Below are positions 1 to 64,000 of a DNA stretch of 64,000 nt, piece by piece; the stretch's first letter is position 1; every line of letters begins with the position of its first letter. The notes beneath the pieces are model-generated. The model saw only the letters and a list, made by a program, of their open reading frames with translations, ran no database searches and was not told the DNA's origin. The position numbers and the translations under genes are program-made. Origin of the DNA: Sycon ciliatum (taxonomy: Eukaryota > Porifera > Calcarea > Leucosolenida > Sycettidae); the NCBI RefSeq assembly GCF_964019385.1, contig NC_088645.1, positions 19,342,680-19,406,679 of the forward strand, in the 5' to 3' direction.

Positions 1-577
1 GTTTCTAAGAACACTGGCAGTGCCACGGATTATGGCTACGCATGTTCCGTCCGCTCTGCGAGGGACGCGGAAAGAGGAACATCGATAGGAAAACCATCAG
101 TAGTGAAGTTCCGTCGCCCCTGCTATCTGCATTCTATGTCCATGCAAAAACGCAGGAGGAGCGGCACGCGGGGCTCTTCAGCCGCACATGTCGAGTGCTG
201 CGCTTGACAGACGGAGTGCTGAAACAGCGAAAGAAGGACAGCCTCGAACGCCAGGTGCAGCACAAGGCACATGTTACAAAGGACGACGTTGTATTCTTCA
301 TCGTTGACGGGAAAGAGATCCTGAAGTTGGGACCGTCGTGCATGTCGAAAAACCATCAAGGCGGACTGCAGGTCACTAGTGTAATCCTAAAAAAAAAGGA
401 GTTTATATACCAGTTTATACACCAGTTTATATACCAGTTTATATACCAGTTTATATACCAGTTTATATTCTCGTCATCGAAGTACTTGTTATATGCAAAA
501 TACAAGTCTGGAGTGTTGTGTGGGGAGAGATGGGAGTTTGTATACAAGCTCAGTATAAATATATATATATATATATA
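1..577. other. Left edge, no recognised gene; short 12-bp tandem repeat
   Basis: An open frame runs through 42-590 on the + strand, but I recognise no domain in it and its end is made of repeats. At 401-467 a 12-base unit (accagtttatat) is repeated about five times, followed by a TA microsatellite at 559-577 that abuts the first copy of the ribozyme array. I see no promoter or splice evidence that would make the open frame a gene. Confidence 0.5.
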
Positions 578-683
578 CAGAGCTCACTGACTTGTCAGTT
601 TGAGCACTCTAGTAAGGTACGTTCGGGCCTGATTGGAAATTTTTATTTCCATTGTTATCAGGTTCGGCCTCATTTCCTCTGTG

Positions 684-727
684 CTGCGCTGACGAGTCTA
701 CAAAGGATGAAACAGTTCTGTCCGCAG
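684..727 (+). ncRNA. Type-I hammerhead ribozyme, copy 1
   Basis: Stem I is ctgcg (684-688) with cgcag (723-727). The core box ctgacga (689-695) is followed by stem II with loop acaaa, then the gaa box and stem III acag/ctgt closed by two bases. C722 is the cleavage nucleotide. Stem II (gtct/ggat) relies on two G-U pairs, so this copy should fold less stably than copies 2 and 3. All catalytic-core bases I can check are present. Confidence 0.85.
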
Positions 728-909
728 ATTGAGTATTTCGCTCCTGCTCTTGTAGCAGTTGAGCACTCTTGCGTGGGGTAGTGCCTTTGCTGTTTGCGTT
801 ATGCAGAGCTCACTGACTTGTCAGTTTGAGCACTCTGGCAAGGTACGTTCGGGCCTGATTGGAAATTTTTATTTCCATTGCTATCAGGTTCGGCCTCATT
901 TCCTCTGTG

Positions 910-953
910 CTGCGCTGACGAGTCCACAAAGGACGAAACAGTTCTGTCCGCAG
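910..953 (+). ncRNA. Type-I hammerhead ribozyme, copy 2
   Basis: This is a textbook fold. Stem I pairs ctgcg (910-914) with cgcag (949-953); core ctgacga is at 915-921; stem II gtcc/ggac (922-925, 931-934) has loop acaaa; gaa is at 935-937; stem III acag/ctgt (938-941, 944-947) has a two-base loop; C948 is the cleavage nucleotide. A further ctc/gag pairing outside an internal loop could extend stem I, the arrangement that allows the loop-loop contact needed for fast cleavage in natural hammerheads. Confidence 0.92.
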
Positions 954-1135
954 ATTGAGTATTTCGCTCCTGCTCTTGTAGCAGTGGAGCACTCTTGCGT
1001 GGGGTAGTGCCTTTGCTGTTTGCGTTATGCAGAGCTCACTGACTTGTCAGTTTGAGCACTCTGGCAAGGTACGTTCGGGCCTGATTGGAAATTTTTATTT
1101 CCATTGCTATCAGGTTCGGCCTTATTTTCTCTGTG

Positions 1136-1181
1136 CTGCGCTGATGAGTTCTAAAAGAACGAAACAGCATGCTGTCCGCAG
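1136..1181 (+). ncRNA. Type-I hammerhead ribozyme, copy 3
   Basis: Core ctgatga (1141-1147) is the consensus form. Stem II is gttc/gaac (1148-1151, 1157-1160), gaa is at 1161-1163, stem III acagc/gctgt (1164-1168, 1171-1175) has loop at, and C1176 precedes the predicted cut. Stem I is ctgcg/cgcag. Relative to copy 2, stems II and III carry changes on both sides that keep the pairing, which is covariation in favour of a functional RNA fold. Confidence 0.92.
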
Positions 1182-1363
1182 ATTGAGTATTTCGCTCCTG
1201 CTCTTGTAGCAGTTGAGCACTCTTGCGTGGGGTAGTGCCTTTGCTGTTGGCGTTATGCAGAGCTCACTGACTTGTCAGTTTGAGCACTCTGGCAAGGTAC
1301 GTTCGGGCCTGATTGGAAATTTTTATTTCCATTGCTATCAGGTTCGGCCTTATTTCCTCTGTC

Positions 1364-1409
1364 CTGCGCTGATGAGTTCTAAAAGAACAAAACAGCATGC
1401 TGTCCGCAG
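1364..1409 (+). ncRNA. Hammerhead ribozyme copy 4, core-mutated
   Basis: The same fold as copy 3, with core ctgatga at 1369-1375 and stem II gttc/gaac, but position 1389, the conserved G of the gaa box (G12), is A. G12 is the general base of the hammerhead, so this copy is predicted to be inactive. It is also the copy that ends the array. Confidence 0.8.
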
Positions 1410-1486
1410 ATTGAGTATATATATCGCAGATTGAGTATATATATATATATATATATATTTAAATAGAGAGGTAGGCGAACAAAATT

Positions 1487-1745
1487 TATATACACACAAC
1501 AACAAGGTTGCAATACCAGAACAAACACGTGCATTCCCCTCATGTGTTGTTTCCCGCATTTTTCCACTGCTCCATACATTCTTATGGTAGTGTAGTGTGA
1601 ACTTGAGGCGCGTAAGAATATTCTTGCTGATTCTCTACCCCCAGTATAAATTCTGGCTTCGTTTTCGTTCTTGCTCATTCCCATGTAACCACTGATGAAA
1701 ATGGGTGAAAAGCTTTTGGTGTTATGAAACTGACAACCTTGTTGT

Positions 1746-1757
<12 letters not shown>
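1487..1757. mobile_element. Small inverted-repeat (MITE-like) element
   Basis: About 22 bases at 1487-1510 (tatacacacaacaac then aaggttg) recur as their reverse complement at 1734-1757. Both ends abut TA microsatellites, which hides any target duplication. The 220-base interior codes for nothing recognisable. It fits a MITE that inserts into TA repeats, though a chance palindrome seeded by the microsatellite cannot be excluded. Confidence 0.5.
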
Positions 1758-2640
<883 letters not shown>

Positions 2641-3371
2641 CAAGAAAATTATTTCAAAATAGAGCATAATGGGAGCTGCGGTTCTAGAGGGAGTTCGTTG
2701 TTCAGGCCCATAGGCTGTGGCAAAGGTGTTTGTGGACTTACCCTTGAAGCTTTTGAGCAGCTATGTGCTATGCACGTGCGAAGAGACGTCATTGTTGCAA
2801 CTGGTTCCATTCCTCGATCGTTGTATAGGGGAAGGTGGGGCAAAGGATGTTGGGTGAGCTAGCTATGAGCAGGTTGCCCTGTTGGGGTTGATGGCAGGGT
2901 GTTTCCATCAGCAAAAAATCCCATCTCGCTGGCCGCAGAGGGGCAAACCTCAGAATTGTTCACATAATTATGCAAGGTATAAGGTGGGCTCAATAATTTT
3001 ACCTTATCCAGGAACCTGCCTGGAAGTGAAGCTATGGCAAGACAATCTGTCTACCGATTTATCACATTGTCACTAAAGACTAGATAACTCTTTTCCATAC
3101 ACTTCCGCTGGAAAATCCAATTTAAAGTTATAATCGCTAGGTTACTCGATCTACTCAATGATTACTAGATTATAAATATTTTTGAAAGGATTGGGACAAT
3201 TCAAATTCCAAGGATCAATCGGGGAAGTGAACTGCCTGAAAAAGAGAGAAATCGCTAGAATCACCAGGGCATAAGCATTGCTCATGACAACAAGGTAATG
3301 GATCCTGGTTGTTCTGGCGTTTTTTCACTTCACTTCCTCGACTGATCCTTTGAATTACTATTATAATAATG
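2641..3371. other. Non-repetitive stretch, no gene seen
   Basis: Mostly unique sequence with only short open frames and no recognised domain. The last 130 bases (about 3240-3371) already resemble the flank of the tandem repeat that follows. Confidence 0.5.
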
Positions 3372-4115
3372 GATTCACAGGAAGTGTGAGTTACGAAGTC
3401 TGAAGAAAATGTTGAATGGTCTCTGCTGGGATGACAACTACACCATAGCTTAGTGGTTAGAGCATCCCTGGCTACAAGCGAGGGTCTCTGGTTCGAGTCC
3501 TGGTGGTGAAAGTCAATTTTTTCAGACTTTTCCGGTTTGTGTCTTTCCTTCAAACCTGTTAATGTCTTATGACCTGGGGCTCCCCGCGTGCTAGTTTGTA
3601 CATGAATTGTGTGGGTAAAGTGAGGGCTGCGTCTCACCCGCCTGTGTGGATTCGCAGGAAGTGTGAGTTACGAAGTCTGAAAAAATTGCTGAACGGTCTC
3701 TGCTGGGATCACGACTACACCATAGCTCAGTGGTTAGAGCATCGCTGGCTACAAGCCAGTGCCCCTGGTTCTGGTCCTGGTGGTGACGGTCAATTTTTTC
3801 TTCCGACTTTTCCCGTTTGTGTCTTTCCCTCAACCATATGAATATCTTATGACTTGGGGCTCACCGCGTGTTAGTTTGTACATGAAATGTGTGGGGTTGA
3901 GGGCTGCGTCCCACCCGCCTGTGAGAATTCACAGGAAGTGTGAGTTACAAAGTCTGAAGAAAATGTTGAACAGTCTCTGCTGGGATGACGATTACACCAT
4001 AGCTCAGTGGTTAGAGCATCGCTAGCTACAAGCGTGGGTCCCTAGTTCGAGTCCTGGTGGTGACAGTCAATTATATCTTCAGACTTTTTCCGTTTGTGTC
4101 TTTCCCTCAAACCTG
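3372..4115 (+). repeat. Tandem 277-bp repeat with embedded tRNA-like promoter (SINE-like)
   Basis: The unit begins near gattcacaggaagtgtgag at 3372, 3649 and 3926, a spacing of 277 bases, with the third copy incomplete. Each unit carries a tRNA-like core: an A-box match (tagctcagtgg at 3723-3733 and 4000-4010; tagcttagtgg at 3447-3457) and a B-box match (ggttcgagtcc at 3490-3500, agttcgagtcc at 4044-4054, degenerate in copy 2 at 3767-3777). A short acceptor-like pairing cacca/tggtg surrounds each core. The T-stem is not properly complementary, so these are tRNA-derived and not tRNA genes. Tandem rather than dispersed SINE-like units are uncommon. Confidence 0.75.
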
Positions 4116-4143
4116 TGATTGTTATTAATTTTATTTTGTTATT

Positions 4144-4350
4144 CATATCTTAATAGGGCATTCCTCACAGACTTGAGGTCGTCTTACGGGGTACCCTAAG
4201 AATGAAAGTAATGTATGGCGAAATAGGGTTAGCAATCCAGCAGTGCGGATACCAGATGGAGCGCTATTCCAACTGTCTACAGCCAAATATGCAAGAGAAA
4301 ACAGACCGTAGCGTGAATAAACTCGGGGTAGATCAAGACCATTGGAGGAG
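4144..4350 (+). repeat. Dispersed repeat, family also at 51655-51800 and 60446-60560
   Basis: The block containing gacttgaggtcgtcttacgg and a following taatgtatggcgaaat segment recurs, diverged, downstream of both DIDEC-type EGF exons (51655 and 60446). At those sites it is part of the duplicated gene unit; here it lies 1 kb upstream of gene 1. It codes for nothing recognisable. The rest of 4350-5388 shows no gene. Confidence 0.55.
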
Positions 4351-5388
4351 TGAAGACGGTTCCGACATTGCAAAGTGTTAGCTGATGTATCAAGCTTTGG
4401 CGGTTTTCCTCAATCAATCATATACATCTGTACTTGGTATCTGTGTGCTTATTCATCGTATAGTAAAACTCGGACGGTGTAAGCGACCTTTAGTTCTAGT
4501 ACTAGTACTTGTATATTACTTTCCCTGCCAGTTCTATCATCCATTACAACACTCCGGACGTCTGGATAATGCAGAGCACTCAAATCTTATAGGATATGTC
4601 AAAAAATGACATGTTATGCCTAAAACACCTTGGTCTATGAGTGACTTAACACGACTGATCACACAGCTTGGGCCTGTGTTCCCAAAATAAGATAAAAATC
4701 GGCAACACAAATTGAATGCAGACAAGAATCCGTAGCAACAGTGGCACAGGAGGGGGGGAGCGAGAAATGGCAACTAATCTCGCGAAATGGGGGCTTCCGA
4801 CACGGCCAGAGTGTTCGCAAACAGACGAACATAGCACCAGCTACAGGAGCAGGAAACACATTTTTGGATAGTAGTTGGCCTCAGCCAGACCTGACACTGG
4901 TGGGACTGAAGAAGTCCCCACGAACCTGTTCTGCAGTACATGTAACAAGGCAGTACGATTCTGTTATATATCCGTTCACCCCAACTATTACGTGTTCCGC
5001 CTAGACCGTGATTCTGCTCCTAAATTACAATTGAACAGATGCTCACAACTGTTCTACCATAATCTCATCGTCTGTCGAACAAACTTGCATTTCGATCGAA
5101 GCCAGGCCAGTTTTAGTACAGGCGATCACTTAGCGTACATGCTTTCCAGAAAATGAAGCTAAAGTATATTTCTCGTCTTCGGGTGGCACCACCGTGAAAG
5201 CAATTGTTGCCAAGTGGAGTTTGTACCGTTGGCTTAGACGAATGGTAAAGAAACTAATAAGCAGTCCCTGGGGAAAGCCCTCCTATACAGGCACGATATT
5301 GGAGCCACAACGTGATCAGTCTCTGCTCAGATTATTGTCCTTATAATAGCATTTTGCTTTGTATTCGACGTAACTAACGTGAGGGGGT

Positions 5389-5467
5389 ATGGCACAGGCC
5401 AGAATGCGACTGCATCGTCAGTCAACACATCCTGCACACTGTCTACTGGCTCTGCTGTTAATCGGAG
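5389..5467 (+). CDS. Gene 1, exon 1: signal peptide of EGF-containing membrane protein
   Basis: The ATG at 5389 opens a 26-codon exon with a basic start (MAQARMRLHRQ) and a hydrophobic core (CLLALLLIG), a clear signal peptide. It ends in phase 1 at a consensus donor (gtgag at 5468). Joining it to the acceptor at 6030 restores a Gly codon and continues the frame into the cysteine-containing exon 2. With exons 6031-6465, 9089-9385 and 16382-16641 the frame is 1071 bases, 356 residues plus stop: signal peptide, ectodomain, EGF-like module, membrane helix, cytoplasmic tail, predicted as a type I surface protein. The parallel layout in gene 2 supports the model. Further exons between 9385 and 16382 are possible. 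Confidence 0.72.
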
Positions 5468-6030
5468 GTGAGATTCTTCTTTATCAAGTTATTTATTCAT
5501 TTATTCAACAAGGAACGGTAATGGTAGTATGGGAAGCAATCTTATGGATGAGGGCCAGTGGTAAAAGTGACAAAAAAGAGAAATGGAACGAATGGAACAA
5601 TTTGGCAAGCTTATCAATGCATCCAGCTAGAAGCTCAGCATCTTAGCCATTTCTGGGCATAGCTGTCTTTTCATTTCCTTTCTCGCCATTTTGAGCAAGG
5701 AGGTGTAAGAGATGGCAGACCATGCTTGATTTTAGTCACTCTACCCTAGCGTTTTCACAACTTTATGTATATTGCACCAGGCAGAGGCCATCCTGGCGAA
5801 CCTGATCATGCTCAATGTGTAGTTGTGCTTGTAGCATCATTGACTTCCCTACCTGCGAACATAGATAAAATGTACAAGAAGTTTCTTGCCGACCTCTACA
5901 AGCATTCATGCCCATAACGAGGCATACTGAAGGAATATATTGTATAACAGTCAATGAATCATCTTTCCCCGTTTGCATCTTTCCCTAAAACCAGTGGAGT
6001 ACTTTATGTGTGTTCTTTGCCATTGTGCAG

Positions 6031-6465
6031 GTTTGTGTGCTGTTTCAGGCAAAAACACATGCACTCCTGAATCTGGACAATTTTGGGCGGAAGAGCGAAG
6101 CAGGTCAAAACCAATCGCATTTCCACCACCGCCTAAGACCACGGAGGTTAAAGTCACGGATCTTGTGTGGACGTTCAACTTCAGCCACGAATGCACGCTC
6201 TTCTTAGAGAATATAGAGTTTTCCTTCACTGGTGCTTGCACATTCCAACTTCAAAATCCAGAATACGGCTGGGTGGGACTGAATACCACATCCGTGCAAA
6301 TTTCAGGGTCGTGGAAATCAACTACCATCGATGTGAATGAACGCACCGCCACTGTGATGGGTCAACCGAAGGACACAAATGATGGCAGTCGATACTTTAC
6401 AGTCACTGCCAAAGGGATTGAGAATATTGCATGTGACGTTGAACGGCTCGTGTTGCGCACTACTG
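6031..6465 (+). CDS. Gene 1, exon 2: lineage-specific ectodomain
   Basis: A 435-base phase 1-1 exon (145 residues) begins after the acceptor gtgcag and ends at gtaag (6466). It starts LCAVSGKNTCTPESGQF, is rich in alternating hydrophobic and polar residues typical of a beta-sandwich, and has four or five cysteines and NxS/T sites (for example NFS, NTT). A central block reads VWTFNFSHECTLFLENIEF followed by SFTGAC; the gene 2 exon has a matching spacing of F, C, I, G and C. I do not recognise it as a named domain. An alternative acceptor exists at tttcag (6048), but only the first keeps the frame with exon 1. Confidence 0.72.
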
Positions 6466-6649
6466 GTAAGCCGCCATGGATTAGCGAAAATCGTTCCGTG
6501 AACAGTATCATTTACCACCAAGGGTAGGAAATGAACATGAAATACCTATAGTTCCCTGTACTTCCCTGCTGCTTTGCTTGTCTACACAAGCAAAGCAACA
6601 GGGAACTACATTTACGCTAGAATGTTCCCTAACGCCACTAGTGACAATG

Positions 6650-7117
<468 letters not shown>

Positions 7118-7299
7118 GGAAGGTGAGCGCAACCAAGACAAGCACGAGCTGAAAGTCTCAGCTGAGAAGGACGTTGGCGGACGTATATGCATGTCGATGA
7201 CGATACTGGAAAGACCATTGGACTGTGATATCACTGGTGCTGTTATCGTATGTCCATACCAAAACATAGTGCATACTTACCCAACGGTGATACACCTTG

Positions 7300-8860
7300 C
7301 CTACGTTTAGCCCTCTGCCGTTCGTCTGCTCTTTTATCCCTCCTTACTGAGTACTGACACATTTGATTACGACAGATAATTATTATGTAATATCCCCCGC
7401 CCCCCCCCTTACCATTCGCTATCATATTATTGGGCACCCATCCCGTTTCAATTTGCTAAGTAAAATATAGACTACAAATAACTTACTGTCAAACTACGAC
7501 TCGATATGTACTAGAGCTGATAGCCAGTTGGTGTAGAACGTCAGTACCGTCGGTCAGTGTCGTGCAATATCATCGCATCGTGGTTGGCTAACGCCCTCTC
7601 TCTCTTTGGATTGGCCGGTGTTCTCACTGTGCTATGAGATGCTGTAATAAATATATAAAAAATTAGCTGATTGTTTAAGTAACTGGTGGTGTTAGTGGAC
7701 ATTATAGTGTAAGAAAGAGTTCCTTGGTGCTTTGCTTTTCTATAAATTTATCCTTGGCTCTCCAACCGAGTTGAAATTGGAAAAGTTTTTTTCCTTGAAT
7801 TGAAGAGTCCATTGCTGGGTTACTTATGGTTTACTCATCATGTTGGTAAGTTAACTTACAGGCAACATGCAAAATAGCAAATACACGAAAAGAAAGGGTA
7901 TTGCGATAATGGTATGTACAATAAGGATAATATTCGACCTAAGCCTGGCAAGCGAATGACTTTTAAGAGAAGCGAAATTACAAAAGCGTAGAATGGCAGG
8001 TATTCATATAAATGGCGGACGCCCACGCTGCATACATTGTATGGGCGTACGTGAGCCACGCTGTGGGGATACTTGTTCGATTCCGCATACAAATGGATAC
8101 AAATGCGTGGAAAAGAAGTTTCTCTAATCGCTGGAACTTGTGAGTTTCTTTCGATATAGATTACTGGTCTTCAAGTTATACAATAGTAGTGACCCAACGA
8201 AGTGGAATTCGCGGAATACAACGTTCGAGACGGCTCAACAAGTCAAGAGCGAAGTGCGAATTTACTATGTACGCAAATGAGAAAACCTACTTGTTTCCCC
8301 GCAGCGCTAGTCACGTGCGCCTTCAGTGAATATGTGCCATTGTCCCCATGGCGTGCTAGAGCTGATAGCCAGCTACTTTTAAACCATCCGTACTGTCCGT
8401 ATGATTCGTGCAATGCTATTGCATGAGCTGATTGTCATGTAACAGGTAATTTTCGTGGACATTATGGCGTCACTTGTACTTCCTTGGTCCTTTTCTCTAC
8501 TATAAGTAGAAATGTGTCAATGTTTACCGTCTTCCCAATTCAATAAAACCAATACAAGTACAATATAAATGTGTGTTTGTCGGACCCTTTACGAAGCGGA
8601 TTCCTGTGTTAACCTGACACAGTTTCCGTGCACCAAGGCGTTGTGGATCAACGGTGAATGCCTGGATCAAGCGGAATCCTGTCATATCAGGACAGTTTCT
8701 GCTGAACCAAGGAGTGGTCCTTACTGACAGATTTTACTTTACCTGCATCATTGCTATAACAGTGGAGACACGGGCATGCGTTAAAAAATGTTTTTACTGC
8801 GTTAACAGAAGTATATCTCCGACAAACAATCAACCTCCGTATTGCTAGCTGTTTCAATCA
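7300..8860. repeat. Intronic sequence with two copies of a dispersed repeat (7510-7760, 8355-8520)
   Basis: Both blocks share gagctgatagccag, a tgcaat segment, gcatgagctgatt-like sequence, a tggacat/tatggcgt segment and ttccttggt near their 3' side. A third, closer copy lies at 33615-33775. No open frame is convincing. The family looks like a short non-autonomous element; ends and target duplications were not resolved. Confidence 0.5.
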
Positions 8861-9088
8861 TGCTAGGTGTCATCCACGGCACTTAGTGTAAGCAACGTAA
8901 ATATAGCACGCAACATGTTCTCTGTATACCTGTTGGGAATTCGAATATCGCAGGTTTTTTTTCTTTACTTGAATGTTCTACAAATCACAACATACCAAAC
9001 AAAGTCCGACTTGTGTGATTTACAACTTAAATTGCTGCATCACACCTCGATGATGCTTTCCGTCATGACTCTCATTCCCATTTTATAG

Positions 9089-9385
9089 ATGTGGATGAAT
9101 GTAATTCCACCCGCCAAAGTGGTTACCTTTGTCCATCGAACAAAACATGTGTCAACATGATTGGGACTTACGGTTGCTGCAGTAGAGATGGAGATCGTGA
9201 AGACCGTGATAACTCGCCTATTGTCCCGGATAACCGACATTACCGTCCGTGTACTTCGCAGACCACTGCATCCATCACAGAAACAAGACCTTTAAGCAAA
9301 GCTCGGACAATCGGTAAGAATGACACACATGGGACCACTGCTGTCATCCCAGAAACAAGACCTACATCCAGAGCTCGGACTACCG
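9089..9385 (+). CDS. Gene 1, exon 3: EGF-like module plus Thr/Arg-rich linker, two alternative donors
   Basis: The exon follows the acceptor ttttatag and begins in phase 1 with D-V-D-E-C, the calcium-binding EGF start; it contains C-V-N-M-I-G-T-Y-G-C-C, close to the CxNxxGxYxC hydroxylation motif, but the terminal CxC spacing is altered and the last EGF cysteine is not obvious, so the module is degenerate. A linker rich in T, R and P follows. A 72-base tandem duplication (about 9272-9385) repeats the linker and its donor, giving two phase-1 donors, gtaag at 9314 and at 9386. Either keeps the frame to exon 4, so 24 residues may be alternatively included. Confidence 0.7.
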
Positions 9386-9689
9386 GTAAGAATGACTTGC
9401 ATGTAACTAACACGATTGCGATGAGAACTGTGGACACCATTGCGTTCTGGCACCAGCATAACATTTTTTTGGGAGATGAATGCATTTTGTTTTGCATTTA
9501 CATTTAATAATTATAATCACTGTTTGTCAAGGATTCTAATAAAAGATGGAGCACATTCTCAGCTGGGATACCAGTACATGTAGTAAAATAATAATGGGCC
9601 TGTACGTACATGCAAAATTGATTATGTATTAAAAGTTTGTTTAAAACGACAAACTAGTCTTAAACGTACACCATGATCCTCCATTTATT

Positions 9690-10330
9690 CAATCAATCAA
9701 TACCTTTTATTGAAACAAAGAAAAATGGTGGCACCCATGCGGCGGTACAGAGGATGGCCCACGCCTGGTATAAAGTAACCGTAAAAGAAAAGAAAAAAGT
9801 ACTTTGAAGTATTACAGTGAAATAAGGCTCAAAATCACAGACAGCAAACGTTGTCGCCGTTGCAAACAAAGAGAGAGAAGAAGGAAAAGAAAAGAAAAGA
9901 AAGAAAAAGAGGTAAGCAACTGCATGTACATCCGCAGTACTTGAGTCGTATGCTTACAATGAACACTCAGCAGCCACCAGAACAGCCAAGTGAACTGGAA
10001 GTGGCACTGAAGAGCGCTGGTAGGAGCGCCGACTAGCAGCCATGGCTCTCACTAGGCTGAAGGACAGTTTAGTCCAGACGAAAGCCATGGTGACAGAAAA
10101 AAGCTCGTTGCGCTTGTCGCTCAGTTTGCTGGCAATCCTGGCAAACAGCGCAGATGAGGCTTTTCCCTGCCCACCAGTGGTGGAGAAGACAACGGGCACA
10201 AAATGGAGGAGTGCTCTACCTCAAGAACTCGCCGCTCATCTTTCCTCCGCTTCTCCTGCTGCTGCTTTCTGTAGAGATAGCTGCCTTACTACAGCGTGCG
10301 TAATGCTTAATGCACTTAATTCCCGTAGCT
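9690..10330 (-). pseudogene. 3' end of a truncated reverse-transcriptase element, minus strand
   Basis: The minus-strand frame 10199-9954 contains VVFSTTGGQGKASSALFAR and KLSFSLVRAM, and a second minus frame just upstream (about 10300-10210) reads QQQEKRRKDERRVLEVEHSS. Together they match the C-terminal block of a reverse-transcriptase protein family common in marine invertebrate genomes (basic coiled segment, EVEH, then V-F-S-T-T-G-G), split here by a frameshift. The 3' side ends in an ATTG-type tail (attgattgattgaataaatg on the minus strand, about 9689-9709), as in several LINE clades. The upstream part is missing. Confidence 0.6.
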
Positions 10331-10479
10331 AGCCAAAAGACGTCACTTCAGTAACGGCTGGCGCTAGCCAAGATCCACACAGCTTTAATTCCGTGTTTGG
10401 CGGTTTGTTTGTGCCATCGGCATGTCTGGCGCTATTCCGTACCTGCCCTGTACCATGCCATCAAGGACAGTATGTGTGT

Positions 10480-13400
10480 CGAATGGTTTCGGATTTTAGA
10501 GCTGTCGGATTTGTACTGAGTTCTGGGGTGGATTCTCGTGCTGCGCACCTCAAGCTTCAGCTTGGACAGCAAACGCCATGCAGGGAGGCCCTCCGTGTTG
10601 CCGGTGCAACGGCAATGGTTCCTGTTTTGGCAGTGTATGTGTAAGGAGTGTACGTAATTGCCTGAATTGCTGCCCTGCTCAGAAAAATCGATGCCCAAAC
10701 AATCCTTCTCCAGCCGAGCCTCCCGCGCCACCACGGCCTGCCTTGCGCAGCCCCGTACTCGTAGATGTTCAAGCGGTACGTCAGGTTCCCAGATCACCTG
10801 GGCCTGGGACACTGTCCCCGCGCCTGCCGAGGAGAACAGATGAAGGTACGAGTCGTACTGTAGTTTCGAACTCCCAACAACATGCATGGGCAATGCTTGA
10901 GGATAGTTGTAGTAGTAGTACCACATGTAGTGTGCCGACGATCGCACGGAGCCAGACAGTGAGGGCAGCCACAGCCCCTGCGGTGCTCGACGCTGTCCCG
11001 TCAGCGCCCAGCGTCACCAGCTCGCAACAGCTAGCGTGGGACTTGCTAGAATCCGAGGCTGCCAAACCTGGAACGGGTCGAAACCAGAGTTCCTGTGGTC
11101 CCAGCAAGGATCATGAGGCTGAACACCTCACGGACGCACTACTAGCAGAGTTCCGCGCAGCAGTATAATTATGTAAGTGCACCTTCTAGCAGCTTGCAGC
11201 TTGGATTGCTATCTGACGATGAAGATGACCGACAAGAAGCGCAACTCTTAGCTTCCATTGACTCCAGCCAGTCTCTTGCATCTCTACCGGGACAGCCTGG
11301 CAACCAGGCTAACCATGACACTGATGAACGCACCTCCCAACCTATCATCACGGATATACCTGCATACACCAAGTGGCCTCAAACTAATTTCACCCTTGGA
11401 ACCATGACCGCGGAAGACTATGCGATTGCCATTGGAAACAGAGAAGCGGTTCACTTTCCACCGAGCGCCTTTGACGTACCCAGTGGCTCCCTCAGAAGGG
11501 AATTTGTTATGCTTCTCAGCCAATACCTCCTTGTGTTTGGCATTGGCTCCACTTTCCGCTGTCAGGGAGTCAGCAGTGCGTGAAAAAAAGGATTTTCCCA
11601 GCTTCATGACAGGCGGCACGTGCCAGGACCGGCGCGGCGCGAAGTTACGGCAAGGTAAGCTTCTACTCGAAAAAAAATTGAACAGTTCCGAGCTAGATTC
11701 AGTGAAAATGGCTACAGGAGACCGATTTCGTCTCAGATCTGGAGCTGGACTCGCGTTTGGGGCGCGTTGTGGCGGACAATGAAAAGTGCTCTTGGCGAGT
11801 TTGGGCGCATTGTATTTCTCTCATCAAGAGCTTTCCAACGAGCCCAAGATCTTCAAAATCGGTGTAGTAGAACCAAAGTTATGTTGGAAATGGAGTGCGC
11901 ATTTCGTGACTGGCACAAATTCTGCGGAAGCAAAAAAGTTACGGACTCCTTAGGGTTTAGGTAGCGATACTCATCCAGCTGCTGCTACTCCAATAAACCT
12001 TCTCCATGCCCCGCCATCAGCCTTTGCGAAGTGCCTCAAATGCCGTCTTGAACTCTGGCGAGCAGGTGCCATCTCCGATTTATTAGCAGAAAGCCGTACC
12101 ATACACAACCAGATCGAATCCCATCAGCGGCGACAGGACAAAGCTTGCGCTGGGCATGATGACACTATCAGAAACTATGCATCCCTGATAACTGGTGGGA
12201 AACTCAGCTCTGCCCTCGCACAACTGGAAGAGGACAACGGAGTCGGTGTTTCGAACCTGGATGATAGAGTCGATGGCGTAACTGTTCGGGATATTCTTGC
12301 TGCCAAGCACCCGCCGGCGGAACCCACCCATCCGGATGCTATTGTTCAAGGGGTTTTACCTCCACGACCACATCCGGTCTGATTTTGATACATTAACTGT
12401 AGATGTCGGCCGCCGCGTTGCCCTAAATACACATGGAGCAGCGGGCCCGTCGGGAGTGGACGCTGACACCTGGAGGCAACAACATTCGTCGATCCAGCGT
12501 TACTGGTGGCATACCTTAATTGCCGGCTTATACCTTTGGATAAGAACCCCGGGGTGCGGCCAAATGGCATTGGTGAAGTTCTCCGTCGTATACTTGCCAA
12601 AGCCATCCTGTTTATGATACGGGACGATATACAAGAGGCTGCAGGCAGTCTGAAGGTCTGCGCTGGACATGAAAGTGGCATTGAGGTAGCCGTTCATGCC
12701 ATGGCGACTGTTTTCGACGATGACGACACAGAGGCGTTGTTAATGGCGGACGCTTCCAATGAGTTTAACTGCAAAGCATGTCTTCACAACATCCAGCATC
12801 CCGGCTATGTCTGCTATCGTTATCAACATGTACCGACACCCTGACAACCTAATAGTCGGCGGAGAGGTGCTACAGTCATGTGAAGGTACAACGCAGGGAG
12901 ACCCTATTACGATGCCACTCTATGCTCTCGGTGTCCTACCCTTGCTGCGGTTTGTGGCAACTGAGGGGATCGTGCAGGCTTGGTTTGCTGATGATTCAAG
13001 TGCTAGTGGAAAGTTAGTGAAGGTACGGGCTTGGTTGGATGCACTGACCACCAAAGGTTCCTTGTACGGATACCACCTGAACCCGAGTAGATCTGTCCTC
13101 CTCGTCAAACCGGCAGTCCTCGGGCTGGCGCAGGAGCTATTCAGGGACACTGTGGTGACCATTCGTGTGGATGGATGTCGCTACCTAGGTGTTTCAATTG
13201 GTACTGCTGAGTTCCTCCAATCCTATGGCGAGGGCAAAGTCCAAACCTGGATAGGCCAGCAGGAGCGTCTATCCGTCATTGCGTTCTCTCCACCACAGGT
13301 GGCCTTCTCGGCATTCACCAGTGACTTAAAACACAAGTGGTCCTTTCTGTGCCACACAATGTCCAACGCTACTCCAAGCTTTGGGCCGCTGGGGAGTGCT

Positions 13401-13493
13401 ATCCGGAGCAAACTGATCCCTGTGGTCACCGGACGTCAGATCAGTGCCACAGAACCGCAACTGACGGGATGCCTGCACGGTGGGCTTCCGTAG
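10480..13493 (+). pseudogene. Degenerate reverse-transcriptase element, same family, plus strand
   Basis: Broken frames read in order: 10578-11168 has a Cys-rich zinc-binding-type cluster (CCRCNGNGSCFGSVC then CLNCCP); about 12060-12350 includes DDRVDGVTVRDILAAKHPP; 12506-12800 has RLIPLDKNPGVRPNGIGEV, an AGH block and the catalytic-aspartate box ADASNEFN; 12800-13490 has EGTTQGDPITMPLYALG, the WFADDSS box (second and third catalytic aspartates) and a C-terminal region. A frameshift lies near 12800 and several stops precede 12500. The RT boxes are non-LTR-like, but I cannot place the clade. At 13493 the copy stops against an unrelated minus-strand RT fragment. Not functional. Confidence 0.75.
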
Positions 13494-13667
13494 AACAAGA
13501 AACTGAGTGTTTGCCGGGTTCAATTTGAGTTCCCTTGAGTGCAGAAACTCGCTGACTGAGTGCAATTCCTTCTCAAGCTTTTCAATTGCCTGCAACATAG
13601 ACATTTGTATCATCGACATAGAGTTGGCTGGCGGAGAAAGCCAAGCATGCTGGAAGAGCGCGTGCAT
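13490..13667 (-). pseudogene. Small fragment of a CR1/Jockey-type reverse transcriptase
   Basis: The minus frame contains LQAIEKLEKELHSVSEFLHS then RELKLNPANTQFLVL, the region just after the catalytic ADD box in CR1/Jockey-like RTs (helix, W/L, N-x-L-x-L-N-x-x-K/N-T-x-x-L). The ADD box itself is degraded. It directly abuts the end of the 10.5-13.5 kb element, suggesting nested insertion or truncation. Confidence 0.6.
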
Positions 13668-13779
13668 GTATGACCTGGCGCGTGTACGTTGTCACCTCTG
13701 GCGTGGATATTATTGTTGGTCACGCTGAAACTTACCCGTCCTGATGAGGATCGAGCCGCATTTTCCCACTTCTGTCCAT

Positions 13780-13960
13780 GCTCGGCAAAATGGGCTCTCT
13801 GTGAATAAGTCAGTCTGTTAACTGGGTTTTCGTTGAATTGGGTGACGGTGAAAAGTGCATTCTGTGAGACTGGCACTCTGTGAGGTGTCATTCTGTGAGT
13901 TGGGAATCAGTGAAACGTCACACGGTGAAATTGGATTCTGTGAACCTTCTGTGAACCTAC
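13780..13960. repeat. Degenerate short tandem motif (ctgtgaa/ggtgaa)
   Basis: Units of roughly 18-24 bases built on attctgtgag, ggtgaaa and similar phrases recur eight to ten times with much drift. No protein or RNA feature is apparent. Confidence 0.5.
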
Positions 13961-13988
13961 AGTCAGCGAGTGCAACAAAATGACGCCG

Positions 13989-15500
13989 AATGTCTCAGTA
14001 CTCCTTGTCAGTTTTGTACCATTTTGTGGCACTAACTGACTGCATAAGATCTAATTTCGTTGGTGGACAGTTAGTAATAACTCGTAACAATTCGTCCTTC
14101 TTCTTTTCACAATAATTTAATTGGCTCACCATCTGAGTCAAACATAATTCGATAAATCTTGTTTTCTGCGAATTATTCAGCTGGCTGATTTGGGGATTTT
14201 GTTAGTAACGATCTTTCTAATGGTTAATGTTTGTTCTAGAGGAGGTCAAAGGGCACGAGTTACACAACTCTAACGTACTATTACTATTAGTACAGAACTG
14301 GAGAGCTAGAGCGGTCATTTTACAGCAACATTATCCGTTCGTAATGTAGTGTCCTGGATTACCGACTGTTTTTGCGAAACGAAAGTTTTAGTATTTTTAA
14401 ACCCCACCAACCCACCTTTTCTGCAGGTAAAACGGAGTCAAACAACATATTGATTACAATTTTCGGCCCCCGGACGTAACTGGGTATGCTTTCTGTACAT
14501 TCAATAACTAATTGAAAAAAATCCTTAAACCCACCCAACCCCAATCGAAAACATTTCGTTTTGAAAATACGCACTTTGAAACAACATTTGTTAGATTTTC
14601 GGCGATTTTTCAACGAACCCTCCAAAATTGGTGACAAGCTTAGCAAATTTTGTAAAGTCTCGTTTTCGTCGAATTTTTCTCCGGCCGATTGGGGGAAAGC
14701 CTACTTCGATAGCACAAATCGAGATTTGTTCGATATTATTTGCACTTCTGCAGAGCGTTGTTGCTAGTGAAATTCGAGTCGTTCAGGGAAGGAAATGCTT
14801 CTTGTTTGAAGTGAAAAGGGTTCTCAGTCCCAGATTCTTGTCATACTCGATAGAGGTGACCACACTGTAGTGTTGGCGTGCTGGAGTTCGGAGCGGTACC
14901 TGGTTTTGGAGATTGAGGAGGCGCTTTCCGTCGTAGGGAAGGAAATTGGAAATTTTGCAATGTGGCGAAGTGAAAATATTCAAATTTGTATATTTCCAGA
15001 AACCGTGGAACACATTTTACGAGACATGTCCTGGGTAGTAGTGGGGATAGTCCACTGTCCTGCAGTGCATGATTCAGGGAAATTGACGCCGTCAACGGTT
15101 TCAGCTATGGCCTTGAAATTTGGCCGTTTTAGGAAGGAATTTATTTATATTAGGAGGGGTGGGCCCTTGCTTTGCTGGATGTAGCCCTGGCTCTATGTCA
15201 CATTGTTAAGACTACTCAGATGAGGAAATGTTGGCATTTTTAACTAAGTACACAACCTACTCGTCAGAAGGGGAGAAGACAACAGAGTATACAATTAATA
15301 AAACTTCAGGGAGAGTAGGGGCTGCAAAGCAAGCCTGTGCTGGGGACGCAAGTATGATGGCGGTTTGTTCTTAGCTCCATTGTGTACGCTGTACCACTGA
15401 CCGGGGCTTGTTTTGGGAACCAAAATTCAGTCGTATATTGGGCCCGAGGTGGTCCCCAGTTTCCAAAGTTATTCAACGAGCCCGTTCGTATGGTAGTTAT
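13989..15500. repeat. Intron of gene 1 with a dispersed repeat at 13989-14145; otherwise nothing recognised
   Basis: The block at 13989-14145 (tcagttttgtaccattttgt ... aataatttaattggctcacc) has copies at 50440-50700, with its first half also at 56730-56860 and 62310-62420. From 14160 to 15500 I see only short open frames and AT-rich sequence without a recognisable element. Confidence 0.5.
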
Positions 15501-15602
15501 AGACCCCAAAGGAAACCTACTTGCAAAATATGAGCGAAGGCGGATAGATGGCCCAGCCCGGCTGTTCTGGTTTTCTCAGATATGCTCTCTAAAATAAAAT
15601 AA

Positions 15603-17090
15603 ACGCGCGGTGAAGAAAAGGAAGGGCACGACGATTGAGGCGATTCAGTGTGTGGATGAAATGCACACCTCTTCATTTGCACTTGATTGAACTTTGTACT
15701 CCCGGAACGCTGGTAGTTGTTGCATTTCAGCTTCCCAAGATCACTGCTGCTCCGTTTCCGGTGCGGTGAACAACTCTTCAACTCCAAACAACAACGTGCA
15801 TCCTTTCACGTTCTTTCCAGTTATTGGCTGTTCCAGCCCTGCGCAGTAAACTGGTAACTTGTGGCCAAGCACAAGGGGAAATTTTTTATGCGGCTCTTCA
15901 GCATTTGTGCCCTGTAGTTCTGACCTTATTCCCTCACCTCCACCGATATATTCACCTGGGTTATTCTAGTTTTGGCGGCGGCCTTGGCGGCGTCGTTTCG
16001 GCACGTAGTGTAATTAGGAAGAAGTTACAACCTCATGTTCAGAGAATTCTCCCAGATTTGTAGAAGGGTTTCGAATATTGGATTACTCCTTGTTCAATTT
16101 GTGCATAGTTCACTACCTGTTTTCGCCATCATTGTTGACATTCTATGTGTGTATCGCTTAAACAATTGTGCACACAGTCATACCTTGACACAAGAACAAC
16201 AAACCAATGGCGTCATGTGGCTGCGTGAACACTTTTTCTAGCATTACTAGGAGTCTTGTATCCACGCCGCGTGTTCATTTCAATCTGTGCACTGCAATTT
16301 TCTCCTGTCTTTGCTTTGCGTGTATATCCTCGAATCCGTCACCCAAACGCAACCAACTTTAACTCAAATGATAAATTAAAGGTGGATTCGTCTCCATTTC
16401 GACCTTCGCCATCTCTATCAGTCTTGTAGTGATCGTCTCTGTGCTCATCATCTCAATTCTGATAGCTCAGCTGAAGAGAAAATATACCAAAGCAGCCCAC
16501 GTATGTATTCAAACTGGAGGTTTACAGAACACGGTGGGAACAGCTGGCAGTAACGCCCTATCCCTAACATGCAATGACGCCTATGGTACGACGACGTCTG
16601 GAGTTCGACAAGATCCTTCTCTGTACGATACTATACAGTAATCTCTATTCATCATTGCTCAGAAGCAGGACTGAGCTCTACATGGATCTACATGTGCACT
16701 GATAGCATAGTGACGTTTGGTGTACATTGTACATGTGCATGTGTATTGTAACTATGCTTGTAAATTTGAATATTTTTCCATACTTCAAAGTCCTTTTTGA
16801 ATACTGTTCATACTTTACCACACTCATTGTCACGCTTCTATTCGCTTCCTTCTTGCGCATCTTCCTCGCACGGTGCTGTTGTTACCTCAATATGAGGTAT
16901 TCCATTCCTTTCTCTATGCTATTCTAGAGCTTTGTTGCATTGAATTCTTTTAGGAGCATTCAGGTTTCACAAAATCCGGCATGTTTTCTCATCGTTTCGT
17001 AGATATCAACATTTTGAAACATGCATACAACACAACATAGATGTATGTCACTCTGAGCTTAGGCTCTTGTCGATGCCAATACTTTAATTA
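15603..17090 (+). repeat. Gene-1 copy of the duplicated 3' gene unit
   Basis: Blocks match the gene 3 region in the same order: 15603-15770 with 56876-57075, 15776-16010 with 59006-59170, 16045-16130 with 60610-60690, and 16382-17070 with 60943-61520. The terminal exon lies inside the last block. Gene 1 lacks the RT pseudogene and the EGF exons that lie between these blocks in gene 3, so the units share ancestry but have since lost or gained internal DNA. Confidence 0.7.
16382..16641 (+). CDS. Gene 1, terminal exon: transmembrane helix and ITIM-like tail
   Basis: Acceptor aaattaaag precedes a phase-1 exon reading GFVSISTFAISISLVVIVSV then LIISILIAQL, a membrane helix of about 26 residues, followed by the stop-transfer KRKY and a tail of about 58 residues. 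The tail ends GVRQDPSLYDTIQ and stop TAA. S-L-Y-D-T-I fits the ITIM pattern [S/I/V/L]xYxx[I/V/L]; a second tyrosine sits in NDAYGT. Two close copies exist at 55358 and 60943. The motif suggests phosphotyrosine-dependent signalling; no enzymatic domain is present. Confidence 0.82.
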
Positions 17091-17649
17091 ATTAAGCTAA
17101 GAGAACGAGTCTAGCTCTAAAAGACATGTTATATTTTGTGTGTAGCCAGGTTCGAAAGATGAAGCCAATACGTTTGTAACAGCCTGCATGACGCCCTCGT
17201 TTTTAATTATTGTTGTTATTCGATCTACTCCCCCTTTTATTTTGCAGTAGGCATACAAGATAATGTTAGTATACTTGTACATGTATTTGAGATATTAGCA
17301 GTCTGTGCATTTTTATAAAGGTAGTTCGCGGCTCCTTTCGTACTTTTTTAGCAGGTATTATTCACAAGAGGGTTTTCAGCATCGTGATTCTCCACGATAT
17401 CTTGTGGTCTTCGGAGTACTATTGCTTCAAGGGCGTTTCATCGCTCTTGTATCTTGCTTGCTGTGCTCTTCTCGTTTTGGTTGAATCTAGCCCTACCCAT
17501 AAATGCTTCCCGTCCACACAAGCGCTCAACTGTACAAATGTTGAAGTTTCTACTTCACTTCAATCAGCTTTCCATGAGAAAAAAAGATGTTCTGGCACTC
17601 CTGTCGAGTACCATCGCAACAACGAATTCTGTGTGTTGCACAAACACCT

Positions 17650-18560
17650 CGTCGCACCTTACAGTTTCCTTTAGGGTGAAGATCGACATGGTAAAGCCCG
17701 CAGAAAAGTTTCTGAGGGAATCTTGAAAATTGGCATACCCCTCTATATGGTCGAACACTTACATGATTCATGGGACTACAAACGAGCCACACCACAGCGT
17801 ACAAGAACAAAGTAACGAACAAAACTCAATCAAGGCAACATTATCTCACTTTAGAAGAGTTCTCGCTTAGCCATGCCAGCATTCCAAAAGACGAAGACCA
17901 TCATTCCTTGACGCCACAAATGATCGTCTTGAAAATAGCCAAAATACAAGCGCTGAAGAAAAGCGAGCTACGTCCTCATTAAGCAAACACTATACACCGG
18001 CAGATAGTAGAACACCTCTTCTAGCACTGAGGACATCTGCCCCCTCATCCTTTTTCGTTTTTCTTGAAATAATGGTTTTATTAATTTTTCCACTCAAACA
18101 TGCTGAAATACGTCCAAACTCACACCTGCGCAGGAAAGCTCGCCCCTCCGCGACGTCTAGTCGAATTTTCGACTTCAAAACCACTCCCAACGCTGCAGAA
18201 CAAAGTGTATACTATTTGCTAATTGAGGATGTACTTCGCTGTTTTATAAGCGCTTGTCATTTGGCTATTCTCAAGACGATCATTTGTGGCGTCAAGGGAT
18301 GATGGCCCTCGTCTTATGGGATGTTGGCGTGGCTAAGTGGTGCTACCCCAAAAACTCTTCGAAGGTGAGGTAATCTTGCCTTGATGGTTCGTATCTTGTT
18401 CATGTACGCTGTGCCGTGGCTCGTTTGTAGACCTATAAATCGTTTGTAGACCTATAAACCAATATTGAGGGGCATACCAATTTCATGGCCCCCTTCTTTT
18501 TGCGCGGGCTTGGGAATGTCAATCTACACCCCAAAGCAAACCTATCTGCAAAATTCGAGC
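17650..18560. mobile_element. Large imperfect inverted repeat, ~330-base arms
   Basis: The sequence at about 17664-17995 recurs as its diverged reverse complement at 18205-18535, around a unique centre of about 200 bases. Landmarks are cgccacaaatgatcgtcttg (17911) against its complement at about 18275, and attggcatacccctc (17729) against gaggggcataccaat (18468). The outer right arm also resembles 15506-15600. There is no coding capacity, so it is a foldback element or two inverted insertions of one family. Confidence 0.65.
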
Positions 18561-18609
18561 GAAATCTGAGAGATCGACTTGCACGAATGTTCTGGTTTTC
18601 TAAGACATG

Positions 18610-20020
18610 CTCTCTTACTGTACTGTGTAGAACGTTTCACACAGGTTTCACAGCTGAGCACAGGAATGGTGCAAAGACCCTCGCACATAGGTCCTCTTTC
18701 TTTAACGTTAAAACATACATGTGTAGCCCCTCTTCACCTCTACTAGATTACATGCATGTACATTGTAACATCAACAGTCAGTTGACTAGCACTACACCGA
18801 CCTGCGCTGCACCTCTTGAGCATAAACGCATGCCTGACCTTAGGCTGCAACCACACTACGTACAAAATCACGTACAAACTGCATTACAGTAGAAATCGTC
18901 ATGCCGACGCGTGCGAAATGCAAAATGCGCTTTGTAGGTTTTCAGCAACTGGCGCACCCCTGTAGAAAGCCACGTTTGTCGTTTTCGTCGTTTTCGCGCT
19001 CCATCTCCTGTGTACAACTTTGTTTTTGTACCTGGTCGTCGTACATAACATCAGCATCTGCATTGTTTTTGAATTTCCCGGTCTTTTCCAGCACATGGCA
19101 CACACTTTGGTACCACAACGTCACGTGCTGTTCGCGTGAAAACGTCAACTATGCAGACCGAAAAGTGTAGTGTGGTTGCGTACCGTCTTGTACTGAGATA
19201 TGCATGAAAATTTGTACTGTGATTTTTACGTAGTGTGGTTGCGGCCTTAGGCCCTATTCACACACGGTACAAAACCGCATACAAGCATCATGTTCTTTGA
19301 AGTGGGCATGGAAACATGCGCGAAAAGTGAAAAATCACGTCAACGTTCAAAGCCATCCCGGAGCGGCTGTGAAGGCGGCTTTGAAAGCGGATTTCGGCTT
19401 TTAGTTTTCAGGCAAGTCGAAACGGGTGGTTTGGTGTGTCGAGTGCGCAGAGTTTTTGTTAGTTTTTGGAGAGTCCGGTAGTACGCAGCCTCGAGTTGTC
19501 TTTTCTGCCGAGGGGGAGCTACGGCTGATAGAACTATGGGGAAAATACAAGCGAGAAAAGTGAAACTATGATGAAAAGAGATGTTACCGAGAAGAGGATT
19601 GCAGATGAGCTGAATCTGTGCGGAAAGCAGCTACCCGGAGTGATCAGGAAATGATATACACGGCCAACCCACGGCCGCTGTCGTTCACAACTCCAGCACA
19701 CTCAGAGGAATACACCAGTTGTGGAGGCGTTGAGGTTCCACCGAGATTACACTAGTAGTAGTATTGACATATCCGCGGCAAGCCGCTTATGTACAACGGC
19801 AGGGGAGAGAAATAGAGGTTGCGACTTCGGCGATGATTTTGTTTAGGAATGGGTTTGCTCCCACACTGGAGAGGATAACAAAAAATGAAAAAATGAAAAT
19901 ATAATTAATGTTGGGGAAATCCACGCTATTATCGAATATTCAACAATGACGGGTGTGGGGTTATACCAAATTCCCATAATGTGGAAGTACGTTATTATTG
20001 TTGAAAGCACTAGGTGATCT
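18610..20020. other. Intergenic, no gene; fragment of a hammerhead-associated repeat at 19810-19870
   Basis: Mostly short open frames. The block gaggttgcgacttcggcgat followed by gggtttgctcccacactgga (19810-19870) also occurs at 28540-28605 and 37389-37440, linking it to the repeat family that carries a hammerhead at 37.6 kb. Sequence at 19250-19300 (attcacacacggtacaaaac) resembles the start of a terminal-repeat element, but I found no partner. Confidence 0.45.
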
Positions 20021-20025
20021 GCACT

Positions 20026-22035
20026 CTACAATGTGACCTGTGCGATTATATCGTTGAATGATTGCCTGTTCCGAGCCACCAAATGCAGTGTCTCCAGGTC
20101 CTTCAGACTCCGGAGACGCATGGACGTTGCCTTAGCTAATTCGTTGTCTATCACCACTGGTAGGGTGATGCGCGGGCGTCCGAGCCAGCCCCGATTCTGT
20201 CGCTGGAAATACGCTGTCATGCTCACCTGCGCTGGAGTTGCTTCAGGGAGGCGTAGAATATGACCAAACAGTTTCCACCGTGCTCTTCTGCTTAGTACGG
20301 ATATTGGCTCGGCATTGCAGCGGGCATATAGGTCTGTGTTGGAGATAATTTCCGGGTAAGATATCCCTAATAGACGGCGGAGCTGCTTTCTGTGGAACGC
20401 ATCCATTGCTGTAGCATCCCGGGATGAAAGCACCCACACGCCGCAGTTGTAGGTCAAAATAGATAGCACAAATGCATCAAACAACCTCAGGCGGGTTGCT
20501 TCAGAGATAACTTGTCTCCGCAACCACAGGTTGACAAGTGTGTTGAAGGCAGCTGCGGCTTGCTGGCGCCGGCGCTTGAGGTCTTCTGTGACTCCGTACA
20601 GTGAACCAAGCAACCGGGTGGACCTCCATCGTTCCTCACCTCTTCTTGCAACATCCTCTTCTTGGTATAGATGGGTCCACTCGGTCTTGGTAGGGTTGAT
20701 GTTGAGGTTCCACTCTTTGAACACTACCTCTGCCTCTGTTAGTGCGCACGCTAGATGTTGACGGTCCGTGGAGTACAGGTTAACGTCGTCCATGTATGCT
20801 GTTTCGCAAGGTATGGACATATCGACAGTCGTGTAGGCTGTCCCTCCAATATTCAGTATGGCAGGTCTTGGCGATATCCTGGGACGCAGGCAACGCATTG
20901 TCGCTTCGAGATAACAGGTGAATAGCACCGGCGACAAACTATCTCCTTGTGGGATGCCTATTGATGTTGGAAATTCTGCCGAGAGCGCATTCTTTATCTT
21001 CACTCTTAGCCTTGTGTTGTGCAACAACATCTCCACCATTCGTACCTCATCTGTGTTAACTATTTGTTTCATTACCTCCACCAATCTTCCCCGCTGCACT
21101 GTGTCGAACGCCTTGCTCATATCCATTCCGAGGACCGTACATTGCCACTTGAAACGTTCAGCCTTGGCTGCCAGCCACCGGCCACACCAGACAATATCCG
21201 CGGTACTCCGACCCGGACGGGAAGCGCTCTGGGTTGGAGATAGGTAGGAGTCAATCTTTGGCATAATCCTGCGAAGTGTGATTGTTGACAGGCATTTGCG
21301 TATAGAGTTCAAGAGTATTATTGGCCTGATACTGGTTAACGGCCCTCTGGGTTTCCCTGGTTTCGGGAGCGGGATTAGTGTTCCACATCCAAGATCCATT
21401 CCACTGCCATCCGCAAAACATTGGTTTAGAATGGCAGCGATCTCATGTGCGACCCTCTCACCAGCATGCTTGATCAGGTCTCCGGGGATGCCATCCGGCC
21501 CAGCTGCCCTCTGCGATTTCAGTAATCTAATTGCCAGGGCAACCTCCGCAGCGCTGATCCTTTCTTCAAGATACTTCGAGCCCAGCGGTCTCAGAATATC
21601 ATTTACTGCGGATGGATCCCGAAACTGCTGCCTGAAGTGGTCAGCTACCTTCTCTGCCGCTTCTTTATCGTTGGCGATTATCCGTCCAAGAGCGTCATGA
21701 ACAACCAATGGCGCGGGAGACTGCCGCCGCAGCAAAGAGGCTGCTTGGAAGACCCTTGCATTGTTTTTCAGCTTCTCTACTTCTTGAGCGAAGGAGTCCA
21801 GGCGGGCTTCAGAGTTGTTCCGGGCGATATCTCGTATCTGGTGTAATATCTGATTCCGATCGCGTTTCAGTGATTTCCTCCCGTCTGGGCATTTTGTCGA
21901 GTCGATTTTTACCCGCAGTTCTTTTTGTTGGGCTGATAGAAGGGCTATGCCAGGATCATGGGCTTTTCGGCTACATTCGGCTCTCTTTTTATATCCAACT
22001 GTTTTTGTTGCAGCCGACTCCAGTGCATCCCTCAC
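20026..22035 (-). CDS. Non-LTR retrotransposon reverse transcriptase (669 residues), 5'-truncated
   Basis: One uninterrupted minus-strand frame carries all RT landmarks: AAGPDGIPGDLIK (about 178-190), the first catalytic aspartate in GMDMSKAFDT (D305), GIPQGDSLSP (360-369), the YMDD box (414-417), NINPTKTEW (445-453), and a C-terminal HRKQLRRLLGISYPE plus RARWKLFGHILRLP segment seen in many invertebrate LINEs. No apurinic-type endonuclease is visible; a TGA lies in frame two codons upstream of the first ATG, so the element is probably truncated or its 5' part has decayed. No poly(A) or target duplication was identified, and I do not assign a clade. The open frame suggests a fairly young copy. 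Confidence 0.85.
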   Translation of the reverse strand: MRDALESAATKTVGYKKRAECSRKAHDPGIALLSAQQKELRVKIDSTKCPDGRKSLKRDRNQILHQIRDIARNNSEARLDSFAQEVEKLKNNARVFQAASLLRRQSPAPLVVHDALGRIIANDKEAAEKVADHFRQQFRDPSAVNDILRPLGSKYLEERISAAEVALAIRLLKSQRAAGPDGIPGDLIKHAGERVAHEIAAILNQCFADGSGMDLGCGTLIPLPKPGKPRGPLTSIRPIILLNSIRKCLSTITLRRIMPKIDSYLSPTQSASRPGRSTADIVWCGRWLAAKAERFKWQCTVLGMDMSKAFDTVQRGRLVEVMKQIVNTDEVRMVEMLLHNTRLRVKIKNALSAEFPTSIGIPQGDSLSPVLFTCYLEATMRCLRPRISPRPAILNIGGTAYTTVDMSIPCETAYMDDVNLYSTDRQHLACALTEAEVVFKEWNLNINPTKTEWTHLYQEEDVARRGEERWRSTRLLGSLYGVTEDLKRRRQQAAAAFNTLVNLWLRRQVISEATRLRLFDAFVLSILTYNCGVWVLSSRDATAMDAFHRKQLRRLLGISYPEIISNTDLYARCNAEPISVLSRRARWKLFGHILRLPEATPAQVSMTAYFQRQNRGWLGRPRITLPVVIDNELAKATSMRLRSLKDLETLHLVARNRQSFNDIIAQVTL

Positions 22036-23160
22036 ACCTCCGAAACGTGCCTCAGCTGATTATACTAGCGATTATACTAGCGGACCAAGAAATAGACCAA
22101 ATAGACCAAGAAATAGTACAATATTTTTGAAATGTTTAGCCGTACCGGTAACGGTGCGCCCAGCTCATGCAGAAATCCAAATTCCGGCTCTTCGCTATGG
22201 CCCATAAAGTATGGGAGTATGGGTCACGCGGGTCACTTTTTACATGTTTGTCATGCACTGCATTTGACTGTGTGAATGCACAGGCGTTGCAAGTGGCTTG
22301 TACGGTCATGTAAACGCGAATTTTTGTACCGCGGCGTGTGTGAATGTACATACCACGCACTGCATGCACAGCATACTTGTACACGTTCCTCTATCACACA
22401 TTGTTTTGTAATTAATGCATTCCGAGAGTGCGCTTTCTCTGTCCCTCCGAACAGCTGTCAACACCTTTATTTGCCCGGCATTTTCCTTTGGCACAGCACT
22501 CATAACAACTACTGATTCCTGGTGTTCCAGCAATGCCTTAGGAAGTGTGCACGACTACAATAGTACATGCACACGCCTACTCTTCTCTCGAATTCTACAA
22601 CATTTACTATTGTATTCCACCTAGAACATTGACAAACATGCTTTTCTTCATCTAACAAAAGCCTCTATTCTCTCTTCGTTCAGAATCCCACAATGTAATC
22701 GCAACAGTCTGTAGTTTGACGTTATTTGTTGGTCACCCAGAGCCGTTGCACAGACTGCACTTGTTCTGGTATCTGCTTTATTTCACATGTACAAGATCAC
22801 GCTCACATTGCACTGGTTTGAAACCTACATGTGAAGTGCTGCTTCTGTTTGCTTGTACATGGGTGGGGAAGCATGCATGTGTAATACTGCAGTAATAGTC
22901 TGTGCTTGTGTCCATGCATATCAGAAATGGTACTGGATAACCAATCAATAGTCAGTCGATAGCATTGAATATAGTCGATAGAATTGAATATGGTCGATAG
23001 CATTGAATACTATACGAAAGTAGTCGATACGTTTTAGGGTCAGTTGTTTCACCCCTAAGTGCCCGCTTCTGTGAGTTCCCTCTCGGGACCGGACACGAAA
23101 ATTTACTCACTTACTTCAAGTGCATTGCTGTGATTTACACCTTAACTTTGTGGGCCTATG
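22036..23160. other. Intergenic; short tandem repeat at 22945-23030
   Basis: No gene recognised. At 22945-23030 an 18-20-base unit (agtcgatagcattgaatat) is repeated about four times with small changes. Upstream at 22047-22115 a few short duplications (gattatactagcg twice, accaagaaatag twice) lie beside the RT element. Confidence 0.5.
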
Positions 23161-23161
23161 A

Positions 23162-25939
23162 AGGACTCAGTGGCCAATCAAGGCCCCGAGATCAATCACG
23201 GTCCCCGTGACCAGTCAAACTTTCACAAAATCCCCAGGACCAGTCACAAATTAGTTGACCGATCACAATGCCCCATGGACAGTCAAAAATCACCATACAT
23301 GTGCAAGTGTGTAGGGCACACAGTTCGTGACTGTTCATGAAGAACTTCGTACTGCAGGATTTGTTGTGGAAACTATCATTCCCTATGAGCGGTCACGGGT
23401 AGAATACAGTTGTGATTCCATGCGAACAGTCACATGCGACATGTAGTTGTTACCAATATTTCCCTGTGAGTAGTCACAGGCAGAATGAAGGTAGTTCTGT
23501 ATTATTCAAGCACATTTCTTTTCAAACAATCCTAAAGCCAAGAAGTGATGCGCAGACGGAATAACCGTACTCTTGGTGATACTGTGCCTACTCCTCCCCA
23601 GTTTTTGGTGCACTGAAGTGTCGCTGAAACCGAGACCTCAGGCCAGCGGAGATGCTCCGGTTTCACCACCACAGTTGCGTCTGCAACCACCTCTATCATG
23701 CAGTATTCTGTTCTCGAGGCTCGTGGTTTCTCGTAAAAAGAAAAAAAAGAAAAAAATTAGTAAACTGATCGCAATCATGATTAGTTCCTCCAGGCCATTA
23801 AGTACCCAATTCTAAACCTTATCTAAACAAAGTTCTTGTCAAAGCAGTATGCCAGTTCAAGAACATCTAGTCAGCTATCCATATCGATTTACACTTCTTG
23901 TGGGCTCTCGCCAATAAGCAGGCATAGCAGGCTACATTTGCACCAGGAATCACAAGAAGTTATAGTGAGTGAATATTTCCATAAAATATATAAGTAGAAG
24001 AAAAATACGTAATGGACAAATTGCAAATAGTATAATACACCTTATACCGGAGGGTGTACCCAGAGTGTTGACAGTGCTCAACACCTCGGAGGCAGACCGT
24101 ATTACAGAACAGAATAACAAGGACAATCAAGGCTTGTTTGCTTCCACTTAGATACTTGTTCTCGTGTCGGCATTTGGACATCATTTCCAAGCGTTTGTTG
24201 AGGCTGGATTGTGACCCTAGCGTGTTCAGGATGTGGAACTTTTCTCTGGTACAGAGGGAACACCGCTTTGTGTTGTTGGAGTATGCTCAGGCGCGATCTT
24301 TTATCCTCCATTCGACTTCGTACGGGGTGTTGAATTTCTTCAGTTTCCAGATGTAGTTCGAGAATTCAGTGCTGCTAGAGTACTTTACCGTGCCGAAAAC
24401 CCAACGACACCCCACTGTATGTCAACGTACACTCCAATCACCCACCGCAAGTCCTTAAGAACATCCCAGCTGGCATCAACAATCGACTGGCAAGCATCTC
24501 CTGCTCAGAAGCGGTTTTCCGTGACGCAACTCCCATCAACGCCAGCGGCCACCCTGGCACGCTAGTGTTCGAACAGAAAACAAGGAAAAAAAAAAGAGGA
24601 AGATATAATTATATGTACATGTACACTGCGCTAATATCACACTCACGCTAGCTGTATACTATAGCCTCCTGCCTACAACATCCACACACATTGCTCACCA
24701 CCTCCTGCGCACACCATCCGCACATTCTGCCCTAACATTGCACTGCTAGCCCCTGCCTTCAACAACCACACACTCTGCACACAGCTTCCTGCCTAAGATA
24801 ACACCGCGAGCCCCAACCTTCTCCTGGCATATGTACTGGCGTGGTCGGCACCCAACCTTAATGTTGCCTGATGATTGCGTGAGCATGAAACTTCAAGACG
24901 CAGCAAACAAGCCCTGATTGTCCTTGTTGTTCTGTTCTGTAATACACGTTATAGATAACGGTGTACCATAATGTTACATCAACACATTTTACAGAGTTAT
25001 ACTGGGTGTAGGAATGAATAGAAGATGTGTTCAAAGCAATAAACTGTGCAAGCATTACGTTGAACCCCAATATTGAAATGCAGTTTCCTGCAGTCAAAAC
25101 AAGAGACTCAATCTTCTCCGGTCTACATCGCCATTCTCATGGCTAACACGACTTGATTTACTTTCTTACGATGGCGTTTGAAATGGATCGATGAAGTCTT
25201 GGATAGATGTCTTCCCTGAACGATTTCAACTGAGAGGAAGTTTCAGTTTCAACAAGCTGGACATTGTTTTTTTCTGTTGAGTCCTCCACTAGAAAGACAG
25301 AGCAACGCAAACGAAGGTGCCTGATGTCTCCGGACATTCCTGGCGATGAACATATTTTCATTGCCATCTTTTTTTACATTTTCGTCTCTGCATGGTCAAC
25401 GGTGTTCATTTCTCGATCCACAAAGCAAGTGCTGCTGGTATGTTGGATCATTTGAAAGCAGTCTCCGTTCTAAGAAGATTGGCATGAAAAAATACTTGAC
25501 TGACAATATTCTGAAATAGCTTTTCTGAACGACGAAGTTTTTTCTTCAAAGGTGATGAATAGCACGATCTACTAGACAGAACGTCCCATCAAAAGAGATT
25601 CTATCTGAAGCCACTAAGATCTTCGACCGCCCTTTGTTTTGGAGAGGAGCCCACACACACCTGACTCGAGCTACAAGTTGACTACGTGGAGATCGAGAGT
25701 TCTTGCTAGCTTCTGAACCATGTGAAGGAAAACAGTTTGTTGATCCCATGAATGCCTCCAGTTGAGTCATAATAATTTTATTCTGACGTGGATCCTGTGA
25801 CCATTCACAGACAAAGTCGCGGCTGTTTGTGACTGGTCATCGGGATTCAAACTGGTGTGGCACTTTATGACTGGTCTTCGGGGATTTGTGACTGTTTCAT
25901 TGGTGACGGGGATGGTGACGTGGCTGCTCACTGAGTCCT
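23162..25939. mobile_element. 2.8-kb element with short terminal inverted and subterminal repeats, non-coding
   Basis: AGGACTCAGTG at 23162-23172 faces its exact complement at 25929-25939. Inside both ends are several copies of a subterminal motif, gaccagtcacaaa and variants (23209-23290 and, complemented, 25800-25900). Multiple subterminal copies of a short motif are typical of transposase binding sites in hAT-like and related elements. A second inner inverted pair lies at 24098-24142 and 24901-24945. I found no transposase frame and no matching target duplication, so it would be non-autonomous and its class is open. Confidence 0.55.
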
Positions 25940-26041
25940 ACATCGATAAACCAAAAAAAAACAGATATGTCTTATTACTGTTGTCTGATTATGGCCTGAT
26001 CAAAAGGGGTAAGTAGCAGCATTCGGCCTTGTCCAGAGTCT

Positions 26042-26493
26042 TATCAACCACCACACCACACCGCTGCGCTCTCTGGCCGACCTTAACACGTTGCCACAGC
26101 TCACCATCAGCAGAACGACACTTCAGTTATTACTCTGCTCCTTCAGACAACAGCTGTTCTCGCTTACACCCTTTAAATTGCTAGTATCCTCAGTGTAGTC
26201 TATCTGTATTGCCTTTGCTTAGCCCTAATCTTCGCGCCTAGGATGCGCAAGTATGTTTTCCGCCCTTTTTGCCCCTAAGATGCACCATTATGTTTCCCCC
26301 TTTTTTGCTACAAAAGGGTGAAATTCACTATCTGTTACCCATTCTACATTATAAACCTTCACTGATGAGATCCTGATGATCGAAACAGCTGCTGTCTGAA
26401 GGAGCAGTGTACCAACTGAAGTGTCGTTTTGCTGATGGTGTGCTCTGGCAACGTGTTGAGGTCGGTCGGAGAGCGCAGCGGTGTGGTGTGGTG
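26042..26493. mobile_element. Inverted repeat of ~110-base arms with a hammerhead at the inner edge
   Basis: Positions 26049-26158 and 26385-26493 are inverted copies, e.g. caccacaccacaccgctgcg (26049) against its complement ending at 26493, and atcagcagaacgacacttca against its complement near 26420-26440. The right copy starts inside stem III of a complete hammerhead. The left copy keeps the equivalent stem III and cleavage-site bases but not the catalytic core. Inverted partial copies of a hammerhead-bearing terminal repeat are characteristic of Penelope-like elements; that assignment is inference. Confidence 0.65.
26356..26402 (+). ncRNA. Type-I hammerhead ribozyme
   Basis: Stem I ccttca (26356-26361) pairs perfectly with tgaagg (26397-26402). 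Core ctgatga is at 26362-26368, stem II gatc/gatc (26369-26372, 26378-26381) has a five-base loop, gaa is at 26382-26384, stem III acag/ctgt (26385-26388, 26392-26395) has a three-base loop, and C26396 is the cleavage nucleotide. Every invariant core base is present and all three stems are perfect. The very short stem III is the form seen in metazoan type-I hammerheads. Confidence 0.93.
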
Positions 26494-27025
26494 TTTGATG
26501 ATCGTCTAGTGTGTAAAACTCAGAGTAACACCTAGTTATTTATCCTCTAGGTCTTGAAACATCAAATCGCAAGACAGAAGTGCGCCAAGTGTGCCTCACG
26601 TGGCTAGGGCTTCCAAAACATGCGCAAATCAACGCTGCCACGCCAAATGACTCGAGGAGGAATGCTGCTAGACCCACATGAGATACTCCTAGCGGCTAGT
26701 ACACTCGTACATTTTAGCCAACAATCACAGGGAAGCGTGTCGCAATGCGAGTGGTGAGCCGAAAGATGCCAGCCCTGCGGATTGTAAACAGATGGTGCTT
26801 TCTGCTACTTGGGCCTCTTCAAGCTACTGGTGTTGCCTCAGTTCTTGGACTAGGGATTAGTGTTTTAGACACATTTGTAGCAATATATTGGTCCCCTGCC
26901 GTCCTAGCATTGCGCTGCATGACGAAGTCTTGATATGTTCAGTTTACTTTGTTGGACGGTAGCAATAATATTACATAAAATAGTTCAGGGTGAGTGTCGC
27001 AGGCTTTACCCTATCTGTGGATTGG
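26494..27025. other. Upstream region of gene 2, nothing recognised
   Basis: About 500 bases with only a short open frame (26745-26933) that I do not recognise. The gene 2 promoter may lie here, but no convincing TATA or initiator could be singled out. Confidence 0.4.
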
Positions 27026-27110
27026 ATGGAGATCGATACCAAAGAGACCATCGAGAGTAACATGATCGCCAGGGTTCTTCACGGCACCAGCGCCCTGCTA
27101 ATCGCTATCA
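27026..27110 (+). CDS. Gene 2, exon 1: signal peptide
   Basis: From the ATG at 27026 the exon reads MEIDTKETIESNMIARVLHG and then TSALLIAI, ending in phase 1 at gtaagt (27111). A second in-frame Met (27062) would give a more typical signal peptide start. Joined to the acceptor at 27458 it continues as S-L-C-G-S-G, parallel to G-L-C-A-V-S in gene 1. With exons 27459-27941, 48266-48382, 51389-51520 and 55358-55650 the frame totals 1110 bases, 369 residues plus stop. The 20-kb second intron is filled with mobile DNA. Confidence 0.65.
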
Positions 27111-27458
27111 GTAAGTCATGTATGTAGTTCTGGATGACAGTCTAGTCTTCTTTGGCTGCTAGGAAAGATAATAATTGTGAACGTTTGGATGTAGATTACT
27201 TGATCAGTGTATAGTGTGCCTCATTAACACAAGAGAAAGCAAAATAGCCCCAGAAAGATTTCTCTGAGTTCTCGGAGTCGCGCAAGATGATCCTCAGTGG
27301 AATTGAAAGAGCCAAATGACAAACAAAGGCAAGAAAGAAATTTCGACAGGCCCGTATCAACTAATATTCTGTTTGTCTGTAGCCTTAGACAGTGCTATGT
27401 TCATGTTTAAAGATCGTGCTGCTCACTCGCTACTTTTGCATTATTATTATGGCTACAG

Positions 27459-27941
27459 GTCTGTGTGGCTCTGGATCGCTTGGTGCCATATTGCGAAACT
27501 GCCAACCAGAAGATGGAAAAATACATGACTATGGCGACACTGTATATGTCCAGCCAGCGAATGATCCTACTACTATACATGTCAGGCCTGGTGGAAACCT
27601 CTACAAGAAGCCGTTCATCTTCACATCACCATGCGATGTATCATTCAAGGCTATTTCTCTTCTGTACTCGGGAACATGCTCTGTATCAGTGAGTTATGGA
27701 AGCGATGACAGAGTTCTTGATATGCTTCAATTTTCAGATCCAGATCCAGATCTGCTGACACGTACCTGGAATCGTAGAAACGTGAGCCTGACGAACGCTG
27801 CGTCCGAATCGCTTCACGGGTTCATGACAAGCAATAATACGAGCAGGTTCCTGATCACGATTTCCCCAGGGATATCTAATTATTGTCAATTATATAAAGT
27901 CGACCACAAAGGAGCAAGTGGACTGATCATCATTGGACAGG
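27459..27941 (+). CDS. Gene 2, exon 2: lineage-specific ectodomain
   Basis: A 483-base phase 1-1 exon (161 residues) between acceptor ggctacag and donor gtaagc. It begins LCGSGSLGAILRNCQPEDG, has a central PFIFTSPCDVSFKAISLLY then SGTC, and ends SGLIIIGQ. The core spacing (hydrophobic strand, C, 6-8 residues to I, then G-x-C) and a late single cysteine resemble gene 1 exon 2, although identity is low. Glycosylation sites (NVS, NNTS) support an extracellular location. Not a domain I can name. Confidence 0.72.
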
Positions 27942-28013
27942 GTAAGCAATTGAATTATGGAATTCCCCAACCGTTTTTTACTCAGAACTGCTCAAGAATA
28001 TTCTTGAAAATTC

Positions 28014-28355
28014 TTATGTCTTGAGAAGCGCTCTGTCATCTGTGTAAGTGTCGGACACCTCGGTTGCAGACACGGACTGCTGGTTACGGCGAGACCGGCA
28101 CACTCGCTCGTAGTGGCCACGTTTTCCGCATTGACGGCACTCATTGTCCTTAGCAGGGCAGGTGCTCCGCGCGTGAGATGTGCCCCCACAAAATCCACAC
28201 ATCTTGGTGCCTGCGCCGCGACTGGCAAACTGAGGTGGTCGATCCCCTGACCGTCGTCCCGCCGCGTGTTGGCCAGCCGACACCTGTGACAGAGCCAGAA
28301 ACTCTTTTTCTCCCGCCTGGGATAGACTCACTGAAGAAGTGCTCTCCAGGCACAA
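28014..28355 (-). pseudogene. Gag-type zinc-knuckle fragment of an LTR (Gypsy-like) retrotransposon
   Basis: The minus frame contains two CCHC knuckles in a row, CGFCGGTSHARSTC and CRQCGKRGHYERVC (both C-x2-C-x4-H-x4-C), linked by PAKDNE. Paired knuckles of this spacing are typical of the Gag-Pol junction in Gypsy/Metaviridae elements. No capsid, protease or RT follows, so it is a remnant. Its upstream side (28325-28412) is shared, in the same strand sense, with 37650-37735 beside the minus-strand hammerhead. Confidence 0.65.
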
Positions 28356-28539
28356 ATATCACCAGGGATAAAAACTTACAGAGACACTCCATTTCCAGTG
28401 CGACAAACACCTCTTGAACACTAGATAGCAGCGTGAGTCAGTTATCGCTCCTGGACGGTCAGAACATACGTAGAGGACCGTCGGTCATTCACAACGCTGT
28501 TACCTCCAAACCAGCTAGTCGCGCTGGGCACAACAGTAC

Positions 28540-28605
28540 GAAATAGAGGTTGCGATTTCGACGATGATTTTGTTTAGGAATGGGTTTGCTCCCACACTGG
28601 ATCTC
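28540..28605. repeat. Fragment of hammerhead-associated repeat family
   Basis: Closely matches 19810-19870 (gaggttgcgatttcgacgat, then gggtttgctcccacactgga) and, less closely, 37389-37440. It sits just outside the Harbinger element. Confidence 0.6.
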
Positions 28606-29040
28606 GCTTATAGAAATAACATAAGGAGGGAAGGTTATTTCTATAAAGCCTAGTTCACATTCGACGGGGCGCAACGGGACGCGACGTAAGGATCGACGGG
28701 AAGCGACGGGACGGTCTGACGGCGTCCAATGTGAACACCAGGGACGGGAACGCAACCGTACTACCATACGGATCGGGGAGCGACGGGAAGAGTTGGATCG
28801 ATCCAACTTTTCACACCGTAGACGGGCGTAGACGGGGACGCAAGCGTACAAAACGGGAGAGATTTGAATGTGAACAGGCGACGGCGATGGTCGGCGTTGT
28901 ACGCAAGGAGGACTTTGTTTTTTTGAAGAGCTTTTTGGCACCATCTTCCCCCGATAAAAGGGCGCTCTGATGAGAGTTCATCCTCTTTCTTTTCGAGATC
29001 TGCTGAGACTGTTGTGTTGATCTTCAGCTGCTGTGCCAAC

Positions 29041-30588
29041 ATGTCTTCAACGTCTAGTGCGTCTTCAGAAGTGTCCGACGTGGACTTTATGGAGAAGGTG
29101 AGATCGATTATTGCATGTTTCAGGGTTGGGGTCAGTCACTGGCTCTTGCACTTTGTCCTCAATGAACTTTTGACCCAAGACTATTCTATATGGATGAGAA
29201 GTACAAAATCAGAACGTACATGTACATCTATAATTGTGTACATGTACATCCATAATTATTATTATACATGCAAGCAAGCACTGTCTTCAATATGAACACC
29301 ACCAATGTTGCAATCCAGAGCTAAGAGCCCCCAGCTCAGAACAATTGAAAGTTGCACCCAGATGTGAATTTTTTAATTTAATTGTGTACATGATTGTGTG
29401 TTTTGTCAGGTGAGAGAGTATCGGACCATTTATGACAAGTCAATGAGCAGTTATAAAAATGCTGCAAAAAAGAACAACGCATGGAAGGAAATCGCAGGTC
29501 ACTTCGGAGTAAGCGCCGAAGGGGCCAAGAAGCGGTAAGTCCAATGTAAATCTAGCTATTATTGGCTGATTGCATGAGGATTACATGAGAAAACAATTTA
29601 CATCATTAAATCACTTGCATTTTACTTTGCTTGCTTCTTGTGTATCTTAAATGGCGATTCTTTCATGGATGAAAATTGTACCCAAATTAAAAATTAATAA
29701 AATATGACTTCAACAGGTTTTTCGGTAAAACTGAACAAGTTCTAAACAAAACGTTACTCCCGTTGTGCAATGTTTCTACAGGTATGGCAACATCCGAACA
29801 CGGTTCTCGAGATACCTGAAGTCAATGACTACCAAGTCGGGCCAGGGGAGGGATGCCGTACCACCCTTGTCGTCTGACCTGGAGCAGCTCAGATGGCTCC
29901 AAACATTTATCCGGCACCGCTTGACATCAACAAATTTTTGTGGCGCGGTGTCGGATGAAGGGAGTGCCTCGGAAGGGAACGAAGACACTCCCATCGATGT
30001 TGAGAAGGACGATGACGATTGTGCGATACTCGGTAAGTTCTGCCCTTTTTGTCGGTGTTCTTATCCATTAGCTGCATACATGTATGTGCATGGTGTGCAT
30101 TATGGCATCTTTGGTCAAGAAATACTGATGCTACCACTCCTTGGTACTTGAGGTAATTGTCGTATTATGTGGACTGTTCTTTGTGTCTTTCAGATGTGAC
30201 TTGCAAGGACGCGCCAACTCCGAAAAGAATTAAGACTGAACGGCCGTGGGGGAATCCAATCGGGAAACCCCCACGGCCAAACATCCAGAAGGCAATCGAC
30301 AACATCGCCGAAGCGATCAAGACAGAGGAGAGGGAGGAAGATCCTGACAGGCTCTTCTGCTTGAGCCTTGTCTCTCACTTCAAGGATCTTCCTCCCCTTC
30401 GACGGAGTCTACTCCGAGCCAGGATTCTTAATGCCGTGGTGGAAGTGGAGTCGGCGCATCACCTCCAGCAGCGTCCGCCAGCATACCCATTGTGCAAGCC
30501 GCCAGCAATCCAGCCCCAACCAGTTATGCCACAGCAGCAACAGCCACCGCCACCACAGCAGCCGCTAAAGCAGTGGCAGCAACAATGA
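29041..30588 (+). CDS. Harbinger-encoded MADF-BESS protein (4 exons)
   Basis: Proposed exons are 29041-29097, 29410-29534, 29782-30032 and 30194-30588, all with GT-AG borders; they total 828 bases and give 275 residues without a stop. Residues from about 16 read FMEKVREYRTIYDKSMSSYK, then WKEIAGHFGVSAEGAKKRYG and NIRTRFSRYLK, a MADF (Myb/SANT-like) DNA-binding domain. A BESS-type motif (DPDRLFCLSLVSHFKDLPPL then RRSLLRARI) follows and the end is Gln/Pro-rich. Harbinger elements encode a Myb-like partner that carries the transposase to the nucleus and DNA ends; MADF-BESS proteins fill that role in several lineages. It appears intact. Confidence 0.8.
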
Positions 30589-30724
30589 CAGGCTCCGGCG
30601 TATCAGCAGTACAGTCCCCAATTTGACTCACCTGAACCCCAGCCACCCCAGCCACCGTCAACTTCCATTAACACCGATGACATCTCTAGCGTAACTGACG
30701 GATAGACAGTGGGACACAGAGCGT

Positions 30725-31015
30725 GTGAGCAAAAGAGAGAGAGTACGTGTGTTTGTTTTAACGTAGCGGAGGGAATGTGTGTTTGTTTTAACATAGAAGA
30801 GGGAGCGTGTGCGGAGTAAGGGAGATAGAGCATAATTATGTGTTTGTTTTGATGTAGCAGAGCGAGCGTGTGCAGAGGGAGTGAGAGCATGTGTGTTTGT
30901 TTTAACGTAGCGGAGGGAGCGTGTGCAGAGTGAATGAGAGAGAGAGAGCATGTGTGTTTGCTCTAACACAGTGGAGCGAGCGTGTGTGGAGTGAGTGAGA
31001 GAGAGAGAGTACGCA
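30725..31015. repeat. Minisatellite, ~60-bp unit, inside the Harbinger element
   Basis: Five imperfect copies of a unit with gtgtgtttgttttaacgtag, then cggagggagcgtgtgcagag and a GA run, start about every 50-65 bases. It follows the 3' end of the MADF gene. Confidence 0.8.
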
Positions 31016-32112
31016 AAGTCTTGTTCAATTTTGTCCACTTTTTATTCAAACATTCTGTGATTTGGAATATCACACTAAACGATTGGAGGAGACCGCGAGT
31101 CTGGGATTGTATGAGCTTGTGTATGTGTGTGCATGTATGTACGTATGTATGTATGTATGCATGTACGTGTGTTAGTGATCCATAATATCGCAGTTTGAGT
31201 GTAGTAATACTTGCACTCGTTGATATGGAAACTAGACTAAAATACCAATGCACTGACCTAAAATTGGCAGCCCCATTCACGAAGATAATTGCTGTATCGT
31301 CATAGCATACTCGTAACTTTTGTGCACCTTTTAAAACGCCATCATTATTACTACTGATGGCAATTCTCACTATGAGATCTAGATATTTATGAGTAAAAAT
31401 GTATGGTGTGTTTTTGTGCATGCATGTTTGCACAAATTGTGTTTATAAAGTATTCTTGGAACAGTGTTATTTCTAGTATCGGTAATGTACAATCATTTTA
31501 TTATACTAGAAGTGAGCCAGATCAATTTCCTATACTCCCTGATGACTCCTTATATGAGAAAATTAGGATTCAGAAATTGCAGTTGAAGGCCATGGAGGTG
31601 GTGCTGATAATGTCACGACATAGAATATTCCAGCACAGCATTCTTTTTACATTTTTCCACCCACTCTTATAATGTATCATTATTTTGGCTTCATTGTTTT
31701 CACTTCTGTTGTTATGACATGAGGCAAGAGCTTGAGCTGCTGGGCTACAATAGACAGCTGTATTGAGTGCTTTGTATTCATTGTATTTATTTCCACAGTG
31801 AAAATAAAATGTTAATTCGATAGTAGATATGTCATGAGTGGAGAAGGAATACAGGACAAGTCAAGTGATAACTTTACATAGAAATTGGTACTTTGCTTTA
31901 AAGTTTAGCAGGATTTAGCATAAACAAACTGCAGCAAGCTAAGGCAGAGGACGAAATCATAAACTCAGACAGCATTTGCAAGGACATGGTATCATGGACA
32001 ATATATTCAGGACTTAGATTTGCAAAGGAGTACAGTACATGCAGTTAGTGAAAGTCATACACATGTAGATGCTTTGGCAGCAGCAGACAACGGCGCAAGG
32101 CAACATCCATAC

Positions 32113-33319
32113 CTAACTGGGTACAGTTCGTTCTCCGCAGCTTCTGACGTGCTTGAGCTGCCAGCCTACACTGCCATTGTCACTGTTGAAATATGTGCAG
32201 TAACTCTCGCGTACATCGGATGCTGAAACGGAGTAATTATTGGAGCACAGCTTGTCTAAGTCAGTGAATGACTTGTCGGTTGCTTCCGCTCTCCAAGTGC
32301 CCAGAACGAGATCATCGGATCGGTCGTAGGAATCAACGAATCCTTGTGGGGCGTACCTGGAGTAACAAAATGCTATAGGGATTCGAAGGGAAGAGGAACC
32401 AGTTTCCTTAACACATAGCAACATTGGAAAGTTCCAAATGGCCTTGAACTCATTGGCTATGGCCTCCCACTCGGCTGGCGTGCTGGGAGCAGCAACAAAT
32501 TTTGGCCCAACTGCCTTCCATATAGCTTCACATGTCTCACGGACAATGTAACAAACGGTGCTCCTTCCCATGTAGAAATTGTACGATTGACTTTTCTGCG
32601 AATCCCCTGTTGCAAGATAGCGCAATGTTACTACCAGGCGTTCTGCCGCAGATATGGCCTTTCGCCGTATAGTGTTCCGATTGCGTTGTGGGAGTTGTTC
32701 CTCCACCAATCCCAACAAATGGTCAAACCGTTCAGGCGACATCCTGACATATCTGGAGAACATTAGCGCAAAGGAAAGAAACATTCTAACATTAATATAT
32801 TTTGTAGAACTGTGGAAAAAACTGTAGAGCACACCAGGCCAAAGGACAAGGGTCAAAGTTTGACCCTAAAGTCAAAGTTTGACCCTACCATTCATATGAC
32901 CTATGCTTGTGCACAGTTCTAGTGTCGTGCTGCTACAATTATGCAATACAAAGTTATTGTGGTATTATTTTTGGAGCACACAATGTCAAAGGACAAGGGT
33001 CAAAGTTTTGCCACAACCATTCATATGGCGTGCTGCTATGCAAAACTAGAGTACAGGATATACAGTGGTAGTACAGCCTATTTGTGATACAGTGGTACTT
33101 TTTACAGTCTTACCCATGAAATCCCATCCTGTCAGTATCCCTCAGCTTCTGCAACAGGTGATGGTACTGGCCATAATGATGGCGATCCTTCAGCATTTCT
33201 CTCTCCCACAACCTTTTCCGAGTGGAGAAACGTTGATGTTGTTGTTGCTGCTGCTGCTGTTGGAGCTGCAGAAGCTCCAGCTGGGCTCTTGCAAACTTCA
33301 ATTTCCGTAGCAAACCCAT
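32113..33319 (-). pseudogene. Harbinger transposase with catalytic core deleted (2 exons)
   Basis: Exon 1 is 33319-33114 (starts MGLLRKLKFARAQLELLQ, a Gln run, then KRLWEREMLKDRHHYGQYHH) and exon 2 is 32752-32113. The joint restores GFHG-YVRMSPERFDHLLGLV and gives 281 residues. The helix-turn-helix region and EWEAIANEFKAIWNFP are normal, but the sequence then jumps through CVKETGSSSLRIPIAFCYSR to YAPQGFVDSYDRSDDLVLGT, which belongs near the C-terminus. The GAxDGKH, D and E blocks of the DDE nuclease are absent, an in-frame internal deletion. It could keep DNA or partner binding, but not catalysis. Confidence 0.8.
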
Positions 33320-33614
33320 GATAGGAACAAATAAAATGGAAGGAAAAGACCCTTCAAAGCCTCGGGTTTTTATACTTGCACTACTCGACAAGATGAAAAA
33401 AGCGAAGTCCACGACGGCGCCGAACGCCGTCGATCGTTGAACATCGCAACGATCTTCCGGTCACGTTTTGTACTATATTGTACAAATCGTACAGATCGCT
33501 TCAGAACGGGGAGCTGGCTGTTACGTCCCGTACCGTCCGCCTTACGTCGAATGTGAACTAGGCTTAACTTAGAACCTGCCAAGTTGGAAGGCTGTTGGAG
33601 TGCGCATCCAAGAT

Positions 33615-33775
33615 GGGCTAAAGCTGTTAGCCAATTAGTTGTAGAACGTCAGTACCGTCGATCAGTGTACTGCAATGTTATCGCATGAGCTGATTGTTTA
33701 ATAACTGGTGGTATAAGTGGACAGTATAGCGTAACTTGTAGTTCCTTGGTCTTTCTCTTTTTGTATAAATAGTAT
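33615..33775. repeat. Third copy of the gctgatagccag dispersed repeat
   Basis: Contains gtagaacgtcagtaccgtcg and gcatgagctgattgtttaat, close to 7520-7690, and ttccttggtctttctctttt near the end. It lies directly outside the right end of the Harbinger element. Confidence 0.6.
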
Positions 33776-33780
33776 TATTC

Positions 33781-33918
33781 CCGTAGCTATGCAGAAGACG
33801 TTACTTCAGTAACGTCTGGCGCTAGCCAGGGTCCACACAGCTTTAATTTCCGTAGCTATGCAGAAGACGTTACTTCAGTAACGTCTGGCGCTAGCCAGGG
33901 TCCACACAGCTTTAATTT
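33781..33918. repeat. Two 69-bp tandem copies, each with a perfect 9-bp hairpin
   Basis: Copies start at 33781 and 33850 and are nearly identical. Each contains agacgttac-ttca-gtaacgtct (33796-33817 in the first), a perfect 9-base stem with a four-base loop, then tggcgctagccagggtccac. A diverged copy at 10323-10390 keeps the block but has lost stem pairs, so the hairpin in the tandem copies is either newer or maintained. Confidence 0.7.
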
Positions 33919-34252
33919 GGTATTTGTTTGTTTGTGTGTTTGTTTGTTTGTTTGTGTCACGCCTGGCGCTATCCCGTATCTGTCCCGTATCTGTCCCGTA
34001 TCTGTGACTACAAAGGCTCTACAGGATTGTACATAACAGCTGTCCACAATTTTTGCGGGCTCCTGTATCTATCCCGTACCGTACCAATATTCGTCGTATT
34101 ATGTATACGACTCCCTGATGTAGAGGGAGATTTGGAATGAAATAGGGAGACGAGGAGGAAATTAAATTAGAATAGACGCCGAGTAGGTGATAGGATGCGT
34201 CAGCACAAACAGCGTCAGCATAAACATACATGTACTTTGGAAGAGAGATCGC

Positions 34253-34535
34253 GTCGTCTCCAAAATAAGCGTGAACGAGCGATTCAGCGCCGGTCACAGG
34301 AAACGTCGGAAGAGAGATCCCGTCGACTCCAGAACGCCCGTAATCGGCAGAGTCCGCCGGTCCCAGGCAACGTCAGGACAGACATCCCGTTGAGTCCAGA
34401 ACGCCCGTGATCGGCAGAGTCTAAGCCGGTCCCAGGAAACGTCAGGACAGACATCCTGTCGAGTCCAGAACGCCCGTGTTCGGCAGAGTCAGCGCCGGTC
34501 CCAGTGAACGTCAGGACAGACATCCCGTCGACGCG
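34253..34535. repeat. Minisatellite, four ~68-bp copies, then a 95-bp block duplicated at 34513 and 34698
   Basis: Units carry ccagaacgcccgtgatcggc and gccggtcccaggaaacgtca. The sequence beginning cagacatcccgtcgacgcgc (34513-34608) recurs almost unchanged at 34698-34792, with one copy separated by about 90 bases of different sequence. Confidence 0.75.
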
Positions 34536-34879
34536 CAGAAAAACTAAATCTGCAGCCTCTTTTGCCGTCGGACAGGATACGTATTATAGGAGACTGTAAA
34601 GTTATGTAATGTCCAAATTTCCACGTGAGCAGCAGGTCACTCGCGTTGATTTTTCGACGTGCGAGCCAAATAACGCGAGCTGAACTTTCGCGTCGCAGAC
34701 ATCCCGTCGACGCGCAGAAAAACTAAATCTGCAGACTCTTTTGCCGTCGGACAGGATACGTATTTTAGGAGACTGCTAAGTTATGTAATGTGCTCCACAG
34801 GCAACCATGCATTCGGCGTCGTCATTGGCTCAACAGTTCAATGTACATGTCTTACTACAAAAAGGCCAGAAAATCCGAT

Positions 34880-35060
34880 TACTGTATTAAAATCAACTAA
34901 TTTTCGCTGGCGATTTAATTTCGCTGATTTCGCCGCTTGGTACCAACCGGCCAAAGTAAATCACAGGCCAAAGTTTGTCATATAGGAAATTGATGCATTA
35001 TTGAGCAATGGCTGCATGTGAGAGCAAAAATACCTATCGATTTCAAATTTGACGTAAAAT
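34880..35060. repeat. Dispersed repeat (cgatttaatttcgctgattt family)
   Basis: Contains gcgatttaatttcgctgatt and cgcttggtaccaaccggcca. Diverged copies lie at 50815-51065 and 59415-59700, where they mark the start of each tandem gene unit. Probably an old non-autonomous element. Confidence 0.6.
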
Positions 35061-35291
35061 TGCGCGTCACGTCGGAAATAACGTGCATCTTAACCTCTCT
35101 AATAGAGAGGTTTCCAATTTTCTCTTCAGCCTAAATTTGTTGATTTACAGTGTAAGGAGATAAAACGAAAAGAAGGAGCAAACCAAAAGAAGATAATTAT
35201 TAGAGAAATAACAATCCGCAATAAATTCTGCAAATACTTTTGCCTCAGTTCTTATAACATGTACGATGAGCTAGGCAAAAAAGCTTAAAAG

Positions 35292-35933
35292 CATAGCGTA
35301 GGGCCCTGAGCTTCCAAGCTCTCTCGTTTGGTATTTGTGTGTGTGTTTGTTTGTTTGTTTGTGTCACGCCTGGCGCTATCCGTATCTGACGACAAAAAAA
35401 GCATAGGATGTTATAAATTTTTCGATTTTTCCTTTTTTTTCAGGCAAATCCTCGGATTCAAACCCGCACTATCGCCCTACATGCATTCCCCTATACACTT
35501 CGCATTCATACCCATTCTTCCAACTTGCTTCACGTTATTATCTTGCGTTTGAAAGCCCTATTTAAATATTGCGGGCAGCTGTATGTGGCCAGCTGTGTTT
35601 GATGGTACGGTATGGTACGGGAGACGGTGTCGTATTACCCTCGATCGTACCTGTCCCGGACCGTACCATCAAGGACGGCTGGCCACAATGCATATTCAAA
35701 TAGGGCTTTCAAATGCAAGATCACGATGTGAAACAACTTGGAAGAATTAGTATGTATGCGAAGTGTATCGGGGGATGCATGCAGGGCGCGCGATAGTGCG
35801 GGTTCGAATCCCAGGTTATGTCTTAAAAAAGGATTTTTTAAAGAATTTATAACATCCCTTTGCTTTTTTTTGTCTAGGTCATCAAGGCAAAAAAAACATA
35901 GCGTAGGGCCCTGAGCTTCCAAGCTCTCTCGTT
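35292..35933. mobile_element. Foldback element: ~220-base inverted arms flanked by a 37-bp direct repeat
   Basis: A 37-base sequence starting catagcgtagggccctgagc is exact at 35292-35328 and 35897-35933. Between them, about 35390-35610 and 35650-35870 are inverted copies: ttcaaacccgcactatcgcc (35458) faces gcgatagtgcgggttcgaat (35790), and tgaaagccctatttaaatat (35550) faces its complement at 35696. The right arm holds a B-box match ggttcgaatcc (35802-35812) without a clear A box. No coding capacity. The class is unclear: a foldback unit carrying its own direct repeats is not standard. Confidence 0.65.
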
Positions 35934-37280
35934 ATGGATGATTGTTTTGATATTGGAGTTCGCATTGAGTTTCTTTTCTTTCTCCACTTCCTTCTCCTAT
36001 TTCTTTTCCCTTTGGATTTTGGCTCTATATTTTTCCACTTTTTTTTGCTCTCCCACCCATGGAAATATTTCCCGGTGGGTCTGGCTTATCGCCTTCGACA
36101 GAAGTGAATAAAGGAGACATCACATGGCACTTGATTGTTGCCCGTACTCCAGCGAATCAGCACCTTTCCCGCCGCGGGCAATAATATGTGACATTGCCCA
36201 CAACAAAATACTTCCTCCGCGTCATCGAAATTGTCGCAGTTTGACTTTTGATATAAAACGGGGTATTTACTCACCAGCACTCGTACCAGAGGCAAGGAAT
36301 CGGACATAGGCGATAGTCATCAGTAATGGGTGACGGCAAAGTTCTATTTTCTGTTATTGGAAGCTGAAATTTTTGAACTAGACGCAATTTCTTCGCTGAT
36401 GTTGCTGCGATGGTAATTTCGACTCGCTGAGATCAGTCAGGCGTTGCAGCCTTCACATTTCTCGTGCTTATGGCCATTCACTCAAGCCTCATCACTGTTT
36501 TACCTTAGCTGGGGTGAGAATGACTTCGTGGAACGGGTGGCAGCGCTTGGTGAAACATCGAGGGGTCAGCAAACTAAATGCATGCAACAGCGATAAAATT
36601 TGTCGCTCTGGCTGAGACACTCAATACATGATTGTACCTGCAAGAGCCGTGTAGACTCGTGATGCACGCGCAGGTGCCGTACCAGTGATGCTGAAAAAGA
36701 GGGCGCGCTGGACATGATAGAACACTTACCTGCATGAGCTGTGACCACACAGCTAAAATAAATGGTCATGGCACGGCTAAAGAAAGTTCATTTCAAGATC
36801 GAGGTGATACGGCCGACGGTAATCAACCGACCTCGCAACGATCGTGTATTCTTACTAGGCTTCGTTGGTGGTGAAGCAGAAATCATCCAGAGCTAGCAGA
36901 CGACAAGCATAGCAGCTCTTGTCCTGTGGAGAAAGTCAAAGCGTTTGAGATGAGGTGCGACCGACTTTCAACCTTCCTTGAAATATTTCGGAACGATATT
37001 TTTGCGTCCATTGACATCAGCGACGACGAGGACTTCATCTCTGCATGAAAACTTTCAGTCCAACTGTCCTGGAACGTTACTCTAGTCTTCAGACTATCAT
37101 CCTGTGTAATACGTTTTGAATGGTTTAGCTTATGGAGTTGTCAGTAACAAGTGACAAGTCACTGGTCAAACTGCGACAATTTCGATAACGCGGATGAAGT
37201 AGTTTATTCGCCCGCAAAACTAGTTTATTTCAGCGATCGCGTGAATACAACTCTGTAGACTGTAGATCTACGACTCTCTA
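35934..37280. other. No gene recognised; inverted pair at 36211-36246 and 37177-37211
   Basis: The 35-base block gcgtcatcgaaattgtcgca with flanks at 36211-36246 recurs complemented at 37177-37211 with about two mismatches, bounding a 1-kb segment of short open frames. It may be a non-autonomous element. Confidence 0.45.
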
Positions 37281-37421
37281 CGTCTTTGTGGTCCACTATA
37301 CAACAATAACACACACAGAAGTCTCTGCTGTGAGCACGGTGGCTCGGCAATGGCTTTATTATTGATATTATTATATCTCGAAGTAGTGGTTGCGACTTCG
37401 GCGATGACTTGTAAGAAAGGG

Positions 37422-37847
37422 TTTGCTCCCCACACCGGAGCTCGCGATATTCCGCCGACTTTACTTGACACTTGACTGACTCACGACTGCCATCCAGAGC
37501 ACACGAGAAGTACATCGAACCTTCGACTCCGCAAACCTGCAAGAAAGCACCACTCCCTGCTCAATACACAGTGTTTCGGGGAATTCACCCCTCATCAGTT
37601 GAGCTTGAGTAGGCTGAGGAAGATTGTGCCTGAAGAGCACCACTTATATAGTGCTCTCCAGGCACAAACATCACCAGGGATACAAACTTACAGAGACGCT
37701 CCGCTTCCAGCTCGACAAACACCTCGTTTGCCGAGTCGAAGGTTCGATGTACTTCTCGTGTGCTCTGGATGGCAGTCGTGAGTAAGTCAAGTGTCAAGTA
37801 AAGTCGGCGGAATATCGCGAGCTCCGGTGTGGGGAGCAAACCCTTTA
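37422..37847. mobile_element. Inverted repeat of ~118-base arms enclosing a minus-strand hammerhead
   Basis: Arms 37422-37540 and 37728-37847 are almost perfect inverted copies, e.g. ctccccacaccggagctcgc (37427) against gcgagctccggtgtggggag (37818-37837). The spacer holds the hammerhead (37559-37604, minus) and an 85-base block (37650-37735) shared with 28325-28412. Related sequence occurs at 42421-42636 and 50205-50350. On the minus strand the ribozyme is followed directly by the arm, the same order as at 26.4 kb. Confidence 0.7.
37559..37604 (-). ncRNA. Type-I hammerhead ribozyme, minus strand, A at the cleavage position
   Basis: On the minus strand, gctcaa (37604-37599) pairs perfectly with ttgagc (37564-37559) as stem I. 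Core ctgatga is at 37598-37592, stem II gggg/cccc has a six-base loop, gaa is at 37577-37575, and stem III is aca/tgt with a ctg loop. The cleavage nucleotide (37565) is A, so the triplet is GUA and not the usual GUC; NUA sites are permitted but rarer. All other core bases are intact. Confidence 0.85.
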
Positions 37848-39164
37848 TTATTATATCTCCTTCTTGATTTTTTTCTTGAATAATTGTACGCATAGGGCCT
37901 GATAAGAAAATTAGCACAAGACACTGCTGCTACTGTAGTCGCACAGCAAAACACACAGAAAACGACAAAATGTTACAATGAATGTAACAACACCCGTCCA
38001 AGCTAAGGGACCGACATCCCTGCCCCAGGACGGCATCTCGAAACCCCCACACACTAACCACACGGTCATCATCCAGCTTCACTTCAATCACTGTATTCTT
38101 CCCCTGCAGACTCAACCCCCCTGTCACTAGCCATACAATCTGAAGCTGTATGTAACCATACAATGCCCACGACGCACACACCACCCCTACGTTTTTTTAA
38201 CTAAAAAAGAAAAGCAGTCGTAACTGCAACAGCCACATGGCCAATAAGAAAAACCAATACGATATATCGATAAACACACACCCAGCAGTCAGGGGTGGGA
38301 GGGTGGGATACAAACTGCACCAACGAAAAGCCACTGCGAAGTGACAGGAATGCGGTCCAGCACAACATTTTTGCTGACGCAAAAAGTTGTGGGGAAATCC
38401 CAAAAATCGGTGCGATTTTGCATGAGCCCAAATGTTCAAGTTACCCACAAAGACACAAGCTTTCCAACTCTCTTTGGCCGTTGGAAAGCGTACCGTCTTT
38501 GTGGTCCACTTCACAACAATAACACACACAGAAGTCTCTGCTGTGAGCACGGTGGCTCGGCAATGGCGACAGAAAAGGATAGCCCTAGGTACATGCCTTG
38601 CCATATACTCTGTGTTACCTGTCAAATTGTGTCATCCGATTCGGCTGCATAGCGCTTGCATAAATTCCCTATATTTGCCAATACGAGGTTTGGATTTGTC
38701 CAGTAAGGCAGACTGCACTATCCATGTTCCTGAACAACACTCTCGTTAACATCCTCGCGCAGCCTCTATAGAAAACAGCTCTCGGCCCTCGTATACGTCA
38801 TAGAGATGTAAAGGCCATGGTAAATGCCAAGCATGTGTCTCGCCATACAATGGCTGGACCAGCTGCTGATGTGATCATGCCAAAACATCTGTATATAGGC
38901 CACAGTCCAGACTGTACGGTCAGGGCATCGACTCGGTAGGTACCAAATGGCCCCCCTGAACCCAGTCATTCTTCGTGCTCTTCACACCACTGCGATACCC
39001 ACACAACTGAGAGCAAGTTAAGACGAGATATATCACTTCCGTGCCCAACGCCTCCACCTGTGGAAACATACAAGTCACAGAAGCGAAGCACAAACACAAC
39101 ACACAACTGCAGGCCAAAGAGGTACTGTACTGTATTTCTCACTAATTCCCCGACAGTACTCACA

Positions 39165-40185
39165 CCCATCAAATTGTGCCACATTGGCAATATTTCCCTC
39201 ACTCGTTTCCCGAAGGCATTCACAACCATGGAACTGCGGCATCAGCTCTCTCTTCCTCTCTCTCTCTCATTACCCGAAGGCATTCGCACAGACCAAACTG
39301 TGCCACTGCAGCATTAGCTCTCTCTCTCTCTCTCTCTCTCATTACCCGAAGGCATTCACACAGACCAAACTGTGCCACTGTGGCATTAGCTCGCTCTCTC
39401 TCTCTCTCTCTCTCTCATTGCCCGAAGGCATTCACACCCACCAAACTGTGCCACTGCGGCGTTAGTTCTCTCTCTCTCATTGCCCGAAGGCATTTACACC
39501 CACCAAACCGTGCCACTGCGGCATTAGTTCTCTCTCTCTCATTGCCCGAAGGCATTCACACCCATCAAACTGTGCCACTTCGGCAATATCTCGGTGCCAC
39601 CGCGGCATTAGTTCTCTCTTTCCCATTGCCCGAAAGCATTCACACCCACCAAACCTGTGCCACTTCGGCAATATCTCCGTGCCACCGCGGCATTAGCTCT
39701 CTCTCACTCACAGCCCGAAGGCATTCACACCCACCAAACTGTGCCACTTCGGCACTATCTCGGTGCCACCGCGGCATTAGTTCTCTCTCTCTCTCATTGC
39801 CCGAAAGCATTCACACCCACCAAAACTGTGCCACTTCGGCAATATCTCTGTGCCACTGCGGCATTAGCTCTCTCTCTCACTCATAGCCCGAAGGCATTCA
39901 CACCCACCAAACTCTGCCACGTCGGCATTAGCTCTCTCTCTCTCTCTCGCGCATTGCCCGAAGGCATTCACACCTACCAAACTGTGCCACTGGGGCATTA
40001 GTTCTCTCTCTCTCTCTCATTGCCCGAAGGCATTCACACCAACCAAACTGTGCCACTGCGGCATTAGCTCTCTCTCTCTCTCTCATTGCCCGAAGATATT
40101 CACACCCACGAAATTGTGCCACTGTGGCATTAGCTCTCTCTCTCTCTCTCGCTCTCTCTCTTCATTGCCCGAAGGCATTCGCACC
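39165..40185. repeat. Minisatellite, ~15 copies of a ~62-bp unit
   Basis: The unit is a variable CT run followed by cattgcccgaaggcattcac and acccaccaaactgtgccact then gcggcattag. Some copies carry an extra caatatctcggtgccaccgc insert, giving longer period variants. The open frames on both strands (e.g. 39176-39886) are repeat-driven and not genes. Confidence 0.95.
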
Positions 40186-40289
40186 CTTCGCACTTCTGAG
40201 CCGCACTGGGGCTCTCTTACACTTCACTGACAAGGATAAAGTAAGAATAGGATACCAGATATCCGGTAATCGGCTACACAACTATTTCA

Positions 40290-40470
40290 GACTTTTCGGT
40301 GTTTGTCTCATTCATGCTCGTTATTCATTATTCATGCTTTCGTAGGTACTCAACTATTTCACACTTTTGGTGTCTGTCGCATACATGCTCGTATTCATTA
40401 TTCATGTTTCCGCAGGTACCCTTGTCTCATTCATGCTCGTTATTCCTTATTCATGCTTTCGTAGGTACCC
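40290..40470. repeat. Minisatellite, about three copies of a ~65-bp unit
   Basis: Copies share tcatgctcgttattcattat and catgctttcgtaggtac. The array follows the larger minisatellite after a 100-base gap. Confidence 0.75.
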
Positions 40471-42420
40471 ATAATATACATTATAATGGTTTCTGTTTTT
40501 CATGTCCATGGATCATAGTGATGTTTCATCACTGCCTGGTTTAGCGGCAAAGCACCGAGAATTATGAGTAAATACATCCCTTGCACACAAATTGCATGAC
40601 CCACCAGGCCCCTACATTATACTCATCCGCTTGTAAGACGCTCGTTGCATGGTCTGACCACTCATTCAATGCAAAATGAAAACCTTAAAAGCCCAAAACA
40701 GACATTGTTTATCATCATGTACACTTGCCTGATGGATAATTCAGCCCAGGTGGTATCTGAGGGGATTTATATGCCCTCGGCACAGGTGTGGCTGTAAAAC
40801 ATCCCACTTGTCAGATTGCCGCTGTGGGCGATTCCAGCTTTTTCTTGGTGGCTGCCAAGAACTCGGCTAGCCTCCTCTGCTGCAATACCGCTACTGAGAA
40901 TAGGAGGCAGCCACATCAAATCCATCCACTTCCGTGCCACTCAAGTATAGCAGCATCTCTGCCATCATGGTATGATCATTCTCCACGGCCTCCAGACTTA
41001 GATTGACGCCGGCTCTCACACTACACCCGAACAACTTGCTGCTTGTGCAGAAGTTGCTTGCTGAGCGGTCGGGGTGTTGCCGCTACTTACTGGAACCCCG
41101 AATTTTTTTGTGAAATTCTCTCCACTCATTCACGTGGCCAAAGAGCCCATGCAGGGGCAGCACTGTGAGGTACGTCCATTATTACCATGATGTGAGATAA
41201 CTCGCTGGCTAGTTGCAGCTGGCAAAATGCGCAACTGAATGCAGTACGCGACATACGGGTACCGACCGACCGAAAAAGCTGGCATATACGGATGACCACC
41301 AGCAGGAAAATCAGTGGCTGACTGGCTGTGAAGGGCGAATATGGGTGCCCAGCAACATACTGCGTTGTGAACAATGTACGAGTGATTACTTATACATGGT
41401 CGATGGTTTTACATGTTGATTGACAAACAGCAACATTCACCAGGCCTGCAGCAGATGCCACAATGGTTGGCTGACCAGTTGCACTGGACGAATCACTTGG
41501 CAGATTCTCCGCAGATAATACTGTATGTGACGGACTAGAAGTAGTAGCAATGGCCAAATTTGTCATATTCACAGCAGATGACACTGGAGTTGGCTGATAA
41601 GACGCAGCAACAAAGTTGGCTGGACAGCATCAATGGACAAACTTGGCGCCCCGCTGTAGATCACACTATATTTGGATGAACACCCGCAGCAGGCCGGCCG
41701 TACGTAACAATGACATGCTTGGCCGGCAGTTGACGTCCAGGAATCTGGCTGTTCAGCAGCAGAGGTAAAAACGGCCGAAGCTGAAAAAAACTAACCTGCC
41801 TACGCCCCGGCAGGGTGAATATTTGACTTGCCAACATAAAACAGCCAAGAAATCGTTCAATCACGTCTTCCCTCTAACCATCAGCATCGATTTTCTTTCC
41901 TGCTCTAAAGCTACAGTTGAAGCCCTTTTCTCGTCGAAAGAGCACTTTACCATGATCATGTTAGACCCAAAAATGTCATAGAACTCCATAATACAAACTG
42001 CACCAACGAAAAGCCACTGCGAAGTGACAGGAATGCGGTCCAGCACAACATTTTTGCTGACGCAAAAAGTTGTGGGGAAATCCCAAAATCGGTGCGATTT
42101 TGCATGAGCCCAAATGTTCAAGTTACCCACAAAGACACAAGCTTTCCAACTCTCTTTGGCCGTTGGAAAGCGTACCAAGTCGTAGTGTGAAGCATCGAGA
42201 CGAAGATGGAATTCTTTTCGGAAATGGACGTCCCGGCAATGGACTTGCCACCAAAAAATGCCTATGTAGTAATTTCATAATTATTCTTTCTCGCTAAATA
42301 TCTGAAACAAAACATCTATTGGAAAGAAGATGCGTCAGTATTGTCCGGCAGGTACACATTGTAATTTTCATTTAACCCTTTGTGCGCTCAACGAGCGATT
42401 TCGCTCGTTAATTAACTGGG

Positions 42421-42636
42421 GAAGTGTGTGTTGCTCCCTACATGGGAGCTCGCGATTTTCCTGCCGAATTGAGTTCTCACTTGACTGACCCACGACTGCC
42501 ATCCAGAGCACACCAGAAGTCCATCGAACCGTCCGCCAGGCAAACCTGCAAAAGAACACCACTCCCTGCTCAAGTGAGAATTCAAGTCGGCAGGAAAACC
42601 GCGAGCTCCCATGTAGGGAGCAACTCACACTTCCCC
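42421..42636. repeat. Palindromic member of the hammerhead-associated family, truncated at the cleavage position
   Basis: Arms 42421-42483 and 42570-42636 are inverted copies (ctccctacatgggagctcgc against gcgagctcccatgtagggag). Read on the minus strand, ttgagcagggagtggtg and what follows match the 37.6-kb locus, but the match begins exactly at ttgagc, the first base after the predicted hammerhead cut; the ribozyme core upstream is absent and replaced by an arm. Confidence 0.65.
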
Positions 42637-43062
42637 TACTATAACCGAAGTCGCACATATCTCTTCTTCAGCATTAGCTGGTTGAATTAAATCGCCAATA
42701 TTCGCCTCCTAATAGAATTGATATATGGGCCTCAACCAGCGAAAACAGCCCTTAGGGTCAACATTTTCAAAATTCCTTTTTAGTTTGAAATTTGTTGAAC
42801 CACATCTACTGAAGGACCTCAGCCAAGAAAAAGTTCAATATTCCGATTCTAAACGGGTGTATTCACCAATATACAATACGTACTCTAACAATTTCAAACT
42901 TTGGAGCAGGGTGCATGTTTTCGCGCTCTGAGGGTCCCACAGTTTCTCGCCAGGAACACCGGCATCAGGCCGGCCTGGTTTCAAACATTAGGATTTAGGT
43001 ATTAGTTTGTAGTAGTAGTAGAAAACTAGGTAGGCATCTGATAGCGTTGGGTCACCTCCGCC

Positions 43063-43917
43063 ATGCCTCCAACTAAATCTGCCGTTCGTGGACTGGCGGA
43101 TTCCGAGGTAAAGCTGTTGTGCTCCCTCCCCGGGATCGAGTCGTCGGTAGTAGATGTGATGAAGACGTTAGCAGCATTGGTAACGGAGTCCGCAGACCGC
43201 GAAGAACGACTGAATAACAGAATTGACGACTTATCGAGGCAAATCGCAGGGCTGAACGAGGAGGTTGTCGCCCTCAGGGAGTCCGCCATTGCTTCTCCTC
43301 GGCCTGCCACAGCTGACGAACCCCAGAGAACTCGTACTCCGCAGAGTCGACGGCGTACCCGTACGCGCAAGGGCCAGGCCCAGGATGCCACGCGGGACCA
43401 GTCCCAGGATGCCACGCCGGCCACGACTGATGAGGGCGACGTGCAGCATGCTGGCCAGCGCAACTTGGAGCTGGAGGACGACGACAACGAGCCCCAGACC
43501 CTGGACATCATTGCTGACGACAGCTGGCAATTAGTTGCACAGGAACCCCCCAGGGCCAAGAAAACAGTAATCTTTGTGGGCAACCTAGGTACAAACTGCT
43601 CTGAAGAGAGCATCAAAACTTTCGTGAAGCGGGGCGCTGAGGCAGTGGGATCAACGGCCAGTGTTCACAACAGCAGCATCCACACAACGCAGACGGGAAA
43701 GGTGTCAGCTAGGATTTGTATAGATGCCACAGACCTGAGCCTCGTGACAACTCCGGACTTCTGGCCAAGGCCTCTATACGCCCGGCCATGGGAGTACCGA
43801 GACCGCCCGAAGCCCAATCGACAACACCCTGCCGGCGCTGCGAGAGGTGACCCTACACTGGATGGTGCTGACAGCGCTGACGGCGACAGCTCGGCATCTG
43901 CTGGCACCCCGCAATGA
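43063..43917 (+). CDS. LINE ORF1: coiled-coil nucleic-acid-binding protein (284 residues)
   Basis: The start ATG sits in gccatgcctcc. Residues 20-75 form a probable coiled coil (LLCSLPGIESSVVDVMKTLA, then REERLNNRIDDLSRQIAGLN); 85-125 are basic and Ser/Thr/Arg-rich (RTRTPQSRRRTRTRKG); 135-165 are acidic; and 170-245 contain KKTVIFVGNLGTNCSEESIK then FVKRGAEAVG, which resembles an RRM-like fold start. No zinc knuckle is present. This layout (coiled coil, basic stretch, RRM-like domain) is that of LINE ORF1 RNA chaperones. Its stop overlaps the ORF2 start, implying coupled termination-reinitiation. Confidence 0.78.
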   Translation: MPPTKSAVRGLADSEVKLLCSLPGIESSVVDVMKTLAALVTESADREERLNNRIDDLSRQIAGLNEEVVALRESAIASPRPATADEPQRTRTPQSRRRTRTRKGQAQDATRDQSQDATPATTDEGDVQHAGQRNLELEDDDNEPQTLDIIADDSWQLVAQEPPRAKKTVIFVGNLGTNCSEESIKTFVKRGAEAVGSTASVHNSSIHTTQTGKVSARICIDATDLSLVTTPDFWPRPLYARPWEYRDRPKPNRQHPAGAARGDPTLDGADSADGDSSASAGTPQ

Positions 43918-46802
43918 TCAGTGGAGCTCCGCCGCTCCGCTGGCTGGTGACCAATGCATTTGGCCTCACCAACAAGCTGGGAGAGCTGCAGCATGCACTG
44001 CTCAACGATAACGTCGACATAGCGGTTATCACAGAAATGAAGTTCTCGGCCCAGACCGTAGCCTCTGAGACAATATTTCCAGGATACTCGCCTCCCATCC
44101 GACGTGACCGGGATGCATTTGGTGGCGGCATTGCTGTATGGGTGAAGTCCGGCCTCCCAGTAGTGCACCTCGACCAGATTCCCACTGATGACCACGAAGT
44201 CCTCTGGCTCGCCGTGAGTCTTTCCACGCAACAATCTGTTGTTATCGGTGCCTTGTATCGGCCTGGATCCTGTGCGGACAACGACACCTGTCTGATTGAG
44301 TATCTTGGACCTGCACTAGACGTGGCCCGCACTCACGGCACTCACATAGTGCTAGCTGGGGATTTTAATGTCCATCACGAGACTTGGCTCTGCAGCAGCA
44401 AAACAGCTGTAGCTGGAGAGGCCTTAGAAGAATTGTGTGCTGAGCATCAACTCCACCAGCATGTCTTGCAGCCGACTAGGGGTCTGAACACCCTGGACCT
44501 CATCCTCTCCAACATGCCCGTTCCTATCGACACCACTGTCAAAGCGCCACTTGGTCGCTCTGACCATGGGGTTGTTCTTGCCGACTTTTACCTCACCCCT
44601 GATGCTGAGCAAGCTACCTCCAGGACTGTCTGGCGCTACAATCAGGCAGACTGGGGGCGCCTGCGGGCCTTCTACTGCACTACTGACTGGTCCACCATTG
44701 TGACTGACGACCCTGAAGAGTCCTGCAGGAAGCTAAGTGACGTCATCTCCAGTGGCATGCAGAAATTTATCCCCGCCAAGCAGCTTGCTACCCGCCCAGC
44801 AGACCCCAAATGGTGGACTCCTGAGTGCACCACAGCATTGAACACTAAAGACAAGGCATGGAAGGCCTGGAGACACAATCTTTTCAGCGAAGCCCGCAAG
44901 GCTTGCTTCATGCGCTCAGTAGAAGATGCTATCCTCGCGAATGTGGGAGCTCGCACATCCTGGGAACTGATAGTTCGTCGGAAACTGTCACGCGGAGGCC
45001 TGAAAGACAAGCAATGGTGGTCGGAGCTCAAATCTGCTGCTGGCGCCAGTCATGGCTCGTCTATACCATGCTTGGTAGATGACGCTGGTCACCAACTCCG
45101 TATGAATGCTGCCAAAGCGAACTGCCTTGGTCGCTACTTCGCCAATAAATGTAGCCTTGGAGATGATGACTTGGGCCCGGGGGATCTCCCTCATGTTCGC
45201 CAACCCGGGGTCACCCCACTTAGCCGAATCCACTTCCGCCTGCAAACAGTGCAACGCCTCCTGAACCAGCTCGACGTTGGCAAGGCGTCCGGTCCGGACA
45301 ACATCCCTGCCCGAGTGCTGAAAGAGTGCTCCCATGAACTTGCATCGCCTCTCACGTCTCTCTTCGCCCTGTGCTTCCGTAAGGGTGTCCAGCCAAAGGC
45401 CTGGAAGAGTGCTCGAGTTGTGCCAGTCTACAAGAAGGGCAGCCTATCCAACCCTAAGAATTACCGCCCAGTCTCCCTCCTCCCCATCATCTCCAAAGTG
45501 ATGGAGCGTATTGTGAACTGTCAAATTGTGAATCACCTTGAAAAACATCATCTCTTGTCAACCAAGCAGTACGGATTTCGCAGTGGCCTTGGAACAGCGG
45601 ACCTACTAGCAGTGCTTGGGCATGATTGGTCGCTGGCAGCTGGTTCTGGTGGCTGTGCCCACGTCCTGGCTTGCGACATTGCTGGTGCGTTTGACCGCGT
45701 GTCGCACCCCGGCGTCCTACACAAAGCGGCCACTCTCGGTATTGGCGGTAGCCTGCTGCAGTGGCTACGGGACTATTTGCGGAATCGCACACTAAGCGTA
45801 ATCGTCAATGGACAGGAATCTGCTCAATTCCAGATTAAAGCTGGCGTACCCCAAGGCAGCATCCTGGGACCCACCTTATTTTTGATGTATGTCAACGATG
45901 CTGAGACCTGTCTTTCCCCATCAACACGAATGGGTGTGTACGCAGATGACACCACGCTGTACACCATCATACGATCCAGACATGACTCTGCTGGCAGCAT
46001 TGCAGACATGCAATCTAGCCTGGATCGATTGAGTAGCTGGGGAGAACAATGGCGAATTCGCTTTGAGCCGACAAAGTCGCAGCTGCTGCATATTGGCCAA
46101 CACCGCAACCCCTGGCCACTCCCAGACCTAACGTTCGGAGCCCATGATATTCCCTGTGGGGACGAGCTGAAGCTTCTGGGAGTGACCTTCGACAGCAAAC
46201 TCACCTTCAGACGCCACCTCCGCAATGTTTCTCTTCGTGCCGTAGCCCGACTAGGATTTCTGCGTCGAGCATCAAGTTTCCTTGGTCGTGAAGGACGCTT
46301 GACAACGTACAGAGGCTTCGTACGCCCTGTACTCGAGTACGCACCATTGACATGGATGGGCGCAGCCAACTCACACCTGCAAGGTCTCCACCGAGTACAG
46401 CGGAAGGCCCTTGCTATCATTGGTCCTGACGCCTTGCTGCAGAGCCTAGCTGCCCGCCGCCAAGTGTACGCTCTCACGTACATGTACAAGCTAATGTGCC
46501 TTCAAGACCATCCAGATCTCTCTGCGCTCGTGCCGCCTCGCCAGGAAGCTAGCCTCGTCCCGCGGACAAGGTCGCAGCTCCGTGTCCGCCACCAGCATCA
46601 GCTACAAGCAGTGCTCCTCCCTACGGCCCCCAACTTTCTCCAGCGTTCGTTCCCATATGGTGTAGTGGATGAATGGAACAGGCTTCCGCAAGACATGTTT
46701 CCGGATCCGATGCCCCAGTTGAAGTCTCTCCAATCCTTCAAGACGAAGGTCCATCGCCACTTGCGTCAAAAGAATTGGCTCTGGGCTACGGACTCCCTGT
46801 GA
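43914..46802 (+). CDS. LINE ORF2: AP endonuclease-reverse transcriptase (962 residues)
   Basis: The N-terminal apurinic-type endonuclease has E41 in VITEMKFS, GDFN (149-152), D195 in TLDLILSN and SDH (216-218). The RT follows: KASGPDNIPARVLKE (about 457-471), YRPVSLLPIISKVMERI, the first catalytic aspartate D588 in CDIAGAFD, VPQGSILGP (645-653), YADDT (676-680) and KLLGVTFDSKL. The C-terminal part has RPVLEYAPLTWMGA and HRVQRKAL, common to CR1/L2/Jockey RTs. No RNase H is visible. All catalytic residues are present in one frame, so it should be able to nick and prime by target-primed reverse transcription. Confidence 0.92.
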   Translation: MISGAPPLRWLVTNAFGLTNKLGELQHALLNDNVDIAVITEMKFSAQTVASETIFPGYSPPIRRDRDAFGGGIAVWVKSGLPVVHLDQIPTDDHEVLWLAVSLSTQQSVVIGALYRPGSCADNDTCLIEYLGPALDVARTHGTHIVLAGDFNVHHETWLCSSKTAVAGEALEELCAEHQLHQHVLQPTRGLNTLDLILSNMPVPIDTTVKAPLGRSDHGVVLADFYLTPDAEQATSRTVWRYNQADWGRLRAFYCTTDWSTIVTDDPEESCRKLSDVISSGMQKFIPAKQLATRPADPKWWTPECTTALNTKDKAWKAWRHNLFSEARKACFMRSVEDAILANVGARTSWELIVRRKLSRGGLKDKQWWSELKSAAGASHGSSIPCLVDDAGHQLRMNAAKANCLGRYFANKCSLGDDDLGPGDLPHVRQPGVTPLSRIHFRLQTVQRLLNQLDVGKASGPDNIPARVLKECSHELASPLTSLFALCFRKGVQPKAWKSARVVPVYKKGSLSNPKNYRPVSLLPIISKVMERIVNCQIVNHLEKHHLLSTKQYGFRSGLGTADLLAVLGHDWSLAAGSGGCAHVLACDIAGAFDRVSHPGVLHKAATLGIGGSLLQWLRDYLRNRTLSVIVNGQESAQFQIKAGVPQGSILGPTLFLMYVNDAETCLSPSTRMGVYADDTTLYTIIRSRHDSAGSIADMQSSLDRLSSWGEQWRIRFEPTKSQLLHIGQHRNPWPLPDLTFGAHDIPCGDELKLLGVTFDSKLTFRRHLRNVSLRAVARLGFLRRASSFLGREGRLTTYRGFVRPVLEYAPLTWMGAANSHLQGLHRVQRKALAIIGPDALLQSLAARRQVYALTYMYKLMCLQDHPDLSALVPPRQEASLVPRTRSQLRVRHQHQLQAVLLPTAPNFLQRSFPYGVVDEWNRLPQDMFPDPMPQLKSLQSFKTKVHRHLRQKNWLWATDSL

Positions 46803-46842
46803 GGCTATGCCACCCGTCAATGAGTAACTACCCTCGTCCATC

Positions 46843-47232
<390 letters not shown>

Positions 47233-47454
47233 ATCTCCCTCCCTCCCTAGCTGCATTCCTTACGATGCCTGGTCGTAGGCTATGATTCCGAGACCTCCGG
47301 TCGGATGAGCCTCGCCAACCACATCGGCACATCGCCCCTACTCCCCTTTGTCTTGTTGTCCAGCGTCATTGCAGTTGTCCTCTAGTACTAATAATCAGGG
47401 GAAGAGTATTAGTAGGGCTGTGTTTTTTAGTAAAAAAAAAAAAAAAAAAAAAAA

Positions 47455-48265
47455 CGTACTCCAAATCGGTGCAATGCATGAATACGATGTATGTGTACAA
47501 TGAATATTCAGTATTCGAAGGTGGGTGGGCAGCTTGAATCCTTTTCAAATATTGAAGTAAGCAAGTATAATGACAAAGAATAGCTGATGAGTGCGGATAA
47601 ATGATCGACATATTCGCAGTTGCATCCTGCGTGGCGTCGTTCCTCAATCTCGTCTTCCATTTCTTCCTCCGCAGCTGAAGACACGACGTCGCTGCCGTCA
47701 CTAGCCCAAGCCTCAGAATTTATCTCAGTTGACGACTCCTCATTTTCAGACTCTGACGAGTCATCGGCCACCTTGAGCCGCATCGCAGCAGGAGATGACG
47801 GCTGCGATTCCGCCTCGCTGTCGACATCGATTTCGGAACCAAAGAACGTTTCATCCCCATTCTGAACTTCAGCGGCTACCTCAGCATCCACCCCCCACCA
47901 GGCTCGAGCTTGCTGTATACAATGACTGCCGTGTGTGCTCTGCGAACAGCTCTGGCATCCGCAGCCATTGAAACAAGATCAAAGAACACTGGAGTCGCCA
48001 CTCGACACCACTTCAACTTCAAAATAAATTACTTCAAGCAAGGAGTTCAAGAAGTCGTCGTGCTGTTCGCAGCGCGATCAAAAAGTCGTTGAACGTCACA
48101 AATCGACTTTTTCTCGTTTTCGCTGATTGCCGCTCATATCGTAGGCAACTAATTACTTTTTGAAAAATTTAGTATGCCAGATATTTTCAGTGTTCAGTAT
48201 TCTTGAATGTCACAACGTGATTGCAAAATTCTACATAGTGGTACTTCACCCTCCTTTTCATCCAG
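47455..48265. other. Intron sequence; unrecognised acidic open frame on minus (47891-47508)
   Basis: The minus frame of 127 codons starts MDAEVAAEVQNGDETFFGSE and is rich in Glu, Asp and Ser to about residue 85, then hydrophobic. Acidic stretches of this kind open some transposase proteins, such as piggyBac, but no other part of one is visible. I cannot assign a function. No other feature is seen. Confidence 0.35.
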
Positions 48266-48382
48266 ATATAAACGAATGTGTCAATGGCACGTATGCGTGT
48301 CGTGGAAACAGAAAATGTGTGAATACTGTGGGGTCGTATTTCTGCCGATGTCTGGATGGATACAACGGTTCTACATGCCAAG
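48266..48382 (+). CDS. Gene 2, exon 3: calcium-binding EGF module
   Basis: A phase 1-1 exon of 39 codons between acceptor catccag and donor gtgagc. It reads D-I-N-E-C, then six cysteines in EGF order, with [12 protein letters not shown] matching the Asn-hydroxylation and calcium-binding consensus. Compared with the gene 3 and 4 counterparts it lacks a five-residue insert (MANPG) between the second and third cysteines. Confidence 0.88.
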
Positions 48383-48491
48383 GTGAGCTACCTCATCTGC
48401 ATATTTCTTTCGACAATTGCAAGGTTGCGGCTGACTAAAGAAACGACTGAACTATTAACTATGCTTGGTAGCTCGGCCTACATAGCTCGTA

Positions 48492-48539
48492 GCTGTTCTG
48501 ATGAGGCATTTATGGCCGAAACAGCTTGCTGTCTACAGC
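48492..48539 (+). ncRNA. Type-I hammerhead ribozyme (stem I mismatch)
   Basis: Core ctgatga at 48498-48504, stem II ggc/gcc with a seven-base loop, gaa at 48518-48520, stem III acagc/gctgt with a tt loop, cleavage nucleotide C48533. Stem I gctgt/acagc is perfect except for a U-U opposition next to the core (48497 with 48534), which would lower activity. The following attgagtatt segment matches the tandem array at 578-1434, so the two families are related. Confidence 0.85.
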
Positions 48540-48703
48540 ATTGAGTATTACGTTCCTCGGCTTTCGTCTTGTCAGTAGGCTGCTCTAGTGCTGCGGCATC
48601 GCGCAATGCCCACTACTTTTTGTAGCTTGAGCACTCTGGCGCTAGAGCGACGGGCTATCTTAATGTCTGTGGTGCCTCTTTGCACCATGGCTGGTAGCTG
48701 CTA

Positions 48704-49937
48704 CCAAGAGTAGATAAACAAGAGTGTGCAACTCCGGGATCCGCGCGGATTGGTTGGCCCACGGCGGAATTTTTTGTTGACGTAATCTTTTCGACCACCC
48801 ACGCGCTGCTAGTCTTTTGGAAAGTTTTGCCTCGTGCACTTGGTCGGGCTTACATTACAATGTCGGTGCCCAACACGTGCTCTCACACTGCTCTTCGGCA
48901 AGAAGCGCGTTTTTCTGAAAAAAGGTGACGTCAACAACAAAATCCGCCGTGGTTGGGGGTATCTCCCCAAAGATCATCCAAAAGTTCAAGAGAGCAGCTT
49001 ATCACCATCTCCTCAGAACAAAATGGCACTGGGCCACTCATAGCATACGCGAGTAAGAGGGTACACTGTCCTACCTTGCTTGGAAATACATGTAATCTCT
49101 CCTCACAGACAGTCTCCTCTTGAATTTAAAGGTCTAACAGCGTTCACATCAATACTCAACTTATTCTTTTGCTCACTGAGCAATACAATCTTTCCATTTT
49201 CTTTCTTCTGTTTTCTTTTTCAATTTAATCCTCCCTACCCAATATTAGCCCTTTCCCAAAGGTGCTCTTTTAATTCGCACGAAGTGCTTTTCGCGTCCCT
49301 CAAAATATGCTGAAAAAGTGCTCTTTTTTCAGTGAAAACAGGCAAAAAGTGCTCTTTTTCAGTGAAGCATAGCCATGACACATGTTTAGATATGAACTCA
49401 AGATGAGAAATGAATACGCACTCTTCCATTTATGGGTCCAAGAAAGGCAAACCAGGAAGTAAAGTTCAAAAAACCCACTGTTTACAGCATTGCGTACACC
49501 AGGCACAAGCTTCACCAGCGTGTTACCCCCAAAAAAGCAGCGTGCCAAGGCCCATCGCGATATCGAGCACTCGGAAACTGTGATCGCATGCATGAGCAAA
49601 CAGATTTTAGCACTTTTTCAGCTCAAAAAGGTCAAAAAGGGCGATATTCACCAAAAACGCAATAAAGGGCGAAAGAAACGGGCTTTTCCAAAAAGGGTCA
49701 AAAAGGGCGAAAAAAGGGCGAGCACCTTTGGGAAAGTGCTACCCAATATCCCTTTGGTGCGTCCATGGAGCTATGAAGCCGAGACCTCTGGTCGGCGGAG
49801 CTTAATGAGCCCCACCACCACACTCCATTATTCACCACAGTGTCTGGAGATATGTGGATTTTGTAGAAAAAAGAGAAAAAAACTGGAGATTGTGCAGGAC
49901 AGATCCGGAGTTGTACGCTCTTGTTTATCTACTCTTG
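48704..49937. mobile_element. 1.2-kb element with ~35-bp terminal inverted repeats
   Basis: caagagtagataaacaagag and the following 15 bases at 48704-48741 face their complement at 49901-49937 with about three differences. A second inverted pair inside (49243-49275 and 49712-49750, around tttcccaaaggtgctc) and short aaaagggcgaaaa repeats fill the interior. No transposase frame is visible and no convincing target duplication was found, so it is non-autonomous and unclassified. Confidence 0.65.
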
Positions 49938-49954
49938 CAACTACTTAGCTCGTA

Positions 49955-50002
49955 GCTGTACTGATGAGGCCTTTATGGCCGAAACAGCTTGCTGTCTACA
50001 GC
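49955..50002 (+). ncRNA. Type-I hammerhead ribozyme
   Basis: All stems are perfect: stem I gctgta/tacagc (49955-49960, 49997-50002), core ctgatga 49961-49967, stem II ggcc/ggcc around tttat, gaa 49981-49983, stem III acagc/gctgt with a tt loop, and C49996 at the cleavage position. About 58 bases around it repeat the 48.49-kb hammerhead with three substitutions, including the base that repairs stem I. Confidence 0.93.
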
Positions 50003-50177
50003 ATTGGTTGTACTTGAAGTATATGTTTTCAAACTGGGACGGACGCAAGGAATATTATAAAGATGTCTTTTCCAGGCACCAATCGGGCACAAGGGGAAGA
50101 TTGATGATCCACCAGCATTATTAGACTGGATGATTTGAATCGTCCACTTAAAAAAGAATCATCTTTCTCAGCCTATT

Positions 50178-50350
50178 CAAGCTCAACTGGAACACAGTAA
50201 ATTGAACAGGGAGTGGTGCTTTCTTGCAGGTCAACCCAGTTGAAGGTTCGATGGACTTCTCGTGTGCTCTGGATCGCGGTCGTTAGTCAGTCGAGTGATA
50301 ATTCATGTCACAGGAAAGGCACAATCTCCAAAGTAGGGAGCGACACACAT
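50178..50350 (+). repeat. Hammerhead-associated repeat with a decayed ribozyme
   Basis: caagctcaactg (50178-50189) matches the 5' stem I and core start of the 37.6-kb hammerhead; about 18 bases carrying the rest of the core and stem II are missing; gaacacagtaaattgaacag resumes at the box after stem II. What follows (gggagtggtgctttcttgca) tracks the same family to about 50350. The ribozyme is dead. Confidence 0.65.
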
Positions 50351-51388
50351 TTTCCCAAATTTCCCAAATATACATCCCCTTATGGAATACAAAATAAATC
50401 ATCAATTGTAGGTAATTATTGTGAAAGAAGAAAGACAACATGTTCCTTGTCAGTTTTGTGCCATTTTGTCGCACTCGCTTATTGTATAAGATCTGGTTAC
50501 GTTCGTGGACAGTTAGTCCCCCCCCCCTCCAGTTAATTTCATTGTCAGTTATAGTTACATTTCAATTGCCAGTTACTGTGTGTTCACTGAGACCCGTGTG
50601 CATTTGCCTCCGAGAGAGACTGCGGCCAGCTACAATAGCTCGTAACATTTTGTCCTTCTTCTTTCACAATAATTTAATTGGCTCACCACCCGAGTTAAAT
50701 AGTGGGTAACCTTAATTATTTATTATGCTGGGTCTTTTATATGCTCGTGAAATTTCGAAAAATATATTACAAGATTCCACGTACTTTACCGTCCATTTCA
50801 TTTAGATATACTGGGTAGTTTTTCTCAGCGATTTAATTTCGCTAATTTCGTCGCTTGGTACCGACCGGCCAAAATAATTAATGTCATTCCAAAATTTGTC
50901 ATCGAGGCAAATGATGCATAATAGAGCCATTGCTACATGTTAGATTAACAACTTCATATCGATTTCGTTTTTGAAAACTCCAATCTGCCAAGGTTTAATA
51001 ACGGCCAGAAGTTTCATTTCGAGATCTGCCAAAGTTTCTCACCGACCAAAATTAAGTGTTGATTTACAGTAACCAGATCGGCAGAAATCATTCACAAAGT
51101 ATGCCTGCCCTGCACATTGAGCAAGATTTGATGTAAGTGTGTGTGTGTCCGTGTCTTTGTCTCTGTGTGTGTCTCTCTGTTTGTCTGTCTGTATGTATGG
51201 ATATCTGTCTGTCTCACATTGAGCAAAGGCTTGGGTCTCCTTACGATGACACATTAGCAACAAGTTCAGAGGTACGTTTTTCTGGTTCTGTGTTTTATGC
51301 CTGCTGGTGTTGACGCTTGTGCTTGTTTGGACATGCGGACATGTGTACCGAACACATCGCAACGGATTCTAATCTAATGGGCATCTAG

Positions 51389-51520
51389 ATATTGATGAAT
51401 GTCAAAACGGCAAAAACAATTGCAACAAAATGGTCAACAGTGACAACAGACAATGCCAGAATCTGAACGGCTCATACCATTGTCCCTGTCTTCCTGGATA
51501 TGCTGGGTCGCAATGTGACG
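51389..51520 (+). CDS. Gene 2, exon 4: calcium-binding EGF module
   Basis: A phase 1-1 exon of 44 codons after acceptor catctag and before donor gtgagt. It reads D-I-D-E-C, six cysteines, with C-Q-N-L-N-G-S-Y-H-C-P-C matching the calcium-binding and hydroxylation pattern, ending GYAGSQCDG. Nearly identical to 60191-60322. Confidence 0.9.
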
Positions 51521-52150
51521 GTGAGTACTTTCTACAATTCCCTATTCACAGATGCATGAACTATTTGACTAATGGTTTATTGCAACATCTCAAGACTCAG
51601 TGAAAACATAGGCCGATGCGAAGAGATTCTTCAAGAGAATTTTATTCAAATTTACTAGGACAGTCCCCCAGACTCAAGGGTTTCTCACGGGGTGCCCTGA
51701 TCTTTTATTTTAAAGTAATGCATGGTGAAATTTCGATGTACCGGGCTGTGATTGGCAGCTGTTGCAAATAGGGGCCATACAGATACATCATTTCAGACTG
51801 TAGGGTTATTCGGAAGAAGTTATGACCTCATGTTCAGATAATTCTCCCAGATTTGTGGAAGGGTTTCGAATGTCGGATTACAGCTCGTTCAATGTGTGTA
51901 TACTGCACTTCCTGTTTTCAATGTTCACATTCCATGTGTGTATCGCTAAAAAAAGGGTACACACAGTCAAACCTTGACACAAGAACAACAAACCAATGTC
52001 ATGTTGTTACTGCGTGCACAAGGTCTCTAGCATTACTAGGATTCTTGTCTCCACGCCACCTGTTCAAGTATATGTGCGCACTGGAATTTTCTCCTGTCTT
52101 TGCTTTGCGTGTATATCCACGAATCCGCCACCCAAATACAACCAACTTTA

Positions 52151-55100
52151 AGGTGGCTCACACCTTCTGCGCGCGCATCGTTTGAAAAGTGTAAGTTTTC
52201 AGTAAATTTTTCAGTAGCGATGATTTTTGTGCGATCAACCGTTGTAGGAAACGTCTTCTCGCTTTTCTGCAATTCTGGCGACCTAGCTAGAACCTGCTGC
52301 TAGTGTCCCTCTTCACTCGTTCTTTCTATGAAAGGGGAAGGCAGCACTCGCAGAAGATTTTCCAAGAATGCAATGTCGACTGGTGCTCGTACTATAAGAA
52401 GGGAGAAATCAAAGTCCGCTCTTGAATCACGCCTGAGTCTTAGAAAATTATTTCAGAAAACGCTTGTGTAGATTTCCTGCCAGTGCCACTGACATCTCGC
52501 GATCCGTTCAAATATAACTTGCTCGATCATCTCCCGCACTGACTGGTAAATTCGTCGGGTAGCTGTGGATGGATCGATTCAGGGAGATCGAAGGTAAATA
52601 CATCGAAGCACTTCAAACACGTTTCAAGACGCACTTCAAACACGTTTCAAGACGCACTTCAAATGTTGTTATTGTGTCTTGAAAATTGTTTACAACAATT
52701 CGGACTTCAATACGCTGTTGAATTGTATCCTCTGCTTGGGAGTCTCGACTGTTTTATTGCTGCATGGCTTTTCTCAACACTGTACATGTATCGCGGAACG
52801 CAGATTGGATGGCATTGGAGGTGAATTTGATAATTATTTGTGACTGTGTCATCAACCAAGTGAGGATATCAAATATCAACAGGGACGCTCCGAAAATCAC
52901 AAACGCTGCGAAATAGGTATGAAATGGTCTCACACACTGGTGGGTATTCCACATTCATTGTATCATATATTTAGACTGTCCGAAAGTTTGTCGTGCCGTG
53001 CAACTTTCACAGACTAATCCGATAATTGGCATGTGGCCCTATCGGCACACACTCATGCGTATGCCGCTCAGTCTATCTATAATTATGTGCACGCACATGT
53101 GTGTATACTTACAGAATTCTATTACGTATGCAAAATTAGGCAATCTACATGTTCATATATATGTGTGTGCACTCACTCCTATGACATAGAACGACAGTGC
53201 AGGCTATGTAAAGTCGCACGAATGTGTGTTACCCGGGTGTGTACATGCATGCGCACTCGCGCGGGCGTTTTGTGTGCGCGCCTGGCATGGCATAACGCCG
53301 TTCAATATGACTAGTGTTGAACCGTGGTAATTTTCCCCACCCCTTCTTTTTTCTATTGGCGTTGGATATGCAACTAATGACATAAACTCGGTTGTTGAAA
53401 ACGAGTGCTATGCACCACAATGGATTGACAATAATATAATACAAGTAGCGCTGTAAAAGCGCTGGTAATACTCATGTTGCAGCCATGGCAATTGTGATTA
53501 GCTTTCCAAGCCAAGCCTGCTGCAGAAATTATTGCACTCTGACCAGCTGGAGTGGCCCAGGACTGCAGGTTGTGGAGAACAGGAGTGATGCTTGTATATA
53601 CGCTTGTATTTACATGATGGACTTCGAAGTAACGTTAGGTGTATTACTTGTATGTTCTGCCTGTGCACGTGTACATGTGCTGGTCAGTGTGGAACCGCCA
53701 TCCATATCAGATCATACAGCTTAGCTGCTATCAGTCTCAACAGCTTATATCTGGCAAATAGGGTTTTAGTGGCTCAATTTTGCTTACTGTGTTCAACAGA
53801 GTGGCATTGCACACAGCTACTTTATGTAATAGTAGCATCTTGGAAATTTTATATTTTTGATAGTTACCTTCAGTAGAAACTTCTCCAGTGTGGCTCTTAG
53901 CTTCATTACCACGGAGACTAAGCATTCAAGAAATGCACGAAGAACAGTGGCTAGATGCGAAGTGAAAAGCCATTGGACCGTACCCAATGGAATACGCATT
54001 TACTGAAGTAGTATAGCAGTATTGCTTGCTATGCTGGCAGCAAACACTGTATAATAATAATTTCATTACCAGTAGAAAGTGCCCAATGTGCATTGCTTCA
54101 GCACTGTGTTTTGGACAAAGCAGTCAAAAAATTCCACATCAGTATTGGCTTCATGTTGGAGAAAGTTGTGAAAAACACTAGAGCATACATGTACACTCAA
54201 TACACATGCTAAGCTACATGTATGGCATTTAGTATGTGGGCGACTTCAAAGTTCCATTTTGGTAGTTAGCTTCGGTAGAAACTGTCTAAACTTGATCCAA
54301 AGCTCTACTACTATGTTCTGAAGATGTTGCAATCAAGTAAAGTAAGACACGTATCTGCCGCATTGGAGCTAGTTGTGAAAACCTTTAGACCATACACACA
54401 ATGCACATGCTCAGCTATGGCATTTAGTATGTGGGCGACTTCAAAGTTTTATTTTGGTAGTTAGCTTAGGTGGAAACTGCTAAAACTTGATCCAAAGCTC
54501 TACTACTATGTTCTGAAGATGTTGCAATCAAGTAATGTAAGACAGGTATCTGCCGCATTGGAGCTAGTTGTGAAAGCCTTTAGACCACACACACAATGCA
54601 CATGCTCAGCTATGGCATTTAGTATGTGGGCGACTTCAAAGTTCTATTTCGGAAGTTAGCTTCGGTGGAAACTGCTAAAACTTGATCCAAAGCTCTACTA
54701 TTATGTTCTGAAGATGTTGCAATCAATTATTGCAAGATACGTATCTGTCATATGGTGGAGTCGGGAGTTCTAAGGCGTTGGACAATGTCCCAGTGCAATG
54801 TGCTGATTCTTGAAAATATGGCATCACTTGACACTTCAAAGTTTTATTTCAAGAGTTACCTTCGGTAGAACCTCCTCAGACTTGCTACACAGTACCATTA
54901 TTAGGTAATGATAGCATAACCATCGAATACAGGGCAAGTCCAGTGTCAAATACTTGTGGGCGGGGCTAATATGTGGGACATGTGCGCTGAAATGGGATGA
55001 TTCCAAAAGAGAAAAAGGTCACCTTCTAGCAGAATTCTACCCACTTCTAAAGCTTATGCTGGTATTTAGCAAGTATACTACTCTCCTGATGTTGGACATC

Positions 55101-55335
55101 AAGAAAAATGGGGTAACTACGAGTGCTACGGCCAAAAAAGTGGTTTTCCGGTGTTTTTTGGCCTAAATTGGCAATTGTGAGTATGCTATGTTTGGCCCCT
55201 CCCCCGAGTTAAACCGGCCGGTAGAACTTGATAACATTTTGCCTCCGTACACTAGATATCCTGCGGAACAAAGTAAAATCGTTTGTAGCCACGTTTCAAA
55301 CAAAATAAATTGGACCCGAGGGGTAGGAGCCACCT
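52151..55335. mobile_element. 3.2-kb non-coding insertion at TA/TTAA with 9-bp terminal inverted repeats
   Basis: AGGTGGCTC at 52151 faces GAGCCACCT ending at 55335. The flanks fit an insertion into caactttaactcaaatg, the sequence at the same place in gene 1 (16355-16371). The duplication can be read as TA (52149-52150 and 55336-55337) or as TTAA with ends GGTGGCTC (52148-52151 and 55335-55338). TTAA would point to a piggyBac-type mechanism, TA to Tc1/mariner-like. The interior has no transposase. It separates the DIDEC EGF exon from the terminal exon of gene 2. Confidence 0.82.
53840..54930. repeat. 195-bp tandem repeat inside the TTAA insertion
   Basis: agtatgtgggcgacttcaaa starts at 54231, 54426 and 54621, a period of 195, with three good copies from about 54150 to 54770. 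Diverged half copies with ttaccttcggtagaa lie at 53860 and 54850. Confidence 0.85.
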
Positions 55336-55357
55336 TAACTCAAATGATAAATTGAAG

Positions 55358-55650
55358 ATGGTTTCGTCTCCATTGTGACCTTCGCCATCTCTATCAGTCT
55401 TGTGGTAATGGTCTCTGTGCTCACGATCTCAATTCTGATAACTCAGCTAAAGAGAAAATATACTGAAGCAGCCCACATGAGCTTTCAAACTGCTGCTTTA
55501 CAGAACACGGTGGGAACAGCTGGCAGTAACGCCCTATCCCTAACATGCAATGACGCCTATGGGACAACTACGTCTGGAGTTCGACAAGATCCTTCTCTGT
55601 ACGATACCATACAGTATACTCTTTTCATCATTGCTCAGAAGCAGGACTGA
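55358..55650 (+). CDS. Gene 2, terminal exon: transmembrane helix and tail with read-through extension
   Basis: Acceptor attgaag opens the phase-1 exon: DGFVSIVTFAISISLVVMVS, then VLTISILITQL, KRKY and a tail ending RQDPSLYDTIQ. In genes 1 and 3 the next codon is the stop TAA; here cagtaatctc has become cagtatactc, so translation continues YTLFIIAQKQD to TGA at 55648-55650. The ITIM-like SLYDTI is kept but is no longer near the C-terminus. Confidence 0.82.
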
Positions 55651-56270
55651 GCTCTACATGAATCTACACGTGCACTGATAGCATAGTGACGTTTTGTGTA
55701 CATTGTACATGTGCATGTGTATTATAATTATGCTTGTTTAGTATGAATATTCTTCATCCTTCAAAGTTCGTTTTGAAAACTATTCATACTTCCCAACAAT
55801 CATTCTCACCCTTCTATTCGGCATGTTTTCTCATCATTTTGTAGATCTCAACATTATGCAACATGCATACAAAACAACATACATGTATGTCACTCTGAGC
55901 GTAGGGTTTTGTCGGTGAAGCCCAATACTTTTAGCTAGCCGAACTAGTGTAGCTCTAAAATACATGGTATGTAGCCTCCTCCGGGATTATGCTCCTGCTT
56001 CTCCCACCCAAAGTCTAATTGACCCCAATCCTGAGTAGCAAATCTCCACTGCGCTACCCTATTGCACCCTTCATTTGACACTCTACTTTCACTCCTATTA
56101 TCTGTTTAATTAATTTAATTGAAATATATCGTCATGACGAATCCCATTTTTGAATAGATGTCATGCGCAACCTTAAAGATTTAGTTACCCAGTTCTTTAC
56201 TATCTTCTACACTGTCAGTAATAGATTTCAAAATTCAACATACTGGTACTTTACGATGCATTTCATTCAG

Positions 56271-56402
56271 ATATAAACGAATGTGCCAATGGCGCGTATG
56301 CCTGTCGTGGAATGGCTAATCCTGGAAACAGAAAATGTGTGAATACTGTGGGGTCGTATTACTGCCGATGCCTGGACGGATTTACAGGTTCTACATGCAT
56401 AG
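56271..56402 (+). CDS. Gene 3, EGF exon 1 (INEC type)
   Basis: A phase 1-1 exon of 44 codons after acceptor cattcag and before gtaag. D-I-N-E-C start, MANPG insert, then [12 protein letters not shown] and GFTGSTCIG. It lies 620 bases downstream of the gene 2 stop. No signal peptide or ectodomain exon precedes it, so gene 3 is either a partial duplicate or supplies alternative 3' exons to gene 2. Confidence 0.85.
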
Positions 56403-56729
56403 GTAAGCTGCATGATCTTCAGATTTCTTCCGCCAATTTAACCGATTCATCAATTGCGTCGTCGAGTTGTAGTGAGCCCTGTATTTCGAATTGTCTTATT
56501 AACTCAGTTTTGTCATCATCGTGCAACTTGCAGCAATCTTTGTAGAAATTTTTCTTAAGTTGACGGGATAGAAAATTCTTCGTTGCTTTGGGCCTTTGCT
56601 TGGACTCTTCTTCGTTGAGCTGTCCTTCCAATCTTGGACCTTTCGTAACCTCAGCCTTCCAAGTTGAAAGGTTATCTATTTGAGTCTGCCAGAAGATAAG
56701 TGTTAGAGTTAGGAGTCAGGTTGTTGAAT

Positions 56730-57270
56730 GTCTCAGTACTGTTTGACAGCGTCATCCCTTCTTGTCGCACGAGCTATAAAGATCTGGTGATGTTAGTGGA
56801 CAGTTATTCGTAACTCGTGCCATTTTATCCTTCTCTTTTTATCTTTAATGTTTTTTTTTAAACAGAAATGGTGCGGTGAAGAAAAGGAAGGGCAGGACGA
56901 TCGAGGCGATTTTGTTTTGGTCCCCTGCAACCATTCAAACTGGAACCAATCGCTTATTGATATTCAGTTTGTGGATGAAATTCCCGCCTCTTCAGTTGCA
57001 TTTGATTGAACTTTGTGCTCCGGGAATGCTGCCAGTTGTTGCATTTCACCATCCTAAGATTACCGCCGCTCCATTTCCGGTGCGGTTGGTTGATTGTTTT
57101 TTTATTTTGCTTCGCACATTCAAACGGAATGACGACCCAGTAAAATGATTGAAAATGATTAGCCTTGAAGTTGCTATGGAAGAACTTAGTAAAGTCACTG
57201 GAAGCACATAGCAAGAGATTAGGAAACTCATAATCTCGAGTAAACGGGGGAGGGGGGGGGGGGACGGCGG
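56730..57270. repeat. Duplicated intron segment with dispersed repeat and G-run
   Basis: tctcagtactgtttgacagc (56730-56860) belongs to the family at 13989 and 50440. A G-rich run at 57244-57263 (aligned run at 62829-62861) has the capacity for a G-quadruplex. The segment from 56876 to 57075 matches 15603-15770 in gene 1. Confidence 0.6.
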
Positions 57271-57594
57271 AAGAAAACGATGTATCTGTGATACTATGTG
57301 AGTAAAACTGAACTGCTCGGGGAGGGAGAGCAGAGCGATTAGCAGTATCTCGAACTGCCCCCTACAGGCGTATGGTACACGTGCATGTTTCAACTCAGGT
57401 AGCAGGGTAATTGTGCCGACCTCACCAGAGAGAGAGAGCGATCCACAGCAGAGCACTAGCAACAGAAAATCTCCGCTGACCGGCGGGGCTACGGTTTGCC
57501 TGCTTTGTAGGCCATTTGACTGCTGATGGGAAGGCAGGGGTGCCTTGTGCGGAGTCAGAAGCTGGGCGAGCGCAGGGCTCGTGCGGGTGTGAAC

Positions 57595-58949
57595 TCACCG
57601 CCAGATGGTCATTAATATTTCTGCCGCTATAGCAGACTGACAGGGTACAGGGAGTGAGCAGGGAGTAGTGATCAGCGACTGCATGGCTGTCCGAGGCGTT
57701 TTGCCATCGATACAGCGAATGGCACTGTTTCGTGCGGTTTGTAGTCCTTTCAGCTGATCCTCTCGCATTACGGTTGATAATAGCCATAAAACAGGTCGGT
57801 CATTATGACCACCTTCGCAGACACCTGACGAGAGCGTCTTGATAGGCATCGGTAGGCGCGCCACAGGGCACCAATTTTCTTGGCAACCTTGGTGACCACA
57901 TAGTTAAAATGGGTGTCCCAATTTCGGCGATTGGCAAGGTGAACACCTAGGTAGCGCGCAGAAGATGTTGAAGGGTGGAGACATTCGCCGCTTTTGACTG
58001 TTATCTCCGGTACATTATTGTGGGGATTGATAATTAAAACCTTCTTCTTGTCGGCGTTCAAGAGGAGGCCTCGAGACTTCGGCCAATCGGCCAGAGCAGT
58101 TGCCGCTGTGGTGAGGGTTCTGGACGCTTCCGCCGCTGAGATCTGGGGGTCGTACATGGCTATATCATCTGGAAATTGTACACTTGGCACATGCAAGGAA
58201 ACCGACATCTCGTGTCTATATACTGAAGAGGCCAGACTATAGAACAGAACCGGTGGGCATCCCGCTGGTGCAAGCCAGAGCAGAGCTGATTGAAGGGGAG
58301 AGGAAGATCTGCTGCAAGCGGCCGGACAAGTAGTCGTCGACCAAATTGAGGGCAATTCCAGAAATTACAACAGCAAGGTCTCGGATCAAATTGTAGTGGT
58401 GCCCTTCATCACTAAAGCCTTCGAATTTTCTCGTTGGTACAGCCTTGTGATCTGGCCACTGTCAGTCGTAGATTGTACATCAGCATTTCCCGTAGAACAT
58501 TTCTTGCGGAGAGCAAATTGTGTTTTGGGTAGTGCCTTGCTCAAGTCCAAATGACGAAAAAGCTGGTGTTGTACTATTCTCTCCAGCAACTTGGTACTAT
58601 TGCGATAAAGGATACAGGTCTATAGTTGGTTAGGAGTTGGGGCCTTGTTCTGTGGCACGACAGGCGCCAATATAAATCCAGATGGAATGGTTCCAGTCCT
58701 CAGCGAGTTGCAGAAGAGCACAGCAAGAGAATATGCCAACAAGTCAGCACAATGCTGTAGCAGAGAGCCCGTTTTGCCGTCACAACCTGTGGCTTTACGC
58801 GCATACAAATTGTCAAGGAGACATCGGACGTTCGCAGGAGTCACAGGATCAGGTAAGGTCAAGGTCACAGGTCCAGCGGGACCTTGCGGGGTGCAGAGCT
58901 TTTCAGAACAGTCCGGATCGGTGACAATGGAGTGGAACGTGTGGCCCAC
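57595..58949 (-). pseudogene. CR1/Jockey-like reverse transcriptase pseudogene, copy 1
   Basis: Minus-strand pieces in order: 58949-58620 (LLDNLYARKATGCDGKTGSL, then AVLFCNSLRTGTIPSGF), 58589-58386 (MLERIVQHQLFRHLDLSKAL), 58355-57768 (the catalytic box degraded to FPDDIAMYDP, then RYLGVHLANRRNWDTHFNYV, TKVAKKIGALWRAYRCL and MTDLFYGY), and 57864-57595 (GLQTARNSAIRCIDGKTPRT). At least three frameshifts or stops separate them, so it is dead. It belongs to the duplicated gene unit; its second copy starts at 63190. Confidence 0.8.
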
Positions 58950-59720
58950 CGCAATGATGCTACAACTAGGATCTTCGCGGCGACATGAATGCCCAGTGCG
59001 GCAAACAACTCTTCAACTCCAAGCAACAACGTGCATCCTTTCACGTCCTTTCTTTTTATTGGTTGTTCCAGCCCTGCTGCTCCCTCACCTCCACCTTTAG
59101 GCGCTGCATATTCACATGGATTATTCTCAATTTGGCGGCGGCCTTGGCTGTCATTAGCGGTGTCGTTGCCATTTTATGGTTTACTGTATCTGGCATATCA
59201 TATTTCGTAAATTAATCCTGCGCTGTACAAGGATGACACGTAGAATTGCATTGACAACACCAAAGATCAGAAAAATGCATCCTCGTGAGCGAGATACACT
59301 CTGGAAGGAAGGTGAAGAAGACAACGTAAATGGAATTCTCACGTTTCACAGGGCCACTTTGAAGGAAGGCAAAATATACTGGAGTGTGTCCTAATCGCTG
59401 CTTCCAAGAAAGTATTACTCTAAATCAACTGATGTTCGCTGGCGATTTAATTCCGCTGATTTTGCCGCTTGGTACCAACGGGCCAAAGTAAATGTCAGTC
59501 CAAAGTATGTCATAGAGGCAAATGATGCATAATTGAGCCATTGCTACATTTGAGAGCAACAGCTTCCGATCGATGTCTTTTTGTAAACTCCAATCTGCCA
59601 AAGTTGAATATCGGCCAGAAGTTTCATTTCAAGATCGGCCAAAGTTTCTCACCGACCTAAATACCTTGATTCAAAGTAACCAGATGGGCAGAAAGCATGC
59701 CTGCACTACACATTGAGCAG

Positions 59721-59917
59721 TCAAAGAGATGGTGGACAAGCCGTTGATTATCCACTCTCATTGTAATATCAAAAAGTATTCTTTTTAGACCAAAGACAAC
59801 TTCATGACTATTACCGCCGAAGTCGCAACATCTAAGTTCGAAAGAGTGGTATATTATTTTTATCTTTATTAATCAAATATACCACTCTTTGGTCGAAAAA
59901 GAATACTTTTTGATACT
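59721..59917. mobile_element. 197-bp hairpin insertion with 11-bp target duplication
   Basis: acattgagcag occurs on both sides (59710-59720 and 59918-59928) and only once at the matching place in the first unit (about 51112-51122). The insert folds on itself: atatcaaaaagtattctttt (59766) faces its complement near 59912, and agagtggtatatt faces aatataccactct-type sequence closer to the centre. The 11-base duplication and hairpin form suggest a MITE (9-11-base class) or a SINE-like insertion. Confidence 0.7.
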
Positions 59918-60190
59918 ACATTGAGCAGTGTTGATGATTTGAGTGTATGTGTCTCTTTGTCTGTCTGTGTTTCCTGCCGTTTGTCTGTCTGCATGTATGC
60001 ACATCTGTCCGTGTCACATTGAGAAAAGGCCAGGGTCTCCATACGATGACATTTTACTAGTAAAGGTTCAGCGGTGTGTTCGTCTGATTCTGTGTGTTAT
60101 GTCTGCTCATGTTGACATTTGTGCTTGGTGGGGCATGCGGACATGTGTACCGAACACATTGCAACGGGTTTTAATCTAATGGGCATCTAG

Positions 60191-60322
60191 ACATTGATGA
60201 ATGTCAAAATGGCAAACACAACTGCAACGAAATGGTCAATAGTGACAACAGACAATGCCAGAATTTGAACGGCTCATACCATTGTCCCTGTCTTCCTGGA
60301 TATGCTGGGTCGCAATGTGACG
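60191..60322 (+). CDS. Gene 3, EGF exon 2 (DIDEC type)
   Basis: A phase 1-1 exon of 44 codons, almost identical to gene 2 exon 4: D-I-D-E-C, C-Q-N-L-N-G-S-Y-H-C-P-C, GYAGSQCDG. Acceptor catctag, donor gtgag. Confidence 0.9.
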
Positions 60323-60942
60323 GTGAGTAATTTCTACAAGTCCCTATTCACAAATGCATGAACTATTTAACTAATAATTTATTGCAACATCCCAAGACTC
60401 AGTGAAAACATAGGCCGATGCGAAGAGAATTCTATACAAATTTACTAGGACAGTCCCCAAGACGGGGTGCCCTGATCTTTTATTAAAGTAAGGCATAGTG
60501 ACATTTCGATGTATTGGGCTGTGATATACAGATGTTGCAATAGGGGCCGTGTATGTACATCGTTTCAGACCGTGGGGTATTTCGGAAAAAGTTGTGAACT
60601 CAATTCCCCCAGATTTGTAGAAGGGTTTCGAATATCGGATTACACCTTGTTCCTTTGTGCCTAGTTCACTACCTGCTTTCCCCGTCATTGTTGATATTCT
60701 ATGTGTGTAACGCTAAAAAGAGGTGTACACACAGGCATACCATGACACAAGAACATCAAAATCATGCCATGGTGTGACTGCATGCACACTTTCTCTACCG
60801 TTACTTGGATTCTTGTCTCCACGCCTCCTGTTCAAGTCAATGTGCGCACTGTAATTTTCTCCTGTCTTTGCTTTGCGTGTATATCCACGAACCCGTCACT
60901 CAAACGCAACCAACTTTGGCACAAAAGATCAATTAATTAAAG

Positions 60943-61202
60943 GTGGATTCGTCTCCATTGTGACCTTCGCCATCTCCATCAGTCTTGTGGTAGTCGTCTC
61001 TGGGCTCACGATCTCAATTCTGATAGCTCAGCTGAAGAGAAAATATACGAAAGCAGCCCACATGAGAGTTCAAACTGCTGCTTTACAGAACACGGTGGGA
61101 ACAACTTGCAGTAACGCCCTATCCCTAACAGGCAATGACGTCTATGGGACAACGACGTCTGGAGTTCGACAAGATCCTTCTCTGTACGATACCATACAGT
61201 AA
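60943..61202 (+). CDS. Gene 3, terminal exon: transmembrane helix and ITIM-like tail
   Basis: Acceptor aattaaag, then GFVSIVTFAISISLVVVVSG, LTISILIAQL, KRKY and a tail ending GVRQDPSLYDTIQ with TAA at 61200-61202. Differences from gene 1 cluster in the juxtamembrane region (MRVQTAAL against VCIQTGGL), while the last 15 residues are unchanged in all three copies, which points to constraint on the signalling end. Confidence 0.85.
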
Positions 61203-61847
61203 TCTCGATGCATCATTGCTCAGAAGCAGAAGCTCTACATGGATCTAGACGTGCACTGATAGCATAGTGACGTTTGGTATACATTGTACATGTGCATGTG
61301 TATTGTAACTATGCTTGTAAAGTATGAATATTTTTCATACTTCAAAGTCCTTTTTGAAAACTATTCATATTTCCCAACAATCATTCTCACCCTTCTATTC
61401 GGCATGTTTTCTCATCATTTTGTAGATCTCAACATTATGCAACATGCATACAAAACAACATACATGTATGTCACTCTGAGCGTAGGGTCTTGTCGGTGAA
61501 GCCCAATACTTTTAGCTAGCCGAACTAGCTCTAAAATACATGGTATGTAGGCTCCTCCGGGATTATGCTCCTGCTTCTCCCACCCAAAGCCTAATTGTCG
61601 CCAATCCTGAGTAGCAAATCTCCACTGCGCTACCCTATTGCACCCTTAATTTGACACTCTACTTTCACTCCTATTATCTGTTTAATTAATTTAATTGAAA
61701 TATATCGTCATGACGAATCCGATTGTTGAAAAGAAGTCATGCGCAACCTTAAAGATTTAGTTACCCAGTTCTTTACTATCTTCTACACTGTCAGTAATAG
61801 ATTTCTAAAATCCAACATACTGGTACTTTACGATGCTTTTCATTCAG

Positions 61848-61979
61848 ATATAAACGAATGTGCCAATGGCGCGTATGCCTGTCGTGGAATGGCTAATCCT
61901 GGAAACAGAAAATGTGTGAATACTGTGGGGTCGTATTACTGCCGATGCCTGGACGGATTTACAGGTTCTACATGCATAG
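61848..61979 (+). CDS. Gene 4, EGF exon 1 (INEC type), partial gene
   Basis: Encodes the same 44 residues as 56271-56402. The remaining exons, if present, lie beyond the window. Confidence 0.85.
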
Positions 61980-63189
61980 GTAAGCTGCATGATCTTCAGA
62001 TTTCTTCCGCCAATTTAACCGATTCATCATTTGCGTCGTCGAGTTGTAGTGAGCCCTGTATTTCAAATTGTCTTGTTAACTCAGTTTTGTCATCATCGTG
62101 CAACTTGCAGCAATCTTTGTAGAAATTTTTCTTAAGTTGACGGGATAGAAAATTCTTCGTTGCTTCGGGCCTTTGCCTGGACTCTTCTTCGTTGAGCTGT
62201 CCTTCCAGTCTTGGACCTTTCGTAAACTCAGCCTTCCAAGTTGAAAGGTTATCGATTTGAGTCTGCCAGAAGATAAGTGTTAGAGTTAGGAGTCAGGTTG
62301 TTGAATGTCTCAGTACTGTTTGACAGCGTCATCCCTTCTTGTCGCACGAGCTATAAAGATCTGGTGACGTTAGTGGACAGTTATTCATAACTGGTGCCAT
62401 TTTATCCTTCTCTTTTTATCTTTAATGAGTTTTTTTTTTTGAAACAGAAATGGTGCGGTGAAGAAAAGGAAGGGCAGGACGATCGAGGCGATTTTGTTTT
62501 GGTCCCCTGCAACCATTCAAACTGGAACCAATCGCTTATTGATATTCAGTTTGTGGATGAAATTCACGCCTCTTCAGTTGCATTTGATTGAACTTTGTGC
62601 TCCGGGAATGCTGCCAGTTGTTGCATTTCACCATCCTAAGATTACCGCCGCTCCATTTCCGGTGCGGTTGGTTGATTGTTTTTTTTTATTTTGCTTCGCA
62701 CATTCAAACGGAATGACGACCCAGTAAAATGATTGAAAATGATTAGCCTTGAAGTTGATATGGAAGAACTTAGTAAAGTCACTGGAAGCACATAGCAAGA
62801 GATTAGGAAACTCATAATCTCGAGTACACGGGGGAGGGGGTGGGGGGGGGGGGTGGGGGGTGGCGGAAGAATACGATGTATCTGTGATACTATGTGAGTA
62901 TTACTGAACTGCTCGGGGAAGGAGAGCAGAGCGATCAGCAGTATCTCGAACTGCCCCCTACAGGCGTGTGGTACACGTGCATGTTTCAACTCAGGTAGCA
63001 GGGTAATTGTGCCGACCTCACCAGAGATAGAGCGATCCACAGCAGAGCACTAGCAACAGAAAATCTCAGCTAACCGGCGGGGATACGGTTTGCCTGGCTT
63101 TGTAGGCCATTTGACTGCTGATGGGAAGGCAGGGGTGCCTTGTGCGGAGTCAGAAGCTGGGCGAGCGCAGGGCTCGTGCGGGTGTGAAC

Positions 63190-64000
63190 TCATCGCCAGA
63201 TGGTCATTAATATTTCTGCCGCTATAGCAGACTGACAGGGTACAGGAAGTGAGCAGGGAGTAGTGATCAGCGACTGCATGGCTGTCCGAGGCGTTTTGCC
63301 TTCGATACAGCGAATGGCACTGTTTCGTGCGGTTTGTAGTCCTTCCACCTGATCCTCTCGCATTGCGGTTGATAATAGCCATAAAACAGGTCGGTCATAA
63401 TGACCACCTTCGCAGACACCTGACGAGAGCGTCTTGATAGGCATCGGCAAGGGCGCCACAGGGCACCAATTGTCTTGGCAACCTTGGTGACCACAGTCAT
63501 AGTTAACATGGGTGTCCCAATTTAGGCAATTGGCAAGGTGAACGCCGAGGTAGCGCGCAGAAGATGCTGAAGGGAGGAGACACTCGCCGCTTTTGACTGT
63601 TATCTCCGGTACATTATTGTGTGGATTGATAGTCAGAACCTTCGTCTTGTCGGCGTTCAAGATGAGGCCTCGAGACTTCGGCCAATCGGCCAGAGCAGTT
63701 TCTGCTGTGGTGAGGGTTCTGGACGCTTCAGCCGCTGAGATCTGGGGGTCGTACATGGCTATATCATCTGGAAATTGTACACTTGGCACATGCAAGGAAA
63801 CCGACATCTCGTGTCTATATACTGAAGAGGCCAGACTATAGAACAGGACCGGTGGGCATCCCGCTGGTGCAAGCCAGAGCAGAGCTGATTGAAGGGGAGA
63901 GGAAGATCTGCTGCTAGCGGCCGGACAAGTAGTCGTCGACCACATTGAGGGCAATTCCAGAAATTACAACAGCAAGGTCTCGGATCAAATTGTAGTGGCG
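63190..64000 (-). pseudogene. CR1/Jockey-like reverse transcriptase pseudogene, copy 2
   Basis: Duplicate of 57595-58413. One minus frame (63954-63190) runs through, but a 4-base difference (cacagtcatagtt against cacatagtt) shifts the frame near 63495, so NYDCGHQGCQDNW replaces the RT-like NYVVTKVAKKIGALW of copy 1. The degraded FPDDIAMYDP box is shared, so decay began before the duplication. Confidence 0.8.

Follow-up and report, generated by a model that had tools for sequence, protein, structure and literature searches.

Near the start of a 64,000-nucleotide stretch of the genome of the calcareous sponge Sycon ciliatum (hereafter the window), a short tandem array carries a hammerhead-like sequence in every unit, raising the question of what kind of element it is and how such an array could have been copied into this place. 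Hammerhead-bearing non-LTR retrozymes of animals are known in cnidarians, molluscs, amphibians and other hosts, with units of 220-240 bp in Acropora millepora, 350-390 bp in mussel and 330-350 bp in axolotl, according to the available part of PMC7229834. The sponge array fits this known kind. The first-pass annotation of the window had proposed a metazoan-type retrozyme array, a view strengthened by the type I tandem units, the self-paired predicted circles, the dispersed relatives and the coexisting Penelope-like elements described below.

Tandem Repeats Finder delimits the array at 574-1418 (1275-2119 of locus L001), with a period of 226, 3.7 copies and 95% matches. The units start at 578, 804, 1030 and 1258, i.e., 226, 226 and 228 nts apart, in agreement with the 226-228-base spacing given earlier. 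Each unit follows the type I order of helix I, CTGANGA, helix II, GAA, helix III, GUC and helix I, and by sequence an internal loop UGUG/AUU separates stems I and Ib. Copies 1-3 hold a complete type I hammerhead core. The first-pass annotation had counted four full hammerheads, which stands for these three and not for copy 4 (AGAACAAAACAG), in which the GAA box reads AAA. Copy 4 is consequently predicted to be unable to cut, so that the anticipated release of 226-228-nt RNAs would be restricted to two monomers (723-948 and 949-1176). The GUC cut positions, 722/723, 948/949 and 1176/1177, were predicted again at the same places (Table 1). The paired changes reported between copies 2 and 3 were likewise recovered: one stem II pair is altered on both sides, from C-G to U-A, and a 2-nt insertion adds one pair to stem III. 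Eight of the 10 substitutions between these two copies fall in unit columns 94-142, and the hammerhead type differs between copies 1-2 and copies 3-4. The array and its relatives are referred to as family A (GC 0.478-0.496). TA-repeat flanks mask any target-site duplication of the array itself. A TATA-like stretch (TATAAATA) lies near 554, immediately 5′ of it.

Table 1. Predicted retrozyme features of the window (positions in the window; cut, predicted self-cleavage site)
Feature	Position	Strand	Basis or remark
5′ flanking TA-rich stretch (target)	553..577	.	sequence
Family A retrozyme array, 3.7 units	574..1418	+	begins at unit phase 78 and stops at phase 14 past the cut
Hammerhead copy 1 (stems Ib, I, II, III)	677..733	+	predicted cut 722/723; sequence
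Predicted 226-nt monomer, freed by copies 1 and 2	723..948	+	circular fold -75.6 kcal/mol, z -2.58
Hammerhead copy 2	903..959	+	predicted cut 948/949; Hammerhead_1 30.1 bits, E 4.5e-5
Predicted 228-nt monomer, freed by copies 2 and 3	949..1176	+	circular fold -78.7 kcal/mol, z -3.41
Hammerhead copy 3	1129..1187	+	predicted cut 1176/1177; HH9 28.4 bits
Hammerhead copy 4, predicted dead	1357..1415	+	GAA box changed to AAA; sequence
Terminal tail CGCAGATTGAGTAT, array 3′ end	1405..1418	+	14 nt past the predicted copy-4 cut; proposed reverse transcription start
Solo 14-nt tail within TA repeat	1425..1438	+	begins exactly at the cut position; L001 2126-2139
3′ flanking TA repeat (target), adjoining a 277-bp inverted-repeat element	1436..1465	.	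sequence
Divergent family B unit with hammerhead, core 48498	48479..48705	+	sequence
Second family B hammerhead, core 49961	49942..50008	+	element with 33-nt terminal inverted repeats lies between first and second

No hammerhead reached the Rfam gathering score anywhere in the 64-kb window, where the sole match was a tRNA, nor in five further loci. In a relaxed search, copies 2 and 1 scored 30.1 and 21.3 bits with Hammerhead_1 (gathering score 34), and copies 3 and 4 scored 28.4 and 29.2 bits with HH9 (gathering score 52). Among the outcomes that would count against it, the first-pass annotation had named the lack of an Infernal match above threshold; the best reached 30.1 of 34 bits, which taken literally is this outcome. 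Minimum-energy folds of contexts of about 100 nts did not yield the textbook hammerhead for any of the four copies, and those of copies 1-3 formed an alternative helix I in which UCUGUG pairs with CGCAGA. The pattern CTGANGA-N13-GAAAC occurs six times in the window (three times in copies 1-3) versus 0.08 times expected from dinucleotide shuffles. Covariation was examined in 12 hammerheads of this one genome, four from the array, three from elsewhere in the window and five from other loci. The three-stem structure, which was derived from the same 12 sequences and is thereby favoured, is paired in 96.2% of 156 cells, compared with at most 48.7% when the partners are slid. Two-sided changes affect 5 of its 13 pairs, three in stem I, two in stem II and none in stem III. 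The covariation score exceeded all of 500 shuffles, and a measure based on further pair types was unexceptional (74 of 500 shuffles). Folded as circles, three family A monomers are 66-71% paired and more stable than dinucleotide shuffles (z -2.58, -3.41 and -1.97, with 4, 1 and 5 of 200 shuffles equally low).

Further family A copies were found by a DNA search of the S. ciliatum assembly (538 Mb, 313 contigs) and in other loci that were examined, so that the search with the unit proposed by the earlier annotation did reveal dispersed relatives. Their 3′ ends fall in a narrow place: among 16 arrays with a known 3′ end (17 rows, one of them cut by the end of its locus), 10 stop at phase 11-17 past the cut, with the window array at 14. 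The six ending elsewhere are two arrays in L003, one each in L004 and L011, the plus-strand array of L032, where family A runs into a family B array, and one fragment of L049. The array of L002 starts exactly at a cut and ends 12 nts past one. In L040, a 14-nt insert (GTCCGCAGATTGAG) is flanked by an exact 13-bp duplication consisting of two copies of TATATTTACAGTA, which would fit copying begun at the usual family A site and halted almost at once. Solo tails similar to the one at 1425-1438 are also present in L049.

Several arrangements were noted among these loci. Family A arrays in L001, L032, L033 and L041 have a common 5′ end at phase 78-79, which perhaps reflects a stop or a microhomology with TA-rich targets. 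At 1115-1240 of L049, TA repeats divide pieces of family A from one another and from 14-nt tails of that family in inverted orientation, an arrangement that resembles the inversions produced by twin priming. In L031 (1370-1405) and L032 (1291-1803), family A sequence is fused directly to family B arrays, which may be due to template jumping or to nested insertion, the latter being possible for L031.

The second family, family B, is abundant and has a unit of 237 bp and a GC content of 0.53, and is represented in the window at 48.5-50 kb. There, an element with 33-nt terminal inverted repeats (48705-49937) appears, from the unit phase that continues from 177 to 182 across it, to have been inserted into a family B array. 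The query 48479-48705 gave at least 132 matches on 14 contigs (40 scored among 1136 first-look candidates), and an identical hammerhead is found in 88 of 105 motif occurrences across 30 partly overlapping loci. Array ends were mapped in 39 loci, using matches of at least 100 nts with none within 30 bases of a locus end and leaving out L015, L019-L021, L026, L030, L035, L037 and L038 as overlapping or duplicate. Identical flanks in L033/L034 and in L060/L061 reduce the 42 resulting rows to at most 40 independent events. The 3′ ends of 38 of the 42 arrays lie at phase 13-17 past the cut, namely at 15 (21 arrays), 14 (12), 17 (3), 16 (1) and 13 (1), a clustering with a binomial p of 2e-59 against uniform ends. 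The remaining phases are 9, 21, 140 and 177, two of them belonging to pieces of the rearranged locus L029. By comparison, the 5′ phases are scattered, with no departure from uniformity (KS p 0.15) and no enrichment at the cut (1 of 42 within 3 nts, 1.2 expected). An exact target-site duplication of at least 8 bp accompanies 28 of the 42 arrays versus 8.6% of mismatched flanks, and 14 arrays are without one. The duplications are commonly 9-17 bp long. Many flanks are TA-rich or made of simple repeats, which blurs individual cases; clear ones are seen in L016 (TACTTTCAAAGTGATA), L036, L043, L046, L058 and L060. In 12 of 14 hand-picked target sites the duplication starts with TA and overlaps the TA of the array end. 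Target-primed reverse transcription is recognised by a constant 3′ end, a 5′ end that varies and a target-site duplication, and to judge from the DNA family B bears all three.

Units are more alike within an array than across arrays. Among 44 complete family B units lying between intact hammerhead cores, differences average 1.61 within versus 3.54 between arrays, and none of 2000 label permutations gave so low a within-array value. Of the distinct substitutions in 35 arrays, 12 occur in every unit that covers the site, 71 are confined to one unit and 3 are intermediate; of the private variant events, 71 of 76 are distinct. For example, 33G>C, 94T>A and 135T>C occur in all five covering units of L057, and 135T>C and 175G>A in all six of L036. 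Most variant sites are covered by just two units, where an intermediate count cannot arise, hence more weight is given to the permutation test and to the small number of long arrays; in the three with at least three complete intact units, four substitutions are in all units, eight in one and one in some. Purifying selection on the hammerhead was also considered and not retained, since array-wide variants there (1 of 12) versus private ones (25 of 71) form only a trend (Fisher p 0.09).

Together, these observations lead to a reading to which we give a probability of about 0.75: the array at 574-1418 would be a non-autonomous non-LTR retrozyme of S. ciliatum, target-primed beside helix I and copied round an RNA circle. 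Hammerhead cleavage would free monomers, and their ligation would produce the circle, a step taken from axolotl and mussel, where a tRNA ligase closes the monomer RNA (available part of PMC7229834); circularisation of the released sponge monomers is thus proposed by analogy. A partner reverse transcriptase would nick A/T-rich DNA and prime, aided by TA microhomology, at one site 11-17 nts downstream of the former cut, on the 3′ border of helix I. It would then copy round the circle about 1-6 times and stop anywhere; the resulting tandem array would have its 3′ end at a constant phase and its 5′ end at a varying one, and would be bordered by short target-site duplications. Because array tails run 11-17 nts past the cut, the template must have been continuous there, i.e., either a ligated circle or an RNA that was never cut. 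Reverse transcription several times round one circle is the simplest reading given this tail, the absence of family B run-off at the cut and the array-specific haplotypes. Points against it are that no gathering score is reached, that other folds are favoured, that copy 4 is dead and that the window array is heterogeneous. The 6 of 16 family A and 4 of 42 family B rows with other 3′ ends, the 14 arrays lacking an 8-bp duplication, the high GC content of family B and the small number of units covering most variant sites also count against it. Since the mixed hammerhead types of this array could not come from one circle, template switching or later recombination is needed. Template switching would explain them, and the family A/B joins of L031 and L032 indicate that mixed arrays do occur. 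A more speculative extension, which we hold at somewhat below even odds, gives the hammerhead a second role: folded helix I would be the landing site that places the reverse transcriptase, each array being the read-out of one circle over 1-6 rounds. If true, this would be the priming signal that has been missing for metazoan retrozymes, and would explain why the hammerhead is retained.

The choice left by the tails, a ligated circle or an uncut RNA, defines the first alternative, in which an array already in the genome is transcribed into a long linear multimer, cleaved in part or not at all, and this RNA serves as the template, with copying starting internally at the same site. It would likewise place the 3′ ends at one point past the cut and leave the 5′ ends scattered, homogeneous young donor arrays would give homogeneous copies, and the mixed array of the window would arise more easily from a mixed linear donor. 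However, intact hammerheads are expected to destroy such multimers, and the private variants of donors should recur in daughter arrays; as 71 of 76 are distinct, this reading seems unlikely, though many donors could mask recurrence. It is also conceivable that the mobilising RNA is linear and ends at about +14 by termination or processing, so that target-primed reverse transcription begins at a natural end. Both families do share the position of their ends with respect to the hammerhead, and L002 as well as the solo 14-nt tails of the window and L049 start at the cut, as run-off at a cut 5′ end predicts. This is difficult to reconcile with family B 5′ ends that are no more frequent at the cut than expected and with arrays of up to 6.3 units, which would require an uncut multimer, and we regard it as quite improbable.

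Two further alternatives dispense with such a copying cycle. Ordinary satellite DNA, amplified locally through unequal exchange or slipped replication and with an incidental hammerhead, would account for tandem arrays, for homogeneity within them and for TA-repeat flanks, and slippage after insertion could have lengthened some arrays. It does not predict a family dispersed as short arrays over many sites of 14 contigs, with target-site duplications and a common 3′ end, nor a single 14-nt insertion carrying its own duplication (L040), and is a very improbable source of the arrays. The hammerhead-like motifs might themselves be due to chance or decay and be devoid of a catalytic role, as the sub-gathering scores and deviating minimum-energy folds would suggest. 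Against this stand the excess of the motif pattern over expectation and the recurrence of one identical family B hammerhead at most of its occurrences. As the covariation and the dispersed relatives disfavour chance despite the low scores, this reading has hardly any credibility.

The proposed partner reverse transcriptase may be a LINE or a Penelope-like enzyme. LINE frames with endonuclease and reverse transcriptase are present in the 64-kb window. In the S. ciliatum genome, 13 GIY-YIG loci were found; four tested frames match GIY-YIG above the cut-off, and one of these ORFs also matches RVT_1 with 26.9 bits, under the cut-off of 29.6, a combination expected of Penelope-like elements. A minimal hammerhead-like motif is located at 11 of the 13 loci (at one of them solely in the longer stretch L079), with the type I core CTGATGATGGCAATTTGCCGAAACG beside GIY-YIG genes. 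When loci were compared by eye, Penelope-like copies extended about 90-130 nts past the motif before diverging, with no retrozyme-type end 11-17 nts past the hammerhead, and a Penelope-like element was therefore set aside as a proven partner. A Penelope-like enzyme may nevertheless act in trans on retrozymes.

The mode of insertion proposed here is shared with SINEs and other LINE-type elements that use target-primed reverse transcription, which have a fixed 3′ end, variable 5′ truncation, A/T-rich targets and duplications of about 9-17 bp. The Sycon retrozymes differ from SINEs by their multimeric copies, and neither a poly-A nor a shared LINE tail was found in them. Similar to the metazoan retrozymes in the available part of PMC7229834, the Sycon arrays combine a type I hammerhead, tandem units within the 170-400 bp range, dispersed dimers to multimers, self-paired RNA, no reported LTR features and coexisting Penelope-like elements. 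They differ by their sponge host, by a unit sequence unrelated within the collections searched, and by the fixed 3′ end beside the hammerhead and the one-template haplotypes, which were not met in that part of the text. The GC content of family B exceeds the published range of metazoan retrozymes (below 50%), within which family A falls. The tandem hammerhead repeats of Nematostella are flanked by target-site duplications of 15 bp (commonly 9-17 bp in Sycon), and no common 3′ end is described for them in the accessible portion of PMC4918200, in contrast to the Sycon arrays. Plant LTR retrozymes, as presented in the same portion of PMC4918200, share with the Sycon elements their non-autonomous nature and a hammerhead-driven formation of monomers and circles, which is predicted in Sycon. 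They differ by type III hammerheads located in LTRs, a PBS and a PPT, 4-bp duplications and circles of 600-800 nts; a plant LTR retrozyme was ruled out here by the type I order and by duplications commonly of 9-17 bp. The minimal hammerheads of Penelope-like elements have a type I core like retrozymes and differ by a very short helix III (PMC7761336, in part).

The earlier suggestion that the unit may form a new family was fair. A 25-mer of the unit, searched for exactly in viral_contigs and genome_contigs (neither of which includes animals), gave no match, and a search of the literature, largely of open-access main texts, returned no link of a hammerhead ribozyme to Sycon. Within the records retrieved, hammerhead with Amphimedon gave just an off-topic review of the protein RECK, and retrozyme with sponge gave no title on sponge animals. 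The words sponge and Porifera are absent from PMC7229834. With this array, the host range of hammerhead retrozymes would come to include sponges, which branched off early among animals. A common retrozyme 3′ end was not found reported in the same largely open-access main texts, so far as these were available. According to section 9 of a 2020 review (PMC7761336, in the part available), metazoan retrozymes are without a conserved motif from which the mobilising retrotransposon could be deduced. Two families of distinct sequence whose 3′ ends coincide beside the hammerhead provide a signal of the kind described there as missing. This signal makes it testable whether copying proceeds from an RNA circle and by which enzyme, and the same end-mapping could be applied to the arrays of coral, mussel and salamander.

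Outside the array, the window holds four hammerhead-like sites that the first-pass annotation of the array does not list, at 26362, 48498, 49961 and 37544-37617 on the minus strand. The plus-strand site with its core at 26362 (26043-26499) is a well-formed hammerhead with a 6-bp helix I and a 4-bp helix II. Part of this hammerhead falls within the right arm of an inverted repeat of 116 nts that is 91% complementary, and the 3′ half of the hammerhead recurs antisense in the left arm. The site at 37544-37617 belongs to another hammerhead type (CTGATGAGGGGTGAATTCCCCGAAACACTGTGTA), whose cut site is GUA and which is dispersed, non-tandem and also found on the plus strand at position 9458 of L075; a sequence near 50180 seems to be a degenerate relative of it.

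Beside the family A array, a 277-bp inverted-repeat element with ends ACACACAACAACAAGGTTG occupies 1484-1760. The same sequence is found next to retrozyme arrays in L032, so that the TA repeat of this element may be favoured as a retrozyme target. At 3370-4112, a 277-bp tandem repeat contains one tRNA-like gene per unit. Two of these genes are called as tRNA-Cys with anticodon ACA, and one passes the Rfam gathering score.
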